64,000 bases of DNA from Dehalococcoidales bacterium (GTDB taxonomy: Bacteria > Chloroflexota > Dehalococcoidia > Dehalococcoidales > UBA2162). How positions within the stretch are numbered: position 1 is the first letter of the stretch; each line of letters begins with the position of its first letter. The DNA is taken from assembly GCA_030690265.1 (NCBI GenBank), contig JAUYHA010000081.1:1-64000 (forward strand), given 5' to 3'. Shown here one piece after another: positions 1 through 64,000 of this stretch. The position numbers and the translations under genes were made by a program. The notes beneath the pieces were generated by a model that saw only the letters and a list, made by a program, of their open reading frames with translations, had not been told where the DNA came from and made no database searches.

Positions 1-10
1 CAGCCCCCCA

Positions 11-55
11 ATTCCGGCCCCGTATCAGGTACGGGATAAACTCCAGCCGGAATCC
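11..55. repeat. 45-bp intergenic repeat (inverted copy at 9072-9116)
   Basis: Exact reverse-complement match 45/45. Confidence 0.9.
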
Positions 56-80
56 AGGCGATACCGGATGAGCCTACACG

Positions 81-107
81 TCTGGATACCGACTTTCGTC
101 GGTATGG
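81..107. repeat. 27-bp hairpin-containing repeat (direct copy at 34324-34350)
   Basis: tctggataccgactttcgtcggtatgg identical in both; ATACCGAC-tttc-GTCGGTAT hairpin. Confidence 0.9.
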
Positions 108-362
108 TTAACCGAAAATAACGAAGCGTAAGATGCACTACACTACGGGCTTCCGTGTTGCCCAACCTCAGTCAATGCTTTTTCATACGCTTCTTCTCCC
201 CTTTGCCCTCACCCCCTTTATCCCCCTCTCCAATCTCGGAGAGGGGAAAGTTTTGACAAGAAGGGTTTCACCCCTCTTAAACATCCCTTAAATTTATCTC
301 TGGTCTTAAACAATCTCTAACAACCCGCTTTTAAAAAATTTTCAAGAATTTTGCTCAGGGTC

Positions 363-389
363 TTGACAAATGAGAAAAAAGTGTTTAAT
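363..389 (+). promoter_or_regulatory. sigma70-type promoter of mraZ operon (TTGACA ... TTTAAT)
   Basis: TTGACA at 363-368; TTTAAT at 384-389 (15-nt spacer); directly upstream of the MraZ boxes and mraZ. Confidence 0.6.
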
Positions 390-391
390 AA

Positions 392-431
392 TGGGGAAAT
401 GTGGTGAATTATGGTAAGATATGGTAAGTAT
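392..431 (+). promoter_or_regulatory. Tandem MraZ binding boxes, four 10-bp repeats
   Basis: TGGGGAAATG/TGGTGAATTA/TGGTAAGATA/TGGTAAGTAT, each starting TGG(G/T) exactly 10 nt apart, just upstream of mraZ. Confidence 0.8.
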
Positions 432-454
432 TTACCTCGTCGAGGCTTAAAAAC

Positions 455-883
455 ATGTTTTTAGGTGAGTTTGAATACAAGATTGACGAGAAGGGTAGAG
501 TACCCATTCCGCCCAAATTCCGGGGAGGACTGAAGGACGGCGGGATGGTAGTAGCCACCGGCCCAGAAAAAAACATTGTTGCCTACTCCACAGCGGGATG
601 GAATAAGCTAGCCGCTACCCTGGACGGCAGTTCAATAGCAGCAAGTAAATTACGGAGGTTAAAAAGGAGCCTTTTTGCCGGCGCTTTCACCGTAAATATT
701 GACCGGCAGGGGAGAATAGCCCTACCACCCCCGCTACGGGAATATGCCGGTATTGAAGACGAAGTCATAATCGCTGGCGTCAATACCTATTTTGAACTCT
801 GGGATAAGGAGCAATGGGCATCCGAGAAAGCCGCTAGCCAGGAACAGGCCTGGCAGATTATAGAAAGCCTGGAAAGACATTAG
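455..883 (+). CDS. mraZ: Transcriptional regulator MraZ
   Basis: Two SpoVT/AbrB-like repeats (FLGEFEYKIDEKGRVPIPPKFR ... FTVNIDRQGRIALPPPLREYA); first gene of dcw-type cluster. Confidence 0.95.
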   Translation: MFLGEFEYKIDEKGRVPIPPKFRGGLKDGGMVVATGPEKNIVAYSTAGWNKLAATLDGSSIAASKLRRLKRSLFAGAFTVNIDRQGRIALPPPLREYAGIEDEVIIAGVNTYFELWDKEQWASEKAASQEQAWQIIESLERH

Positions 884-892
884 AGAGGAACA

Positions 893-1942
893 ATGCTGAC
901 ACCTATCCATATTCCCGTTCTGGTAGATAGAGTCCTTGAGGCGCTAGCCGTCCAGCCCGGTGGGCGCTACATTGACTGTACGCTGGGCAGCGGAGGACAC
1001 GCTTTAGCTATTCTGGAGCGAATTTCTCCCGGCGGCAAGTTACTGGGCATTGACGCTGACCCTAAAGCGATAGCGGCTGCCGAACAGCGGCTCGAGGACT
1101 ACCGTGATTCAACCCTTCTTATTAATGAAAACTTTGTCAATCTAGCGGCGATTTGTTACAAATATGACTTTCTCCCGGTGCAGGGCATTTTGTTCGACTT
1201 GGGGCTTTCTTCCCTTCAACTGGATGACGCCGGTCGCGGTTTCAGCTTCCAGCATGAAGCACCGCTGGATATGCGGTTGAACCCTGACCAGCAGCTTACC
1301 GCGGCCGAAATTGTTAACACCTACCCTGAGGTCCAATTAGCTCACCTGATAAAGATATACGGGGAGGAAAGACAGTACCGCCAGGTAGCCCGCCATATCG
1401 TCAGGGAGCGCCCGTTAAAAACCAGCCTTGAACTCGCCCGGTTAATAGAGCGGGTAGTCGGCGGGAGAAAAGGGAAGCTCCATCCTGCCACCAAAACCTT
1501 TCAAGCATTAAGAATAGCAGTCAATCAGGAACTGGAACACCTGGAATCAGCCCTGAGACAAGCGGTTAACATCCTTGGCTCCAGAGGCAGGCTGGTCGTT
1601 ATCAGCTATCACTCACTGGACGACCGCATAGTGAAACAATTTATGCAGCGAGAAGCGAAGAACTGCATTTGCCCCCCTGACCTGCCGTCCTGTGTTTGCG
1701 GTCACACTGCCAGCCTGAAGTTAATCAACAAGAAAGTCATTACCCCTTCCCGTGCCGAGGTTCAGACTAATCCGCGCAGTCGCAGTGCCAGATTGAGAGT
1801 AGCTGAGCGTCTTTCTGCTCAAGACGAGCATTACCGCATTATTGAAAGACTGGGTTTTTCAACAGAAATCAGGGAACACGGCAATGGTTGGAAGAAACCA
1901 GCTTCCCTGGAAAAAATCCGCCAGGTCTTTGCTGCCGCCTAG
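893..1942 (+). CDS. rsmH: 16S rRNA (cytosine(1402)-N(4))-methyltransferase RsmH
   Basis: [56 protein letters not shown] motifs. Confidence 0.96.
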
Positions 1943-2074
1943 AGTGGAAAAATTTATTTAATCCCGGAGAAAAGGGAAAGGAGCAAAAATGAGGAACACT
2001 TTCACTTAGCCACAAAGAGCCGAATTTGTTTAAAAAGGAGGAGTAAAGAAAATTTTTTCTAAAAAGGAGGAACA

Positions 2075-3289
2075 ATGAGAACACAACCAATTTTAGCCGC
2101 AATTGATGTTGGCACCACTAAAGTATGCACTATTATAGCTGAGGTAAACGAGTGGGCTATCCAGGTAGCCGGGGTAGGCATTGCTCCGTCTAAGGGCTTA
2201 CACAAGGGGCTGGTAGTTAACCTCAATGAAGCTAAAGAGTCAATCCGAGAGTCAGTCAGAAAAGCGGAGCAAAGCAGCAACATTAAGGTAGAATCAGCTT
2301 ATATTGGTGTAACCGGAAGGCACATCAACTCGATAAATAACCAGGGAGTAGTATCGATTACCCGGAATGACCGCCTGGTGCGGTCCGACGATTTGAAGCG
2401 AGTCCTTCAGTCTGCTCAGAGTATCAAGGTTAATCCCGACCAGAAACTGCTCCATATCATTCCCCGGGGTTACACGGTTGATGGCCAGAGCATGGTGAAG
2501 AACCCGGTGGGGATGCACGGCTTCCGCTTGGATGTCGAAACTCACCTTATTACAGCGACAGTAACTTCCATTCAAAATCTTACCAAATGTATTCAAGGTA
2601 TCGGTATAGATGTTGATGATCTTGTTCTTGAACCCCTGGCCAGCAGTGAAGCGGTGCTAACCGAAGATGAGAAGCAGGTGGGTGTTGTCCTGGCTGATAT
2701 CGGCGGCGGCACTACAGACATCGCCATCTTCAAAGACGGCAGCATCTGGCATACTGCCATCCTGCCCGTAGCTGGTTACCAGCTCACCAGAGATATTGCC
2801 ATCGGATTAGGGCTACCATTTAATATCGCCGAAGAGATGAAGAGAAAATATGGTAGCGTCATGCCCATCTACGAAAGCAAGACGGCAACCAGTAACGCTA
2901 TGGTGGGAAACGGTCACAGCGTCTCTCATCGCGATTTATCGGACATAATCCGGGCTCGAGCTGAGGAGATTATCAAGCTTATCCTGCTTGAACTACCACG
3001 GTCTGACTTTGAAAAGCTGGTGCCTGCTGGGCTGGTTTTCACTGGCGGCAGTTCTAATCTGTCGGGCATCGATGCTCTGGGACGCGAAATGCTGCGAATC
3101 CCGGTAAGGGTAGGCATTCCCACAAATATCGCTGGCATCAGCGATGTTCTGCATGACCCGGCTTACGCCACCAGTGTCGGCCTCATCCTTTGGGGAATGA
3201 AAAACGGAGGCAAAGCGCACTGGAACTCTCCCAGAGTTATTACCCGATTACGGCGTTTAGCTTCCCAACTCGGGAGACTATTCCGCTAA
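2075..3289 (+). CDS. ftsA: Cell division protein FtsA
   Basis: AAIDVGTTKVCTIIAE, IGVTGRHI, VVLADIGGGTTDIAIF; C-terminal amphipathic tail RRLASQLGRLFR; SD aaaaaggagg. Confidence 0.93.
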   Translation: MRTQPILAAIDVGTTKVCTIIAEVNEWAIQVAGVGIAPSKGLHKGLVVNLNEAKESIRESVRKAEQSSNIKVESAYIGVTGRHINSINNQGVVSITRNDRLVRSDDLKRVLQSAQSIKVNPDQKLLHIIPRGYTVDGQSMVKNPVGMHGFRLDVETHLITATVTSIQNLTKCIQGIGIDVDDLVLEPLASSEAVLTEDEKQVGVVLADIGGGTTDIAIFKDGSIWHTAILPVAGYQLTRDIAIGLGLPFNIAEEMKRKYGSVMPIYESKTATSNAMVGNGHSVSHRDLSDIIRARAEEIIKLILLELPRSDFEKLVPAGLVFTGGSSNLSGIDALGREMLRIPVRVGIPTNIAGISDVLHDPAYATSVGLILWGMKNGGKAHWNSPRVITRLRRLASQLGRLFR

Positions 3290-3332
3290 TTATGAAAAGT
3301 AAACTCAAAATAGAATCAAGGAGGAGAATGAG

Positions 3333-4463
3333 ATGGCAAAATCAGGTTACATGAGCAGTCCGGCAAAGATTAAGGTTATCGGTCTGGGCGGTGGCGGCTG
3401 TAATGCTGTCACCCGTATGATAGAGGAGGGCATTCAAGGAGTTGAATTCATTGCCATGAACACCGATGCCCAAGCCCTGTCCCTCGTCAACGCCCCCATC
3501 CGCATCCAGGTTGGCGAAAGAATGACCAGAGGCCTGGGAGTAGGTGGTGACCACAACCTCGGTCAAAAAGCCGCTGAGGAAAGTAGTGATGAGATTAAAG
3601 CGGCTACTTCAGGAGCTGACATGGTCTTCATTACGGCTGGTATGGGTGGCGGAACGGGAACCGGAGTAGCTCCTACTATTGCTGAAATAGCCAAACAAAG
3701 TGGCGCTCTCACCATCGCCGTAGTCACCAAGCCTTTCGGCTTTGAAGGCCTCCACCGTTCCCAGGTAGCCGAAGAAGGCATTGCCAGATTGCTCGATAAA
3801 GTTGACACTTTGATTATCATTCCCAATGACCGCCTGCTCACCCTCTGTGACCAGAAAACGGGTGTGACCAGTTCCTTCAAGATGGCTGATGATGTGCTGA
3901 AGCACGCCGTTCAGGCAATCTCTGAAGTTATCACGGTGCCCGGCATGATTAACCTTGACTTTGCTGATGTTAGGGCAGTAATGAAGGATGCCGGTCCAGC
4001 CTGGATGTCCATTGGCAGAGGTTCAGGACAGAACCGGGCCGTAGATGCGGCTAAAGAAGCCTTAGCCAGCCCCTTGCTGGATGTCTCCGCTGATGGAGCC
4101 AAGGGAGTGCTCTTCAATGTGGTTGGTGGCAACAACCTCACACTCTTCGAGGTTAATGAGGCCGCCGAGGTAATCAAACAGGCGGTAAACCCCGAAGCTA
4201 ACATTATCTTCGGTGTGGCTTGCGACCCCGATATGGACAAAGAAATAAGGCTTACCTTAATTGCTACCGGGTTTACTACCAAAAAGGGAGCGGCAGATAC
4301 TCAAGATGAGGAGTTGAGGAGTTTCCTTAGTGGTTTAAAAACAGACGAAGATGCTTTAGATGTTCCTCCTTTCCTGCGTCACCCCCTATTTCGCCAGCGG
4401 CGCCAGATAATGGGCTCAGCCGCAGAACCTGCTAGAAACCACTCCTCCTTTATTCCTCATTAA
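3333..4463 (+). CDS. ftsZ: Cell division protein FtsZ
   Basis: IGLGGGGCNAVTRMI, tubulin signature GGGTGTGVAP, C-terminal DVPPFLR motif. Confidence 0.98.
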   Translation: MAKSGYMSSPAKIKVIGLGGGGCNAVTRMIEEGIQGVEFIAMNTDAQALSLVNAPIRIQVGERMTRGLGVGGDHNLGQKAAEESSDEIKAATSGADMVFITAGMGGGTGTGVAPTIAEIAKQSGALTIAVVTKPFGFEGLHRSQVAEEGIARLLDKVDTLIIIPNDRLLTLCDQKTGVTSSFKMADDVLKHAVQAISEVITVPGMINLDFADVRAVMKDAGPAWMSIGRGSGQNRAVDAAKEALASPLLDVSADGAKGVLFNVVGGNNLTLFEVNEAAEVIKQAVNPEANIIFGVACDPDMDKEIRLTLIATGFTTKKGAADTQDEELRSFLSGLKTDEDALDVPPFLRHPLFRQRRQIMGSAAEPARNHSSFIPH

Positions 4464-4490
4464 AGTCGCATAGCCCTTGGGGGGTGATAC

Positions 4491-4542
4491 CTGAGGCAAG
4501 GAGGCTGTGAGAGTTTATAACCTTACCGCCTCCTTGTCTCAG
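4491..4542 (+). repeat. Long hairpin: 15-bp stem (one G-T), 22-nt loop, no following T-run
   Basis: CTGAGGCAAGGAGGC (4491-4505) pairs with GCCTCCTTGTCTCAG (4528-4542). Confidence 0.7.
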
Positions 4543-4743
4543 CAGGTTTTATCCGGAGCCAAAACGAGTACTAAGTCACACAAAAGGGTTTACAGCAAGA
4601 AGGCCCGAAGGGTAGCGTTGTGGTCCGACAAGCCTGCCCTCAGCGAAGCCAAAGGACTCACCATGAACGGCGCATATAATTACGGATATTATTGCAACCA
4701 AACACGAGCCGCCATCTGAGCCTGCCGGACTAAAATGTCTTCT

Positions 4744-5439
4744 TTATCGGGATATTTCTATCCGGTAGAAAGCCTCCGCCAGTTCGAACTCCTCCCCTTC
4801 AGCCTGAGCACTGGCTCGCTCTCTCATTCTTTCTTTCCTTTCCGGATTATCGTGCCCTATCTGGCTTTTATGGCAGAACAGAGCAGCCAATTTAAGGTCA
4901 AAGGTATCTGTAATATCAGAGCAGTAGTTAGGCCCATCAGAGCTCCAGAGCAACACCTCCTTCACCTTATGAGGTTGCAGCCCTTCTTCTATCAAATCCG
5001 GGTAAGCATATAAATCTCGGGCATAAGGAAAAACAGCATCCAGGACGACCCGTCCCGTAATCCGGTGGTCACGGTGCGAGATATAGGGACGGTAAGGGTC
5101 AACCGTTACCACCGTTTCCGGCTGATATCTCCTTATCACACGGACGAGCTCTTTCCTGAACTCAGAGGTATCTTCCAGACCCTGGTCAGGATGACGCAAG
5201 AAAATTACCTCCCTTATCCCCAATATCTTTGCCGCCGCCAGTTGCTCTTCCTCGCGAATTTTTGCCAGCTGCTCCGGCTTTATCTCCGGGTCACTGGTAC
5301 CCTTATCACCGTTGGTGCATAGCACATAGATAATGTTTTTACCTTCCCGAATCCAGCGAGCCGCCGTCCCGCCAAATCCAATTTCGGCATCATCAGGATG
5401 CGGTATGAAAACTACCACCTCAGCCTTCTCGGACACCAT
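4744..5439 (-). CDS. PIG-L/LmbE family deacetylase
   Basis: N-terminal (V/I)PHPDDAEIGFGGTAA and later HRDHR motifs. Confidence 0.9.
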   Translation of the reverse strand: MVSEKAEVVVFIPHPDDAEIGFGGTAARWIREGKNIIYVLCTNGDKGTSDPEIKPEQLAKIREEEQLAAAKILGIREVIFLRHPDQGLEDTSEFRKELVRVIRRYQPETVVTVDPYRPYISHRDHRITGRVVLDAVFPYARDLYAYPDLIEEGLQPHKVKEVLLWSSDGPNYCSDITDTFDLKLAALFCHKSQIGHDNPERKERMRERASAQAEGEEFELAEAFYRIEISR

Positions 5440-5530
5440 GCAAGAGCCTCCTTAATTCAAGATAACCGGGATAACAAAGTGTTATTGTATAACATTCGTT
5501 AAACTGATACAATTTTCTTATAAGATACCG

Positions 5531-6469
5531 GTGGCTAAAATGAGCGATTTTCACTATACCATCAGGAATTATCAGCCTTCTGATTTCAATAAGTTCGTCC
5601 AGTTAAACGTTGAAGCTGAAAAACTGGAGCCGGCCGGAAGCCCTGTTTCAGAGCAACTCATTGCTGAGCACCTGGGACGGCCGAACTACTCACCCGGGCA
5701 AGACCTGTTTCTTATCGAGATAGACGGGAGCACCGTCGGCTACCTGGACATGGCACCGGAGCTAACCATCGGCCGGGTGATTCTCTACTGCTGGATACAC
5801 CCTGAACATCACCGCAAAGGGCTGGCGACAAAACTGCTCGGTTACGCTCTAAAACGGGCCAGAGAACTAGCGGTAAAAGTGGTCCGGGTGAAGATAACAA
5901 AGGATAACACTGCAGCAAAAAAACTTCTATCCAAACTGGGTTTCAAGTATGTCCACCGTTTTCTTGAATTACGGCTGGACCTGTCCAGTTTCTGCGCCCT
6001 GGATACTACCCTGTTGGCTCTGGAGTGCCGCCATTTAATGCCCGGCGAAGAAGAGAAACTGACCGGGCTCCAGAACCGCTGTTTTGCCGGCACCTGGGGA
6101 TTTAATCCCAACACAGTAGAGGAGATAACCTACCGTCTTAACCAGAGTGGTTGTTCCCCGCAAAGTGTGGTGCTGACCTGCCAGCAAGATAATGTTATCG
6201 GCTACTGCTGGACAGAGCTAGCCGGCCAGGAAGAAGAAGACGATAGAAGAACCGGGAGAATCTCAATGATGGGCACCGACCCTGATTACCGGGGCAAAGG
6301 GGTGGGGAAAAGAGTGATAATGGCTGGCTTAAAGTACCTGAAAGATAGAAATGCCCGGGTTGCTGAGCTGACCGTGGATAGCGAGAATAGACCGGCCCGA
6401 GCCCTTTACCGGTCACTTGGTTTTAAGGTTAAGACAACCAGCCTGTGGTATGAAAAGATGATAGATTAA
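5531..6469 (+). CDS. Tandem-GNAT acetyltransferase (MshD-like architecture)
   Basis: Two GNAT folds: IHPEHHRKGLATKLLGYAL...LLSKLGFK and TDPDYRGKGVGKRVIMAGL...RALYRSLGFK. Confidence 0.85.
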   Translation: MAKMSDFHYTIRNYQPSDFNKFVQLNVEAEKLEPAGSPVSEQLIAEHLGRPNYSPGQDLFLIEIDGSTVGYLDMAPELTIGRVILYCWIHPEHHRKGLATKLLGYALKRARELAVKVVRVKITKDNTAAKKLLSKLGFKYVHRFLELRLDLSSFCALDTTLLALECRHLMPGEEEKLTGLQNRCFAGTWGFNPNTVEEITYRLNQSGCSPQSVVLTCQQDNVIGYCWTELAGQEEEDDRRTGRISMMGTDPDYRGKGVGKRVIMAGLKYLKDRNARVAELTVDSENRPARALYRSLGFKVKTTSLWYEKMID

Positions 6470-7698
6470 ATTACAGAGAGGCAATAATTAGCCAGCACCG
6501 GCCGGAATTCTCTGACAATCGCCTCGGCAACATTTGACCAGCTATAGCTACTTACCGAATTACGAATTGAGCGGGCAAATTCTATATCCGGGTTTGACCT
6601 TGAAAGCAGCAAGTCTATTTTCTCGGCAAGAGCTACTGGTTCATTACTGACTATCACATACCCAGTCTCCCCCTGATGGATAATGTTTCTGAAATCTCCT
6701 ACATCGGTAGCTACTACCGGTGTGCCGCAGGCTAGAGATTCCAGAGCTACCAGCCCGAAGCTTTCGTAATAGGAGGGAATAACACAAACATCAGCCGCAC
6801 TGTAAAAATAAGGCAGTCGCTCTTGCTTAATCAATCCCAGAAAAGTAACCGAATCCTCTATGTGCAGTTCAGTAGCCAGCTTCTGCAGTTCTTCTATTTC
6901 ATGCCGGGTACGTTCATCGCCGCCGATAATGACCAATCTCAGCCCCTCGTGATTTTTCAGATATGGCACAGCCCTCAGTAACTGCTCGATGCCTTTTAGT
7001 GGCTCAATCCTCCCGACGAACAGGATTATCTTGCTGTCCTGAAAACCCAGCTCCCGTTTCGCCATCTCTTTATTCACGGGCTGGAACAGCTCCAGATTAA
7101 CTCCGCAGGGGACGACACTCATTTTCTCCGGCGAGGCACCGTAATGCCGGATTAGCTCCTCCTTCTCCTGCTCCGTTGAAGCAATAATATGATGGCAGCT
7201 TCCCGTCAGGTCTCTTTCCGTGGCAATACGGAGTTCAGGCTCGTCCTCGCCGATGCCAAGGCTATTTTTAACCGCCCCCAGCGTGTGGAATGTGATAATA
7301 TGAGGAACACCCCACCACTGTTTCGCATATTCCCCCACCCAGCCCGAAAGCCAGTAGTGGCTGTATACCAGGTCATAATTGAGGTCATTGGACTTCCTGT
7401 AGTTCTCCAGATTACAGGCAAAATCAGGCAGATAGGAATACACGGCTAACTTATGCACCTGTTCGTCCTCACCTGCCCTGAGGTGAATAAGGCGGGCGTT
7501 CTGACCAAGCTCATAGCTCTGGCGGTCCTGAGGGTCGTGAACACGGGTATAGACATCCACCAGATGCCCTTTCTCACCCAGTTGGCGGGCCAGCTCTACG
7601 ATGAAAACACTCATGCCACCGGTATCTTTAGCCCCCAGTGTGCCCAGAGGACAGCTATGAGCGCTGAGCATGGCTATTCTCAGTTGACCATCCGGCAT
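6466..7698 (-). CDS. GT4-family glycosyltransferase, MshA/sucrose-phosphate-synthase type
   Basis: DTGGMSVFIVELARQL, YSHYWLSGWVGEYAKQWWGVPHIITFHTLGAVKN, VPCGVNLELF, PSYYESFGLVALESLACGTPVVATDVGD. Confidence 0.9.
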   Translation of the reverse strand: MPDGQLRIAMLSAHSCPLGTLGAKDTGGMSVFIVELARQLGEKGHLVDVYTRVHDPQDRQSYELGQNARLIHLRAGEDEQVHKLAVYSYLPDFACNLENYRKSNDLNYDLVYSHYWLSGWVGEYAKQWWGVPHIITFHTLGAVKNSLGIGEDEPELRIATERDLTGSCHHIIASTEQEKEELIRHYGASPEKMSVVPCGVNLELFQPVNKEMAKRELGFQDSKIILFVGRIEPLKGIEQLLRAVPYLKNHEGLRLVIIGGDERTRHEIEELQKLATELHIEDSVTFLGLIKQERLPYFYSAADVCVIPSYYESFGLVALESLACGTPVVATDVGDFRNIIHQGETGYVIVSNEPVALAEKIDLLLSRSNPDIEFARSIRNSVSSYSWSNVAEAIVREFRPVLANYCLSVI

Positions 7699-7727
7699 CC
7701 GTGTCCCCTCCTTTTATCGAGACCGTT

Positions 7728-7866
7728 GTCATTGCGAGGAGTCCATCCTTGGAAGGACGACGTGCCTGCACGCCAGAGTGCGTTACGACACGCAGGCGTG
7801 GCAGGCAGGAGCGAAGAATCTCGGAGATTCTTCGTCGTTCGCCTTTGGCTCACTCCTCAGAATGAC
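7728..7866. repeat. MITE-like intergenic repeat with imperfect terminal inverted repeats
   Basis: gtcattgcgaggag ... ctcctcagaatgac; internal hairpins gaatctcggagattc and gcctgc...gcaggc. Confidence 0.6.
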
Positions 7867-7885
7867 ATTACTAAACAGTCCCACA

Positions 7886-8863
7886 TCACTTGATAGTTAT
7901 CCGGCAACTGTGTAGAGGAATTTCTCTCCCTCCCAGGTGGTGTTTGTAGGTCTCATTCCCCCTGAGAAAGTCAAATTTTTTCTTGCCTTTCTGAATACTC
8001 TCCTTGATATAGAGGACTTTGCTCAACAGTCCCACACTCAGGGGATCATACTGCCCGTCATAGCCGCTATTATAGAGATAGATACAATCATTGTAATCGA
8101 AGCACATAACCATCGCCGCAGGTACCGAATCCACCTCGAGGATACCGAGCCGCAGCAGTCCTGCCTCAGCCAGACTATTGGCCAGCGCCCTGAAGAAGAC
8201 TTCCCTCTGTCCGGTCAGGAAAGCCGCCTTGTCTGACCTGCTCTCGGAAAACATCTTCAGGAAAGTATCCATAGCTTTATTAACGGCCTCCCTATCCTCG
8301 ATAATGCGATAATCTATCTTGCCCGCTTCCAGCAATCTCCTCAGCTTGCGTCTCACCTCGTGGCGCTGCTTCGTCGTTAATATAGCCAGGTATTCTTCCC
8401 AGGTAGAGGGTAAAACTACTTCCAGGGAAAAGTCTTCCGGCTGGGAGAAAACCTCATAACCCCGCTCTCTGGCTATGTTTACCAGATGATTTAGCACTGT
8501 AGAATCGGGGCGGAGAGATTTCAGATCCAGATTACTAACACCTTTCTGCTTCAAATCATCGAGCAGGACAGTGAAAAAGTCCCTCTCCAGGCCGGGGGTT
8601 ATCACAAAATCAAGGCAATCACTGACATCCGTACTGCCGAGAAAAGACGCCGTCCCGTCCTTTATCATCAGTGGGGCAATACCAGTGATTTTATCTGCCT
8701 GCCTGACGGCGACCAGATATAGCTCCTCCTCCCCGCCAAAGTTCTGCCACCAGACCTTTACCCAGACCGGCAAAACAAAAAAACAATCCCAGGACAGGCG
8801 GTTCGGCTCAACACCACAGGAGGCCAGGCTATCAAAACTTTCTTGAGTAACGCTATAGCTCAT
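7886..8863 (-). CDS. BioF2/FemAB-like acyltransferase (GNAT fold)
   Basis: TTKQRHEVRRKLRRLLEAG, AAMVMCFDYNDCIYLYNSGYDGQYDPLSVGLLSKVLYIKESIQKGKKKFDFLRGNETYKHHLG pattern. Confidence 0.8.
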   Translation of the reverse strand: MSYSVTQESFDSLASCGVEPNRLSWDCFFVLPVWVKVWWQNFGGEEELYLVAVRQADKITGIAPLMIKDGTASFLGSTDVSDCLDFVITPGLERDFFTVLLDDLKQKGVSNLDLKSLRPDSTVLNHLVNIARERGYEVFSQPEDFSLEVVLPSTWEEYLAILTTKQRHEVRRKLRRLLEAGKIDYRIIEDREAVNKAMDTFLKMFSESRSDKAAFLTGQREVFFRALANSLAEAGLLRLGILEVDSVPAAMVMCFDYNDCIYLYNSGYDGQYDPLSVGLLSKVLYIKESIQKGKKKFDFLRGNETYKHHLGGREIPLHSCRITIK

Positions 8864-8929
8864 CTATATAATTATACAGTCTAGCACTTTATTATTACCC
8901 AATCAAACAACCGCTACAAAGGAAAACCA

Positions 8930-9016
8930 AATCCTAATATCTAAACTCCAAACAAATTCAAATTTCCCAAGCTCAAATGCCAAAAATTTGAACTTTGGAT
9001 TTTGTCATTTGGATTT
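8930..9016. repeat. AT-rich intergenic repeat (inverted relative of 59950-60056)
   Basis: Reverse complement shares aaatccaaatgacaaaatccaaa, tggcatttga and gagtttagatatt with 59950-60056. Confidence 0.7.
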
Positions 9017-9071
9017 ATTTAGTATGGGAATTTCGTGCTTAGTGCTTTCCCTCCCCGCAGAAGGGCCGACC

Positions 9072-9116
9072 GGATTCCGGCTGGAGTTTATCCCGTACCT
9101 GATACGGGGCCGGAAT
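9072..9116. repeat. 45-bp intergenic repeat, exact inverted copy of 11-55
   Basis: ggattccggctggagtttatcccgtacctgatacggggccggaat is the reverse complement of window positions 11-55. Confidence 0.9.
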
Positions 9117-9214
9117 GACATTTCCTCTTTTCGGAACAACTCTTTACTACTTACCGTCCGCTGGATTACAATGTGTTTAAAGAATTTGCAGATGTTTAAG
9201 GAGAACTGGTTATT

Positions 9215-9724
9215 ATGGAAGTTAAAGAACTGATAGTGAGGTCACTAGAGCAGAGCCAGAGGTATCTGACCAATGCGCTGGACGGGCTGACTCAAGAGGA
9301 AGCTGCCTGGAGCCCCACCCCCGAGTGCAACAGCATCGCCTTTACTCTCTGGCACACGGTCCGGGTAGAAGACCGCAATATCAACCGTGTTATTCAGAAC
9401 CTGACAGAACTATACGAGGCAGAGGGCTGGCAGGAGAAACTGGGCACCCCGGCTCAGGAAAGCGGCGGCAGATATACTCTGGAGCAGCTCCAGGCCTGGC
9501 CGGTGCCGAAACTGGAGACCACCCAGGAATACGCAAAATCGGTTCGCGAGAAGACGCTGGCTTTCCTTGAATCCGTCACTCCTGAGAAACTGGCGGAGGT
9601 GCCTTCTCCAGAGCGCCCTTCTGATTCGGTAGCTGCCATCCTGGGCCGCATAAGCACCGAGATAGCCATGCATGTTGGGCAGATTGCCTATCTCCGCGGC
9701 ATTAAACGGGGACTGAACAAGTAG
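9215..9724 (+). CDS. DinB-family protein
   Basis: LEQSQRYLTNALDGLTQEEAAWSP...IAFTLWHTVRVEDRNIN...MHVGQIAYLRGI. Confidence 0.85.
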   Translation: MEVKELIVRSLEQSQRYLTNALDGLTQEEAAWSPTPECNSIAFTLWHTVRVEDRNINRVIQNLTELYEAEGWQEKLGTPAQESGGRYTLEQLQAWPVPKLETTQEYAKSVREKTLAFLESVTPEKLAEVPSPERPSDSVAAILGRISTEIAMHVGQIAYLRGIKRGLNK

Positions 9725-9730
9725 CGGCCT

Positions 9731-12061
9731 TCACTCTATGTATTCAAAGATTTTTAGCGCCGGCATTGCCCCCACCCCCGGCAGCATTACCGGCTCATCC
9801 GAGCTATAAATCAGTTTGTAATGTTCCAGAGCTTCGAGAGGCACAGGACTGACCATCGGGTTATCACTTACTATTTCAAAATCAGGCGATTCCTGCTCTG
9901 AGATATAGCCAACCGCTTCTTCATAGCTATTGAATGTTCTGTCGCTGGTGATTATTTTAAAGACTCTGCCGCTTTTGTCCGGCCGTTCCTCGTAGGAGAT
10001 TACCCGGGTGCTTTCGGGAGTCACTGCCCTGCCATCAAAGTTATACAGCCTGACAGCCAGCGAGCGGTAGTATTCCGGGTGGACAAGGATAACCGCTTTC
10101 AGCGTCTGGTTTTCCTGCGGCAAGAGATAAACATCGTCAAAATAATCTCGCGGGTCCTCTCCTCCCCAGGTAACAATTGCCCAGAATTTACTGAGAGCCG
10201 TCTCATAATCAACAATTACATAAGCCGAGCCCAGTTTCTGGACTATCTCACTAGCTGATTTTTCATCCTTGGAGAGAAAAAAAGAAGCTACATCAGTAAC
10301 AGCCCCGGGACCCTGGCTGGGGTTAGCATTGGGCAGGCGGTGGGCAATACGGCTAATCCAGTAGCCGTAATCCCACCAGGCAAGCACCCCGTAAGCAGAT
10401 TCAGGATATTGAAAACCTCCACCTGATGAAGACAATAGCGCGTAATAAGCATCAGGGTCACCCAGAGGCTCAGGAGTATTTTCTTTTAGCCATCTAAGAG
10501 AGCTGACCCAGGCATCGCTGGGGGCGAAACGCACTGCACTGGCCGTAACAATTGCCGGTTCAATATTCCAGAAGAAAACACCAAAGAAAATAATAATCAG
10601 AGCAAATACAATAACGGCGGCACGGGAGGCAGTAATACGAAGTTCCTCCTTTTTCCGCCTGACTCTTTCCCCTACTGCTGCTCTGGCAGACTGCACCTCT
10701 TCAGTCGTCTTAAGTCCAGCCCATTCCAGGATTCTCCAGGAGAAGTAGCCAGTAAGCAGAGCCACATTAACGGCAAAGTAGATAGCAAAGCGGCGCTGTC
10801 CGAGAGTAGCCGCCAGTATTATCAGACTCCACACTATCAAAAGAGTTTTATCGCCGCTGCCTTCTTTGATAACAAGGTAGATGAGTATGAGCAGGGAAAG
10901 GAAACTGAGGAAAAAACCGGTAGTAAAATTGCCCCAGGCAATGGCAAAGGGATTGCCGTAACTGGAACTGATAAAGGGCTGCATTTCTATGGTGGTAAGC
11001 TGAGCACCTGTCGGATGGAAAATTCGAAATGCTTCCAGCATCGACCTGAGCAGGTTTGGGCTAACGAGATAAAAGATTCCCACCCCGGCCAGCCCAAGCC
11101 CGAGCAGAGCTAACGGATAGTAAACTGGCTTTATCTTTTTACTCGCCATTAACCAGGAAAGGCCGCCCAGGACCAGCGGCATAAGCAAAGCAATAAGTAA
11201 AGAATTCAGATAAAGGGTGCTTACCGAAACCAGTAAAGATATGAGCAGGGTAATAGAGAAGAACATAAGGCCAACCAGGCAGAGATAGTCAGTAGACTTG
11301 TGCTTTAGATGGTCGATGATAAACTGTATGACAAAATAGACGAAAGTTATAAAGACAAAGAGAAGTGCTCCCAGCCAGGTGAAGATATAAATGCCGAGGA
11401 AGGTAGCGGCAAGCATGCTATAGATAACCGGTTTCCTCAGCACCGCCCAGTCTCGATTCTTAAGATGGTTGAAGGTCAACTGATTCTGGCTCCCCGTTTT
11501 GATAGCCAGAATCAAAAAGAGCATGGTTAGACTGGTAAAGAGAACATTGGCAATGTCATAGTCAGTAAAACCCAATATAGACCGCCCCATAAACTCGCCG
11601 GGTAATATAGCCAGCAGAGCGGCCGAAAGCAGACCAGCCCAGCGGCCGAACAGCACTTTGCCGATGAAATAAACAGGGATAACATTCAGAGCACCCAGAA
11701 CTGCCGGGAAAAAGACACCTACGACATCGACAGTATGCTGGGTTGGAGAACCCAGGCCAATCATCCAGCTCGTAGCAGCAAGAACCCAGATAAAGAAACG
11801 GATGACAACCTCACCCGGAGCTCCGGGATAAATAAAGTATGGGTCAAATTGCATATGATGGGGAAAATTGTGAACGAGATTATCAACATAACGCATGTGA
11901 TAGTAGGCATCAGCGCTGGCAAACTTTATCCAGTCACCAACAAAGATTTTGTCGTAGGGAGGGAAAACACGAAGGAAAAGAGCCAGGGCAAAGAACAGAG
12001 CCACCAGTAAGCCACTGAAGACTGCCGGCGAGAATCTAAACTTAGTCAATCGGAGAACCAC
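9731..12061 (-). CDS. STT3/AglB-type oligosaccharyltransferase
   Basis: Many TM segments; DAYYHMRYVDNL first-loop motif; WWDYGYW catalytic motif in C-terminal domain; DK-like VDYETALSKFWAIVTWGG. Confidence 0.92.
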   Translation of the reverse strand: MVLRLTKFRFSPAVFSGLLVALFFALALFLRVFPPYDKIFVGDWIKFASADAYYHMRYVDNLVHNFPHHMQFDPYFIYPGAPGEVVIRFFIWVLAATSWMIGLGSPTQHTVDVVGVFFPAVLGALNVIPVYFIGKVLFGRWAGLLSAALLAILPGEFMGRSILGFTDYDIANVLFTSLTMLFLILAIKTGSQNQLTFNHLKNRDWAVLRKPVIYSMLAATFLGIYIFTWLGALLFVFITFVYFVIQFIIDHLKHKSTDYLCLVGLMFFSITLLISLLVSVSTLYLNSLLIALLMPLVLGGLSWLMASKKIKPVYYPLALLGLGLAGVGIFYLVSPNLLRSMLEAFRIFHPTGAQLTTIEMQPFISSSYGNPFAIAWGNFTTGFFLSFLSLLILIYLVIKEGSGDKTLLIVWSLIILAATLGQRRFAIYFAVNVALLTGYFSWRILEWAGLKTTEEVQSARAAVGERVRRKKEELRITASRAAVIVFALIIIFFGVFFWNIEPAIVTASAVRFAPSDAWVSSLRWLKENTPEPLGDPDAYYALLSSSGGGFQYPESAYGVLAWWDYGYWISRIAHRLPNANPSQGPGAVTDVASFFLSKDEKSASEIVQKLGSAYVIVDYETALSKFWAIVTWGGEDPRDYFDDVYLLPQENQTLKAVILVHPEYYRSLAVRLYNFDGRAVTPESTRVISYEERPDKSGRVFKIITSDRTFNSYEEAVGYISEQESPDFEIVSDNPMVSPVPLEALEHYKLIYSSDEPVMLPGVGAMPALKIFEYIE

Positions 12062-12171
12062 CGGTTATACACCTGTGTCATAGCTCTGGATAAGTATTAC
12101 ACAGTGGCTTGTCTTTGGCAAGAGCTGCCTGATTGAACAAATTTGCCAGTTGTCTCTTTTAACTACTTTTA

Positions 12172-12201
12172 TTGACAATTGTCATCACCATAATATATAA
12201 T
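12172..12201 (+). promoter_or_regulatory. Consensus promoter TTGACA-N18-TATAAT with palindrome TGACAATTGTCA over the -35
   Basis: TTGACA 12172-12177, TATAAT 12196-12201; perfect 12-bp palindrome. Confidence 0.8.
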
Positions 12202-12252
12202 GGCAGGTGCAGTATTAAATACAACTTTCTTTACTATGTCTCTTGGGGTATA

Positions 12253-12444
12253 ATGAAACAATTCAAGGAAAAGGTAAAGGCACTAAGAGTAAAGAGGGGC
12301 TGGTCACAGGAGGACCTGGCACGAGAAGTGGAGGTCAGTCTCTCCACAATCCAGCGCTGGGAAGCCAGAGGGGCTAATCCTACGCGTCTTGCCCGCCGGG
12401 AGCTCAAGCGACTATTTAATGAGGCTGGAATTGAAAATGAATAA
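12253..12444 (+). CDS. Small XRE-family HTH regulator
   Basis: MKQFKEKVKALRVKRGWSQEDLAREVEVSLSTIQRWEARG; start chosen at internal ATG 12253, downstream of the promoter. Confidence 0.9.
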   Translation: MKQFKEKVKALRVKRGWSQEDLAREVEVSLSTIQRWEARGANPTRLARRELKRLFNEAGIENE

Positions 12445-12455
12445 GATGAGAAGTA

Positions 12456-13346
12456 ATGGAACAATCTACTAAGCAGGATAGTGCTAGAGTGGCGGCGGCG
12501 ATTCCCGCCTTCAATGAAGAGGAATATATTGGCACCATTGTGCTTAAGACCAGGCAGTATGTGAATGAAGTTATTGTCGTCGACGACGGCAGCACTGACC
12601 AGACAGCAAAAGTTGCCAGGCTTGCCGGAGCTACTGTAGTTCAGCACCCCCGGAACAAGGGTTACGGCGCCAGCATCCAAACACTCCTGGCTGAGGCAAA
12701 GAAAAAAGACATCAACATCCTCGTGCTCCTCGACGCTGACTCTCAGCACAATCCCGACGAAATCCCTGAGCTCATCAAGCCTATCGCAGAAGGTTTTGAC
12801 CTCGTTATCGGGTCACGGGAACACCAAGCCGCCAATATACCTCTTTACCGCCGCACCGGGCAGAAGGTGATTTCCTATTTCTCAGCCATCCTCTCAGGAA
12901 AGAAGCTATACGACTCTGAAAGCGGTTTCAGAGTTTTTTCTAAGAAAGCGATAGCCTCACTGGAGCTAAGAGAAAACGGTATGTCAGCATCGGCGGAAAC
13001 TATAGCTGAAGCGGCTGAAAAGGGCCTCAAAATCACCGAGATACCGATTTCAATTAAATACACCAGGGACAGTTCAACCCTGAACCCGATAGTACACGGC
13101 CTGCAAGTCCTGGGGGGCATCATTATCATGATTTCAGAAAAAAGACCCCTCTTTTTCTTCGGACTGGGGGGTATCCTCCTCATTATCCTTGGCCTTCTTG
13201 CCGGTATTATGGCTCTGATTATCGTATTTGAGGGGGGTGGAGCAGTCACAGGCTATGCTCTGGTATCACTCTTATTACTTGTCATTGGCGTAATCAGTGT
13301 AGTCACCGGAATAATATTAAATGTGTTAATCAGCTGGAAGGGCTAA
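12456..13346 (+). CDS. GT2, polyprenyl-phosphate mannose synthase (DPM1)-like, with C-terminal TM pair
   Basis: AAIPAFNEEEYIG, VIVVDDGSTDQT, LDADSQHNPDEIP, SGFRVFSKKA. Confidence 0.9.
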   Translation: MEQSTKQDSARVAAAIPAFNEEEYIGTIVLKTRQYVNEVIVVDDGSTDQTAKVARLAGATVVQHPRNKGYGASIQTLLAEAKKKDINILVLLDADSQHNPDEIPELIKPIAEGFDLVIGSREHQAANIPLYRRTGQKVISYFSAILSGKKLYDSESGFRVFSKKAIASLELRENGMSASAETIAEAAEKGLKITEIPISIKYTRDSSTLNPIVHGLQVLGGIIIMISEKRPLFFFGLGGILLIILGLLAGIMALIIVFEGGGAVTGYALVSLLLLVIGVISVVTGIILNVLISWKG

Positions 13347-13396
13347 AGCTTAGAGGCTGTCTGAAAATGTCATTCTGAGCGCAGAGCAGGGGTAAA

Positions 13397-14479
13397 ATGC
13401 TACCAAAGATTGCCGTAACCCTTGGTACCCGACCGGAAATAATCAAAATGGCACCGGTCATAAGGGAACTAAAAATAAGAGAGGCTGATTTCTTCATCCT
13501 CCATACCGGCCAGCACTACTCGTATAACCTGGACGGAGTTTTCTTTGAACAACTGAAGCTTCCTCAGGCTAAATACAATATAGAGGCTGGCTCCGACTCC
13601 CACGCCGAACAAACGGCTAAGATACTGGTTGGTGTAGAGAAGGTCCTTAAGAAAGAAAAAGCGGAAATTGTTCTGGTTGAAGGTGATACGAACTCTGTCC
13701 TCGCCGCCGCCCTGGCTGCCGCCAAACTTCATATTGAGATAGGCCATATCGAGGCCGGTTTGAGAAGCTGTGATAGAAATATGCCCGAGGAGATTAACCG
13801 GGTGCTGACCGACCACTGCTCTGATTATCTCTTCGCCCCCACTGAAAAAGCCAGGGCAACCCTGCTGAATGAAGGCATTCCTGAAACCAGGATTTTTGTC
13901 ACCGGCAATACCATTGTTGATGCCGTTCATCAGAACCTGAATATAGCCGGAGAAAAAAGCAATATCCTGGATACACTGGGTGTTGAAACCGGGAAATACT
14001 TTCTGGTAACCCTCCACCGTCAGGAAAATGTCGACAATGAGACAAGATTTGCTTCAATACTAAAGGGACTGGACAAAGTAGCCGCTGATTTTAACCTGCC
14101 GCTAATCTATCCCATCCATCCCCACTCCCGAAAAAAGATGAGCGAGTTTAAATTGAAAGCACCGAGCCTTATCCGGATTGAGCCTCTGGATTTCTTCGAC
14201 TTTCTACAGCTGGAAAGCAATGCCCGGCTCATCCTGACCGATTCCGGCGGTGTTCAGGAAGAAGCCTGCATCCTGAAAGTTCCCTGCGTTACCCTGAGAG
14301 ACAATACGGAAAGACCGGAAACAATCGAGGTTGGTGCCAACATTCTGGCGGGCACTTCAGCAGTTAACATACCTGAGTGTACCCGAAAGATGCTTGACAG
14401 AGAAAACGACTGGCAAAACCCTTTCGGCGATGGAACAGCCGGAGAAAGGATAGTCAGCATCATAACAAGGAGAGGTTGA
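13397..14479 (+). CDS. wecB: UDP-N-acetylglucosamine 2-epimerase (non-hydrolysing)
   Basis: TLGTRPEIIKMAPVI, TGQHYSYNLDGVFF, GHIEAGLRS, LTDSGGVQEEA, LRDNTERPETIEVG. Confidence 0.92.
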   Translation: MLPKIAVTLGTRPEIIKMAPVIRELKIREADFFILHTGQHYSYNLDGVFFEQLKLPQAKYNIEAGSDSHAEQTAKILVGVEKVLKKEKAEIVLVEGDTNSVLAAALAAAKLHIEIGHIEAGLRSCDRNMPEEINRVLTDHCSDYLFAPTEKARATLLNEGIPETRIFVTGNTIVDAVHQNLNIAGEKSNILDTLGVETGKYFLVTLHRQENVDNETRFASILKGLDKVAADFNLPLIYPIHPHSRKKMSEFKLKAPSLIRIEPLDFFDFLQLESNARLILTDSGGVQEEACILKVPCVTLRDNTERPETIEVGANILAGTSAVNIPECTRKMLDRENDWQNPFGDGTAGERIVSIITRRG

Positions 14480-15396
14480 TGCCTAAGATACTGGTTACTG
14501 GCGGGTTGGGCTTTATCGGTTCCAACCTTATCCCCGAACTCAAGAAACGAGGGCATGAAGTCTGGGTCTGTGACCTCATGCAATCGCATCGAGCGAGATA
14601 TACTCGCTGTGATGTTAGCCAATACCGTCAGGTCGAGCGTCTTTTTAGCGAGCACGAATTTGACTATGTTTATCACCTTGCCGCCGAATACGGCCGCTGG
14701 AATGGAGAAGATTATTACGAAAATCTCTGGCTTACCAATGCCATCGGCACCAAAAACCTGTTAAGAATCCAGGAAAAGGAAAAATTCAGGATGATATTCT
14801 TCTCCAGCGCCGAGGTCTACGGCGATTATGATGGTAAAATGAGTGAAGATGTGATGGACAAAGTGCCTATAAAGCAGATGAACGACTATGCCCTGACCAA
14901 GTGGGTGGGAGAACTCCAGGTGCTGAACTCAATGGCTATGTTCGGCACGGAGACGGTCAGGGTCCGCCCTGTCAATGCCTACGGCCCCCACGAACACTAC
15001 AGCCCTTACCGGGGTGTTATCCCCGCCTTTATCTATAAAGCCCTGAGAGACGAACCCTATACCGTCTACCTTGGCCACAAGCGCATCTTCGACTATGTTG
15101 AGGATACCTGCCGCACTTTCGCTAACATCGTTGACAACTTCAAACCGGGGGAAGTCTACAATGTCGGCGGTAAAGAAGAATGGGAGCACGATATTAAGTA
15201 TGTCTCCGACCTCATCCTGAAGTGCCTGGGCAAAGACGACTCCAGAGTTACCTATAAAGAGGCAGAGCCTTTTACCACCCGGGTGAAGCACATGGACTTC
15301 TCCAAAATAAGAAGAGATTTAAACCACGACCCCCAAGTTCCCCTGGAAAAGGGAATACCCAAAACTATTGAGTGGATGCAGAAAATTTACGGCTGA
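14476..15396 (+). CDS. NAD-dependent sugar epimerase/dehydratase (SDR)
   Basis: ILVTGGLGFIGSNLIPEL Rossmann; YALTKWVGE YxxxK. Confidence 0.9.
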   Translation: MMPKILVTGGLGFIGSNLIPELKKRGHEVWVCDLMQSHRARYTRCDVSQYRQVERLFSEHEFDYVYHLAAEYGRWNGEDYYENLWLTNAIGTKNLLRIQEKEKFRMIFFSSAEVYGDYDGKMSEDVMDKVPIKQMNDYALTKWVGELQVLNSMAMFGTETVRVRPVNAYGPHEHYSPYRGVIPAFIYKALRDEPYTVYLGHKRIFDYVEDTCRTFANIVDNFKPGEVYNVGGKEEWEHDIKYVSDLILKCLGKDDSRVTYKEAEPFTTRVKHMDFSKIRRDLNHDPQVPLEKGIPKTIEWMQKIYG

Positions 15397-15409
15397 AATA
15401 TAACAAGTA

Positions 15410-16801
15410 ATGTTGAAGATAGCTTTAGTAAATCCGCCCCAGTTTACCCGTTATCCCCAGCCCCCGATGGGACTGGCTCAACTGGCGGCGGTCCTGGAAG
15501 AAAAAGGATACCCGGTAATTATAGTTGATGCCAATGCCCTGAATCTCCAGCCGGAGGCGGTAGTGCCACTAGTTGGTAATGCTGATATCATCGGGCTTAC
15601 CGCGATGACGCCAACCATCAACTCCGCTATGGCAACCGCCCGTCACCTGAAAAAAGCCCGTCCTGATTTGCCAGTAGTCCTCGGCGGTGCCCATGCCACC
15701 CTCCTTCCCGAGAAAACGCTGCTTGCCGCCCCCGAAATAGACCTGATTGTCAGGGGGGAGGGAGAGGAAACCCTTATTGAGATGCTGGAAGCCTTAGAAA
15801 GCAATCAAGCGCTAAGTGAAATTCAGGGCATCAGCCACAGGCAAAATGGTAAGGTGGTCAGCAATCCGTTAAGGTCCAAGACAGTTGACCTGGACTCCCT
15901 GCCCTTTCTTGCCTACCATTTGCTCCCCCGGCGAAAATACAAGCCGCACCCTCCCCACGGCCGGGCACTCCCTTTCGCGGCTATCATCACCAGCCGGGGT
16001 TGCCCCTACCAGTGTAGCTATTGCTCAAAACCCATCTTCGGCAAAAAGTTCCGGGCTCAGAGTCCAGAAAGAGTCGTTGAGGAACTCACCTATTATCAGG
16101 ATAAACTGGGCATCAAGGAGTTCGCCTTCTACGACGATGTTTTTACCCTGGATAAAAAACGAGCCTTCGCCATAGCCGAAAGGATGATGCAAAAAGGGCT
16201 GAGTATGCACTGGACCTGCGAAACAAGGGTTAATCTGGTGGACAGAGAACTATTATGTCAACTGAAGCGAGCCGGCTGCTATGCTATTGCCTACGGCATA
16301 GAATCGGGGTCGCAGGAAATACTGGATACTATTGATAAGAATATTACTTTAGAGCAGGTAGAAGAGACAATAAACCTGAACCGGGAGGTCGGCCTGCAGA
16401 CCATCGGTTATTTTATGATTGGTTCTCCTGGAGAAACTCCCGAGACAATCAGGCAGACCATCCAGTTCGCCAAGAAACTCAAGCTGGATTTCGCCCAGTT
16501 CGCCATTACCACCCCCTTCCCCGGGACCAAACTTCACGACCTCTACCTCAATGGCAAAAAGGGCGATGACATCCCCTGGGAGAGCTTCGTCTATGCCGGG
16601 ACGGGCGGGGGAAAAGCCCCGGTCTTTGAAAGCAGCCGGCTTGGTAGAGACGAGATTCAATGCTGGGCAAGACAGGCATATAGAGAGTTTTATCTGCGCC
16701 CGTCTTATCCCTGGCAGCGAATCCGGCAGACCAGGTCTTTCGGAGATTTAAAAATGAACGCTAAGGGTCTGGCTATGCTGCTGGAGAATATAAAGAAATA
16801 G
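15410..16801 (+). CDS. B12-binding radical SAM protein
   Basis: GLTAMTPTINSAMATAR, GGAHATLLPE B12-domain; CPYQCSYC cluster motif. Confidence 0.92.
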   Translation: MLKIALVNPPQFTRYPQPPMGLAQLAAVLEEKGYPVIIVDANALNLQPEAVVPLVGNADIIGLTAMTPTINSAMATARHLKKARPDLPVVLGGAHATLLPEKTLLAAPEIDLIVRGEGEETLIEMLEALESNQALSEIQGISHRQNGKVVSNPLRSKTVDLDSLPFLAYHLLPRRKYKPHPPHGRALPFAAIITSRGCPYQCSYCSKPIFGKKFRAQSPERVVEELTYYQDKLGIKEFAFYDDVFTLDKKRAFAIAERMMQKGLSMHWTCETRVNLVDRELLCQLKRAGCYAIAYGIESGSQEILDTIDKNITLEQVEETINLNREVGLQTIGYFMIGSPGETPETIRQTIQFAKKLKLDFAQFAITTPFPGTKLHDLYLNGKKGDDIPWESFVYAGTGGGKAPVFESSRLGRDEIQCWARQAYREFYLRPSYPWQRIRQTRSFGDLKMNAKGLAMLLENIKK

Positions 16802-18045
16802 TGAAAATGAATATCTTGTTTGTGCATGAGGTCGACTGGCTGAAGAAGGTAGTCTTTGACATCCACTTTCTTGCCGAAGGCCTGTCACTCCTGGGTCACC
16901 GCGTCTATGCCGTTGACTATGAAGATACCTGGCAGCGAAACGGTTTCTCAGGACTGGAAAGCCTGAGAACAAGAGAGATTGACGGCGTTTCCCGGGCTTT
17001 CAGCGGCGCCTCGGTTTGCCTGAGGCGCCCCGGCTTCATCAAGGTTCCCGTCCTGAGCCGTATCTCCGCCGCTTTCACCCACTATCTGGCAATCCGGGAA
17101 ACGATTAACGAAAAAAAGATTGATGCCATTATCCTCTATTCCGTTCCCACCAACGGCTTACAGACTATCCGCTTAGCCAGAAAATTCAACCTGCCGCTGG
17201 TGTTCCGCTCTATAGATATACTCAATATGCTTGTGCCCAACCCCGTGTTGCGCCCGCTCACCAGACTCCTTGAGAAGAGGGTCTACTCCGGTGTAGATGC
17301 CGTTCTGCCAAACACCCCTCAATACCTGAACTATGTACTCAGTACCGGCATTGACAAATCTAAAGTGAGGTATCTCCCCTTCCCGATAGATACCGACCTT
17401 TTCCATCCTTCGGTTGACAGCTCCGAAGTGCGTCAAAAATGGGGATATAAGGAAAGCGACCCTGTCATCGTTTTTATCGGCACCCTGTTTCATTTCAGCG
17501 GACTCGATGACTTTATTCGCCACTTTCCGCAGGTGCTCAAGGAGGTTCCCGAAGCAAAACTGCTCATCGTTGGTGACGGACCCCAGCGCCCCGGGCTGGA
17601 GCAGATTATCACTGAACTGGGCCTGGAAAGCAAGGTTACCATCACCGGTTTTCAACCTTACCAGACAATGCCCCAGTATATTAACCTGGCTGCTATCTGT
17701 ATCAATACCTTTACTATCAACGAAGATACCATGGATGTCTTTCCGGCCAAGATGATGCAATATGCCGCCTGCGGCAAACCTACAGTTGCCACCGCCCTCC
17801 GCGGCATAACCACCCTGCTGCCGGAAGAGTCCGGCGGAGTGATTTACGCTGAGACTGCCGATGAGATAATAAAAAAAGTAATATCATTACTGAAATCGGC
17901 AGAGCACCGCCAGCGGCTGGGGGAAGCGGGCTTGAATCGGGTAAGAGGGAAATACAGCCACAAAAAGATAAGCCAGGAACTGGAAACAATCCTGGAAGGA
18001 CTGATTAAGGAGAAACGTAGTGACCCAAGAGCAAAACCAGCTTAA
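16801..18045 (+). CDS. GT4-family glycosyltransferase
   Basis: GTLFHFSGLDDFIRHFPQVLKEVPEAKLLIVGDGPQR; C-terminal GT-B fold motifs. Confidence 0.88.
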   Translation: MKMNILFVHEVDWLKKVVFDIHFLAEGLSLLGHRVYAVDYEDTWQRNGFSGLESLRTREIDGVSRAFSGASVCLRRPGFIKVPVLSRISAAFTHYLAIRETINEKKIDAIILYSVPTNGLQTIRLARKFNLPLVFRSIDILNMLVPNPVLRPLTRLLEKRVYSGVDAVLPNTPQYLNYVLSTGIDKSKVRYLPFPIDTDLFHPSVDSSEVRQKWGYKESDPVIVFIGTLFHFSGLDDFIRHFPQVLKEVPEAKLLIVGDGPQRPGLEQIITELGLESKVTITGFQPYQTMPQYINLAAICINTFTINEDTMDVFPAKMMQYAACGKPTVATALRGITTLLPEESGGVIYAETADEIIKKVISLLKSAEHRQRLGEAGLNRVRGKYSHKKISQELETILEGLIKEKRSDPRAKPA

Positions 18046-18970
18046 AAGCAAAAAAATCCTGGTTACCGGCGGTGCCGGCTTCATCGGCTCCCACATCGTT
18101 GACCGGCTCTCTCCGGAAAACAAGGTAATTGTGCTCGATAACATGTTCACCGGTTCATTAACGAACCTGGAGAAAAGCAAAGACCGGATTACTTTTATTA
18201 ACGGGGATATACGGGACAAAAAGCTGGTAAACGATATTGTGGCCGAGGTTGAATATATCTTTCACCTGGCAGCTCATGTCGGCAATATCAGGTCGCTTAA
18301 AGACCCACACTTTGATATGGAGGTAAATATCGGTGGAATACTTAATCTGCTGGAAGCCTGCCGTAACTCAAATATAAAGAGGCTTGTTTACTCATCTTCA
18401 GGGGCAATATTCGGCGAAGCCCGGTACCTCCCCATCGATGAAGACCATCCCCTGAACCCGGAGTCCCCCTACGCCGTAAGCAAGCTTGCCGCCGAGAAAT
18501 ACTGCTTTGCCTTTCATAAGGTCTATAATTTACCAACGGCTACCGTAAGATACTTCAATGCTTATGGGCCAAGACAGGACACCAGCGAATATGCCAATGC
18601 CGTCTCAATTTTCCTCAGCCGGACCAGGGAGGGAAAGCCGCTGACCATTTTTAGTGACGGCGAGCAGACCAGGGACTTTATTTTTATCGACGATATTGTC
18701 AACGCCAATATCCTGGCGGCAACCCACCCCGCCGCCGCGGGCGAGGTCTTTAACATCTCCACCGGCGTTGTACACAGCATCAATCAGCTGGTCAAAATCA
18801 TCGGTGAAATCACCGGCAGAGAAATACCCTTCTCCCACGCCGCCCCCAGGGCTGGCGAGGTGAGGCACAGCCGGGCTAATATCGAAAAAGCCAGCAAACT
18901 GCTTGGCTACAGTCCTGAAACTGACCTCAGGCAGGGCTTGCTGAAAACCTGGCAAGAAATTAATAAATAG
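18020..18970 (+). CDS. NAD-dependent sugar epimerase (GalE/WbpP-like SDR)
   Basis: ILVTGGAGFIGSHIVDRL; SSSGAIFGE; YAVSKLAAEKY. Confidence 0.92.
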   Translation: MTQEQNQLKSKKILVTGGAGFIGSHIVDRLSPENKVIVLDNMFTGSLTNLEKSKDRITFINGDIRDKKLVNDIVAEVEYIFHLAAHVGNIRSLKDPHFDMEVNIGGILNLLEACRNSNIKRLVYSSSGAIFGEARYLPIDEDHPLNPESPYAVSKLAAEKYCFAFHKVYNLPTATVRYFNAYGPRQDTSEYANAVSIFLSRTREGKPLTIFSDGEQTRDFIFIDDIVNANILAATHPAAAGEVFNISTGVVHSINQLVKIIGEITGREIPFSHAAPRAGEVRHSRANIEKASKLLGYSPETDLRQGLLKTWQEINK

Positions 18971-18987
18971 AACCGAAAGGAAAGAAA

Positions 18988-19986
18988 ATGGAGCAATACA
19001 GGAGCCAGTACAGGGGCAAAAATATCCTCATCACCGGCGGCGCCGGCTGCATCGGTTCAAACATTGTCAAAGCCTTGATTGAAGCTGAGGCGGCTAAAAT
19101 CATCGTCCTCGACGACCTCTCCGCTGCCGAAAAGTGGAACATCCCTGCAGCTCCCGGCGTGACCTTTATCCAGGGAAGTGTGCTCGATGAAGAGGTGCTG
19201 AAGAGAGCCTTCTCCGGTAAGCTCGACTATGTTTTTCACCTGGCAGCTCACTTTGCCAACCAGAACTCGGTAGACAACCCCGAGACCGACCTCACGGTCA
19301 ACGGGCTGGGCACACTAAAAATGCTCCAGTATTCGCACCTCACCGGTGTAGAGAGGTTTGTCTTTGCCTCATCGGGCTGCTCCGTCTACGGCAGCCAGGC
19401 CCCCCTGCCCCTGAAAGAAGACTTCGTCTCCCTCCACCTTGACACCCCCTATCAAATCACCAAGCTCCTCGGTGAACTCTACTGCAACTTCTTTTACAAC
19501 TACTATGGCTTACCGGTAGCCATCGCCCGCTACTTTAATGTCTATGGCCCCGGCGAGATACCCGGTGCCTACCGCAATGTCATTCCCAACTTCACCTACT
19601 GGGCACTTCATCATAAAAAACTGCCCATCACCGGCACCGGTGAAGAGACCCGGGACTTCACCTTCGTTGAAGATATCGTGGATGGCACCCTGAGACTGGG
19701 TGTACTCCCCGGGGCGGTCGGTGACGCTTTTAACCTTGCCTCGGAGAAGGAGACCAGGATTATTGACATTGCTAACATGATAAATGAGATTACCGGCAAC
19801 CCCGGTGGAGTAGAGCTGGTTGCCAGAAGGGACTGGGACAAAATCACCCGCCGGCGTGCCTCAATCGAAAAGGCAAAACGGGTCCTGGGTTACGAACCCA
19901 AAATGAAAATAGAGGAAGGAATAAAAAGAGTCTATAACTGGATTATAGAGAACCACGATAAAATAGAAGAAAGCGCCCGGTTTTAA
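18988..19986 (+). CDS. NAD-dependent sugar epimerase (SDR)
   Basis: ILITGGAGCIGSNIVKAL; FASSGCSVYG; YQITKLLGELY. Confidence 0.92.
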   Translation: MEQYRSQYRGKNILITGGAGCIGSNIVKALIEAEAAKIIVLDDLSAAEKWNIPAAPGVTFIQGSVLDEEVLKRAFSGKLDYVFHLAAHFANQNSVDNPETDLTVNGLGTLKMLQYSHLTGVERFVFASSGCSVYGSQAPLPLKEDFVSLHLDTPYQITKLLGELYCNFFYNYYGLPVAIARYFNVYGPGEIPGAYRNVIPNFTYWALHHKKLPITGTGEETRDFTFVEDIVDGTLRLGVLPGAVGDAFNLASEKETRIIDIANMINEITGNPGGVELVARRDWDKITRRRASIEKAKRVLGYEPKMKIEEGIKRVYNWIIENHDKIEESARF

Positions 19987-19995
19987 TGTTACTGA

Positions 19996-21153
19996 ATGAA
20001 AATTTTGCACGTATTTGACTTTTTTTCCCCGGGCTATGGTGGTGGAGTAGTAACTTTTGTCTACCAGGTATCAAAAGCTTTAGCCCGGAGGGAGCATGAA
20101 ATTGTGATATATACCAGTGATTTTAAATTAAATAAAGAATATATTGATTCTCTGTACGGTAGCAAAGTTTACCCTTTCCACAACTGGTTCAGTTCTAGCA
20201 ATATTTATCTAATGCCGGGTATCATCCGTGAAGCAAAAGGGGAACTCAGAGACTTTGATATCATACACTTACACTGCCTTCGCAGCTTTCAAAATATCGT
20301 GATACATAATTATGCTAAAAAATACGGCATCCCCTATGTTTTGCAGGCTCACGGTTCGCTAACAACCTTCTTTCAGAAGGGATGGCTGAAGAAAACCTTT
20401 GACATGGTCTGGGGTGATAGAATTTTGAGAGATGCTTCAAGAGTGATTGCCATCACTGAAGAAGAAGCCAGGCAATACAGAAGCATGGCAGTAAGTGAGA
20501 AAAAAATTGAGATAATTCCTAACTTCATTGACCTCTCTGAATTTGACAATCTGCCGCCAAAAGGAGAATTTAGAAAGAAACATAACCTGGACAGTAAAGA
20601 GAAGATAATCCTCTATCTGGGCAGGATACACAAAATTAAGGGGCTTGACCTGCTGGCACAAGTCTTATCCGGCTTGTCAACCAGCTTTAATGGGGTTAAG
20701 CTGGTGGTAGCCGGTGCTGATGACGGCTATCTTTCTTCCCTGAAAAACCTGGCAGCGAAGCTGGATATTATGGATAAAATTCTTTTTACCGGCCCTCTTT
20801 ACGGACAAGAAAAACTGTCAGCCTATGTTGATGCCGATATATATGTCCTGCCCTCATCCTACGAGATATTCGGCATCACGGTTCTTGAAGCCCTTGCCTG
20901 CAGCACTCCGGTAATAGTGACTGACCGCTGCGGTATAGCCGCAGCGGTTAATACCGCCCGGGCAGGAATCGTCGTCCCTTATGCCAGGGAAGAGTTACAA
21001 AAGGCACTGCTACAAATGCTCAATGATGACAAAATGAGACTCCAGCTTGGTGAGAATGGCAGGTTGCTGGTGCAGGAGAAATTTAGCTCGGAAAGAATGG
21101 CAGAGCAGATGGAAAAACTTTATAACGAAATAACCAAGGAGAGCAAGAAATGA
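19996..21153 (+). CDS. GT4-family glycosyltransferase
   Basis: HVFDFFSPGYGGGVVTFVYQVSKAL; LYLGRIHKIKGLDLL; PSSYEIFGITVLEALACSTPVIVTD. Confidence 0.93.
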   Translation: MKILHVFDFFSPGYGGGVVTFVYQVSKALARREHEIVIYTSDFKLNKEYIDSLYGSKVYPFHNWFSSSNIYLMPGIIREAKGELRDFDIIHLHCLRSFQNIVIHNYAKKYGIPYVLQAHGSLTTFFQKGWLKKTFDMVWGDRILRDASRVIAITEEEARQYRSMAVSEKKIEIIPNFIDLSEFDNLPPKGEFRKKHNLDSKEKIILYLGRIHKIKGLDLLAQVLSGLSTSFNGVKLVVAGADDGYLSSLKNLAAKLDIMDKILFTGPLYGQEKLSAYVDADIYVLPSSYEIFGITVLEALACSTPVIVTDRCGIAAAVNTARAGIVVPYAREELQKALLQMLNDDKMRLQLGENGRLLVQEKFSSERMAEQMEKLYNEITKESKK

Positions 21154-22115
21154 AAATGCTGATAACCGGCGGTGCTGGCTTCATCGGCAGCCACCTGTGT
21201 GATAAATACACTAAAGAGGGTCATACCGTGCTATGCCTGGATAACTTTATGAGCGGCAACCTGATGAACATCAGGCACCTGCTGGACTACCGGAACTTCA
21301 AATTGATTGAGGGTGATATCAGAAACTATGAACTGCTGGACAAAGTAATGCGTGATGTTGATACGGTATTTCATCTGGCAGCCCAGATTCACGTGGACAG
21401 GTCTTATATTGAGCCTCAACTTACCTATGAAGTGAATGTGATGGGAACCCAGAATATCCTGGAGGTAGCCAGACTATACGATGCCAAGAGGGTGATTTAC
21501 GCCTCGACAAGCGAAGTCTACGGTTCAGCCCAGCACGTCCCTATAAATGAGCAACACCCCCTCAATGCCCCCCACCCCTACGGAGCAAGCAAGATTGCCG
21601 CTGACCGGATGTGCTACGCTTACATTCAGACCTATGGTATGGACATTTCTATATTAAGGCTTTTCAATACCTTTGGCCCCCGGCAGAGGGATATCGGCTA
21701 CGGCGGAGTAATCTCTATCTTTACCCGGAGAGTGCTCAGCAACGTGCCTCCCATTATATACGGGGATGGTCTACAAACCAGGGATTATATCTATATTGAT
21801 GATGCGGTTAGAGCCTATGACCTGGTCTTAAATCACAAGGAACCGATAACCGACCCGATTAATTTCGGCAGCGGTACGGAGGTATCTATCCTTGATTTAG
21901 CCAACAAAGTTATAGGATTTTGTGGCAAGAAAGATAGCCTGAGACCAATTCATGTAGAATCAAGGATTGGTGAGGTTAAAAGACTGATTGCCGATTCCAG
22001 CAAAGCCAGAAAACTGGTTGGCTGGGAAGCCAAATGTAACTTTGAAGAAGGGCTGAGTAAATTTGTCCAGTGGTATAAAGATTATGGCCTGGAAGAGAGG
22101 ATTAAGATTGAATGA
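21150..22115 (+). CDS. NAD-dependent sugar epimerase/dehydratase (SDR)
   Basis: MLITGGAGFIGSHLCDKY; YASTSEVYGSAQHVP; YGASKIAADRM. Confidence 0.92.
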   Translation: MKMLITGGAGFIGSHLCDKYTKEGHTVLCLDNFMSGNLMNIRHLLDYRNFKLIEGDIRNYELLDKVMRDVDTVFHLAAQIHVDRSYIEPQLTYEVNVMGTQNILEVARLYDAKRVIYASTSEVYGSAQHVPINEQHPLNAPHPYGASKIAADRMCYAYIQTYGMDISILRLFNTFGPRQRDIGYGGVISIFTRRVLSNVPPIIYGDGLQTRDYIYIDDAVRAYDLVLNHKEPITDPINFGSGTEVSILDLANKVIGFCGKKDSLRPIHVESRIGEVKRLIADSSKARKLVGWEAKCNFEEGLSKFVQWYKDYGLEERIKIE

Positions 22116-23128
22116 AGATACGGTTAAACCGGGTTAATTTGGAATCAACTACCGATATTTCACCCGAGACTCTGAAATCAATTTACACAACCATGCTCAG
22201 AATACGAAGGTTTGAAGAAAAGGTAGCTGAACTGCTTGCTGAGCCGTCCGAGATAATTTGCCCTGTTCACCTCTATATTGGGCAGGAGGCAGTAGCCGCC
22301 GGCGTCTGTGCCAACCTGAGGAACGATGATTATGTCTTCAGCACTCACCGGAGCCACGGCCACTACATTGCCAAAGGCGGAGATATAAAGACCCTGATGG
22401 CAGAACTATACGGCAAGGCAACCGGCTGCTCTAAGGGCAGAGGCGGCTCAATGCACCTGGCATCACCCGACAAAGGATTCCCCGGCAGCTCAGCTATAGT
22501 TGGCGGAACCGTACCTTTAGCTGTAGGAGCTGCCTTAGCCTCTTCTATAAAAGGAAAGGATACCGTAGCAGTGGCATTCTTCGGCGATGGTGCCGTTAAT
22601 GAGGGGGTATGGTACGAGTCCCTCAACTTCGCCTCGCTAAAAAAACTGCCGGTGATTTTTGTCTGCGAAAACAATCTATATTCTACACACATGCCAGTTT
22701 CGGCCTGTCTTGTTAATACTTATATCTACAAGAAGGCTGAAGCCTTCTGTATGCCAGGAGTCAGGGTTGATGGAAATAACGTAATAGAGGTCTATCAGGC
22801 GGCTAAAAAGGCAATTGAACAAGCCCGTCGTGGCGAGGGCCCCACCTTAATTGAGTGTATGACCTACCGCTGGCGAGGGCATGTGGGACCAAATGACGAC
22901 CTGGATAAGGGACTCAGAAGCCAGGAAGAGCTTGAGTACTGGATGGATAGATGCCCAGTTGAAGCTCTGGAGGAGTTTTTATTGAAACATAAAATCCTTT
23001 CGAAAGCCGAAAATATCCAGATTGATAAGGAGCTTAATAAGGAAATAGAGACAGCCGTCACCTTTGCCCGGCAAAGCCCTTATCCCGAGGAAAACGAGCT
23101 CCTCAACAATATATTCAAAGACAGATAG
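22112..23128 (+). CDS. TPP-dependent dehydrogenase E1 component, alpha subunit (PDH/acetoin DH-like)
   Basis: TMLRIRRFEEKVAEL, YIGQEAVAAGVCANL, HRSHGHYIAKG, GDGAVNEGVWYESLNFA TPP motif. Confidence 0.92.
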   Translation: MKIRLNRVNLESTTDISPETLKSIYTTMLRIRRFEEKVAELLAEPSEIICPVHLYIGQEAVAAGVCANLRNDDYVFSTHRSHGHYIAKGGDIKTLMAELYGKATGCSKGRGGSMHLASPDKGFPGSSAIVGGTVPLAVGAALASSIKGKDTVAVAFFGDGAVNEGVWYESLNFASLKKLPVIFVCENNLYSTHMPVSACLVNTYIYKKAEAFCMPGVRVDGNNVIEVYQAAKKAIEQARRGEGPTLIECMTYRWRGHVGPNDDLDKGLRSQEELEYWMDRCPVEALEEFLLKHKILSKAENIQIDKELNKEIETAVTFARQSPYPEENELLNNIFKDR

Positions 23129-23129
23129 A

Positions 23130-24107
23130 ATGCGACAAATCTCATATGCTCAGGCAATTAACGAAGCTCTACATCAGGTGATAGAGGCGGAAGAATGTGT
23201 CTTCCTGATAGGACAGGGGATTACCAGTCCCTGGTATGTGGGAGCCACTACCGCTGGGCTTATTGACCGTTTTGGAGACAAGCGAATAATTGATACGCCG
23301 GTATCAGAAAATGGTATCACCGGAGCCGCCATAGGTGCCGCACTGGCCGGAATGCGTCCGGTTATGGTTCATCCCCGAATGGACTTTATGTATTATGCTA
23401 TGGACCAGATAGTCAACCATGCAGCCAACTGGTATTATATGTTTGGCGGGCAGATGAGCGTTCCCTTGACCATCTGGGCAATTATCAATAGAGGCGGCGA
23501 GCAAGCTGCTCAGCACTCCCAAAGCTTACAGGCAATATTCACCCATATTCCGGGATTGAAGGTAGTTATGCCCAGCACCCCATACGATGCCAAAGGACTG
23601 CTTATCTCCAGCATCAGTGATGACAACCCGGTCATCTTTATTGACGACCGCTGGTTATACAATGAAACAGGAGAGGTTCCTGAGGAAAAATATTCAATAC
23701 CTCTCGGCAAGGGGATAGTAAGAAGAGATGGAAGGGATGCCACTCTGGTAGCAACTTCATACATGGCTATTGAAGCCACCAAAGCGGCAATAAATCTGGA
23801 GAAAGCGGGGCTGAATATAGAGGTAATAGACCTGCGTTCCCTTAAACCATTGGATGAGAATCTTCTCCTGGAATCAGTAAAGAAGACGGGTCGGTTGATT
23901 GTTGCTGATGCTGGCTGGAAAACCTGTGGTTTCGCCGCCGAACTATCAGCCTTAGTTGCTGAAAAAGCCTTCAGCCACCTGAAGGCGCCGATTATTCGGA
24001 TTACCCTGCCTGACACCCCAGCTCCAGCCAGCCGTAGCCTGGAGAAAGCCTACTATCCTGGCGCTGAGGACATCGTTAGAGTAGTTAAACAGATGCTTCG
24101 TTCTTAG
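23130..24107 (+). CDS. TPP-dependent dehydrogenase E1 component, beta subunit
   Basis: MRQISYAQAINEALHQVI, DTPVSENGITGAAIGAALAGMRPV, EVIDLRSLKPLDE; 1 nt after E1-alpha stop. Confidence 0.92.
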   Translation: MRQISYAQAINEALHQVIEAEECVFLIGQGITSPWYVGATTAGLIDRFGDKRIIDTPVSENGITGAAIGAALAGMRPVMVHPRMDFMYYAMDQIVNHAANWYYMFGGQMSVPLTIWAIINRGGEQAAQHSQSLQAIFTHIPGLKVVMPSTPYDAKGLLISSISDDNPVIFIDDRWLYNETGEVPEEKYSIPLGKGIVRRDGRDATLVATSYMAIEATKAAINLEKAGLNIEVIDLRSLKPLDENLLLESVKKTGRLIVADAGWKTCGFAAELSALVAEKAFSHLKAPIIRITLPDTPAPASRSLEKAYYPGAEDIVRVVKQMLRS

Positions 24108-24161
24108 ATTAATTACCAGGCACTCCTTACAATCTACTATAACAGGAGGATAAAATAAAAT

Positions 24162-25271
24162 ATGAACTATAAAGTCCCTTTTGTTAATTTCCAGTTACAC
24201 TACCACCGAATGGAGAGCGAGATTGACGCTGCTATTAAGGAAGTGCTCAACGGGGGCGACTATATCATGCGCCAGCAACTATGCGATTTTGAAGATAATC
24301 TTGCTTCTTTTGTCGGCGTGAAATATGCAGTGGGCCTCAACAGCGGAACTGACGCCATCCACCTGTCGTTGCTGGCGGCAGGGATTAAGCCCGGTGACGA
24401 GGTTATTACGGTAGCCCACACCTTCGTCGCGACTGTAGCAACTATTGTCCACTGCGGGGCCAAGCCAGTCCTGGTGGACGTCGACAGGTATTTTAACATG
24501 GATGTGACGAAGTTAGAGCCAGCTATCTCGCCACAAACGAAAGCCATTATACCTGTCCATTTAAACGGCCGCCTCTGTGATATGGAAAAGCTGATGGATA
24601 TTGCCCGGAAACACAACCTGGTGGTAATCGAAGATGCCGCCCAGGCACTTGGAGCCAGATTTGAGGGACAAAAAGCCGGTTCTTTTGGCCTGACCGGCTG
24701 CTTTAGCTTCTACCCGGCAAAAGTCCTGGGCAGTCTGGGTGACGGCGGTGCGGTAGTCACCAATAGCTCCGAGATAGCAGAAAGGATACGTCTGCTTAGA
24801 GACCACGGGCAGCAAAGGGCAACCGGCGATATCCTTTTCTACGGTTATAACAGTCGTTTAGACAATCTGCAGGCAGCTATTCTTGTTGTTAAGCTCAAGC
24901 ATTTGCCCGATTGGATTGAAAGAAGACGGGAACTGGCTATGCTCTATGAAAAAGGGCTGTCCGATTTACCCCAGGTGCAAACCCCACCACCTCCCCAGGA
25001 GGGACACTACTTCGATATTTTTACAAACTACGTCATATATGCTGAAGAGCGAGACAGTCTTGTAGACTACCTGAGGGACTGTGGCATCGAGATTCTGGTC
25101 TCCTGGCCCAAACCCATGCACCATCATGAAGCGCTTGGGCTGGAGCATTTTCATCTTCCCGAAACCGAGAGAATTTCCAGAGAGGTACTGTCCTTACCTC
25201 TAAATACTGAAATCAGCAATGAGCAGGCGCAGTTTGTGATAGAAAGTGTGCAAAAGTTCTATAGCAAATAG
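24162..25271 (+). CDS. DegT/DnrJ/EryC1/StrS sugar aminotransferase
   Basis: VGLNSGTDAIHLSLLAAGI, VEDAAQALGA, FSFYPAKVLGSLGDGGAV. Confidence 0.94.
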   Translation: MNYKVPFVNFQLHYHRMESEIDAAIKEVLNGGDYIMRQQLCDFEDNLASFVGVKYAVGLNSGTDAIHLSLLAAGIKPGDEVITVAHTFVATVATIVHCGAKPVLVDVDRYFNMDVTKLEPAISPQTKAIIPVHLNGRLCDMEKLMDIARKHNLVVIEDAAQALGARFEGQKAGSFGLTGCFSFYPAKVLGSLGDGGAVVTNSSEIAERIRLLRDHGQQRATGDILFYGYNSRLDNLQAAILVVKLKHLPDWIERRRELAMLYEKGLSDLPQVQTPPPPQEGHYFDIFTNYVIYAEERDSLVDYLRDCGIEILVSWPKPMHHHEALGLEHFHLPETERISREVLSLPLNTEISNEQAQFVIESVQKFYSK

Positions 25272-25298
25272 GATTCTTGCCGGAGGGACGCAGAAAAA

Positions 25299-25817
25299 TT
25301 GACTGAATTAGTCCGTGCTGAACTAGCCGGTGGCATAACATTAAAGCCAGCCGCCATGAAAGACTGCAGGTTCCTGTGGCAGTGGAGAAACGACCCGGAA
25401 GCGAGGAAATACTTTACCAACACAGAATATGTCCCTTATCCGGAGCACAAAGACTGGTTTGAGGCTTCTCTACGAAACAGGGACAGACACATATTTATTG
25501 TTTTTCAAAAAAACACCAGGGTCGGCATGGTCAGGTTCGATGTCGAGCCAGCAGCCAGGAGAGCTAATATCCATATAAACATTTCTCAGGGACACCGCAA
25601 TCAGGGGTTGGGGAGAGAAGTTCTGAAGAAAGCACGCCGCTACGCCTTTGATAATCTTGAGATAGATAGCATTATAGCTCGCATTAAAAAGGGAAATGAG
25701 GCATCTATAAAAGCATTTACCTATACTGGTTTCAAACTTGTAAGCGATTCCCCAGACTGGATTACCATGAGTCTCTCGCTGAGAGACACTCTAAAAGGTA
25801 CAGAGGCAAGCGCTTAA
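25299..25817 (+). CDS. GNAT N-acetyltransferase (RimJ/PseH-like)
   Basis: LWQWRNDPEARKYF, HKDWFEASL, GHRNQGLGREVLKKA, GNEASIKAFTYTGFK. Confidence 0.85.
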   Translation: MTELVRAELAGGITLKPAAMKDCRFLWQWRNDPEARKYFTNTEYVPYPEHKDWFEASLRNRDRHIFIVFQKNTRVGMVRFDVEPAARRANIHINISQGHRNQGLGREVLKKARRYAFDNLEIDSIIARIKKGNEASIKAFTYTGFKLVSDSPDWITMSLSLRDTLKGTEASA

Positions 25818-25836
25818 AAGTAAAAAGGGGAGAATA

Positions 25837-26931
25837 ATGCATATTCCGCTGGCGCAGCCATACATTGGAGAACAGGAGACTAAAGAAATAGCAAGGGTCA
25901 TATCCAGCAAGCGGCTGGCAATCGGCGATACGGTAAAAGAATTCGAGAGGGCGTTAGCCGAGAAATTCCAGCGGAAATACTGCGTTGCCGTCAGCTCAGG
26001 GACAGCTGCCTTGTACCTCGCCCTCAAGACTTTGGGCATCAGGCATGTAATAATTCCAGTGCTAACCTGCCAGGCCGTACTACGTGCCGCTTTAAATGCC
26101 GGTGCCAGCGTAATTTTTGCCGATGTGGTACCGGAAACCCACAACCTTGATTTATCCTCTCTCTCCGATAAGCAGTTATCGGAGGCAGAAGCAATAGTGG
26201 TCACCCAGACTTATGGTCATGCGGCAGACATGGATAAACTGGACCATTATCTCAAAAAGTATAACCTGGCTCTGGTAGAAGATTTCGCTCAGGCTACCGG
26301 GGGGTATTTCAAAGATAGAATTCTGGGCAGCTTTGGTAGGGTCTCCATCACCAGCTTCTACGCCACAAAGAATATGACCACCGGCCACGGAGGAGCTTTG
26401 CTGATGGATGACGAGGAACTCTACCTTAAATGTCAGTATGGCAGCAGATATCAAGCCAGTAACTATTACCAGGACCTGGTCCCGATGAACTTTATGATGA
26501 CAGATATTCAAGCTGCTATAGGTCTGGTACAGCTCAGTAAGCTGGATACCATGGTAGAGATGAGACGCAACCTGGCAAGCATATACAACCAGGAACTGGA
26601 AGCTTATCAAGTTGGTTTCATTCACGAGGAACCGTGGACAAAACATGCTTACTTTAAATATGCCGCTATATTACCCTCAAATGTCCAGAAACAAGCATTT
26701 ATTCAGAGGATGGGGGAATCAGGCATAGAGGCAGGGAAACTGTACGACCCACCTTTACACAAAACCAGATTAGGTATCGACTTTGTTGGTGATAAAGCGA
26801 AATTACCAAACGCTGAACGCCTTGCCGGTAGAACGGTATCCTTGCCCATGTTCCCTGGGCTTTCCGGTGATGATGTCAAAAAGGTATGCGAAGCTATAAA
26901 GTCTGCCGTCAATAGTGGGGGAGATAAATGA
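25837..26931 (+). CDS. DegT/DnrJ/EryC1/StrS sugar aminotransferase (second)
   Basis: IPLAQPYIGEQETKEIARVI, VSSGTAALYLAL, VEDFAQATGG, SFYATKNMTTGHGGALL. Confidence 0.93.
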   Translation: MHIPLAQPYIGEQETKEIARVISSKRLAIGDTVKEFERALAEKFQRKYCVAVSSGTAALYLALKTLGIRHVIIPVLTCQAVLRAALNAGASVIFADVVPETHNLDLSSLSDKQLSEAEAIVVTQTYGHAADMDKLDHYLKKYNLALVEDFAQATGGYFKDRILGSFGRVSITSFYATKNMTTGHGGALLMDDEELYLKCQYGSRYQASNYYQDLVPMNFMMTDIQAAIGLVQLSKLDTMVEMRRNLASIYNQELEAYQVGFIHEEPWTKHAYFKYAAILPSNVQKQAFIQRMGESGIEAGKLYDPPLHKTRLGIDFVGDKAKLPNAERLAGRTVSLPMFPGLSGDDVKKVCEAIKSAVNSGGDK

Positions 26932-27620
26932 TTGCGGCCATACACCAGCCAAACTACCTCCCCTGGATGGGCTATTTTTACAAAATAGTCAACTGTGATA
27001 TATTCGTCTTTCTAGATAATGTGCAGTACACCAAGAATGGTTACATCAATAGGAATATGATTAAGACTCCTCAGGGTGCAGCATGGCTTACGGTAGGTGT
27101 TCTAACAAAAAGCCGCCATGGGCAACTGGTCAGCGAAGTAGAGATAAACAATTCTCTCCCTTGGAGCATCATCCATCAGAAATCCATGTTCCAAAGCTAC
27201 TCTAAAGCACCCTATTTTAAGAATTACGCATCATTCTTCCAGGAAATCTACGCAAGGAAATGGGAGAGGCTAGTTGACCTGAATGAAGCTCTAATAAAAT
27301 TAATTTGTCAAATATTGGGTATCAATACTGTAAAATTCCTGTTTGCGTCTGAACTCAATGTTTCTGGACATAGCACGGAGTTATTAGTGGATATTTGCCA
27401 GGCAGTAGATTGTGACATATATTTCTCAGGACCTAGCGGGCAGGACTATATGGATGAGCAGTTTTTCGTAAACCAAAGGATTACACTGAGATATTCCGAT
27501 TTTAAACATCCAGCTTACAACCAATTGTGGGGTGATTTCGTACCCAATATGTCAATAATAGATTTACTCTTCAATGAAGGAGAAAAGAGCCTGGAGATTT
27601 TGCTGGGAGCCAGCTCATAG
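26928..27620 (+). CDS. WbqC-family protein
   Basis: IAAIHQPNYLPWMGYFYKI...FVFLDNVQYTKNGYINRNMIKTPQGAAWLTV. Confidence 0.92.
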   Translation: MIAAIHQPNYLPWMGYFYKIVNCDIFVFLDNVQYTKNGYINRNMIKTPQGAAWLTVGVLTKSRHGQLVSEVEINNSLPWSIIHQKSMFQSYSKAPYFKNYASFFQEIYARKWERLVDLNEALIKLICQILGINTVKFLFASELNVSGHSTELLVDICQAVDCDIYFSGPSGQDYMDEQFFVNQRITLRYSDFKHPAYNQLWGDFVPNMSIIDLLFNEGEKSLEILLGASS

Positions 27621-27657
27621 TCCGGCTCCCAAACCTAAAAAGGAGTCATGAGATAAA

Positions 27658-28269
27658 GTGAAAGTGCTTGTTTTTAGCCCGCATCCTGATGACGCTGAAG
27701 TATTGATGGGCGGCACCATTGCCAAATATACCCAAAACGGGCATGAGGTGCTGATAATTGTGGTTACGGTGCCAAACCACGGAGATAAACGGGAAAAAGA
27801 GTCGGAAAAGTCAGCCGCAATACTGGGTGCCGGATTGTCTATACTGGATATAAATCCCCATGAGCTGGCTTTCAATCGGAAAACGGTTGAGATTTTTGAC
27901 GATGTTATCAAGAATTTTCCACCGGATGTTATCTACACTAGCTGGCTCCATGATTCCCATCAGGACCACATTAGTGTATGCGAAGCCACTATTGCCGCTG
28001 CCAGAAAAAACCGATGCTCACTCTACATGTATGAACAGGCGCTCCCTTCAGGGTTCACTCCCTATGCTTTTAGAGCCCAGGTATTCGTGGATATTTCAGA
28101 TACTATCGAAACAAAAATCAAGAGCGTTCTGGCACACCAATCCCAGGTACAGAATTTCACCGAGCAGTGGATTCAAGGGATAAAAGCAAGAGCAACTTAT
28201 ACCGGGTTTCAGATTAACGTCCAATACGCCGAGGCATTTGAGGTAGTCAAGGAGATTAAGCAGATTTGA
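27658..28269 (+). CDS. PIG-L/LmbE deacetylase
   Basis: VLVFSPHPDDAEVLMGGTIAKY; HDSHQDH. Confidence 0.92.
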   Translation: MKVLVFSPHPDDAEVLMGGTIAKYTQNGHEVLIIVVTVPNHGDKREKESEKSAAILGAGLSILDINPHELAFNRKTVEIFDDVIKNFPPDVIYTSWLHDSHQDHISVCEATIAAARKNRCSLYMYEQALPSGFTPYAFRAQVFVDISDTIETKIKSVLAHQSQVQNFTEQWIQGIKARATYTGFQINVQYAEAFEVVKEIKQI

Positions 28270-29477
28270 CACTATCGAAGCAACCCAGCCATGCGATAAA
28301 GACGTGGAGAATCTGCGTTCTCTTCCTTCCCGATTTAACGGCGGAAGTCGCCAGCACAGCCACTTTGCATGTCGGCAATACTCTTCGTCTGCTCGAACCG
28401 TTAGCCAGTGAGATATTTATCATCACCGGCAACTTCCCTGAAGATGCCATCAGTAATGACAAAGTTCACCTTATAAATATCCGCATAAAAGCTGAGGACA
28501 ACACCCGCAGCTCCATGCTGCTCAGAGTCCCGAAATTCCTGATGCTGCAGCTCAGAATGAGCCTTCAGGTAATCAGGTTAGCCAAAAGGTTTGAGGTGCT
28601 GTTTCTTGCCGCCGGTGCCCAGGTGCTTTTCTTACCGGCACTGGTAGCAAAGCTACTGCGAAAGAAGATAGCCCTGATTCACCTGGGTGTCGGAGCTTCG
28701 TCCCGCCAGGACTACGAAGTAATGTTCGAAAAAACATTATTTGGCGCCGGCAGGCGTCTGTTCCCCTGGCTCACAGAGCTTATGGAAAGGGTCAGTTTCC
28801 GTCTTGCTGACCGGATTATGGTTTTTCTATCTCATTCAGACTCACCTCTGCTGAGGAAGTACACCGATAAGACCTACTTTGGCTGCAGCCGCTTCTATGT
28901 GGATATTAAGGCAATGAAAGTGGAGAGAAGCCTGGCCAGCCGCGAGAAACTGGTAGGCTACATTGGGAGGTTCATAGATATGAAGGGGGTTATGAACTTT
29001 GTCAAAGCTATTCCTCTGATAATCAGTACCTCTGCTGAGACAAAGGTCTTAATAGGCGGGGACGGCCCGCAACGGCAAGAAATTGAGCAGGAAATCAAAG
29101 ACGCCGGTCTTGAGAACAGGGTGACCCTCACCGGCTGGATTCCTCATAATAACCTCTCCCGGTACCTGAATAAAATGAAACTCCTGGTTATTCCCTCTTA
29201 CGGAGAGCACGGCCCCCACATGGTGATTGAAGCCATGGCTTGCGGAACGCCGGTTTTAGCCACTTCGGTCGGTATTGTTCCAGATGTGATAAAGGACGGT
29301 GAGACCGGCTTCATTCTCGAAAATAATTCGCCAGAATCCATCGCAAAAGATGTTATCAAAGCTCTGGAAAATCAGAAGCTAGAAGAAATTTCCCGGAAAG
29401 CCAGGAAACTCGTAGAAGAAGAATACACCTTTGAACTTGCCGTTGAAAAGTATAGAGAAGTGCTGGAAAGTTTGTAA
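28266..29477 (+). CDS. GT4-family glycosyltransferase
   Basis: GYIGRFIDMKGVMNFVKAIPLI; PSYGEHGPHMVIEAMACGTPVLATSVG. Confidence 0.9.
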   Translation: MTLSKQPSHAIKTWRICVLFLPDLTAEVASTATLHVGNTLRLLEPLASEIFIITGNFPEDAISNDKVHLINIRIKAEDNTRSSMLLRVPKFLMLQLRMSLQVIRLAKRFEVLFLAAGAQVLFLPALVAKLLRKKIALIHLGVGASSRQDYEVMFEKTLFGAGRRLFPWLTELMERVSFRLADRIMVFLSHSDSPLLRKYTDKTYFGCSRFYVDIKAMKVERSLASREKLVGYIGRFIDMKGVMNFVKAIPLIISTSAETKVLIGGDGPQRQEIEQEIKDAGLENRVTLTGWIPHNNLSRYLNKMKLLVIPSYGEHGPHMVIEAMACGTPVLATSVGIVPDVIKDGETGFILENNSPESIAKDVIKALENQKLEEISRKARKLVEEEYTFELAVEKYREVLESL

Positions 29478-29494
29478 TCCGGTTAATAATATCA

Positions 29495-30289
29495 ATGGAC
29501 ATTGCGATTACTATCGATGTGGAGAGTGACTGGGGAGGCAGAACGAGACAGTGTGACGGCATAGAATACGGGCTGCCCGTTATCTTACAGCTTTTGGAAA
29601 GCCTGGAAATAAAAGCAACCTTTTTTATATCCGGAGTGGTTATCACAAGGTATCAAAAAATGATTCGTAAAATCTCAGAATCAGAACATGAACTAGCTTC
29701 TCACAGCTTCAGTCACCAGAATCATAGCCTGCTGAATAAAGAGCAGCTATTTGAAGAAGTCAACCGGTCAAAGCATTTACTTGAAGACGAGACAGGTGCG
29801 GAGGTTCTCGGCTTCAGAACTCCGCAATTCCGGACAAATAAAGAGCTTTTTGATGTGCTCGGCGAGCTGCATTTCGGGTATGACTCATCCTTCAGCCGGG
29901 GTATGGTGCCGACAAGATACCACGGCTCATCGGTGCCAAAGGCTCCCTTTCTTTTAGAGAACGGCTTGCTGGAAATACCGGTATCATCGCTTCCTTACAT
30001 CAGGATGCCCCTCGGTTTTAGGTGGCTAAACCTGATTGGTTTCACCACTTTTAAATTCCTGCTGGACAGGCTCGTCCTGCCCCAGCCTGTCGTCTTTTAT
30101 TTACATCCCTTTGACCTGATACAGCCCGCAGCAAACCCGGAAATAAGTTTTTTCATTAAAAGATGGTATTCTTATAAAACACCTGATACAAAAAAGACCC
30201 TGGAGCGAATTTTGAGCTACTTGAAGAAACGGGGAGACGAATTTATCCTCCTGAAAGATATATTCCACCGGAGCAAGGAAGCAGGATAG
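29495..30289 (+). CDS. Polysaccharide deacetylase (NodB/CE4-like)
   Basis: AITIDVESDWGG; KATFFISG; HELASHSFSHQNH. Confidence 0.9.
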   Translation: MDIAITIDVESDWGGRTRQCDGIEYGLPVILQLLESLEIKATFFISGVVITRYQKMIRKISESEHELASHSFSHQNHSLLNKEQLFEEVNRSKHLLEDETGAEVLGFRTPQFRTNKELFDVLGELHFGYDSSFSRGMVPTRYHGSSVPKAPFLLENGLLEIPVSSLPYIRMPLGFRWLNLIGFTTFKFLLDRLVLPQPVVFYLHPFDLIQPAANPEISFFIKRWYSYKTPDTKKTLERILSYLKKRGDEFILLKDIFHRSKEAG

Positions 30290-30290
30290 T

Positions 30291-31160
30291 ATGAAGACAG
30301 AAGTAACCATCATTATCCCGGCATACAATGAGGGAAAAAGCATCGGCAAAGTTATCGACCAGGTAAAAGATACGATGAGTCATGCTGGGGTGAGTCACGA
30401 GATAGTGGTCGTCGATGACGGCTCAACTGATGGGACGACAGCGGCAATTGTAAATGAAAAAGGTGTCAAGCTCATCCAGCACCCCTATAACAAAGGCTAT
30501 GGTGCCGCCTTGAAAACAGGCGTCCGTAATGCTGAAGGAGAGATTGTCTTATTCATAGATGGGGATGAGCAGCAAAAACCCGGCGATATTCCTGGATTAC
30601 TGGAGTTCATGGACAAATATGATATGGTCATTGGCTGGAGGACCGGGGCTTCAAAAATCCCCATCTTCCGCAAACTGGGTAAGCTCATTCTTGGCTCCCT
30701 GGCTAATTATCTGGCTGGCTGGAAGATACCCGATTTAAACTCCGGCTTCAGAGCCATTAAGAAGGAAATTGTGCTGAAATATATGGCTATTCTACCGGAC
30801 ACCTTTTCCTTCACCACAACCATTACCCTGGCAGCCATAAAAGAGGGCTATAACCTGAAATATGTCCCGATAGAAACGGGAGAGCGGGTTGGCTCAAGCA
30901 AGATAAAGTTCTTCCGGGACGGTTTCCGGTTTGTTATGCTCATCCTGAGGATGATTGTCCTTTTTGAGCCGATGAAGGTTTTCCTCCCGGTCAGCCTGGT
31001 TTTGTTTCTTGGCGGATTCGGCTATTTAGTATATAACCTGATTATTGCTCTCAATGTCCCTGACACCTCCATACTGCTCATCGTCTCAAGTCTTATCGTC
31101 TTTTTCTTCGGCTTGCTGGCAGACCAGATTTCCCTGATATTGATGAAGAAGAAAGAATGA
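30291..31160 (+). CDS. GT2, polyprenyl-phosphate mannose synthase (DPM1)-like
   Basis: TIIIPAYNEGKSIGKVI, VVVDDGSTDGT, FIDGDEQQKPGDIP, LNSGFRAIKKE. Confidence 0.92.
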   Translation: MKTEVTIIIPAYNEGKSIGKVIDQVKDTMSHAGVSHEIVVVDDGSTDGTTAAIVNEKGVKLIQHPYNKGYGAALKTGVRNAEGEIVLFIDGDEQQKPGDIPGLLEFMDKYDMVIGWRTGASKIPIFRKLGKLILGSLANYLAGWKIPDLNSGFRAIKKEIVLKYMAILPDTFSFTTTITLAAIKEGYNLKYVPIETGERVGSSKIKFFRDGFRFVMLILRMIVLFEPMKVFLPVSLVLFLGGFGYLVYNLIIALNVPDTSILLIVSSLIVFFFGLLADQISLILMKKKE

Positions 31161-32569
31161 AGATACTTTTAATCAACCCGCCAGCTAAAAACGAGATTGG
31201 CTCAAACACGCCCCCCATTGTTGATGAAGAGCAGGGGGTTTTCCCGCCGCTGGGCATCATGTATGTGGCAGCTCACGCCGAAAAGCACACCAACCACCAG
31301 GTTGAGATACTGGATACCCAGGTTGAGCAGCTGAGCTACCTGCAAATTGAGCAGGAAATCAGCCGGAGAAAGCCTGATATTGTCGGCATTAGCGTGCTGA
31401 CTTTTGGCCTCATCGACTCAATGCTGACCGCCAGGAGCGCTAAAAAAGCCGGACGGGATATAAAGGTGGTTATGGGTGGTCCTCATGTAAGTATCTACCC
31501 AGAGGAAACGATAACATTCCCCGAAGTAGACTATATCGTTCGGGGCGAAGGAGAAGTTACTTTCACGGAACTGCTGCAGAATATTGATGACAAAAACAGG
31601 CTGAGAAATATTAGCGGCCTGGTTTTTAAAGATAACGGAGGGATAGTCAACACGGGCTTGAGAGACTTCATCAAAGACCTGGATGCCCTGCCCTACCCCG
31701 CCAGACATCTCACTCCTTATCAAAAATATCGCTCTTTACTGGCTAAAGAATCGTACATCACCACCATGATTACCAGCCGCGGTTGCCCTTTCCAATGTAC
31801 CTACTGTAATAGACCCTATATGGGTAAAAGCTGCCGAACAAGGTCAGCAAATAATGTCCTGGATGAAATGGAAGAATGCCTGAAGATGGGCATCAATGAA
31901 ATTGCCATATATGATGATACCTTCACGGTTAACCGTCAGCGGACCCTGGATATATGTGACGGAATTTTGAGCCGTGGCTTGAAAATCAGGTGGGATATGA
32001 GGACCCGCGTTGATGTAATTAATAAAGAGCTTTTAACCAGGTTAAAAGAAGCCGGCTGCGAAAGGATACACTACGGCATTGAAGCCGGGACTCCTGAAAT
32101 ACTGAAGGCTCTTAAGAAAGGCACCACCATAGAACAAATCAGGAATGCCATCAGATGGTCAAAAGAAGCGGGCATCTCAACACTGGCATACTTTATGCTC
32201 GGCTCACCCGGGGAAACCAGGGAGCAGATTATGCAGACTATTGATTTTGCCCGGAACCTGGAGCCGGACTTTGCCCATTTTTCAATAACCACCCCCTTCC
32301 CTGCCACCGAACTTTACCAGCTGGGGCTTGAAAAGGGCGTTATTAAGGAAGACTACTGGCGAGAATTCGCCCGCAATCCTTCGCCTGATTTTGAAACCCC
32401 CTACTGGCAGGAAAACCTGACCAGAGAGGAACTTATTGAGCTTATCAATCTCGCCTACAAGAAGTTTTATGTCCGCCCCAAATATATCCTTAAATCAGCA
32501 ATGAAAGTCAGGTCCCTCGAGGAATTTAAGAGAAAAGCCAAAGCCGGTTTAAGAGTATTCAGGATGTGA
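31157..32569 (+). CDS. B12-binding radical SAM protein
   Basis: FPPLGIMYVAAHAEKH, GGPHVSIYPEETI, TSRGCPFQCTYCNRP. Confidence 0.94.
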   Translation: MKILLINPPAKNEIGSNTPPIVDEEQGVFPPLGIMYVAAHAEKHTNHQVEILDTQVEQLSYLQIEQEISRRKPDIVGISVLTFGLIDSMLTARSAKKAGRDIKVVMGGPHVSIYPEETITFPEVDYIVRGEGEVTFTELLQNIDDKNRLRNISGLVFKDNGGIVNTGLRDFIKDLDALPYPARHLTPYQKYRSLLAKESYITTMITSRGCPFQCTYCNRPYMGKSCRTRSANNVLDEMEECLKMGINEIAIYDDTFTVNRQRTLDICDGILSRGLKIRWDMRTRVDVINKELLTRLKEAGCERIHYGIEAGTPEILKALKKGTTIEQIRNAIRWSKEAGISTLAYFMLGSPGETREQIMQTIDFARNLEPDFAHFSITTPFPATELYQLGLEKGVIKEDYWREFARNPSPDFETPYWQENLTREELIELINLAYKKFYVRPKYILKSAMKVRSLEEFKRKAKAGLRVFRM

Positions 32570-33282
32570 TAGGGGTTTGGGTGAAATCACAGAAAGGCGT
32601 CTTATCAATTGAGTACCATGAAGAACGAGAGAGAAGCCATGCCTTAAAATACCGCTTGACCAGGCGAACAAACGAAGTCCTGAAGGTAATCAAATTATAC
32701 AAAGGAAACGAAATCGAGAACCTGTGTGATATCGGAACCGCCGATGGCATGATGCTGGATTTGCTCGGCCAAAATCTAAATATAAAAACCGCCGTTGGAC
32801 TGGACTTTTCCATTGAGCTTCTCAGGACAAACAAGAATCCAGCATTAAACCTGCTTGCCGGAGACGCCCTAAAACTACCATTCAAAGAAGATTCATTTGA
32901 TGTTGTCGTGGCGACCGCGGTCATCGAGCATGTCTCTGATGCAGGGAACATGCTTGGAGAGTGCTGGCGGATTTTGAAAGAAGGGGGGTTATGTATCCTC
33001 ACCACGCCAGACCCATTTTTTGAACATATCGCTACCAGCGTTGGGCATTTGAAGGATAAACAGCATGTGAAGACATTTAAATTATCGGAGCTTGTTTATT
33101 TGCTTAAAGCGAAAGGCTTTCAAATTCTCAAAACGGAGAAATTTATGATGTCTCCGATTGGCTTTCCCTACGAAGTAAAAATTGAAAGAATTATGAAGCT
33201 GGTGAAGCTTGATTTTTTGTTATTGAACCAGTTAGTAGCAGCCCAAAAAACTAGCCAGTTTTACTCATCATCTTTCGCATAA
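32566..33282 (+). CDS. SAM-dependent methyltransferase
   Basis: CDIGTADGMMLDLLG; DSFDVVVATAVIEHVSDAGNMLGECWRILKEGG. Confidence 0.9.
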   Translation: MIGVWVKSQKGVLSIEYHEERERSHALKYRLTRRTNEVLKVIKLYKGNEIENLCDIGTADGMMLDLLGQNLNIKTAVGLDFSIELLRTNKNPALNLLAGDALKLPFKEDSFDVVVATAVIEHVSDAGNMLGECWRILKEGGLCILTTPDPFFEHIATSVGHLKDKQHVKTFKLSELVYLLKAKGFQILKTEKFMMSPIGFPYEVKIERIMKLVKLDFLLLNQLVAAQKTSQFYSSSFA

Positions 33283-34270
33283 AGGGTATACCTATCAAGG
33301 ACAGGAGCCAGTACCTGAAAATAGAGAATAAAATACCGACGCCGAGCAATTGTTCTGGACTGGCAAACTCCGAGAAAAGAAAGATAATAGCGGCATCTCT
33401 GGTCCCCATACCACCCAAGGTAACCGGAATCAGCCCGATAAAAATAGCAATGGGGACATTAGCTAAAGTGACCGCTAAAGGAATGTCAAGTCCCACCGCG
33501 TAGAAGAAGGTCAGGGTCTGGGCTATGGAAATAAACCAGATAAGGAGCGAATAAGAGAGGACGGTGCTGAAAGCTGTTTTGCTTCCGGTCAGCAATCTCA
33601 GGGACAAAATTAAGTCTTGAATCCTTTCATTCCATAAATCTTTTATTAGCGGTAAGCGAAATCTAGTAGTAAAACGAGCAAGAACAAAGATTACAATAAT
33701 GCAGACCAGCATGATGAACGCAATAGAGGCTAGCTCATATCTCTGGCGAAAGAGCATACCAATCAAGGAAAGCAAAACGAGGGAAAAAACATCAAAAGTT
33801 CTTTCAGCCACCACTGCTCCTATCGTCTTGACAGAGGGGACTTTGTCTTTCAGATAATACGCTTTAATTACATCACCGGCTTTTGCCGGAGTAATCGAAG
33901 ATAAGGGGAGGGAGCCCAGTATTAAGTAAAGGGATTCCTTATAGCGGAAGGCATATCCCAGCGTTTTTAAGAGGGTTTGCCAGCGTTTGGTAGTTACTGC
34001 CACACTTAGAAGTGAGAGCAAAAGTGCAACAACCAACCATAAGGGATTGGAAGCCAGCAGAACATCAAGAACGGCAAAGAAGTCTATCCTGGTAAACAGG
34101 AGATAAAAGACCAGAGCGGTGACAGCCAGCACCAGGATATTTGTTATTGCTGAACGAAACGGTTTTTTCATAGGCAACTTTCTGGACTTTAAGCCAGTTA
34201 AATGATAACCTGTAAGGGCATGAATTGACAACCACCCTAAACCGAGATTGTTTAAAAAGATAATTACCAT
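33251..34270 (-). CDS. Lysylphosphatidylglycerol synthase TM region/UPF0104 (AglD C-terminal-like) membrane protein
   Basis: Multi-TM; LPLSSITPAKAGDVIKAYYLKD...PVTLGGMGTRDAAI signature. Confidence 0.85.
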   Translation of the reverse strand: MVIIFLNNLGLGWLSIHALTGYHLTGLKSRKLPMKKPFRSAITNILVLAVTALVFYLLFTRIDFFAVLDVLLASNPLWLVVALLLSLLSVAVTTKRWQTLLKTLGYAFRYKESLYLILGSLPLSSITPAKAGDVIKAYYLKDKVPSVKTIGAVVAERTFDVFSLVLLSLIGMLFRQRYELASIAFIMLVCIIVIFVLARFTTRFRLPLIKDLWNERIQDLILSLRLLTGSKTAFSTVLSYSLLIWFISIAQTLTFFYAVGLDIPLAVTLANVPIAIFIGLIPVTLGGMGTRDAAIIFLFSEFASPEQLLGVGILFSIFRYWLLSLIGIPFMRKMMSKTG

Positions 34271-34323
34271 TCCGTACTTGATACGGAATCCAGAAAACCC
34301 GGTCTAAAAGTGGAGCATGCCAT

Positions 34324-34350
34324 TCTGGATACCGACTTTCGTCGGTATGG
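34324..34350. repeat. 27-bp repeat, copy of 81-107
   Basis: 27/27 identity. Confidence 0.9.
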
Positions 34351-34391
34351 AAGTGATGCTACTAAATAATCTCATTAAGCCATAGCTTCAG

Positions 34392-35918
34392 TTGAAAGAA
34401 GGAAGGAAAACACTACTGCTCGGAAATAATTACGGTGGTCTTGTAAAAAACCACCTTGACTATTTATTTATTGCCCTAATCTGCCTGGCAACAACCCTGT
34501 TACTTCTGGCTTTCGCCCATACTAATTCTCTTGTTTCGACAGATGAAAGCGGCTATTTGATAAATGGGCAGGAGATTGTCCTGGGTGAATATTATAGCCG
34601 GGCTTTCCCCGACGGGCGCCCCCTCATTCCTTCCGTCATTGCCCTCTTTTTCTCTCTCGGCTTTGACATTGTAACCGTCCGCTTCCTGATACCTGTCATC
34701 TTTATGAATACGGCTTTACTAGCTACCTTTGCCCTGGGCAAGACGCTTTATGGTAGAAAAGAAGCCTATCTTGCCACTCTATTCCTATTTACCTTCCCAT
34801 TTTTCTGGGATATCGGCAATACAGTGCTGGTGGATATCCCGCTAACCGTGTTCACTACCCTCTTTCTTCTCTTCTTTTACCTGGGAGTGGAAAAGGAGAA
34901 GAAATACCTTTACTTTGCCGCTATGTTTATCTCTCTTGCCATCCTGACCAAGCTTACGGCAATCTTATTCTTTTTGCCGGCTTTCCTCTATCTAATTATC
35001 AGCAAAAAACTTAATATCTGCCTGAAAAAAGAATTCGTTTTCAGTGCCGCCGTAATTCCTCTGCTCTTTGTCGGGGTTTATGCCCTGTTTCATTTTTTTA
35101 TGTCAACTACCTTCAGCTCTTCAAATTTAGAAGGGGCTGCTGCAATCCCCTTTTACCCCTTCGAAGTCCTGCGGCTCGGACTGGCACCGGTGCTGGTTCT
35201 GGCTGTTTTCGGCGTATCAAAGGAAAAGAGAAACCTGTACCTCTTGTTACCAGTCCTGACCTTTTTCCTGTTCTGGTCTATTCAGGGCAGATTCTTTGAC
35301 CTGAGACAGTTTATCTCCCTTTCTCCCCTCGTCGGCATCCTTATCAGCCTCGGCTTTTTCAGGCTATCAAACAGGTATAACAAAAAGGCTGTTTCTCTGG
35401 TTTTTGCCCTGCTCTTAGCCATATCTTTCGTCCACGCAGTATATTTGAATGACTATCATCAAGATACCGGTTGGGGCATAACCATGCTATCCAAAGCTGT
35501 AAACCGGCTGGAAGAGAAAGGGAAAATTGGCATTGATAACCAGACCGTAGCCTATTACCTTTCCGTAGCGACCGATAAGGATATAATTGAAGCTTTTGGA
35601 TTCTCTGGAAAGTACCCCTCGGCTGTGCCTACTTATGAGATAATTACTGAAGAATGGCTCAGGAAAAATGATGTTACTTACCTGGTTTTATCTATCTATA
35701 GCGAGCAGTATAGAGCCAGGCTTGATGGTGCCATTCACCCTAAATTCTTGATGCTCTTCGATATTCCCTTTCTGGAAGTGGGCAGGTACAGCCAGTTGCC
35801 CACATCAGTTTCCCAGTTTAAATCTGACCTTTATAATGAGTTGGAAAGAGATTACCAGAGGGTGGAGACAATCAGTAAAGGGGAACAGGAAGTATTTATT
35901 ATTTTTAAGGTGAGATAG
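34392..35918 (+). CDS. GT39/PMT-like membrane glycosyltransferase
   Basis: N-terminal STDESGYLINGQEI (D-E in first loop), many TM segments. Confidence 0.8.
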   Translation: MKEGRKTLLLGNNYGGLVKNHLDYLFIALICLATTLLLLAFAHTNSLVSTDESGYLINGQEIVLGEYYSRAFPDGRPLIPSVIALFFSLGFDIVTVRFLIPVIFMNTALLATFALGKTLYGRKEAYLATLFLFTFPFFWDIGNTVLVDIPLTVFTTLFLLFFYLGVEKEKKYLYFAAMFISLAILTKLTAILFFLPAFLYLIISKKLNICLKKEFVFSAAVIPLLFVGVYALFHFFMSTTFSSSNLEGAAAIPFYPFEVLRLGLAPVLVLAVFGVSKEKRNLYLLLPVLTFFLFWSIQGRFFDLRQFISLSPLVGILISLGFFRLSNRYNKKAVSLVFALLLAISFVHAVYLNDYHQDTGWGITMLSKAVNRLEEKGKIGIDNQTVAYYLSVATDKDIIEAFGFSGKYPSAVPTYEIITEEWLRKNDVTYLVLSIYSEQYRARLDGAIHPKFLMLFDIPFLEVGRYSQLPTSVSQFKSDLYNELERDYQRVETISKGEQEVFIIFKVR

Positions 35919-35920
35919 AG

Positions 35921-38140
35921 TTGAAACTCAAAGCTAAAAGCTATTTCTTATGGCTGGCCCTGGCACTTATCACCATAAACCTGGTAGTTCTTTTAGATAT
36001 CCCGGTTTTAAGGCAAATCTCCGGCTTCATTTTCCTTACCTTTGTCCCTGGCTTCTTTTTTCTTCGCCTCCTGAAGTTAAAAGTTGACCTGGCGGAAAGA
36101 ATAGTCTTATGTGCAGGGCTCAGTGTTGCTATTGTGATGCTCCTTGGTCTGGCGATAAACGGCTTACTGCTTGCCCTTGGTTATTCCCAGCCCCTATCAA
36201 CTATCTCACTGCTGATTTCGTTTAGCTTAGCCACCGTTACTTTAGCCACTATCGCCTATCTAAGAAACAAAGGGGTAAACTTTTCCTTTTCCGGTTTCAA
36301 GCTGACCAGTAGTGAAAAGGTGTACTTAATTATGCCCTCACTATTTCCCCTGCTCAGTACAGTCGGCATGCGCCTGATGAACCTGAACAGTAACAACATA
36401 CTCTTAATGTTTCTGCTCTTCTTCATTCCAGCTTATGTTATCTTTATCTCCTTTACCCGGCGCCGGGTTTCGGAAAAAGTATATCCGGTTGCCATATTTT
36501 TAATCGGCGTCTCACTGGTGCTCATGTACGCCTTGAGGTCAAATCACATTATTGATGGAGACACTCATAGAGAGTATTTTATGTTCCTGACAACATTTGA
36601 AAACCGCTACTGGAGCCAGCTAGGCTTCGGCGTTCTGGACGCCTGCTTGAGCATCACCCTGCTGCCTGCCATCTACCAAACCTTTCTGAATATCAACCCC
36701 GAATTCCTCTTCAAACTTCTTGTTTCTTCAATAGTTGCCATCATGCCCCTGGTAGTCTACCTTATGTCTAAGAGATACATCGGCAGTTTTTACGGCTTTC
36801 TGGCCTCGGTCTTTCTTATATCCCAAATAACATTCCTGCAAGCGCCAAGTTTTACCCGGGTAAGTGTTGCGATAACATTCTTTGCCTTAGCCATCTTGGT
36901 TCTGCTCTAGGACAGTATAAGTGAATTCAGCAGAAGGACGTTCTTTTTTGTTTTTATTGCTGCTACCATACTATCCCACTATGGGGTTACCTTTGCCACC
37001 TTCTTCGTATTACTGCTAACCTGGGTTGGAGTACAAACCATAGGGAAAATCATACCTGGGAGAAAAGAATCAGCCCCCCGGCCGGCAGAAAATCCTGCCA
37101 ATGCAGGGGGCTCTCCATTACCCGCACAGGGGAAAAACCATCTTGAAAGTGATTCCCGGACTGACAGGGGTATTGCCCTAGAACTGCCTCGAACTCAGCT
37201 TAAGAAAGGACTAACTTTAGCCAGCCTGGTCATATTTCTAGCCATGCTATTTTTCTGGTACAGCCAGATGACAGGACCCTCTTTTTCCGCCGGGGTAAAT
37301 TTCACCTATAAAGCCTTTATAAACTGGACCTGGTTTTTAGCCGAAGATGCCGAGGTAGGACAAGCAGTCGAGGTAGCCTTCGGCAAAACGCCGGTATATT
37401 GGGGGGTGCCCCAGAGGATAGAATTTGTTTTGAGCTGGCTGACAGTCATTTTCATCGCTATCGGCGTCTTAATCACGATTGTCCGGTTTAAAACGATGGT
37501 AACCACATCTCAAGCTGAGCAAAATAAAGCTGGATTTTTAATAAAGAAATTGGAGGCCGAGTATCTCATACTGGGCACCGCCTGTTCTATCATTTTAGTC
37601 GCCATGGTAATTTTGCCCTTTGTCTCCAGATATTACGGCGAAGCCCGCACCCATTTTCAGATGATGGTGCCGCTTTCCCTGTTCTTTGTTATCGGCGGGA
37701 TAACGGTGGCTCAATACTTAAAAGCCCGCCCCTACTGGGTGATACTTATCGTGTTAATACCTTACTTTTTATCCACCAGCGGGGCGATGACCCAGGTATT
37801 TGGTTTTCCCCGGGCAATCACCCTGAACTCAACAGGTCCTCTATATCACCAGTATATTTTTGATGCCGAAAGTTATGCCGCTAAATGGTTAGCTAAATAC
37901 AGCGAAGAGGAAGTACCCATACACAGCAATAGTCTGGATACCTTATTAAGTCAGGGTAAAATTCCAGGATACGGTATACCCGGTTCTCGTCTTTCTGGTT
38001 TAAGAGCGGGCAGCAAAGTTGGGGGCTACATCTATTTGAGACGGCTTGATATCGAGGAAGGGCTGGTAGCTGAATACCCGGCTACTTTTGACGGGAAGAG
38101 TAAAATTTATAGCAGTGGTCAATCTGAGGTATACAGGTGA
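35921..38140 (+). pseudogene. Large membrane protein (DUF2206-like) interrupted by one in-frame TAG at 36908-36910
   Basis: The ORFs at 35921-36910 and 37244-38140 are in the same frame, and 36911-37243 reads open in that frame (DSISEFSRRTFFFVFIAATILSHYGVTFATFF...). Confidence 0.8.
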
Positions 38141-38168
38141 GAAGCTCCATTAAGAGACAGACTCCTTT

Positions 38169-39275
38169 TTATGCTTCTTTCGCCAGCTCTTCATAAAGCC
38201 TGCCCATTTTGGCCATTTCCTTCTGCCAATCACTCCTCTCGGTAATTATTCCCCGATTTTTCTTACCGAACCTTTTCCGCATCTCCTCATCTTTGATGAG
38301 GGCGATAATTTTTGAGGCTAACTCCTGAGGAGCTTTCTGAGGAATAATAAAGCCATTAACTCCATCTTGCACCCACTTTCCATTATCCCCGAAATCAGTA
38401 ATCACTACCGGCAAGCCGCACGCCATAGCTTCGGCCGTGCTGGAGGCTAGCCCGGCATCAGAAAGAGAGGTGGAAACATAAATATCTGCCAGATTTAGAT
38501 ATCTGGGAAGTTCATCAGGTGGAACCAGTCCGGTAAAGATGACCCTGGAAGAGACACCCAGAGATTCGGCTAACCCTTTTAGCATTTCCTGCTGAGAGCC
38601 TCTCTCAACAAGCAAGAACTTTGCCTCAGGAACCTCACCCAGCACCAGCGGCACTGCTCTTATTAGAGTTTCGACATTATATATTGGCTCAAAGCGCCTC
38701 AAGCTAATTATTGTCGGAGAACCGGGGGTACCCAGTTCTTTTGCCAGCCTTTCGTCTTTTGGCATTGGCTTGAACTTTTCGGTGTCAGTACCGAAGTAGA
38801 TGAGCTTGATTTTGCGGGGGTCGGCTCCTAATCCTGTTAACGGCTCTTTAATATGCTCGGCATCGCAGGTCACCAGGTCAGCCCTTTTCAGCACGAACTT
38901 TGCCACCCACCCGGACATCCTGGACTTCCGGGGAGCAATTAAAACATCGGAGCCCCAGGTGGTAACAATAAAAGGGTGGAAACCACCGAGGGCAGCCAGT
39001 AAAGAGGTCTCCATAATGTAATGGGCATGAAGAATGTCCGGTTCGATGCTTTTAATCAGGCTCTTAAACTGGAGCAGCATCGGCACTGAATTTATCAGAT
39101 AGTTTATTACCCGCAGGCGGGGACCGATTCTCTTGAGCAGGTGTAGCTTGACATTGTCAATGTTATCAGACGGCTCAAGGGAAGTTATCAGGTGAACATC
39201 ATGTCCCTTATCGGCAAAATAACTCAGCCAGCGACTGGTGTGTACCCCTGGAGGAGCTACATAACATATTTTCAT
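38169..39275 (-). CDS. GT4-family glycosyltransferase
   Basis: MKICYVAPPGVHTSRWLSYFADKGHDVHLIT; LSDAGLASSTAEAMACGLPVVITDFGDN; start moved to internal ATG 39275. Confidence 0.92.
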   Translation of the reverse strand: MKICYVAPPGVHTSRWLSYFADKGHDVHLITSLEPSDNIDNVKLHLLKRIGPRLRVINYLINSVPMLLQFKSLIKSIEPDILHAHYIMETSLLAALGGFHPFIVTTWGSDVLIAPRKSRMSGWVAKFVLKRADLVTCDAEHIKEPLTGLGADPRKIKLIYFGTDTEKFKPMPKDERLAKELGTPGSPTIISLRRFEPIYNVETLIRAVPLVLGEVPEAKFLLVERGSQQEMLKGLAESLGVSSRVIFTGLVPPDELPRYLNLADIYVSTSLSDAGLASSTAEAMACGLPVVITDFGDNGKWVQDGVNGFIIPQKAPQELASKIIALIKDEEMRKRFGKKNRGIITERSDWQKEMAKMGRLYEELAKEA

Positions 39276-39285
39276 TGGCCCAGGT

Positions 39286-40542
39286 CTATAAAGTCCGGTA
39301 ATGGAAGCCTTTTTCTGCTGCCTCCCGGCTATCAAAGAAGCCGCAGACATCAATCAGTATCGGATTGTGATTCATCAGACTCTTTAGTTTATCCAGGGTA
39401 ACTTCCTGAAAAGCTTTATGGGCTACAGTCAAAATTACCCCGTCAATTCTGGGAATCTTTGTCAAGTCAGATACAGCCTTAATTGAGAACTGATTTTCAA
39501 TATCATCTAACAGAGGGTCGTAACCGAACATTTCCACGCCATATTCCCTGAGCTCGCTGATAGTCTCCTTTGCCGGCGTCTCTCTGGTATCGGCTACATT
39601 CGCTTTATAGGTCAAGCCCATTATTAGAATCCGGGAACCTTTTATTACTTTCCCGGCATTATTCAGGGCTTTGATAACCATCCCGGCGACATGCCCGGGC
39701 ATATTATCATTTATAGCTCTACCTGCCAGGATTACCTGGGGATGATAGCCAAGCTCTTTAGCTTTATAGACCAGGTAATAAGGGTCTACTGGAATGCAGT
39801 GCCCACCCACCAGGCCGGGCGAATATTTATGAAAGTTCCACTTGGTGGTAGCGGCATCAAGAACATCCTTTGTATTTAAGCCCAGCTTATCAAAGATAAG
39901 CGACAGCTCATTCATCAAAGCAATGTTCAAATCTCGCTGAATATTTTCAATAACCTTGGCCGCTTCCGCCGTCTTTATATTCTTAGCTTTGAAAATGTGG
40001 GAGGTAACTTTCCCGTATAGCCGGGCGACAAGCTCGGTGGTCTCTTCATCCATGCCAGAAACTACCTTGGTAATTTTGTCTATGGTATGTTCCTCGTCAC
40101 CCGGGTTAATCCTTTCCGGGCAATAGGCAATTTTAAAGTCCGGACCGCATTTGAGTCCGCCTTCTTCCAGAATGGGTTTCATCACCTCCTCAGTAACCCC
40201 GGGGTAAACGGTGGACTCCAGGATTACCAGGCTATTTTTCTTCAGATTCCGACCAACGGTTGCCGCCGCCGCCTTCACCGGAGACAAATCGGGTTCCTTT
40301 GACCTGGTTACCGGGGTTGGGACACAGATAATAATGAAATCAGCCTGACGTATATCTCCGGGATTACTGGTCAAAATAAGATTTCGATTATTGTTGCTCC
40401 GCTTCAGCATTGCCACTTTATCGGCGTCTATATCGAAGCCAATCACTTTAAGACTTTTTGAGAATGCCTCAGCCAGGGGTAGCCCCACATACCCCAGGCC
40501 AGTAACACATACAGTTGCTTTATCAAGTATAATTTCATCCAT
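39286..40542 (-). CDS. Nucleotide-sugar dehydrogenase (TviB/WbpO-like)
   Basis: VCVTGLGYVGLPLAEAFSKS; CPERINPGD; GLVGGHCIPVDPYYL. Confidence 0.93.
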   Translation of the reverse strand: MDEIILDKATVCVTGLGYVGLPLAEAFSKSLKVIGFDIDADKVAMLKRSNNNRNLILTSNPGDIRQADFIIICVPTPVTRSKEPDLSPVKAAAATVGRNLKKNSLVILESTVYPGVTEEVMKPILEEGGLKCGPDFKIAYCPERINPGDEEHTIDKITKVVSGMDEETTELVARLYGKVTSHIFKAKNIKTAEAAKVIENIQRDLNIALMNELSLIFDKLGLNTKDVLDAATTKWNFHKYSPGLVGGHCIPVDPYYLVYKAKELGYHPQVILAGRAINDNMPGHVAGMVIKALNNAGKVIKGSRILIMGLTYKANVADTRETPAKETISELREYGVEMFGYDPLLDDIENQFSIKAVSDLTKIPRIDGVILTVAHKAFQEVTLDKLKSLMNHNPILIDVCGFFDSREAAEKGFHYRTL

Positions 40543-40543
40543 C

Positions 40544-41464
40544 TTACAGCCACCTTATTGTTTCACTTAACCCGTCTTTCAACGTGTACTTCGGCTGATA
40601 ACGAAAAGCTCTCGCTTTAGAAATATCAGCCAGACTGTGTCTAATATCGCCCGGTCTCGGCGCTTCATAAACCGGGTTTCCATTCTTACCGATAAGCCCG
40701 ATAACAAGCCTGGCCAGTTGATTTATGGTGATGCTCTCTCCACGGGCGATATTGAATACCCCTTGAGCGTCATCCTCCGCTGCCAGAACGGTCGCCTGAA
40801 CGGCATCTTTAACAAAGGTAAAGTCCCGGGTCTGTTCGCCGTCACCAAAGATAACGGGAGGCTTCCCCTCTGAAACCTTTTTAATAAAAGTGGGAATTAC
40901 AGAAGCATACCGGGAGTTCGGGTCCTGTCTGGCTCCGTAGACATTGAAATACCTGAGACAAACAGCAGGTAGCCCATAAACGTTACTGAAGACCTGGCAG
41001 TAATATTCGCCGGTGAGCTTGGTTACCGCGTAAGGAGATTGGGGGCGGGGCATCATATCCTCGCTCTTGGGCAGGGTGGGAGTATCACCATAAACTGAAG
41101 AAGACGAGGCGTAAATCACCTTCTTAACATTGTTTTCCCTGGCAGCCAGAAGCACATTCAGTGTTCCATTCACATTAACCTCATGAGAGGCTTGAGGGTC
41201 TTCTACACTCCGGGGCACGCTGGGAATAGCCGCCAGGTGAAAAACATAATAAACATTCTTAAAAAGCTTATTAAGAAGAGAAGGCCCGGTGATGCTGCCT
41301 TTGACAAAGTCAACATTGCCTTTCTTTAGCAGACTTTCTATATTCTTCATTTTCCCGGTAGAAAGGTCATCGAGGATGACAACCTGGTAGCCTTTGCCGG
41401 CTAGTTCCTCGGCAAGATGCGAACCGATAAACCCGGCTCCGCCAGTAACTACTACTTTTTTCAT
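40544..41464 (-). CDS. Nucleotide-sugar 4-epimerase (TviC/WbpP-like SDR)
   Basis: VVVTGGAGFIGSHLAEEL; YASSSSVYGDTPTLPKSEDM; YAVTKLTGEYY. Confidence 0.93.
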   Translation of the reverse strand: MKKVVVTGGAGFIGSHLAEELAGKGYQVVILDDLSTGKMKNIESLLKKGNVDFVKGSITGPSLLNKLFKNVYYVFHLAAIPSVPRSVEDPQASHEVNVNGTLNVLLAARENNVKKVIYASSSSVYGDTPTLPKSEDMMPRPQSPYAVTKLTGEYYCQVFSNVYGLPAVCLRYFNVYGARQDPNSRYASVIPTFIKKVSEGKPPVIFGDGEQTRDFTFVKDAVQATVLAAEDDAQGVFNIARGESITINQLARLVIGLIGKNGNPVYEAPRPGDIRHSLADISKARAFRYQPKYTLKDGLSETIRWL

Positions 41465-41516
41465 TTGTTTAATCCTAAGTTTCTCAGGCAGAATGTTTCT
41501 TGCCTTTTTACCTATA

Positions 41517-43130
41517 TCACCTTTCTAGCACTCTTTTGATAAGGGGATAGGTAAAGCCCAGGACTGGTCGTAGCCCTTCGATTATTACAAACCTGTAATA
41601 TTCCCTGCAATAACGTGAAAAAATACTGCCTCCGAAGCGTCTTGTTGTAATGTAATCTGCTCGCAGATGCCTTCTGCGTATCTCCTTCGACGAACCGGTA
41701 GTCGCACTACCTGCGTGCACCCTGAAACTGGAAAGCACTTTTTCAATCCGGTGTATGGGAAATACCATGCCTGCCCTTATCCAGTAATCACGGTCACTGC
41801 CAATTAGAGTCTCAAACCAGCCCACTCTCTCAATAACCTCACGCCTGAAAAAGGCTGAGGGCTGAGGTATATAATTCGCTTTGTTAATCATTTTCTTCAA
41901 ATCAAAATCCTTAGTGGCATACTTCCCTGTTATTTCACCTTTTTCATTGATGAAATTGCAGCCCCCAAATACGAAATAGGCATCTGGATTGGCTTTGAAG
42001 AATTCAACTACCGTCGGCACAGCACCAGGCTCATAAAAATCGTCGGCATTTACCCAGCCAAAGATTCCCCCTTTCGCCATCCCCAGTCCCCTGTTAAGCG
42101 CTTCGCCTACCCCTGTCCCCGGTTCTGAGACAAACCTTATTCGGTCAGGGTATTTAGCTTGATAGCCTGATAATATATCCACAGTGCCATCGGTTGAACC
42201 GCCATCAACAATAATATGCTCAATGTAAGGGTAATCCTGATTCAAAACGCTCTGAATACATTCCTCCAGATACTTCACACCATTTAGAACAGGGGTGATA
42301 ACGCTAACCAGAGGATTGTCTTTAGCACCTCTCTTAGCGGCAATACTGGAAGATGATTGAAGGGTAACTTCTATCAGGGCGCCATTCCTACCCCAGCCAT
42401 CAGGGGGCCAAACTTCTTTAGTAAGCTTGGTTATATTAATCTGGTTCTCTGGAACAAATTGTTTCAGTAGAGTCGTGTAATCTCTAACCCAGAGCCCTCG
42501 CTTGAAGACTCCCAAGCCCTGCCGGTCACCCGGTTGATGCTCAAAATCGTGACATTCAACTAAGACTATGCCTCCACGGACGATACGCATCATCTCCTTG
42601 ATGACCCTCTGGATATCACCTCGTTTTACATATATTAAAACGGCATCAGTAAAGACCACATCAAAGCTTCTGTCCTTGAACTGGCTGAGGTCTTCTGCCC
42701 GACCAACTGACAACTGAACGTTGGTCATCCCCTCACTAGCAAACCCTTCTTTACCGGCTTGTATGGCATGGGAACGAACGTCAATCCCCACGATTTCAGC
42801 ATCCGGGAACCTTCTCGCCAAATTATAAAGGTTTGGTCCCGAGCCACAGCCGATTTCGAGAACGCTGGAGATAGGGGAGAAAGCGGCTACCCTTTCCACG
42901 AGAAAAGAGCGATGAGGATGATTGATTGAGTCCCAGTACCCTTCCCCCCAGGTATCCCCCTCTTTACTCCACCACTCACCAAGCCGGTTCCTTCTCAGAT
43001 ATTGTCTGAACTCTACAAATTTCGTCGCCGGAGGGATATAAACGGCACGGACCAGTTTATTCAGTCGGGGGTATTGCGCAAGAAAAGCTTTTATTTTGCT
43101 TATTTTTGTTGCCCTGGCGTTTAATAACAT
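41517..43130 (-). CDS. Bifunctional SAM methyltransferase - GT2 glycosyltransferase fusion
   Basis: N-terminal VLEIGCGSGPNLYNLARRF methyltransferase, C-terminal VSVITPVLNGVKYLEECIQSVLNQDYP...VDGGSTDGTVDI GT2 in one ORF. Confidence 0.92.
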   Translation of the reverse strand: MLLNARATKISKIKAFLAQYPRLNKLVRAVYIPPATKFVEFRQYLRRNRLGEWWSKEGDTWGEGYWDSINHPHRSFLVERVAAFSPISSVLEIGCGSGPNLYNLARRFPDAEIVGIDVRSHAIQAGKEGFASEGMTNVQLSVGRAEDLSQFKDRSFDVVFTDAVLIYVKRGDIQRVIKEMMRIVRGGIVLVECHDFEHQPGDRQGLGVFKRGLWVRDYTTLLKQFVPENQINITKLTKEVWPPDGWGRNGALIEVTLQSSSSIAAKRGAKDNPLVSVITPVLNGVKYLEECIQSVLNQDYPYIEHIIVDGGSTDGTVDILSGYQAKYPDRIRFVSEPGTGVGEALNRGLGMAKGGIFGWVNADDFYEPGAVPTVVEFFKANPDAYFVFGGCNFINEKGEITGKYATKDFDLKKMINKANYIPQPSAFFRREVIERVGWFETLIGSDRDYWIRAGMVFPIHRIEKVLSSFRVHAGSATTGSSKEIRRRHLRADYITTRRFGGSIFSRYCREYYRFVIIEGLRPVLGFTYPLIKRVLER

Positions 43131-43141
43131 CTTTTGAAACT

Positions 43142-44482
43142 TTATTTGGTCTTCTGAAATACGGCCCTAGTCCTGAAGTAAAATGCTCTACATAATCCAA
43201 GGATAACCCTGCGGATAAGATAGGGCAGAAAACTAACAAGATAATAATACCACGAACGGGCATTGAATGGATAATACCTTAAAGATAGAGCCAGTGCTTC
43301 TTTCCCTAAACCTTTATAGTTCTCCTTGGAGAATGCCGCTCCCCAACTCAAATAATAGTCGGAAAACTTCTTGCGTACCGGCCGCGGCATTCCTAGTTCT
43401 TGGGGTTGGCTCTCTTTGCCTCTTAAGGAAAGCTCCTCTTCAATCTGGCGAAACACTCTTGAGAACATATGGAACGGTGTGTATTCCGTAGTTGCCCTTT
43501 TCCAACCAGCTTGAGCGATAGCTCGTCGTTCCCGGCCATGTTTCAGATAGTAATCAGCTTTATCTATCATTTCCTTCACGTCGTGAAAACAGACAATCTC
43601 TTTATCTATTTGAAAGTAGTTCTCAATGCCGGGAACATACTCGGTCAACAAGAATCCACCAGCCAGGCAGACCATAGTCATTCTTCCTTTAAGCCCCATT
43701 TCGGCATCACTACCCGCCGCCCTGGAAAAATTGAGATTTATTTTGCTGGTGCTGAAGATATCTATCATCTCTTCAAAGGGAAGAAACCCTCCCCCCTTCT
43801 TCTGCCCCCAGCCCATACCAAATACCTGAACCGGAATACCTCTTTTCTTGAGTTCTTTGATATATCCTTCCCGGTCCAGGTACTTCAACCCGACAAAGGT
43901 AACGTCATACTTTTCTTCCACCTTTGACCAATCGCGGTCAACAGGAACACCTTCACAGGATATCGGCTGGAGCACCCGGGCGCCCAGCGCTGCATATTTT
44001 GGCGATGCCTGAGGGAAAAAGGTTACGCAATAGTCAAGATGCGGAATCCACCATTTTGAGTAGTCATCAAAGCGACGTTCATCATCAAAGAACCAACCGA
44101 TGACCAGACTACCTTCTTCCCTGATACTATCAAAGGTCGATTCTTGAAATTCATAGTCGGTAGAAAACCAGAGGACATATTTGGGATGTTCCCTTCTCAC
44201 CAGCTCGATGACCTCTGTATTAACCGCTTTTATGCCTACTTCGGTCATCCGCTTTGCCCAGTCATACACTATTACTCTGGAGAAGAGCTGTTGCAATGCC
44301 CGATAGTAATTTTGGAAAATGGGAGCATCGGCTGCAGTGTAGGTTGCCAGAGTATCGGCAATATGTTTAGCCAGTTTATGCCGGGACAAGTCTTCGAGCT
44401 GGCTTAACATAAGAAGCGTTTCGTCTATCACCCTGCTCTCCTCAAGAAACCTCCGACGGCCTTTATTTGGAGTAGCTACCAT
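43142..44482 (-). CDS. CgeB-like glycosyltransferase
   Basis: YDVTFVGLKYLDREGYIKELKKRGIPVQVFGMGW; KINLNFSRAAGS...MVCLAGGFLLTEYVPGIENYF. Confidence 0.82.
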   Translation of the reverse strand: MVATPNKGRRRFLEESRVIDETLLMLSQLEDLSRHKLAKHIADTLATYTAADAPIFQNYYRALQQLFSRVIVYDWAKRMTEVGIKAVNTEVIELVRREHPKYVLWFSTDYEFQESTFDSIREEGSLVIGWFFDDERRFDDYSKWWIPHLDYCVTFFPQASPKYAALGARVLQPISCEGVPVDRDWSKVEEKYDVTFVGLKYLDREGYIKELKKRGIPVQVFGMGWGQKKGGGFLPFEEMIDIFSTSKINLNFSRAAGSDAEMGLKGRMTMVCLAGGFLLTEYVPGIENYFQIDKEIVCFHDVKEMIDKADYYLKHGRERRAIAQAGWKRATTEYTPFHMFSRVFRQIEEELSLRGKESQPQELGMPRPVRKKFSDYYLSWGAAFSKENYKGLGKEALALSLRYYPFNARSWYYYLVSFLPYLIRRVILGLCRAFYFRTRAVFQKTK

Positions 44483-44586
44483 TACAACCTAGTCATATTC
44501 TACAATTTCGAGACAATAATGCCAAACTGGCAGCACTAGGGTGACCTTCAAGGGTACTTTCTATCCGTAGATAGCAAGTTACGGCT

Positions 44587-45273
44587 TTACCGGTGCCATC
44601 TTCGGTTTGCTTCCTCCAGGTCGCTTGGGAAGTCAATATCTATCCAGGGATGGTCAGTAGTATATACACTGACAGGGTGTCCCTTCCCAATGAGCCGCCG
44701 GATAAGCCGTGGGAAGCTGGTATCAAGGTTGGTCCTGGCAACCTGTTCCAGCTCCTCAATCACCGCCGGAATAATCTCCGAGGAGAACTTTGCGATACCG
44801 ATGAACTCCCCATATGGTTCGTCCACATCCTTGCCAATGGCAATAACCAGGTCTTGCTGAATGACCACTCTTTCAGCTTCTTTATCTATGCCCTTCCGGT
44901 CAACTACCAGAAGTATGTCTCCTTCTTCAGCAATGACCTCACTGATAAGTTCAGACTGGAAGAGAGTGTCGTTATATTGCAAGATGAAGCCTGATTTAAG
45001 CTCATGGCGCACCAGCCATAAATTCATAGCTACGTTACAGGTTTCATAGAATGGATTGAAGATACAAGAAACCCTCCCGGCACAGAATTTCTCTATCTGT
45101 TCGGCGCCGAAACCGGTTATTACCAGTATGTCTTTAAGACCCGCCTTTTGCAAAGCCTGAAGCTGGTGGTCAAGGATAGCTTTGCCTCCTACCTCCAGAA
45201 GACTCACCGGCGTGTTCTTGGTTATTGGCAGCAAGCGGGGGCTTCTCGCTGCTGCTGTAATGACTGCTCTCAT
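44587..45273 (-). CDS. NTP transferase (phosphocholine/sugar nucleotidyltransferase-like)
   Basis: MRAVITAAARSPRLLPITKNTPVSLLEVGGKAILDHQL; NVAMNLWLVRHEL; YGEFIGIAKF. Confidence 0.85.
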   Translation of the reverse strand: MRAVITAAARSPRLLPITKNTPVSLLEVGGKAILDHQLQALQKAGLKDILVITGFGAEQIEKFCAGRVSCIFNPFYETCNVAMNLWLVRHELKSGFILQYNDTLFQSELISEVIAEEGDILLVVDRKGIDKEAERVVIQQDLVIAIGKDVDEPYGEFIGIAKFSSEIIPAVIEELEQVARTNLDTSFPRLIRRLIGKGHPVSVYTTDHPWIDIDFPSDLEEANRRWHR

Positions 45274-45276
45274 CTT

Positions 45277-46068
45277 TTAGGCTTCCACCCCGGTTATCAG
45301 GCGCATTCGGATAAAAGCACTGAGCCGGTCAATGGCGGTTACAGTGAGTACCATGACCAGCAGGGTAGTGAGCACCTCCTGGTTCTTGAATAGGCGGACG
45401 CTGGTGATAAGCTCTATGCCAATACCACCAGCCCCCACCAGCCCGAGTACGGTAGCCGCCCGAAAACTATGCTCCAGATAGTAGAAAGTGTAGCCAACAA
45501 ATAACGGTTTAACCTGGGGCAGTATACCATAATATATAGTCTGGATACGATTAGCACCAGTAGAGGCTATAGCTGTAACCAGCTCCTGGTTAACTGCCTC
45601 GATAGTCTCTGAGAAGTACTTACCCAGAGCCCCGAGGAGGTGCACCGTCAGTGCCAGAACGCCGGGGAAGGGGCCGAGACCAACCATCGAGACGAAAAGC
45701 AGTGCCCAGACAATTTCATTAACACCCCGGCAGGCGTCAAATAAGGTGCGGGTTGTCTGGTACACTGGCCGGTAAGGCATGACATTCCGGGCAGCAAAAA
45801 AAGATAAGGGTAAGGCTAAAGCCGCTCCGAAGGTAGTGCCCATAACAGCCATCTGGAGAGTCTCGCCAGCCCTGACCAAAAGCCTGCCAGTGATGCTCAG
45901 GTCAGGGGGAAACATCCGTACTACATAGTCGGCCATGAATGGAATGCCCTTGATGAAGGTAATCGGGTTGGTGTCACTGCCTTCAATTGCCCACAGGTAG
46001 ATGACAACGATACCAAGCATGACGGCTACGTGACGAAACTTCCTGCCGGGTTTGAAGGATATTTTCAT
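45277..46068 (-). CDS. phnE: Phosphonate-type ABC transporter permease PhnE
   Basis: GETLQMAVMGTTFGAALALPLSFFAARN; RGVNEIVWALLFVSMVGLGPFPGVLAL; YYLEHSFRAATVLGLVGAGGIG. Confidence 0.92.
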   Translation of the reverse strand: MKISFKPGRKFRHVAVMLGIVVIYLWAIEGSDTNPITFIKGIPFMADYVVRMFPPDLSITGRLLVRAGETLQMAVMGTTFGAALALPLSFFAARNVMPYRPVYQTTRTLFDACRGVNEIVWALLFVSMVGLGPFPGVLALTVHLLGALGKYFSETIEAVNQELVTAIASTGANRIQTIYYGILPQVKPLFVGYTFYYLEHSFRAATVLGLVGAGGIGIELITSVRLFKNQEVLTTLLVMVLTVTAIDRLSAFIRMRLITGVEA

Positions 46069-46884
46069 CTAGAACCCCCTCTTCCCGTAGAGAACCCAGT
46101 CTTCAGTTTCTCCATAGATGTCAATTATGTCCTTATCGGTTAGCTCATCGGGGGTATTCTCAACGACAATCTGCCCCTCCCGAAGCCCAACCATACGTGT
46201 GGCGTAAGACTTAGCCAGTTCAAGGAAATGGAGGCTGGCTACCAGGGTTATATTACTCTCCGTACAGATTTCAGTGATAAGATCCATAATTTCTTTCATT
46301 AGCTTGGGGTCCAGACTGGAGACAGGTTCATCGGCGAGAAGGATTGTAGAACGTTGGGCTATAGCTCGGGCTATAGCCACGCGCTGTTTCTGACCACCAC
46401 TTAAATCACTAACCCTTTTCTGAATATAGCTCTCTAAGCCCACTCTCTTCAGAGCCTCAGTGGCTATGGCAACATCTTCCTCACTAAACCTTCCCAGGAG
46501 ACTTGACAATGTAGCTACATAACCGAGTCTTCCCAGGATGACGTTCTTCAGCACTGAGGCTCCTTCCAGCAGATTAAAATTTTGGGAAATTACCCCTACC
46601 TGCCGACGTATTTGCTTAACCTCTACGGGTGGCAGAGAGGTAATTTCCCTGCCACCGATATAGACGCGCCCTTCAGTGGGTCTGATAGATAAATTTGTGC
46701 AGCGAAGCAGTGTTGATTTTCCTGAGCCGCTGGAGCCCAGAAGCACTAGGCGCTCCCCTTTATTCACCTCCAGGTTAATATCCCTCAGTGCCCGTTCCAC
46801 CTTACCTTCGTGACCGTCAGCCTGAGTTGCAGCATGTCCGGCTCTGACCGCATAATAATGACTCAGCCCTTCTATTCTAATCAT
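46069..46884 (-). CDS. phnC: Phosphonate-type ABC transporter ATP-binding protein PhnC
   Basis: LLGSSGSGKSTLLRCTNLSIRPTEG; DLSGGQKQRVAIARAI; ILLADEPVSSLDP. Confidence 0.93.
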   Translation of the reverse strand: MIRIEGLSHYYAVRAGHAATQADGHEGKVERALRDINLEVNKGERLVLLGSSGSGKSTLLRCTNLSIRPTEGRVYIGGREITSLPPVEVKQIRRQVGVISQNFNLLEGASVLKNVILGRLGYVATLSSLLGRFSEEDVAIATEALKRVGLESYIQKRVSDLSGGQKQRVAIARAIAQRSTILLADEPVSSLDPKLMKEIMDLITEICTESNITLVASLHFLELAKSYATRMVGLREGQIVVENTPDELTDKDIIDIYGETEDWVLYGKRGF

Positions 46885-46906
46885 GTCACCAACACCTTAA
46901 AGATGA

Positions 46907-47785
46907 TTATAGGTCCAGAACCTCCGCTACCTCACGAATAATGTCATAGTCGGAGTCTGTCACTTTCACGTACTTCTCAATGTCACCCCATCCTCCCACT
47001 TCGTGAATAGTTTGCTCATCCATTTCAATCAGCGCCTGTTGAATCCGGTCTTTCAGGTCTTGAGGCAGGTCTCCCCTGACAGCAATTGGCGACCCTGGTA
47101 TGGAAGACGATTCGAAAATGATTATGTTCACTTCAGGGTCGATTTGTCCCTCTTTTAGCATTCGGTTGTAAGAGGTATCGCTATCGGCTCCGGCGTCTAC
47201 CTTACCATTTTTCACCGCCAGTTCCACGGCATTGTGAGACCCGGCATAATACATGGTTGAAAAGTCATTGTCAGGGTCAATTCCGTTTTCAATCAGCATC
47301 TTTCTCGGTATCAGATGACCGGATGTGGAAGCCGGGTCCACAAAGGCAAAGGAACGACCTTTAAGGTCAGCCAGCGTTTTTATACCTGAATCTGCCCGGG
47401 TAATGATAAGGCTTTTGTAGGTCGTCTTCTTAGTGTCCCGCCTGTAGCCGTTGACAATTGCCTCCGCCCCTGCCTGTTCTACCGCCAAAATATAGGAAAA
47501 AGGACCAAACCAGGCCATATCAATGTGCTTGTTTCGCATCGCCTCTATAGCCGCCGTATAGTCATCGGTTACTTGAAGCTCTATCTTCATATCCAGCTTT
47601 CCTTCCAGGTAGTTGGCCATGGCTTCATACTGACGCAGCATCTCTGTAGCGTCGTCAGCCGGGATGAGTCCAAAACGCAGGACTTCTCTTTTCCCATCAG
47701 CCTGAGTGCATCCGACCATAGCAAATATAGATAGCAATAGCATGACGAAACCTATTTTATAGCCGAACCCTAGCGCTTTTTTCAT
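46907..47785 (-). CDS. phnD: PhnD-family phosphate/phosphite/phosphonate-binding lipoprotein
   Basis: Lipobox MVGC; LRFGLIPADDATEMLRQYEAMANYLE; MAWFGPFSYILA; FVDPASTSGHLIPRKML. Confidence 0.93.
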   Translation of the reverse strand: MKKALGFGYKIGFVMLLLSIFAMVGCTQADGKREVLRFGLIPADDATEMLRQYEAMANYLEGKLDMKIELQVTDDYTAAIEAMRNKHIDMAWFGPFSYILAVEQAGAEAIVNGYRRDTKKTTYKSLIITRADSGIKTLADLKGRSFAFVDPASTSGHLIPRKMLIENGIDPDNDFSTMYYAGSHNAVELAVKNGKVDAGADSDTSYNRMLKEGQIDPEVNIIIFESSSIPGSPIAVRGDLPQDLKDRIQQALIEMDEQTIHEVGGWGDIEKYVKVTDSDYDIIREVAEVLDL

Positions 47786-47835
47786 TTCTAACTTTTCTCC
47801 TCCTTTTTATGTAAACACTGCGGCCACAGTAGTGC

Positions 47836-48591
47836 TCAGGTATTACTGACGAACCATCTGGTTACCTCAGCCAGGTCCTGTGGCGTATCAATTTCCATCC
47901 AGCCGCCCTCGATGTCAACACTCTGCACCACAGAACCGTTATCTATCAGCTCTTGAATCATGTCAGTCATATATGCCTTCGCCAGAGAGGCAGCGTTGTG
48001 GAAAGGGGCAGTTGGGTGTTCCTTCTCCACCCGGTGATAGGCTGTCCTCATAGTCTCAGCTCCTGATTTAGTGAATTTAGCCAGCCCGATAAACTCTCCA
48101 TAAGCTTCTTCCGCACTGATTACTCCCTTGCCAATCTTTACCACCCTGCCATCTTTAACCCTGACCAGTTCGGCTTGAGAAATCGGGTGCTGGTTGCGCT
48201 CCCTATAGTGTTCAACCCAATTGACATCGGTCACCAGAGCAATATCGGCTTCACTACGGACGAGTTTCTCCACAATTTCTTTGCTGTAAATAATATCTGA
48301 ATAGGAAAAGATAAAATCGTCATTCATCTCGTCTTCAGCGCAGAACAGCGAGCAGAGGATATTATTATGCATAAAATTTGAATTCTGGTAATAGGTTATG
48401 TTGGGATAGTTGATTAGGTCACTATGGTACCCTTTTACTACCACAATATGCTCAATCCCGTTTTCTCTCAATGCCCTGATGGCTCTTTCCAGAATAGTTT
48501 GACTGCCAATTTCTAAAAGACATTTTGGTTTTTCATTAGTAACAGGCCGTAGACGATTACCAGAACCAGCCGCAACAATGATAGCTTTCAT
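47836..48591 (-). CDS. NTP transferase (phosphocholine/phosphonate cytidylyltransferase-like)
   Basis: MKAIIVAAGSGNRLRPVTNEKPKCLLEIGSQTILERAI; FSYSDIIYSKEIV; YGEFIGLAKF. Confidence 0.87.
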   Translation of the reverse strand: MKAIIVAAGSGNRLRPVTNEKPKCLLEIGSQTILERAIRALRENGIEHIVVVKGYHSDLINYPNITYYQNSNFMHNNILCSLFCAEDEMNDDFIFSYSDIIYSKEIVEKLVRSEADIALVTDVNWVEHYRERNQHPISQAELVRVKDGRVVKIGKGVISAEEAYGEFIGLAKFTKSGAETMRTAYHRVEKEHPTAPFHNAASLAKAYMTDMIQELIDNGSVVQSVDIEGGWMEIDTPQDLAEVTRWFVSNT

Positions 48592-48622
48592 AACAACATA
48601 TACTCTCCTTGGTTCTGATTGT

Positions 48623-49663
48623 TTACTTTAATACTGAAGGTAACTCCTGCCTGACCCTTTCAAAATCTTCCGGAGTATCAACCTCCGCCCAACCACCGTG
48701 AATATCAACATGCACCACAGGATAACCTTGGTCGATAAGCTCCTGAACCATGTCAGTGAAGTATGCCTTCTCCAGAGAAGGTGCCCGTTGAAAGGTTTTG
48801 GCCTGGTAATTTTGCATTGCCCATTTGTAATTAAGCTTAAGGACTTCAGCCCCCTTTTTGCTGAATTTCGCCAGCCCGATAAACTCACCATAAGCTTCCT
48901 CAGGCAGAATGAGATTTCTACCAATCCGCGTTATCCGCTCACCCTCAACCTTGACAAGCTCAGCCTCAGGAACAGGATGCTGACGACGGTGACGGTAGCG
49001 AGTCTCCCACTCGGTATCTACTACCATTGCGATATCAGACCTGTTCTGCAGCAGAAGCTCAAGCACCGTTTTAGAGTAGATAATATCTGAGTAGACAAAG
49101 ACGAATTCGGTATCCATCTCGTCTCTGGCATAAAACAAAGAACTCAAGATACCACTATTTCGGTAGTCCCTGTTTTCGTAGTATCTTATTGCAGGATAGT
49201 CGATTTTTTCTCCGCGGTATCCGCGAACCACGGCAATATCATAGATGCCACACGCCCTGAGGTTTTCCAGCCCTCTGCCGATGATGGTCTTATCACCCAC
49301 CTCCAGCAGGCAAGCTGGCTTATCCGGAATGATGGAGAGCAGGCGACTGCTTTCACCTGCGGCTACAATAATCGCCCTGACATTTCGGTATCCCCCGAGT
49401 GAGCCAATATCCAGCCCCTGGCGAGAAAGCTCTTCCAGATAAGGCTCCAAAATCTCCCGCCCGTGCTTCTCCAAAATCGCATTGGCTAATCTATCAGCCA
49501 GCTTTTCCCCCAGGTGGTCCAGGATTTTACGGTGTAGTTGCCGGCTGGTCAGAGTATTTCCCAGCTCACCAGCCAGCTTGTCATCTCCATGGCGCAATCG
49601 TTTGTGACCAGCCAAGCCCTGGGAAGTCTTAAAAGTAGCCCTGCAGATATCACAGGCAATCAT
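48623..49663 (-). CDS. C2H2 zinc finger - NTP transferase fusion
   Basis: N-terminal MIACDICRATFKTSQGLAGHKRLRHGDD (CxxC...HxxxxH), helical linker, then VRAIIVAAGESSRLLSIIPDKPACLLEVGDKTIIGRGL. Confidence 0.87.
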   Translation of the reverse strand: MIACDICRATFKTSQGLAGHKRLRHGDDKLAGELGNTLTSRQLHRKILDHLGEKLADRLANAILEKHGREILEPYLEELSRQGLDIGSLGGYRNVRAIIVAAGESSRLLSIIPDKPACLLEVGDKTIIGRGLENLRACGIYDIAVVRGYRGEKIDYPAIRYYENRDYRNSGILSSLFYARDEMDTEFVFVYSDIIYSKTVLELLLQNRSDIAMVVDTEWETRYRHRRQHPVPEAELVKVEGERITRIGRNLILPEEAYGEFIGLAKFSKKGAEVLKLNYKWAMQNYQAKTFQRAPSLEKAYFTDMVQELIDQGYPVVHVDIHGGWAEVDTPEDFERVRQELPSVLK

Positions 49664-49735
49664 CAGTGCTGAGTATAATACTGAGTTACTGATTTGTCAA
49701 GCACCCTATCGGGGTATCTGGGGAAGATTTAACGG

Positions 49736-50407
49736 CTAACCGGACTCAAACTCCTCGCCGTAGGCACGGTCTCTTATGCCCTTCCCCTTTATCGGGGCCC
49801 TCCAGTCCTCGCCGTAAGTATATTTCAGCCATCTTTCCGGCTCACTGAGAATTCTCCATTTCTCGCCCAGAAATTGAACTTCGCAATATGTTTCAAAGGC
49901 ATCAACATCAAACTTAATCGGGTCATTAACACGTTTCGTGCCATTAAGTCTGAAAAGATAAAAATCAGTGTGCTCACCACTGCGGTAAAGGGTTACCAGA
50001 TTTTCCGCCAGCCCCAGATAAAACCCCTCTTTAGCCAGTATCGCTTCACAGCTAAGGAGTCGGGGTAAGTCTTCAGCACAAATGGCTAAGTCGGTATCCT
50101 CGTCATAGGAGATTATGTCATGGTCACGGTAAGCTCCCAGAAAGGTACCAAACATCAGCCAGAACCGGATACCCTCTTTATCCAGGATTCGCTTGATATC
50201 CAGCAGATTTTTTTCGGCAATTCCCATATTCATAGTTCGGCCAACTGGGGTAGCAATCCAAGGACGTGAGTAGTAGCCTCCGGCAAAAGGGTCAAGTCCC
50301 TCCTCAAATCGAGCTATGGCATAGAAGCGGTAAATCCTCTCCAGAACTTTCCTGACGTAGTGGGAGAGCAAAATGCTTCTGGCGATTTTCACCATAAGTT
50401 TGTTCAT
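49736..50407 (-). CDS. LicD-family phosphotransferase
   Basis: LDIKRILDKEGIRFWLMFGTFLGAYRDHDIISYDEDTDLAI (LicD nucleotidyltransferase-fold core). Confidence 0.88.
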   Translation of the reverse strand: MNKLMVKIARSILLSHYVRKVLERIYRFYAIARFEEGLDPFAGGYYSRPWIATPVGRTMNMGIAEKNLLDIKRILDKEGIRFWLMFGTFLGAYRDHDIISYDEDTDLAICAEDLPRLLSCEAILAKEGFYLGLAENLVTLYRSGEHTDFYLFRLNGTKRVNDPIKFDVDAFETYCEVQFLGEKWRILSEPERWLKYTYGEDWRAPIKGKGIRDRAYGEEFESG

Positions 50408-50418
50408 TATAATCCCCA

Positions 50419-51717
50419 TTATTCTATTGCTATTGCCTTAAAAGATTGTCCCATAATGCAGACTCCCTCATCAGCCGATGGTATATCACGACCGGGACGG
50501 AAAGGTTGCGACTCAAGAGTAAACGAGCAGGCATTTTCCCAATCATCAGTTCGTAATTCTTCTGCGCCTTCGCCATAATAGCCTCGCAGCCAGATAGAAT
50601 ATTGCCCGCTGGTGAGAATCAGAGGTCCAATTTCAATTCTTATTTTTCTAACCTTTCTATCGAAGTAAATGCCATGATAAGCTCCCGATGAGCCGATGGA
50701 AACACGCTGTCCCCACTGGTTATGAATATAGTATGATATACCATGTTTATCCTTTAAAGGTTTACCAGCAAGCTCAACAATCAGGACTATTTTGTCGTTA
50801 TATCGAAAGTGATTAGAGCGCTCACCTTGCTCATTCAGCATTTCAACCCGGCTAAAATAGAAGCTCTTATCCTTGATCTCTTCAGGGTTTCTGTCTCTAA
50901 GGCAAGAAGAAGATTCCTCAAAAAGCTTTAATTGGTTCTGTTCATAGGCTCGAACCACCTCATCGGCGGTGCCCTTTTTCACTATCTGTCCGTTGTCCAG
51001 CCAGATTGCACTCTGGCACAAGCTGCGCACTGCCCCCATGTTGTGGCTGACAAAGAGTATCGTCCGCCCCCCCCTGGCAACCTCCTCCATTTTACCCAGG
51101 CACTTCTTCTGAAAGGCTATATCCCCGACCGCCAGCACTTCGTCTATCAGCATAATCTCAGGCTCAAGATGGGCGGCGACAGCAAAGGCAAGCCTCACCT
51201 GCATACCACTGGAATAACGTTTCAACGGCGTATCCAGGTATTTTCCAATCTCCGAAAAAACGATAATATCATCGAATTTTCTCTCGATTTCCCGCTTCCG
51301 CATACCCAGGACGGCACCGTTAAGGAAGACATTCTCTCTACCGGTAAGCTCTGGGTGAAACCCGGTGCCAACCTCCAGCAGGCTCGATATCCTGCCGTGA
51401 ATTTCAGCGAACCCGCCGGTAGGTTCGGTAATACGGGCTAATATTTTCAGCAGCGTCGTCTTTCCTGCCCCATTCTTGCCGATGATGCCCAGCACCATGC
51501 CTTCTTCTACCTCAAAGGAGACATCCTTCAGCGCCCAGATGACATCTTCTTCATCACCGTTCTTGAAGCTTGTCAGACTTCGCAACCTGGATAGATTCCT
51601 TACCGGTGCGCTTAGCCCTTCCACTATGGTCTCGCGGATAGTTTTATAGGCTTTTTCCCTGGCACCCACCCGGTAACGTTTGGATAAATTAGCAACCCTG
51701 ATGATTGGCTCACTCAT
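50419..51717 (-). CDS. Polysaccharide ABC exporter ATPase (Wzt-like) with C-terminal carbohydrate-recognition-type domain
   Basis: GIIGKNGAGKTTLLKILARITEPTGG; KRYSSGMQVRLAFAVAAHLEPEIMLIDEVLAVGD; about 160-residue beta-rich C-terminal extension. Confidence 0.92.
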   Translation of the reverse strand: MSEPIIRVANLSKRYRVGAREKAYKTIRETIVEGLSAPVRNLSRLRSLTSFKNGDEEDVIWALKDVSFEVEEGMVLGIIGKNGAGKTTLLKILARITEPTGGFAEIHGRISSLLEVGTGFHPELTGRENVFLNGAVLGMRKREIERKFDDIIVFSEIGKYLDTPLKRYSSGMQVRLAFAVAAHLEPEIMLIDEVLAVGDIAFQKKCLGKMEEVARGGRTILFVSHNMGAVRSLCQSAIWLDNGQIVKKGTADEVVRAYEQNQLKLFEESSSCLRDRNPEEIKDKSFYFSRVEMLNEQGERSNHFRYNDKIVLIVELAGKPLKDKHGISYYIHNQWGQRVSIGSSGAYHGIYFDRKVRKIRIEIGPLILTSGQYSIWLRGYYGEGAEELRTDDWENACSFTLESQPFRPGRDIPSADEGVCIMGQSFKAIAIE

Positions 51718-51875
51718 CGTTCGCCTCGCAAAGGGCAAAGAGCATAGCGCAAAGCGAATCTGCAATATCAAATAATTTTTCAGCTATATCTATCGCCATT
51801 TGCCAAATTTCCAGATCCTGAAATCTAAACTTCACCATTTTTATGCTCTCTGCTCCATGCTCTCCGCGCTATGCC

Positions 51876-52703
51876 TCAAATAACATCAGCAAAATAACGC
51901 TCCGTACGCTTAAAATATAATGCTCCAGAAATGAATACTATTACACTCACCAGGGTAGACACCAGGAGCATCTGAGTCGGGAAGGCGACCGTCCCCAGTA
52001 AAGCGGAACGGAACCCCTCAATAATTCCAGCCATAGGATTTAGTGCGTAGATAAGGTGGTATTTCTCCGGTATCATCGAGACCGGATAGACTACGGGAGA
52101 AGCAAACATCCAGAACTGCACCAGAAAGGTGATTGTGTATCTAATGTCCCGGTAGTTGGCATTTAAGCCAGCCAGCAACATACCAACCCCACTGGCAGTG
52201 AACATCATCAGGATGACCAGCAGTGGCAGGAAGAGAGTCATGATAGTAGGGTATATCTGATAGTAAAGCATCATCCCGATTAAGATGATAAAGGCAATGC
52301 CGAAGTCCAGCAAAAAAGCCAGAGTAGGAGCAAGAGGGGCTATCAGGCGAGGAAAATATACCTTGGATATCAGAGCACTTTCCTGAATAAGACTATTACC
52401 TGAAGAGACTGTGGCATTGGCAAAGTATGTCCAGGCTACTAGAGCCGAGTAATTGAAGATAGGGTAAGGGACGTTATCAGAAGGGACTCTGGCAAAATTG
52501 CCGAAGAAGAGGGTAAAAACAACCATCATAAAAAATGGCTGGATGATAGCCCACAGCCCGCCGAGAACCGTCTGCTTGTAGCGTACTTTTATATCGCGGC
52601 TAACCAGAATGTAGAACAGGTCTCTATATTCTTTCAGCTCTTTAAAATCAATTAGCTGCCAGCCCTTTCTGGGCTTGATAACCAGATAAGGTTTCGCTTC
52701 CAT
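51876..52703 (-). CDS. Polysaccharide ABC exporter permease (Wzm-like)
   Basis: YRDLFYILVSRDIKVRYKQTVLGGLWAIIQPFFMMVVFTLFFG; YALNPMAGIIEGFRSALLG; start taken at MEAKPYLV. Confidence 0.92.
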   Translation of the reverse strand: MEAKPYLVIKPRKGWQLIDFKELKEYRDLFYILVSRDIKVRYKQTVLGGLWAIIQPFFMMVVFTLFFGNFARVPSDNVPYPIFNYSALVAWTYFANATVSSGNSLIQESALISKVYFPRLIAPLAPTLAFLLDFGIAFIILIGMMLYYQIYPTIMTLFLPLLVILMMFTASGVGMLLAGLNANYRDIRYTITFLVQFWMFASPVVYPVSMIPEKYHLIYALNPMAGIIEGFRSALLGTVAFPTQMLLVSTLVSVIVFISGALYFKRTERYFADVI

Positions 52704-52710
52704 TGGCTCC

Positions 52711-53646
52711 TTAATCTTTATTAAGCCATTCCAGAATACCTTTGGTAATGCTAGGCACATCCAGTCCGCAGAGAGTTTGTATGTTTTTCCTTCCCCCGTA
52801 AGCGTAATAGTATTTATCGGGTATGGCAAAGCGCTTGAGCGGAAGCATGACACCATTATCAGCCAGTACTTCAGCGACAATGCTACCGAGACCACCGTTA
52901 ATTAAATTCTCTTCCAGAGTAACCAGCTTGGGCACTCCTTTAATCATCTCCAATAACAGCTTCTGGTTGACCGGTTTTATTCTGTATAAATCCACAATGC
53001 CGGCGCTTATTGAATGCTTCTCAAGCTTAGTGGCAACTTCAAAAGCACTGTGAACCATATTACCGGTAGCAATAATACAGACATCTTTACCCTCTTTGAG
53101 ACACGCCAGCCCGTCCGCAAAATCACTTCCCTCTTTGTAAATTGCCGGAAGTACCTCTCTATCCAATCTTACATAGCCGGGTTCGGGCGACTCACAGGAC
53201 ATTTCAGCAAACTTTGCCGCCATTACGCTATCCGAAGCATTCAACACCACCATGTTGGGCAGGGCCCGCATAATGGCGATATCTTCAGTGGAGTGGTGGG
53301 TAGGACCCGAATCATCATAGCTGAGCCCGGAGCCTACCCCGACGGCGGTTACCGGGATTTTCATCAGGCTCAGTTCAATCTTTAACTGCTCATAGCAGCG
53401 CAGGGTGACAAAGGGCATAATGGCATAAATAAAGACTTTTTTACCGCCCAGTGCCAGTCCTGAACCGATAGTTACCAGGCTTTGTTCGGCAATACCGACA
53501 TCAATAAACTGGCTACTTAGTTCGGCTCTGAACTGATCCAAGCTGGGGGCAGCCATATCAGCGCTGACCAGAAGAACATCCTTATCCTTCTTAGCGATTT
53601 CATACAGCCGGTCAAAGAAGGCATCTCTCATTGTTTGATTGTTCAT
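52711..53646 (-). CDS. Transketolase C-terminal subunit
   Basis: MRDAFFDRLYEIAKKDKDVLLVSADM...IDVGIAEQSLVTIGSGLALGGKKVFIYAI; pairs with adjacent N-subunit. Confidence 0.92.
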   Translation of the reverse strand: MNNQTMRDAFFDRLYEIAKKDKDVLLVSADMAAPSLDQFRAELSSQFIDVGIAEQSLVTIGSGLALGGKKVFIYAIMPFVTLRCYEQLKIELSLMKIPVTAVGVGSGLSYDDSGPTHHSTEDIAIMRALPNMVVLNASDSVMAAKFAEMSCESPEPGYVRLDREVLPAIYKEGSDFADGLACLKEGKDVCIIATGNMVHSAFEVATKLEKHSISAGIVDLYRIKPVNQKLLLEMIKGVPKLVTLEENLINGGLGSIVAEVLADNGVMLPLKRFAIPDKYYYAYGGRKNIQTLCGLDVPSITKGILEWLNKD

Positions 53647-53647
53647 C

Positions 53648-54484
53648 TTAATCTGCTTTCCCTTTTCCGGTAAGTTCGATTTTTGCCATCTCAGCCTCTT
53701 TACCTTTCGGAGCCACAGCATGCCATAGAGGCTGGTTCTCCATAAAGGACACCCCCTTACCTTTTACTGTATTAGCAACAATCGCCAGAGGCTTTTCCGA
53801 ACGTCTGAAGCGGAAGCCATCAAGGGCTGATAAAATTTCTTTAAAAGAATGACCATCGATAGTGACCGTTTCCCAGCCAAAGGCTTCCCACTTTTTATCC
53901 ATAGGGCTTAAACGAACAGCTTTTTCCGTAAAATTAATTGCCGAGAGTCCGTTCCGGTCTACGAAGGCAATTAGATTATTGAGCTGGTTATGAGAAGCAA
54001 AGAGGGCCGATTCCCAGACCGAGCCTTCATAACACTCGCCGTCGCCCAGCAGAGTAAATATGAAGTGGGACTCGTTATTCATCCTGGCAGCCATCGCCAG
54101 GCCAGCGGCAATCCCGATACCGTGGCCCAGGGAACCGGAGGTGATTTCCACGCCGGGCACATCGTTTTGGAGATGCACCCCGAATATCCCATCAGCCTGG
54201 CAGAACCTTTCCAGTTCGGATTCCGGGAAAAAGCCAAGGTCAGCCAGCACGGGATAGAGAATAACACTGGCATGTCCCTTACTTAAAACGAATCGGTCAC
54301 GGCCTTCCCACTCAGGATTGGCCGGGTCATAACGAAGTATCCCGGCGTAATATAGAGCCACCATAATCTCGGTACAGGAAAACGAGGAAGTTATATGACC
54401 TGTCCCGGCTCTGACACACATATCCAGAATCTGGTTGCGGATATAGTTAGCCTTTTTTTCCAGTTCAGCTATTTCTTTAATCAT
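53648..54484 (-). CDS. Transketolase N-terminal subunit
   Basis: GTGHITSSFSCTEIMVALYY; DRFVLSKGHASVILYPVL; LLGDGECYEGSVWESALFA TPP motif. Confidence 0.93.
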   Translation of the reverse strand: MIKEIAELEKKANYIRNQILDMCVRAGTGHITSSFSCTEIMVALYYAGILRYDPANPEWEGRDRFVLSKGHASVILYPVLADLGFFPESELERFCQADGIFGVHLQNDVPGVEITSGSLGHGIGIAAGLAMAARMNNESHFIFTLLGDGECYEGSVWESALFASHNQLNNLIAFVDRNGLSAINFTEKAVRLSPMDKKWEAFGWETVTIDGHSFKEILSALDGFRFRRSEKPLAIVANTVKGKGVSFMENQPLWHAVAPKGKEAEMAKIELTGKGKAD

Positions 54485-55374
54485 AGACTCATCCCTTCTT
54501 TACAAAACCAATCATAGGTCCTGTTTATTCCCTCGGTGAATAATATTTTAGGTTCCCAGCCCAGCTTTTTTAGCTTTGAATTGTCCAGCCGTTTTCTCAT
54601 CGCTCCGTCAGGCTTTGAGATATCGTACGCAATTTTACCTTCGTAACGAACGATTTTTGAGATTACGTCTGCCATGTCCTTAATGCGCAGGTCATCCCCC
54701 ACCCCGATGTTTATTACCTCCAAGTTATCATAGTTCTCCATCAGAAAGACTAAAGCATCAGCCAAATCATCTACATAGAGCCACTCCCGTCTGGGGTTAC
54801 CGCTACCCCAGAGGATAACCGATGGACTGGAGGCTACTTTAGCCTCGTGGAACCTTCTGATTAAGGCGGGCAGGACATGGGCGGTTTGCAGGTCAAAATC
54901 GTCTTTCGGTCCGTAGACACCGGTGGGAACAGCCACGATAAAGTTGGTGCCGTACTGCCGGTTGTAGAACTGACACATCTTGATTCCCCAGAGGGTAGCG
55001 ATAGCTGATGGCTCCGTAGAGGCATCAAGCTCACCCGTGAGTATATGTTCTTCCTTCATCGGCTGAGGACAGTCTTTAGGATAAACACAGGACCGGGCAA
55101 GAAAAAGCATTTTCTTCACTCCGGCTTTTCTGGCATCTTCTATCACATTCATCTCAAGGTTCGTCAGGTTATACATCATCTCGGCGGGAAATTTTACATT
55201 GGCCATTATTCCCCCCACCCACTCGGTAAAGAAAATATAGTCAGGTTTCTCATCCGGTTCCAGTGAATCGCTCACCTTAACATTGCTAAAACCGCCGCTG
55301 TTCAAACGATTGAGCAACGCCGACTTAATCATCTCACTTTGCCCGATAATCAGTATCTTACTGCCAGTTTCCAT
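54481..55374 (-). CDS. NAD-dependent epimerase (GDP-fucose synthase-like SDR)
   Basis: FLARSCVYPKDCPQPMKEEHILTG; WGIKMCQFYNRQYGTNFIVAVPTGVYGPKDDF. Confidence 0.85.
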   Translation of the reverse strand: METGSKILIIGQSEMIKSALLNRLNSGGFSNVKVSDSLEPDEKPDYIFFTEWVGGIMANVKFPAEMMYNLTNLEMNVIEDARKAGVKKMLFLARSCVYPKDCPQPMKEEHILTGELDASTEPSAIATLWGIKMCQFYNRQYGTNFIVAVPTGVYGPKDDFDLQTAHVLPALIRRFHEAKVASSPSVILWGSGNPRREWLYVDDLADALVFLMENYDNLEVINIGVGDDLRIKDMADVISKIVRYEGKIAYDISKPDGAMRKRLDNSKLKKLGWEPKILFTEGINRTYDWFCKEGMSL

Positions 55375-55391
55375 TTCTCATCCCGCAAGAA

Positions 55392-56873
55392 TTAAGCCAC
55401 AGGTTGGGCAAACTTTCGCTTGATTTCATGCTTGAGCATACCCTTGACATGCTCAACAACCTGAGAGCCGAACTTCTCTCTTATCATCTCCAGGTACTTC
55501 GGATTGCTAAAGTATTCTTTAAACGCCTTGTCCCGGAAGCTCAATACTTCCGCTGCTGATAAATATCTGGTCGGCAAAGGTAAGGTGTCTTCCGATAGCT
55601 GGGCGTACCCGTGCCATTCTTCCGGCAGTTTAACACCCTGCTTGACCGCATCCAGATATAGCCGGGAACCTGGATATGCCATCGCCGAGTAGAAGTTAAC
55701 ATACTCAAAATTATAGGCCTCAGCCATATCCAGTGTCTCCCGCATGGTCTCGTGAGTATCGTCAGGAAGACCAAAGATAAAATTGGCGATAATATAAATG
55801 CCGGCAGCCTGTGTCATTTCAACGGCTTTAGTGGTAATGTCCTGCCCCGTTTTTTTGGCAACACCCTGACGAACTTCTTCGCTGGCAGATTCAAACCCGT
55901 AGCAGAGCCATCGAATCCCGGCCTGTTTCATTTTCTTCAGCATGGCTTCATTAACTGTATCGACCCTGGCATAAGCCCAGATATTCAAATCGTAGCCGCG
56001 CTCAATAATAAGGTCGCAGATGCGGCTAACCCGACCTTCATTAATGGCAAATAGCTCATCAATAATCTTAAAGTTTCTTATCCCGTAGTTCTTTACCAGC
56101 AGGTCAAGTTCCTCTACTACTCGCTCAGGGCTGCGGAAGCGAATACCCGGTTTATCATTATAGAGGGCATGAATGTTACAATAGGTACAATCATAGGGAC
56201 AACCCAGGCTGGTATAGATAACTCCGTAGGGTTGTCTCTGCTCAATATTCTCGAAGCAGTGCCAGTTGTGGGCTCGATACTTGTTCATGGGCATCATGTC
56301 CCAGGCGGCAAAAGGAAGCTCATCAGGATTTACCAGGGGCGGAGGAGGGTTGGAGACTACCTCTCCATTCTTACGGTACCAGAGACCTGGTATTTTCTGA
56401 CTTTCTGGCACTTTGCCCGACTTTAATGCCTCCAGTAGTTGAAGGATGGTCTGAAACCCTTCTCCATGACAGACATAATCCGCCTTCCCTTCTTTTAAGG
56501 TCTGCTCGGGAAGGGCTGAGGGGTGGAGACCGAGCAGAATCGTTTTGCTCTCCTGCTTCTTCTCTTTCAAGGCACTAAGAAGTTCGCCGACGGCAGTCAT
56601 CTTGGGGGTGGAAGAGGCAGAGGGGTTTGTCCCGAGGACAACGATAGCGGTCAAAAGAGGATTTTCTTCAGTAATTTTCTCTGCCGTTTCCTCCGGACTC
56701 CAGCTCTCGGCATCGGCATCAATGAGTTTCACCTGGTAGCCACGCTCCCGGATAAAAGAAGCAATCAGCCCCGCCCAGAGAGGAGGCTCAATTCCCGAAA
56801 GCGTCGCCCCCAGAGTCCCGTACACCTGGGCGCGGGCACCGGGGTTAACCAGTATCAGCTCTGTTTTTCCCAT
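55392..56873 (-). CDS. B12-binding radical SAM protein
   Basis: LGCPYDCTYCNIHALY; B12-domain region LLGLHPSALPEQTL. Confidence 0.93.
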   Translation of the reverse strand: MGKTELILVNPGARAQVYGTLGATLSGIEPPLWAGLIASFIRERGYQVKLIDADAESWSPEETAEKITEENPLLTAIVVLGTNPSASSTPKMTAVGELLSALKEKKQESKTILLGLHPSALPEQTLKEGKADYVCHGEGFQTILQLLEALKSGKVPESQKIPGLWYRKNGEVVSNPPPPLVNPDELPFAAWDMMPMNKYRAHNWHCFENIEQRQPYGVIYTSLGCPYDCTYCNIHALYNDKPGIRFRSPERVVEELDLLVKNYGIRNFKIIDELFAINEGRVSRICDLIIERGYDLNIWAYARVDTVNEAMLKKMKQAGIRWLCYGFESASEEVRQGVAKKTGQDITTKAVEMTQAAGIYIIANFIFGLPDDTHETMRETLDMAEAYNFEYVNFYSAMAYPGSRLYLDAVKQGVKLPEEWHGYAQLSEDTLPLPTRYLSAAEVLSFRDKAFKEYFSNPKYLEMIREKFGSQVVEHVKGMLKHEIKRKFAQPVA

Positions 56874-56944
56874 AATTCCCCCAAATGCCGGATTCCAAAC
56901 TACAAATAATTTGGGTTTTGGTATTTGTTATTTGATTCTTTTTC

Positions 56945-57934
56945 TTAACCATTTGGCTCATAGAAAATAATCTGGCTCCCCGAATTCTCAAATCTAAAGG
57001 GTACCTGTAAAAGACCGGGCAGGCTCTCCTTTACTCTGGGTTGAAGTTCCGGTCTAACGAGGAAAAGGATAAAGCCACCCCCACCAGCCCCAAGAAGCTT
57101 CCCGCCAGCAGCTCCAGCCTTAATAGCGGCATCATAAATGCCATCTATATATAGTGTAGATATCTTATCGGTTAGACTTCGCTTGAGCTGCCAGCTCTCG
57201 TGGAGCAGTTTCCCGAAATCCGATATGTCACTGTCCCCATTGAGAATATTTATTGCTTCATCCACCATTCCGTACATTTCTTTTAGTTCCTCTTTTTTGT
57301 TAGGAGTTACTTTAATCTGTTCTCCGGCAATCTCTGAAGCGGTACGGGAAAAGCCGGTAAAGATGAGCATCAGGTGGCTCTGAAGTAGTTCCAGTCTATT
57401 CGAGCTCAGAGTAATAGGGCAGACCTGGAAAGCATTCTTTTCTCCGAATTCTATCTTGTTAAAGCCACCAAAGGCAGCCAGGAGCTGGTCCTGGGAACCC
57501 ACGCTTTCCCTCAGTATCTCCTGCTCAATCTGGATTGCCTTAAGAGCCAGCTCCATTTTGCTGGGCATTACACCCTTAAGGGCATAGAGGGCGTGAAGCA
57601 GCCCGACGGTAAATGATGAGCTTGAGCCTAACCCCGTCCTGGCAGGTAAATCTCCATTATGGTGAATTTCCATTCCTTCCGCAATTCCCATAAATTTCAG
57701 TGTCTCTCTCACCGAAGGATGCCGGATTTCATCGATACTCTGGACACGCTCCATAATTGAATAAACCACCTGGTGTTTATGTTCAAAGAAGGGAGGCAAA
57801 TAGCGACAGGTAATGTAGCAGTATTTGTTGATAGTGGTAGCCAGCACCGCCCCACCGTTTTCTTCATACCAGACCGGGTAGTCTGTGCCCCCGCCGAAAA
57901 AGGAAATGCGAAAAGGTGTCCTGCTAATAATCAT
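56945..57934 (-). CDS. GHMP kinase (D-glycero-D-manno-heptose 7-phosphate kinase HddA-like)
   Basis: IISRTPFRISFFGGGTDYPVWYEENGGAVLATTINKY; DLPARTGLGSSSSFTVGLLHAL; GGKLLGAGGGGFILF. Confidence 0.9.
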   Translation of the reverse strand: MIISRTPFRISFFGGGTDYPVWYEENGGAVLATTINKYCYITCRYLPPFFEHKHQVVYSIMERVQSIDEIRHPSVRETLKFMGIAEGMEIHHNGDLPARTGLGSSSSFTVGLLHALYALKGVMPSKMELALKAIQIEQEILRESVGSQDQLLAAFGGFNKIEFGEKNAFQVCPITLSSNRLELLQSHLMLIFTGFSRTASEIAGEQIKVTPNKKEELKEMYGMVDEAINILNGDSDISDFGKLLHESWQLKRSLTDKISTLYIDGIYDAAIKAGAAGGKLLGAGGGGFILFLVRPELQPRVKESLPGLLQVPFRFENSGSQIIFYEPNG

Positions 57935-58072
57935 TTACCACTCTATTTTAAGGTAAAACATTCCTGATGACAAGCGAAAAATTGTTTTTCTCATTCCAGT
58001 ACTCACCAGGCAACATACAGGCTAATCAGGCTTTCTCTCCTTCACCCCGCCAAATACCGGCTCATTCAAAGA

Positions 58073-58285
58073 CTACTGGCAATTCGGAGCCAGATAAAAC
58101 AGCTCATCAAGTTTAGAGTCAGGGAATGCTTTCATAGCGCCGACAACAAATTTTTGATTGATGCGGCGCTTGCCCTGCCGTACCCGGTAAAGCTGGCTTA
58201 CCGATATTTCCATCACCAGAGCAAGCTCAGTCAGGTTACCGTAGTGGCCGTTACAAAGCTCAAAAACCCTGGTCTTCACTATCAT
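58073..58285 (-). CDS. Small XRE-like HTH regulator
   Basis: NLTELALVMEISVSQLYRVRQGKRRINQKFV; start at 58285 preceded by AGGAGG. Confidence 0.85.
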   Translation of the reverse strand: MIVKTRVFELCNGHYGNLTELALVMEISVSQLYRVRQGKRRINQKFVVGAMKAFPDSKLDELFYLAPNCQ

Positions 58286-58314
58286 AACTGCCCTCCTGTA
58301 ATGACTATTGGCAT

Positions 58315-58343
58315 AGCATAGGCGTTTATTTGCCAATTGTCAA
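58315..58343 (-). promoter_or_regulatory. Promoter TTGACA-N17-TATGCT with TTGACAATTGGCA operator-like near-palindrome
   Basis: Minus-strand TTGACA 58343-58338, TATGCT 58320-58315. Confidence 0.65.
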
Positions 58344-58349
58344 CTCCAC

Positions 58350-58378
58350 TTGATAAATTAAGCGCTGGGGGTTATAAT
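58350..58378 (+). promoter_or_regulatory. Promoter TTGATA-N17-TATAAT upstream of the CCA/polyA polymerase
   Basis: TTGATA 58350-58355, TATAAT 58373-58378; divergent from the XRE promoter. Confidence 0.75.
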
Positions 58379-58397
58379 CCTTTCGTAGAGACTAAAA

Positions 58398-59969
58398 TTG
58401 AGAATGGTGGCAACAATCCAGATGCTACAGCAAGTTCAGTATCAGGACCCGAAAGACTACTTTCGCCGTCTGAAGGGGCTGGAAGTCTGGTCACTCCTGA
58501 GCAGAACAGGTAATTTCCTTGGCGAACAAGGCATTGGAGCATATCTCGTTGGTGGCTTTGTGCGGAATGTACTGCTGGGGCGAGAGACGGCTGATATTGA
58601 TATTGCCGTCGCCTCTGATGCCCTGGAGATTGCTCCCCAAATAGCTTCGGCTCTGGGAGGCAAGTATGTTCCTCTAGATAAAGTAAACAGGGTGGGCAGG
58701 GTGGTGCTGGCTGACTGGCAACTCGATTTCTCCACCTTCAAAAGCAGCATCGAAGCAGACCTTGCCCGGCGTGATTTTACTATTGATGCTATGGCAGTCA
58801 ATATCAGCCAGTTCGGGGCAGATAATACCGATATCCAGGTGATAGACCCTTTTCATGGCAGAGAAGACCTCAATCAGAAGGTAATCAGGGTAGTTGCCGA
58901 GAGCGCTTTCAGCGCCGATACGGCACGCTTGCTGCGGGCGGTACGTCTGGCAGCTGAGCTTGATTTTACTATAGAAGGAAAGACAGAGGCTCTAATCCGG
59001 CAGTTTGCTCCACTGGTAGCCAATTTATCCGGAGAACGGGTGAGAGAGGAGTTGCTACGCTTGCTGGCTATTAATGGCGGGCAAACTTTAACTTACCTTG
59101 ACAAACTGGGTCTATTAACGGCTTTATTCCCGGAATTAGAAGCAACGAAAGGGATTGAACAACCCAAAGAGCACCTCTGGGATGTTTTTAACCACTTGCT
59201 TCAGACGGTAAGTGCGGTTGATTTCCTGCTGAGGCAGAGTCCCTGGTCCTTCCAGGAAAGGGCCGGTGAAGAGATACTGGCTCTCGTGCCGTGGTCAGCA
59301 GAGCTGGCGGAGCACTTCAAGCGCAAAGTCAGCAGCGGCAGCACCAGAAGGTCATTACTCAAACTGGCGGCACTCCTCCACGATGTCAGTAAACCCGAGA
59401 CCAAAACTCTGGATGCCGGCAGGATACGTTTCCTGGGGCATGCTAAAGAGGGAGCTACCGTAACGGCTAACAGGCTGGAAAGACTGAGATTTACCAATAA
59501 AGAGATAAAACTGGTAGAGACTGAAATAAGGCATCACCTTCGGCCGGTCCAGATGAGTCCGGGGGGACTACCCTCTCTTCGGGCAACTTACCGATACTTC
59601 CGTGATACAGGGGAGGCGAGTATTGATATACTTTTCCTGAACCTGGCAGACCATCTTGCCGCCAGAGGTCCCAACCTGAACCTGACCAACTGGCGGGAGC
59701 ATACCGGGTTAATTGCTTTTGTTATCGGCAAGTATTTTGAACAGGGAACCATAGTTAGACCCGCCAGGCTGGTTGATGGACACGATATCATCAATATTTT
59801 TGGCATAGCTCCGGGACCCAGAATCGGGGAAATTCTGGAAAAAATACATGAAGCCCAGGCTTCAGGAGAGGTAACTACCAGAGAGGAGGCACTGGCTTAC
59901 ATAGACCATTTATTAACCTCACCCCCGGAGGGAAGCAATAAGCACGAAATCCGAAACAAATCCAAATGA
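58398..59969 (+). CDS. CCA tRNA nucleotidyltransferase / poly(A) polymerase family with HD domain
   Basis: YLVGGFVRNVLLGRETADIDIAV; RRDFTIDAMAV; LLRAVRLAAELDFTIE; LLHDVSKPET. Confidence 0.93.
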   Translation: MRMVATIQMLQQVQYQDPKDYFRRLKGLEVWSLLSRTGNFLGEQGIGAYLVGGFVRNVLLGRETADIDIAVASDALEIAPQIASALGGKYVPLDKVNRVGRVVLADWQLDFSTFKSSIEADLARRDFTIDAMAVNISQFGADNTDIQVIDPFHGREDLNQKVIRVVAESAFSADTARLLRAVRLAAELDFTIEGKTEALIRQFAPLVANLSGERVREELLRLLAINGGQTLTYLDKLGLLTALFPELEATKGIEQPKEHLWDVFNHLLQTVSAVDFLLRQSPWSFQERAGEEILALVPWSAELAEHFKRKVSSGSTRRSLLKLAALLHDVSKPETKTLDAGRIRFLGHAKEGATVTANRLERLRFTNKEIKLVETEIRHHLRPVQMSPGGLPSLRATYRYFRDTGEASIDILFLNLADHLAARGPNLNLTNWREHTGLIAFVIGKYFEQGTIVRPARLVDGHDIINIFGIAPGPRIGEILEKIHEAQASGEVTTREEALAYIDHLLTSPPEGSNKHEIRNKSK

Positions 59970-60056
59970 CAAAATCCAAATTTCAAAACATCTGGCATTT
60001 GAACTTTGACATTTGAGCATTGTTATTTAGTATTTGTTTAGAGTTTAGATATTTGG
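59950..60056. repeat. AT-rich intergenic repeat
   Basis: See 8930-9016. Confidence 0.7.
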
Positions 60057-60112
60057 TAATTTCCCGGTTTACTAGTGTGAACTAAGTTCGCCGGGCCAAG
60101 TGTAGAGAAAGT

Positions 60113-61441
60113 ATGTCAAGAAAAAATACGCTGGTTGCTACAATAATACTGGGAATATTTATTCTGGGGATACTGGTAGTCCTGCCCATCGAGGAGGGCA
60201 TACTGGGTAAAAGAGGGGTAAGGCTTGGGCTGGACCTGCAGGGCGGTGTCCATATTGTCTACCGGGCTGACCTTTCCGCCGTTGAGCCGGGCGGACAGGA
60301 GGAGGCTTTGAATAGCGCGGTAGCAATTCTCCAGAACCGGGTTAATCCGCTGGGGGTAACCGAGCCGGTTATTCAAATACAGGGTGAAGACCGAATCGTG
60401 GTTGATTTACCCGGGCTGAGCATTAGCGACCAGGATAAAGAGAGGCTTGCCCGCGTGGACATACTGGAGTTTGGAGAGAAGGTCAGTGATAATGAGACCG
60501 CAAAATGGGAGAACGAGCTAGGCAAATGGAAACCGGCGACGGCGGTGATTGACGGCGAAGAGAAAGCACTGACCAGCCGTTACTTCAAGACAAATACCCA
60601 GGTGGGCCTGGACAATATGAGTAGAATAGAGCTTCACTTCGAGTGGAATGAGGAAGGAAAACAGTTATCAGAAGAAATCACCGGGCGTCTCATCGGAGAG
60701 CAATTGGGGATTTTTGATGGCAATGAGCCGCTGAGAGGGGAGAGCGGCAGACCGATTGCTCCCGTTGTGCAAGCCAAAATTGTGGATAGAGGGGTGATTA
60801 CCGGCTTGACCCGGAATGATGCTGAGCAGTTATCCCGCCAGTTGAACTTTGGCAGACTACCGGTACCACTGGAAATAGTCTATGACCAAACAATCTCCCC
60901 GATACTTGGTTCTGACTTTATTGACATGAGTGTCAGGGCAGGATTGTTCGGGATATTAATGGTTGTCCTCTTTATGATTCTCAACTACCGGCTATCTGGA
61001 GTTTTAGCTTGCCTGGCTCTGGCTTACTATGCTGTCCTGGTGATGGCACTGTTTAAATTGATACCCGTTACTCTGACCCTGGCCGGACTGGGCGGTTTTA
61101 TCCTGTCCATCGGTATGGCGGTTGATGCCAATGTGCTTATCTTTGCCCGGATGAAGGAGGAAATCAGGCAGGGACTGACACTGGGAGCCGCCATTGAAGT
61201 TGGCTTCGACCGTGCCTGGTCGGCAATCAGGGATAGTAATGTGACCACTCTGATTACCTGCGGCGTTCTCTACTGGGTGGGCAGCATCGTTGCCGCCGGA
61301 GCACCGGTAAAAGGATTCGCCCTGACCCTTGCCATCGGGGTATTGATTAGCATGTTCACGGCGATTACCGTTACCCGAACTCTGCTTCGCCTGTTTATCG
61401 GCAAAGCACTAGCCCGGCGAACTAGACTATTTATTTCCTGA
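60113..61441 (+). CDS. secD: Protein translocase subunit SecD
   Basis: LGLDLQGGVHIVYRAD; IGMAVDANVLIFARMKEEIRQG. Confidence 0.96.
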   Translation: MSRKNTLVATIILGIFILGILVVLPIEEGILGKRGVRLGLDLQGGVHIVYRADLSAVEPGGQEEALNSAVAILQNRVNPLGVTEPVIQIQGEDRIVVDLPGLSISDQDKERLARVDILEFGEKVSDNETAKWENELGKWKPATAVIDGEEKALTSRYFKTNTQVGLDNMSRIELHFEWNEEGKQLSEEITGRLIGEQLGIFDGNEPLRGESGRPIAPVVQAKIVDRGVITGLTRNDAEQLSRQLNFGRLPVPLEIVYDQTISPILGSDFIDMSVRAGLFGILMVVLFMILNYRLSGVLACLALAYYAVLVMALFKLIPVTLTLAGLGGFILSIGMAVDANVLIFARMKEEIRQGLTLGAAIEVGFDRAWSAIRDSNVTTLITCGVLYWVGSIVAAGAPVKGFALTLAIGVLISMFTAITVTRTLLRLFIGKALARRTRLFIS

Positions 61442-61454
61442 CCGTGAGGAGAAA

Positions 61455-62354
61455 ATGTTTAATATTGTCAGCAAAAGGTTCTGGTTCTTTCTTGCTTCCG
61501 GTATAGTAATACTTGCCGGTATTATTTCTATGACTACCTTCGGCCGTCTCAAGGCTGGTATTGAATTTAGCAGTGGTTCAATAATGACGGTTAACTTCGA
61601 GCAGGAAGTAACCAAAACCAGATTAGAAGAGGAACTGGCTGGTCTAGGCTATACCAATGTCATCATTCAACGGGCGGGAGAAAACGACTGGCTCATCCGT
61701 CTACCTGAACTGACCGCTCAGGCTAAGAGCGAACTGGGGACCGGGTTAACCGCTGCCCTGGGTCATTTTGAAATCCGGGAGTTTGATTCTGTTTCACCAA
61801 TGATAGCCACTGAGACGGTGCGGACGGCGGGTATAGCCGTAGCCATAGCTACTATCGGCATACTCCTCTACGTTACCTGGGTCTTTCGCCGCATGCCCCA
61901 TCCATTCCGCTACGGCACCTGCGCCATCATTGCCCTGATTCATGACGCCCTGGTGGCAATAACGGTTTTTTCTATCCTCAGCGGCGTAATGGGATGGGAA
62001 GTTAACCTGATGTTTGTTATCGGCATCCTGACGGTTATCGGCTACAGTATCAATGATACCGTCGTCATCTTCGATAGAATACGGGAGAACCTGACTATAG
62101 ACATCAAAGCTGACTTTGAGACCATCGTCAATAACAGTCTCGTCGAGACATTACCCCGTTCCTTGAATACGAGCTTGACTACAGCTTTTGTCGTTTTAGC
62201 CCTGATACTCTTCGTCGGGGCATCAATTCAAAACTTTGCCGTGCCTCTGCTCACCGGCATCATTACTGGCACCTATAGCTCAATCGGCATTGCCTCTCCC
62301 CTCCTGGTTGTCTGGCAGAAAGGGGAATGGCGAAGGTTTATTCCCGGTGCTTGA
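61455..62354 (+). CDS. secF: Protein translocase subunit SecF
   Basis: GIEFSSGSIMTVNF; TVIGYSINDTVVIFDRIREN; LPRSLNTSLTT. Confidence 0.96.
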   Translation: MFNIVSKRFWFFLASGIVILAGIISMTTFGRLKAGIEFSSGSIMTVNFEQEVTKTRLEEELAGLGYTNVIIQRAGENDWLIRLPELTAQAKSELGTGLTAALGHFEIREFDSVSPMIATETVRTAGIAVAIATIGILLYVTWVFRRMPHPFRYGTCAIIALIHDALVAITVFSILSGVMGWEVNLMFVIGILTVIGYSINDTVVIFDRIRENLTIDIKADFETIVNNSLVETLPRSLNTSLTTAFVVLALILFVGASIQNFAVPLLTGIITGTYSSIGIASPLLVVWQKGEWRRFIPGA

Positions 62355-62379
62355 CACGCCCCCGGTATTAGGTTATAAT
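62351..62379 (+). promoter_or_regulatory. Perfect consensus promoter TTGACA-N17-TATAAT
   Basis: TTGACA 62351-62356 overlapping end of secF; TATAAT 62374-62379. Confidence 0.88.
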
Positions 62380-62385
62380 TGAAAA

Positions 62386-62475
62386 ACTGGAGCAGGCAGC
62401 CCTAGGCAACTCAGGGAGTGTCCGGGCCTCTTATTCGGCAGCGGTTTTGAATCCGTGGGACCTGAAGTCCCACGG
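62386..62475 (+). ncRNA. Probable NiCo (czcD-type) metal riboswitch in CDF exporter leader
   Basis: Ordered motifs GAGCAGGCA...CCGGGC...GGCAGC...GTGGGAC as in the four-way-junction NiCo aptamer, between a consensus promoter and a terminator, upstream of a CDF gene. Confidence 0.78.
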
Positions 62476-62484
62476 TTTTTTTTT
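62453..62484 (+). terminator. Intrinsic terminator overlapping riboswitch 3' strand
   Basis: Perfect 9-bp stem CCGTGGGAC-CTGAA-GTCCCACGG followed by nine T. Confidence 0.93.
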
Positions 62485-62539
62485 GCTCTCCGAAAACAGG
62501 AACGAGTATGCCTACAAAAACTCGTAAAGGTGATGAAAA

Positions 62540-63508
62540 TTGTTTTCTACAAAAACTGGCGCCGCTAAGCTGGCCCTTCTGGTTGTCATCGGGCTGATTA
62601 CCTTCAAAGCAATAGTAGCCTTCCTGACCGGGAGCATCAGTATTATTGCCCAGACGGTAGATAGTTTCCTTGACCTGATAGCCATATCGCTAATCGGCTT
62701 CGCCATCACTGTTGCCAGCCGCCCGGCTGATGAGGAGCATCCCTTCGCTCACGGCAAAGTGGAGGGCATCGCTGCCGGAGCCCAGGCGGCAATGATTGCT
62801 GCTGCCGGTGGCTGGATAATCTATTCGGCTTTCCAGCGGATAATAGCCGGTAGCGAGATAGAGCTAACCGAGGCAGGGATGGGCATAATGCTGGTCTCCA
62901 TCGTAGTCAGCATCTTCCTTTCCCGTCACCTGCTCAAGGTAGCCCGGGCTACGAGTTCAATAGCCCTTGAGGCAGCAGCTCATAATATCGCGGCAGATGT
63001 CTACTCCGCTGCCGGAGTGCTGGTGGCACTGACCGCAATACGCTTTAGTGGACTCAATATCCTTGACCCCATTGTCGCCCTGGGAGTGTCTCTGTTAATC
63101 CTGAAAGCCGCTTATGATGTCCTGAAGAAGTCATTCGGTGAACTGGTGGATGTCAGGTTACCCAAAGAAGAAGAGGACGCAATACTCGCTTCCATCACCG
63201 AGCATACCAGCCAGCTTGCCGGCTTCCATAAAGTGCGCACCCGCCGGGCAGGGAGCCAGCGCTTCATTGACCTCCACCTGATGATGCCCAGGAACGTCGG
63301 CCTGGAGGAAGCCCACCAGATGTGCGACCATCTGGAGACCGATATCAGCACCAAATTTCCCGATTCCAGCGTTACCATTCATGTCGAGCCCTGTGACGGG
63401 GGATGTAATAATTGCCAGGTTTCTACCTGCAGTCTCAGATTAGGTGTAAGGCTTGAAGAAGATGTAAGACTTGAAGAAGAAGGCCGGAGTTCGAATGACA
63501 CTGACTAG
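62540..63508 (+). CDS. Cation diffusion facilitator (CDF) family metal exporter
   Basis: Multi-TM; DSFLDLIAISLIGFAI; HPFAHGKVEGIAAGAQA; AAHNIAADVYSA; Cys-rich C-terminus CDGGCNNCQVSTC; TTG start. Confidence 0.93.
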   Translation: MFSTKTGAAKLALLVVIGLITFKAIVAFLTGSISIIAQTVDSFLDLIAISLIGFAITVASRPADEEHPFAHGKVEGIAAGAQAAMIAAAGGWIIYSAFQRIIAGSEIELTEAGMGIMLVSIVVSIFLSRHLLKVARATSSIALEAAAHNIAADVYSAAGVLVALTAIRFSGLNILDPIVALGVSLLILKAAYDVLKKSFGELVDVRLPKEEEDAILASITEHTSQLAGFHKVRTRRAGSQRFIDLHLMMPRNVGLEEAHQMCDHLETDISTKFPDSSVTIHVEPCDGGCNNCQVSTCSLRLGVRLEEDVRLEEEGRSSNDTD

Positions 63509-64000
63509 ACCACCAGGCGGATACCCGATATCAGAAACCAGCCGCCGAACCCGATAAGCAGGAGACTGCAGCCAATAAACAACCTTTCTTGAACCTTCAG
63601 TCCCCAGAGCGAGTGAGTCCGATAGAATACCATTGAAACCAGCGAAAGCCAGGCAAGGTCACAGAGCCAGTGCACTAAAACAAGCAGAATTAAACCAGCC
63701 ATGCCAAAACCCAGGAATTTCATCACCAGCATACTGCCGATAGTTGCCCACCAGAGCAGGAAATAGGGGTTAAAGCCGCTTGTGAATACCCCGGCGGTAA
63801 CGGCACCGTAGAGTGAATCCTTACCTTTCTGCACCACCTCAGCCCGGGCTCGAAACATGGCTATCCCCATCCAGATAATCATAGCCCCACCGAGTACGCT
63901 CAGGACAAGCTGCACGGTGTTATTTTCAAAGAAGCGGGCAAAGCCAAAGTATATCAGCAATATCAGAGGCACTTCTATTACAGCGTGGCCAAGGGATACC
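63505..64000 (-). CDS. LysE/RhtB-family transporter, N-terminus beyond window
   Basis: GVFTSGFNPYFLLWWATIGSMLV LysE motif; lacks the usual N-terminal segment, so the ORF likely continues past 64000. Confidence 0.8.
   Translation of the reverse strand, partial: VSLGHAVIEVPLILLIYFGFARFFENNTVQLVLSVLGGAMIIWMGIAMFRARAEVVQKGKDSLYGAVTAGVFTSGFNPYFLLWWATIGSMLVMKFLGFGMAGLILLVLVHWLCDLAWLSLVSMVFYRTHSLWGLKVQERLFIGCSLLLIGFGGWFLISGIRLVV

Follow-up and report, generated by a model that had tools for sequence, protein, structure and literature searches.

The window is a 64,000-nucleotide stretch of a 2.44-Mb metagenome-assembled genome (MAG) from an uncultured Chloroflexota bacterium, with 91.7% completeness and 7.3% contamination. 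All of the genomes that we compared it to are also MAGs, so gene absences are soft rather than final. Nine genes lie on the minus strand at positions 44587–52703 of the window, as a first-pass annotation of the sequence had reported. In the order of transcription, they encode Wzm and Wzt, the permease (51876–52703) and the ATPase (50419–51771, with its real start probably at 51717) of a polysaccharide exporter; a LicD-family phosphotransferase (49736–50419); NTPT1 (48623–49663), with a C2H2 zinc finger, a helical stretch, and a nucleotidyltransferase-like domain, a predicted autoregulator; NTPT2 (47836–48591), a predicted PntC-like CTP:phosphonate cytidylyltransferase; the lipoprotein-type solute-binding protein PhnD (46907–47785, lipobox Cys26), the ATPase PhnC (46069–46884), and the permease PhnE (45277–46068) of a phosphonate-type ABC importer; and NTPT3 (44587–45273), a stand-alone nucleotidyltransferase-fold protein. 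All three NTPTs pass the cut-off of the Pfam profile PF12804. The wzt and licD genes overlap by 1 nt. The gaps that follow are 72 nt (licD to NTPT1), 31 nt (NTPT1 to NTPT2), 50 nt (NTPT2 to phnD), 22 nt (phnD to phnC), 0 nt (phnC to phnE), and 3 nt (phnE to NTPT3); the last two were already described as tight junctions. The GC content has no step here, and a recently transferred island of odd composition was rejected.

The conserved unit is smaller than the nine genes first put forward. It is a six-gene cassette, NTPT1-NTPT2-PhnD-PhnC-PhnE-NTPT3 (44587–49663), and it recurs in two further MAGs from Dehalococcoidia/Chloroflexota (locus L029 in genome G041 and locus L030 in genome G846). PhnD is 70–72% identical in these MAGs, and PhnE is 86% identical in L029 and 81% identical in L030. 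The gene order in L029 is the same as in the window; in L030, NTPT2 precedes NTPT1. In the three importer cassettes, the six genes are kept and the flanks vary. Across 393 genomes of the class, just two have a PhnD of the cassette type (over 600 bits, with the next match at 166 bits), and both of these lie within the cassette. Because the six-gene unit recurs in L029 and in L030, it is more than a chance grouping. Neither of these two MAGs has LicD, Wzm, or Wzt beside the cassette.

The three subunits of the importer, encoded in one operon, pass their NCBIfam cut-offs (PhnD, 277 vs. 261 bits for TIGR03431; PhnC, 277 vs. 266 bits for TIGR02315; PhnE, 285 vs. 217 bits for TIGR01097). In a residue alignment, PhnD keeps all of the residues that bind the phosphorus oxyanion (Y76, Y123, S153-T154-S155, and H184). 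Its nearest solved relatives are the phosphite-binding PtxB proteins, whose specificity comes from a Tyr208/Asp22 cap (PMC5700983, PMC12718374). PhnD has Ser232 and Ala43 instead, beside the invariant D203, and the Ser/Ala pair is the same in all three cassettes. Because the PtxB cap is missing, phosphite is disfavored as the ligand. The cap with which the E. coli protein binds 2-aminoethylphosphonate (AEP; D205/T14/E177) is missing as well, with S232/A43 and T204 (Asn in G041) next to D203; other PhnD proteins use alternative caps (PMC5700983). The Arg223/Thr247 pair of GpxB corresponds to Thr204/Ser232, as read via E. coli E177/D205 with GpxB itself outside the alignment. Furthermore, Tyr97 of NTPT2 takes the place of the amine-binding Glu104 of Tde-PntC. 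Since the E. coli cap and this glutamate are both missing, the ligand may differ from AEP. (A structure prediction for PhnD from three sequences had a pLDDT of 43 and was not used.)

NTPT2 keeps the catalytic Arg/Lys/Lys of PntC: R13, K23, and K155 correspond to R15, K25, and K153, which are required in Tde-PntC (Rice et al. 2019, PMC6697681). D99 and D235 are intact as well, as are the residues of the GxG(T/S)Rx(4-8)PK motif, save that the T/S position is N12. The predicted model of NTPT2 (pLDDT 95) has PntC structures as its top six Foldseek hits; in the PDB, LicC is its second match, and sugar NTPTs share the fold, with E-values close behind PntC. In the tree, NTPT1 and NTPT2 fall within a clade (support 95/99) with NTPTs that are fused to PEP mutase, from Nitrospirota, Nitrospinota, Chloroflexota, and one proteobacterium; LicC and Tde-PntC lie outside it. 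From the residues, the tree, and the modeled fold, we predict that NTPT2 is a PntC-like CTP:phosphonate cytidylyltransferase. Activation of sugar 1-phosphates by NTPT2 was rejected on the tree and the fold.

The first-pass annotation counted three nucleotidyltransferases, but only NTPT2 has an intact catalytic set. The catalytic lysine is gone from NTPT1 and from NTPT3, which has a valine instead (V23) and keeps the arginine. NTPT3 is monophyletic across the three importer cassettes (support 100/100) and its best match in the PDB is LicC; it is a candidate accessory protein, sensor, or altered enzyme. We also noticed, by eye, a resemblance to ribbon-helix-helix proteins in the N-terminal extension (about 50 residues) of the archaeal NTPTs and those of locus L032; this had no Pfam support (E up to 10).

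Comparing the loci with an NTPT1-NTPT2 pair showed that what follows the pair is exchanged. In three loci, the pair is followed by PhnDCE-NTPT3. In two (L025 and L028), it is followed by a PEP-mutase module, EamA-radical SAM-[PEP mutase::NTPT]-phosphonopyruvate decarboxylase. And in four (L024, L026, L031, and L116), it is followed by an MFS gene of the GlpT/PgtP type (organophosphate antiporters). The best explanation is that the importer, the PEP-mutase module, and the MFS carrier are interchangeable suppliers to one NTPT1-NTPT2 core. The importer occupies the exact slot that is filled in relatives by genes for making a phosphonate, and this suggests scavenging of an outside phosphonate. This exchange is the strongest evidence that import would lead to CMP activation. 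In the PEP-mutase module, activation might be the job of the fused NTPT, which would make the role of the pair uncertain. The tree of the pair is poorly resolved and cannot order the swaps; the best tree has three changes. In Asgard archaea, Thermoplasmata, Bathyarchaeota, and Planctomycetota, the same NTPT core is accompanied by MFS carriers, which suggests that the strategy is wider.

Searches for phosphonate synthesis and breakdown extended the reported lack of pepM, C-P lyase, and phnX in the window to whole genomes. Neither the window's genome nor G041 has any match to PEP mutase (TIGR02320) or to PhnJ. For PhnX, the window's genome has only HAD-type matches, at 49 bits or less (cut-off 220). 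The genome with L030 has a single match to the PEP-mutase family (PF13714), which we rejected as a PEP mutase: it scores as the methylisocitrate lyase PrpB (297 vs. 126 bits). The claim that the importer feeds CMP activation instead of phosphorus catabolism has held up, given these searches, the PntC-like NTPT2, and the relatives in which the pair accompanies PEP mutase and phosphonopyruvate decarboxylase.

A promoter lies just before NTPT1 (49664–49700, minus strand), with a -35 box (TTGACA, 49695–49700), a 17-nt spacer, and a -10 box (TATACT, 49672–49677) that is 8 nt before the ATG. The palindrome CTCAGTATTATACTCAG (49669–49685), which resembles an operator, overlaps the -10 box. Promoter and embedded palindrome precede NTPT1 in all eight of the NTPT1-bearing genomes in which the start of NTPT1 is sequenced. 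The zinc finger of NTPT1 (49589–49654; C4, C7, H20, and H25 with a QGLAGH core) is invariant in seven orthologues, with a match to PF13912 (E = 1.7e-4) that is under the Pfam cut-off. NTPT1 is probably a regulator, because it combines this finger with a nucleotidyltransferase-like domain without the catalytic lysine and with the promoter-palindrome in eight genomes. We propose that it most likely acts via the palindrome as a repressor of its own operon, with the phosphonate or its CMP form as the signal. NTPT1 would then be a new kind of bacterial one-component regulator, in which a dead nucleotidyltransferase senses the ligand and a C2H2 finger acts on the palindrome over its own -10 box, whether the cassette is supplied by importer, PEP-mutase synthesis, or MFS carrier; we give this even odds. 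Alternatively, the three NTPTs might form one multi-subunit cytidylyltransferase, with the Lys-less chains as structural subunits, the finger as a protein-interaction module, and an unrelated regulator on the palindrome. Consistent with this, Lys-less NTPTs always occur alongside an intact NTPT2, and the same type of finger is N-terminal in further Dehalococcoidia proteins without an obvious regulatory role. However, the palindrome is directly before NTPT1 even in L030, whose swapped order puts NTPT1 in second place. Also, the exact palindrome occurs once in the 2.44-Mb genome, and the genomes have no second site, as expected for a local autoregulator, apart from two matches with one mismatch each that fall within ORFs and that we put down to chance. 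We find the multi-subunit enzyme rather doubtful, and it contests only the regulatory part of our proposal.

Overall, we propose that the locus encodes a regulated, scavenging form of phosphonate tailoring, from import to CMP activation to surface transfer, under the control of NTPT1 (probability roughly two in three). PhnDCE would take up a small phosphonate that other organisms have produced (a phosphate monoester is less likely); NTPT2 would join it to CTP to form a CMP-phosphonate, as PntC does; and a phosphotransferase would then put the headgroup on a surface molecule. Comparison of the loci gives good support to import for CMP activation. The gene content, the module exchange, the catalytic and pocket residues, and the conserved promoter-operator are seen in the sequences; the ligand, the direction of flow, the acceptor, and repression are inferred.

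The transfer here would most likely be carried out by the adjacent LicD, onto a glycan exported by Wzm/Wzt, or otherwise by a CDP-alcohol phosphotransferase, onto a lipid. LicD matches PF04991 with 39 bits (cut-off 22.6), its DEDTD and YGEDWRAP motifs are intact, and it is the only LicD found in its genome. The first-pass annotation had made LicD, Wzm, and Wzt parts of the system and looked to a conserved PhnD-LicD-nucleotidyltransferase neighborhood. That conservation does not hold: the one LicD of G041 is on a different contig, and we found none in the genome with L030. Wzm and Wzt belong to the host's glycan cluster, outside the conserved cassette. LicD is separated from NTPT1 by the promoter-palindrome and may therefore be regulated apart from the cassette. 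Nevertheless, a role for LicD in phosphonate transfer is plausible, because a related MAG (G849) has LicD in a PEP-mutase operon (L134:8057–12464; LicD-[CTP_transf_like::PepM]-Ppd-Fe-ADH). We consider LicD a candidate terminal transferase in the window's genome only.

Could the importer bring in a phosphate monoester instead, such as phosphocholine, phosphoethanolamine, or glycerol phosphate? The NTPTs would then make donors like CDP-choline or CDP-glycerol for LicD, in a Lic pathway independent of LicA. The similarity of NTPT3 and NTPT2 to LicC would fit, as would the alternative MFS suppliers, which are from the GlpT/PgtP/UhpT group, and a CDP-glycerol glycerophosphotransferase-like gene near L030. 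But the same NTPT pair accompanies PEP mutase and phosphonopyruvate decarboxylase in L025 and L028, the clade of NTPT2 contains PEP-mutase fusions and not LicC, and the GpxB pair is replaced in PhnD, so we think this unlikely. Ordinary phosphorus scavenging, with PhnDCE taking up phosphate, phosphite, or phosphonate as a phosphorus source beside sugar nucleotidyltransferases that belong to the glycan cluster by chance, seems more improbable still. The kinship of PhnD to PtxB speaks for it, and picocyanobacterial PhnD1, where the genome lacks phosphonate catabolism, is regarded as a transporter of phosphate (PMC10284923). Against it stand a six-gene unit that is kept in three MAGs with differing flanks, Ser/Ala in place of the phosphite cap in all three cassettes, and an NTPT pair that swaps PhnDCE for PEP mutase; PhnJ was not found, and the PhnX matches are all below the cut-off.

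The usual view is that phosphonate importers serve phosphorus nutrition and that bacteria with phosphonate on their surface have made it themselves. If our proposal is correct, then some bacteria acquire their phosphonate headgroups rather than making them; phnDCE without C-P lyase or PEP mutase would have an explanation beyond the uptake of phosphite or phosphate; and environmental phosphonate would have a non-catabolic sink. Also, the zinc-finger nucleotidyltransferase, together with its unique operator, would be a directly testable sensor for the ligand. Our literature search, which covered a minority of subscription journals, turned up neither phosphonate tailoring fed by an importer nor a regulator that joins a zinc finger to a nucleotidyltransferase.

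Among known systems, the importer resembles PhnDCE, PtxABC, and GpxBCD in its three subunits and in the phosphate-oxygen-binding residues of PhnD, but its cap differs from those described for phosphite, AEP, and glycerol phosphate, and it sits between NTPTs, with catabolic genes not found. The Lic pathway of Streptococcus and Haemophilus (LicA-LicB-LicC-LicD) has the same sequence of import, cytidylylation, and LicD transfer to a glycan. In contrast, the importer here is a PhnDCE-family ABC transporter, NTPT2 lies apart from LicC in the tree, and we recognized no LicA-type choline kinase or LicB-type transporter among the cassette and flanking genes. The G849 operon, from the same class, also encodes LicD with phosphonate activation, but it is for de novo synthesis of a hydroxyethylphosphonate type, with another cytidylyltransferase fold and no importer. 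The Pnt pathway (PepM and PntC, with surface transfer; PMC6697681) shares activation with CTP by a PntC/LicC-like enzyme, and PntC is the nearest fold to NTPT2. It differs in that the cassette has an importer in place of PEP mutase and has extra Lys-less NTPTs, one of them with a zinc finger. Because G000 (the window's genome) and G041 have no PEP mutase and the genome with L030 has only PrpB, we view the cassette as working like Pnt, yet as a salvage variant of it rather than a classical member.

All nine ORFs named in the first-pass annotation are present on the minus strand, within a large polysaccharide cluster. PhnD, PhnC, and PhnE each score above the curated NCBIfam cut-off, and Pfam confirms LicD, Wzm, Wzt, and three nucleotidyltransferase-fold proteins (NTPTs). 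(In the same glycan cluster, a transketolase is split into two adjacent genes, window:52711-54484, with an epimerase, a radical SAM protein, and a GHMP-type kinase encoded upstream.) The window covers the initial 64 kb of contig C150 (123 kb), which belongs to a 2.44-Mb MAG with 91.7% completeness and 7.3% contamination; absences of genes are soft throughout because of MAG incompleteness. Its kinship set and its relatives in the Dehalococcoidales and Dehalococcoidia suggest that the organism belongs to the Chloroflexota, class Dehalococcoidia.

Judging from sequence comparisons, the conserved unit is a six-gene cassette (NTPT1-NTPT2-PhnD-PhnC-PhnE-NTPT3; 44587-49663, minus strand), not nine genes, because this type of PhnD and the gene order recur elsewhere. 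In the sampled order, a PhnD of this type occurs otherwise only in genome G041 (74% over the region that matches); two further weak matches have unrelated contexts. The G041 locus (L006/L029) has the identical gene order, with protein identities of 62–86%. A third copy, from a groundwater MAG (L030), has NTPT2 and NTPT1 swapped. Among 393 genomes of the class, PhnD scored above 600 bits only in the window and in the L030 organism (G561); the next score was 166 bits. So the cassette recurs, but LicD, Wzm, and Wzt are missing from the G041 contig, which weakens the proposal of a nine-gene system.

We scanned a genome collection (one genome per species, 84,980 species) with an alignment of NTPT1 and NTPT2, and 58 loci matched. 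In Chloroflexota, we considered NTPT1-NTPT2 pairs (NTPT2 alone if NTPT1 is truncated by the end of its contig) and the same-strand genes downstream. The pair is followed by PhnDCE-NTPT3 (module A: the window, L029, and L030); by an EamA protein, a radical SAM/SPASM protein, a PEP mutase::NTPT fusion, and phosphonopyruvate decarboxylase (module B: L025 and L028); or by an MFS protein of the GlpT/PgtP/UhpT group (module C: L024, L026, L031, and L116). The L027 locus runs off its contig. The EamA protein is similar to TIGR03340, "phosphonate utilization associated". In L025, the PEP mutase and the decarboxylase fall slightly under the NCBIfam cut-offs (314 vs. 320 bits and 306 vs. 313 bits), and we take the module as putative phosphonate synthesis because the two occur together. 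Module C also lies beside NTPT genes in Thermoplasmata, Bathyarchaeota, Heimdallarchaeota, and Hodarchaeota, and in Planctomycetota it accompanies NTPT together with a MetE-like gene. A tree of the pairs, whose branches are weak, requires three module changes. The best evidence for PhnDCE delivering a phosphonate to the NTPTs is this common core with interchangeable suppliers, PEP mutase among them: we put the probability that PhnDCE feeds the NTPTs at roughly 0.85, and the imported ligand is likely to be a phosphonate. The exchange of supply modules thus gives strong comparative support to the central idea of the first-pass annotation, import for tailoring.

That annotation had also seen no pepM or C-P lyase in the window, and this held genome-wide: neither PEP mutase nor PhnJ was found in the window's genome or G041, soft as absences from MAGs are. 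PhnX gave just HAD-type matches, far under its cut-off. (The search covered these three.) A PF13714 match in the L030 genome is PrpB and was rejected as a PEP mutase.

NTPT2 is probably a CTP transferase and is the cassette's predicted enzyme. Its best sequence match in PDB is PntC-AEPT of Treponema denticola, followed by LicC. With its AlphaFold model (22 sequences, pLDDT 95), Foldseek ranks 1–6 are PntC structures, and inositol-phosphate, sugar, and LicC transferases follow closely. Changing Arg15, Lys25, or Lys153 of T. denticola PntC to alanine leaves <10% of activity (Rice et al., PMC6697681), and each of these residues has its equivalent in NTPT2 (R13, K23, and K155). Three NTPT-fold proteins stand, but three enzymes are less credible, as PntC lysines are replaced in the other two: NTPT1 has Ala and Arg at the two lysine positions and NTPT3 has Val at Lys25. 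Across orthologues, the Lys25 position is E, A, V, or N in all NTPT1 and V in all NTPT3. In an 88-row tree, NTPT1 and NTPT2 group with PEP-mutase-fused NTPTs (clade support 95/99); LicC and T. denticola PntC fall outside; both are partial sequences on long branches.

PEP mutases with a C-terminal NTPT domain are found at L025:4286-5935, L028:3477-5126, L050:9116-10795, L058:6183-7892, L121:8343-10091, and L127:8680-10341. The catalytic Arg is gone from these domains, and in many cases the Lys as well (both in L025, L028, and L127; the Arg in Nitrospirota); the vicinity often also encodes an intact NTPT as a protein of its own. NTPT2-type genes adjoin a MetE-like (Meth_synt_2) protein in ten loci (L045, L046, L047, L048, L052, L054, L056, L124, L125, and L069), with an adjoining MFS carrier as well in Planctomycetota. 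In the Asgard archaea (Heimdall- and Hodarchaeota), NTPT3-like genes with a common N-terminal domain of ~60 residues are divergent from NTPT2-MFS pairs (L037:8973-9875, L040:8975-9871, L041:2726-3625, and L042:9000-9902).

We somewhat favor a regulatory role for NTPT1. Its N-terminal C2H2 finger (C4, C7, H20, H25, and a QGLAGH core) is invariant in seven orthologues, and matches zf-C2H2_6 under the cut-off (E = 6e-5 to 1.7e-4). Of the promoter-like sites in 10.7 kb, the best is 8 nt upstream of the NTPT1 ATG. A TTGACA-17-TATAAT promoter precedes NTPT1 in eight loci (the window, L024–L027, L029, L030, and L116, where the spacer is 16 nt), and in all eight the palindrome CTSAGTATWATACTSAG spans the -10 box, with one mismatch in L029. 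The DNA farther upstream is not alike. In L030, where this site is found between NTPT2 and NTPT1, the palindrome thus tracks NTPT1, not the operon start. With up to 2 mismatches, it does not occur elsewhere in 1.6 Mb of collected loci. A scan of ten whole genomes found it once in each genome where the start of NTPT1 has been sequenced; the only extras were two one-mismatch matches inside ORFs, which were set aside, and the reversed pattern, used as a control, gave a single pair of hits. On this reading, NTPT1 would autoregulate, with its dead nucleotidyltransferase domain as sensor. Related fingers are found on other Dehalococcoidia proteins, so the finger alone is no proof of DNA binding; QGLAGH/QGLRGH-type fingers begin coiled-coil-like proteins in L178, L180, and L181 (genome G336) and L179 (genome G032). 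Separately, NTPTs at L032:9845-10744, L036:9854-10747, L038:6892-7782, and L039:2240-3142 have an N-terminal extension of ~50 residues that by eye resembles a ribbon-helix-helix DNA-binding domain, with no support from Pfam. Should the resemblance hold, fusion of NTPTs to DNA-binding domains would have happened repeatedly.

That LicD is the final transferase in the window's genome, as had been proposed, is possible but slightly doubtful. It is the only LicD found in its genome and keeps catalytic-type motifs. Also, LicD travels with phosphonate activation in the class, because an operon in the genome that carries L024, G849, joins LicD and PEP mutase. This operon (L134:6983-12464, on C69, a different contig from L024) encodes epimerase-LicD-[CTP_transf_like::PEP mutase]-phosphonopyruvate decarboxylase-Fe-ADH and looks complete, of hydroxyethylphosphonate type; its PEP mutase and decarboxylase exceed the cut-offs. 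However, LicD is not conserved with the cassette: G041 has one distant copy, and a genome-wide search found none in the L030 genome. In L121, L122, L050, L065, and L055, a neighboring gene is instead CDP-alcohol phosphotransferase-like (by similarity to the PF01066 match of L055), so a lipid would be a real alternative acceptor.

We aligned the three cassette PhnDs with PtxB, HtxB, and E. coli PhnD, with oxyanion contacts and caps assigned from published structures (PMC5700983, PMC12718374, PMC10284923). The oxyanion residues are kept (Tyr76, Tyr123, Ser-Thr-Ser 153-155, and His184) and the described caps are replaced, which makes phosphite a less likely ligand than a P-oxyanion whose tail is larger and polar. 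The cassette proteins have Ala43/Ser232 in place of the phosphite-specific Asp22/Tyr208 of PtxB, and unlike E. coli PhnD and GpxB, they have neither the AEP cap nor the glycerol-phosphate residue pair. Import-fed tailoring of this kind would make the cassette a novel form of phosphonate tailoring.
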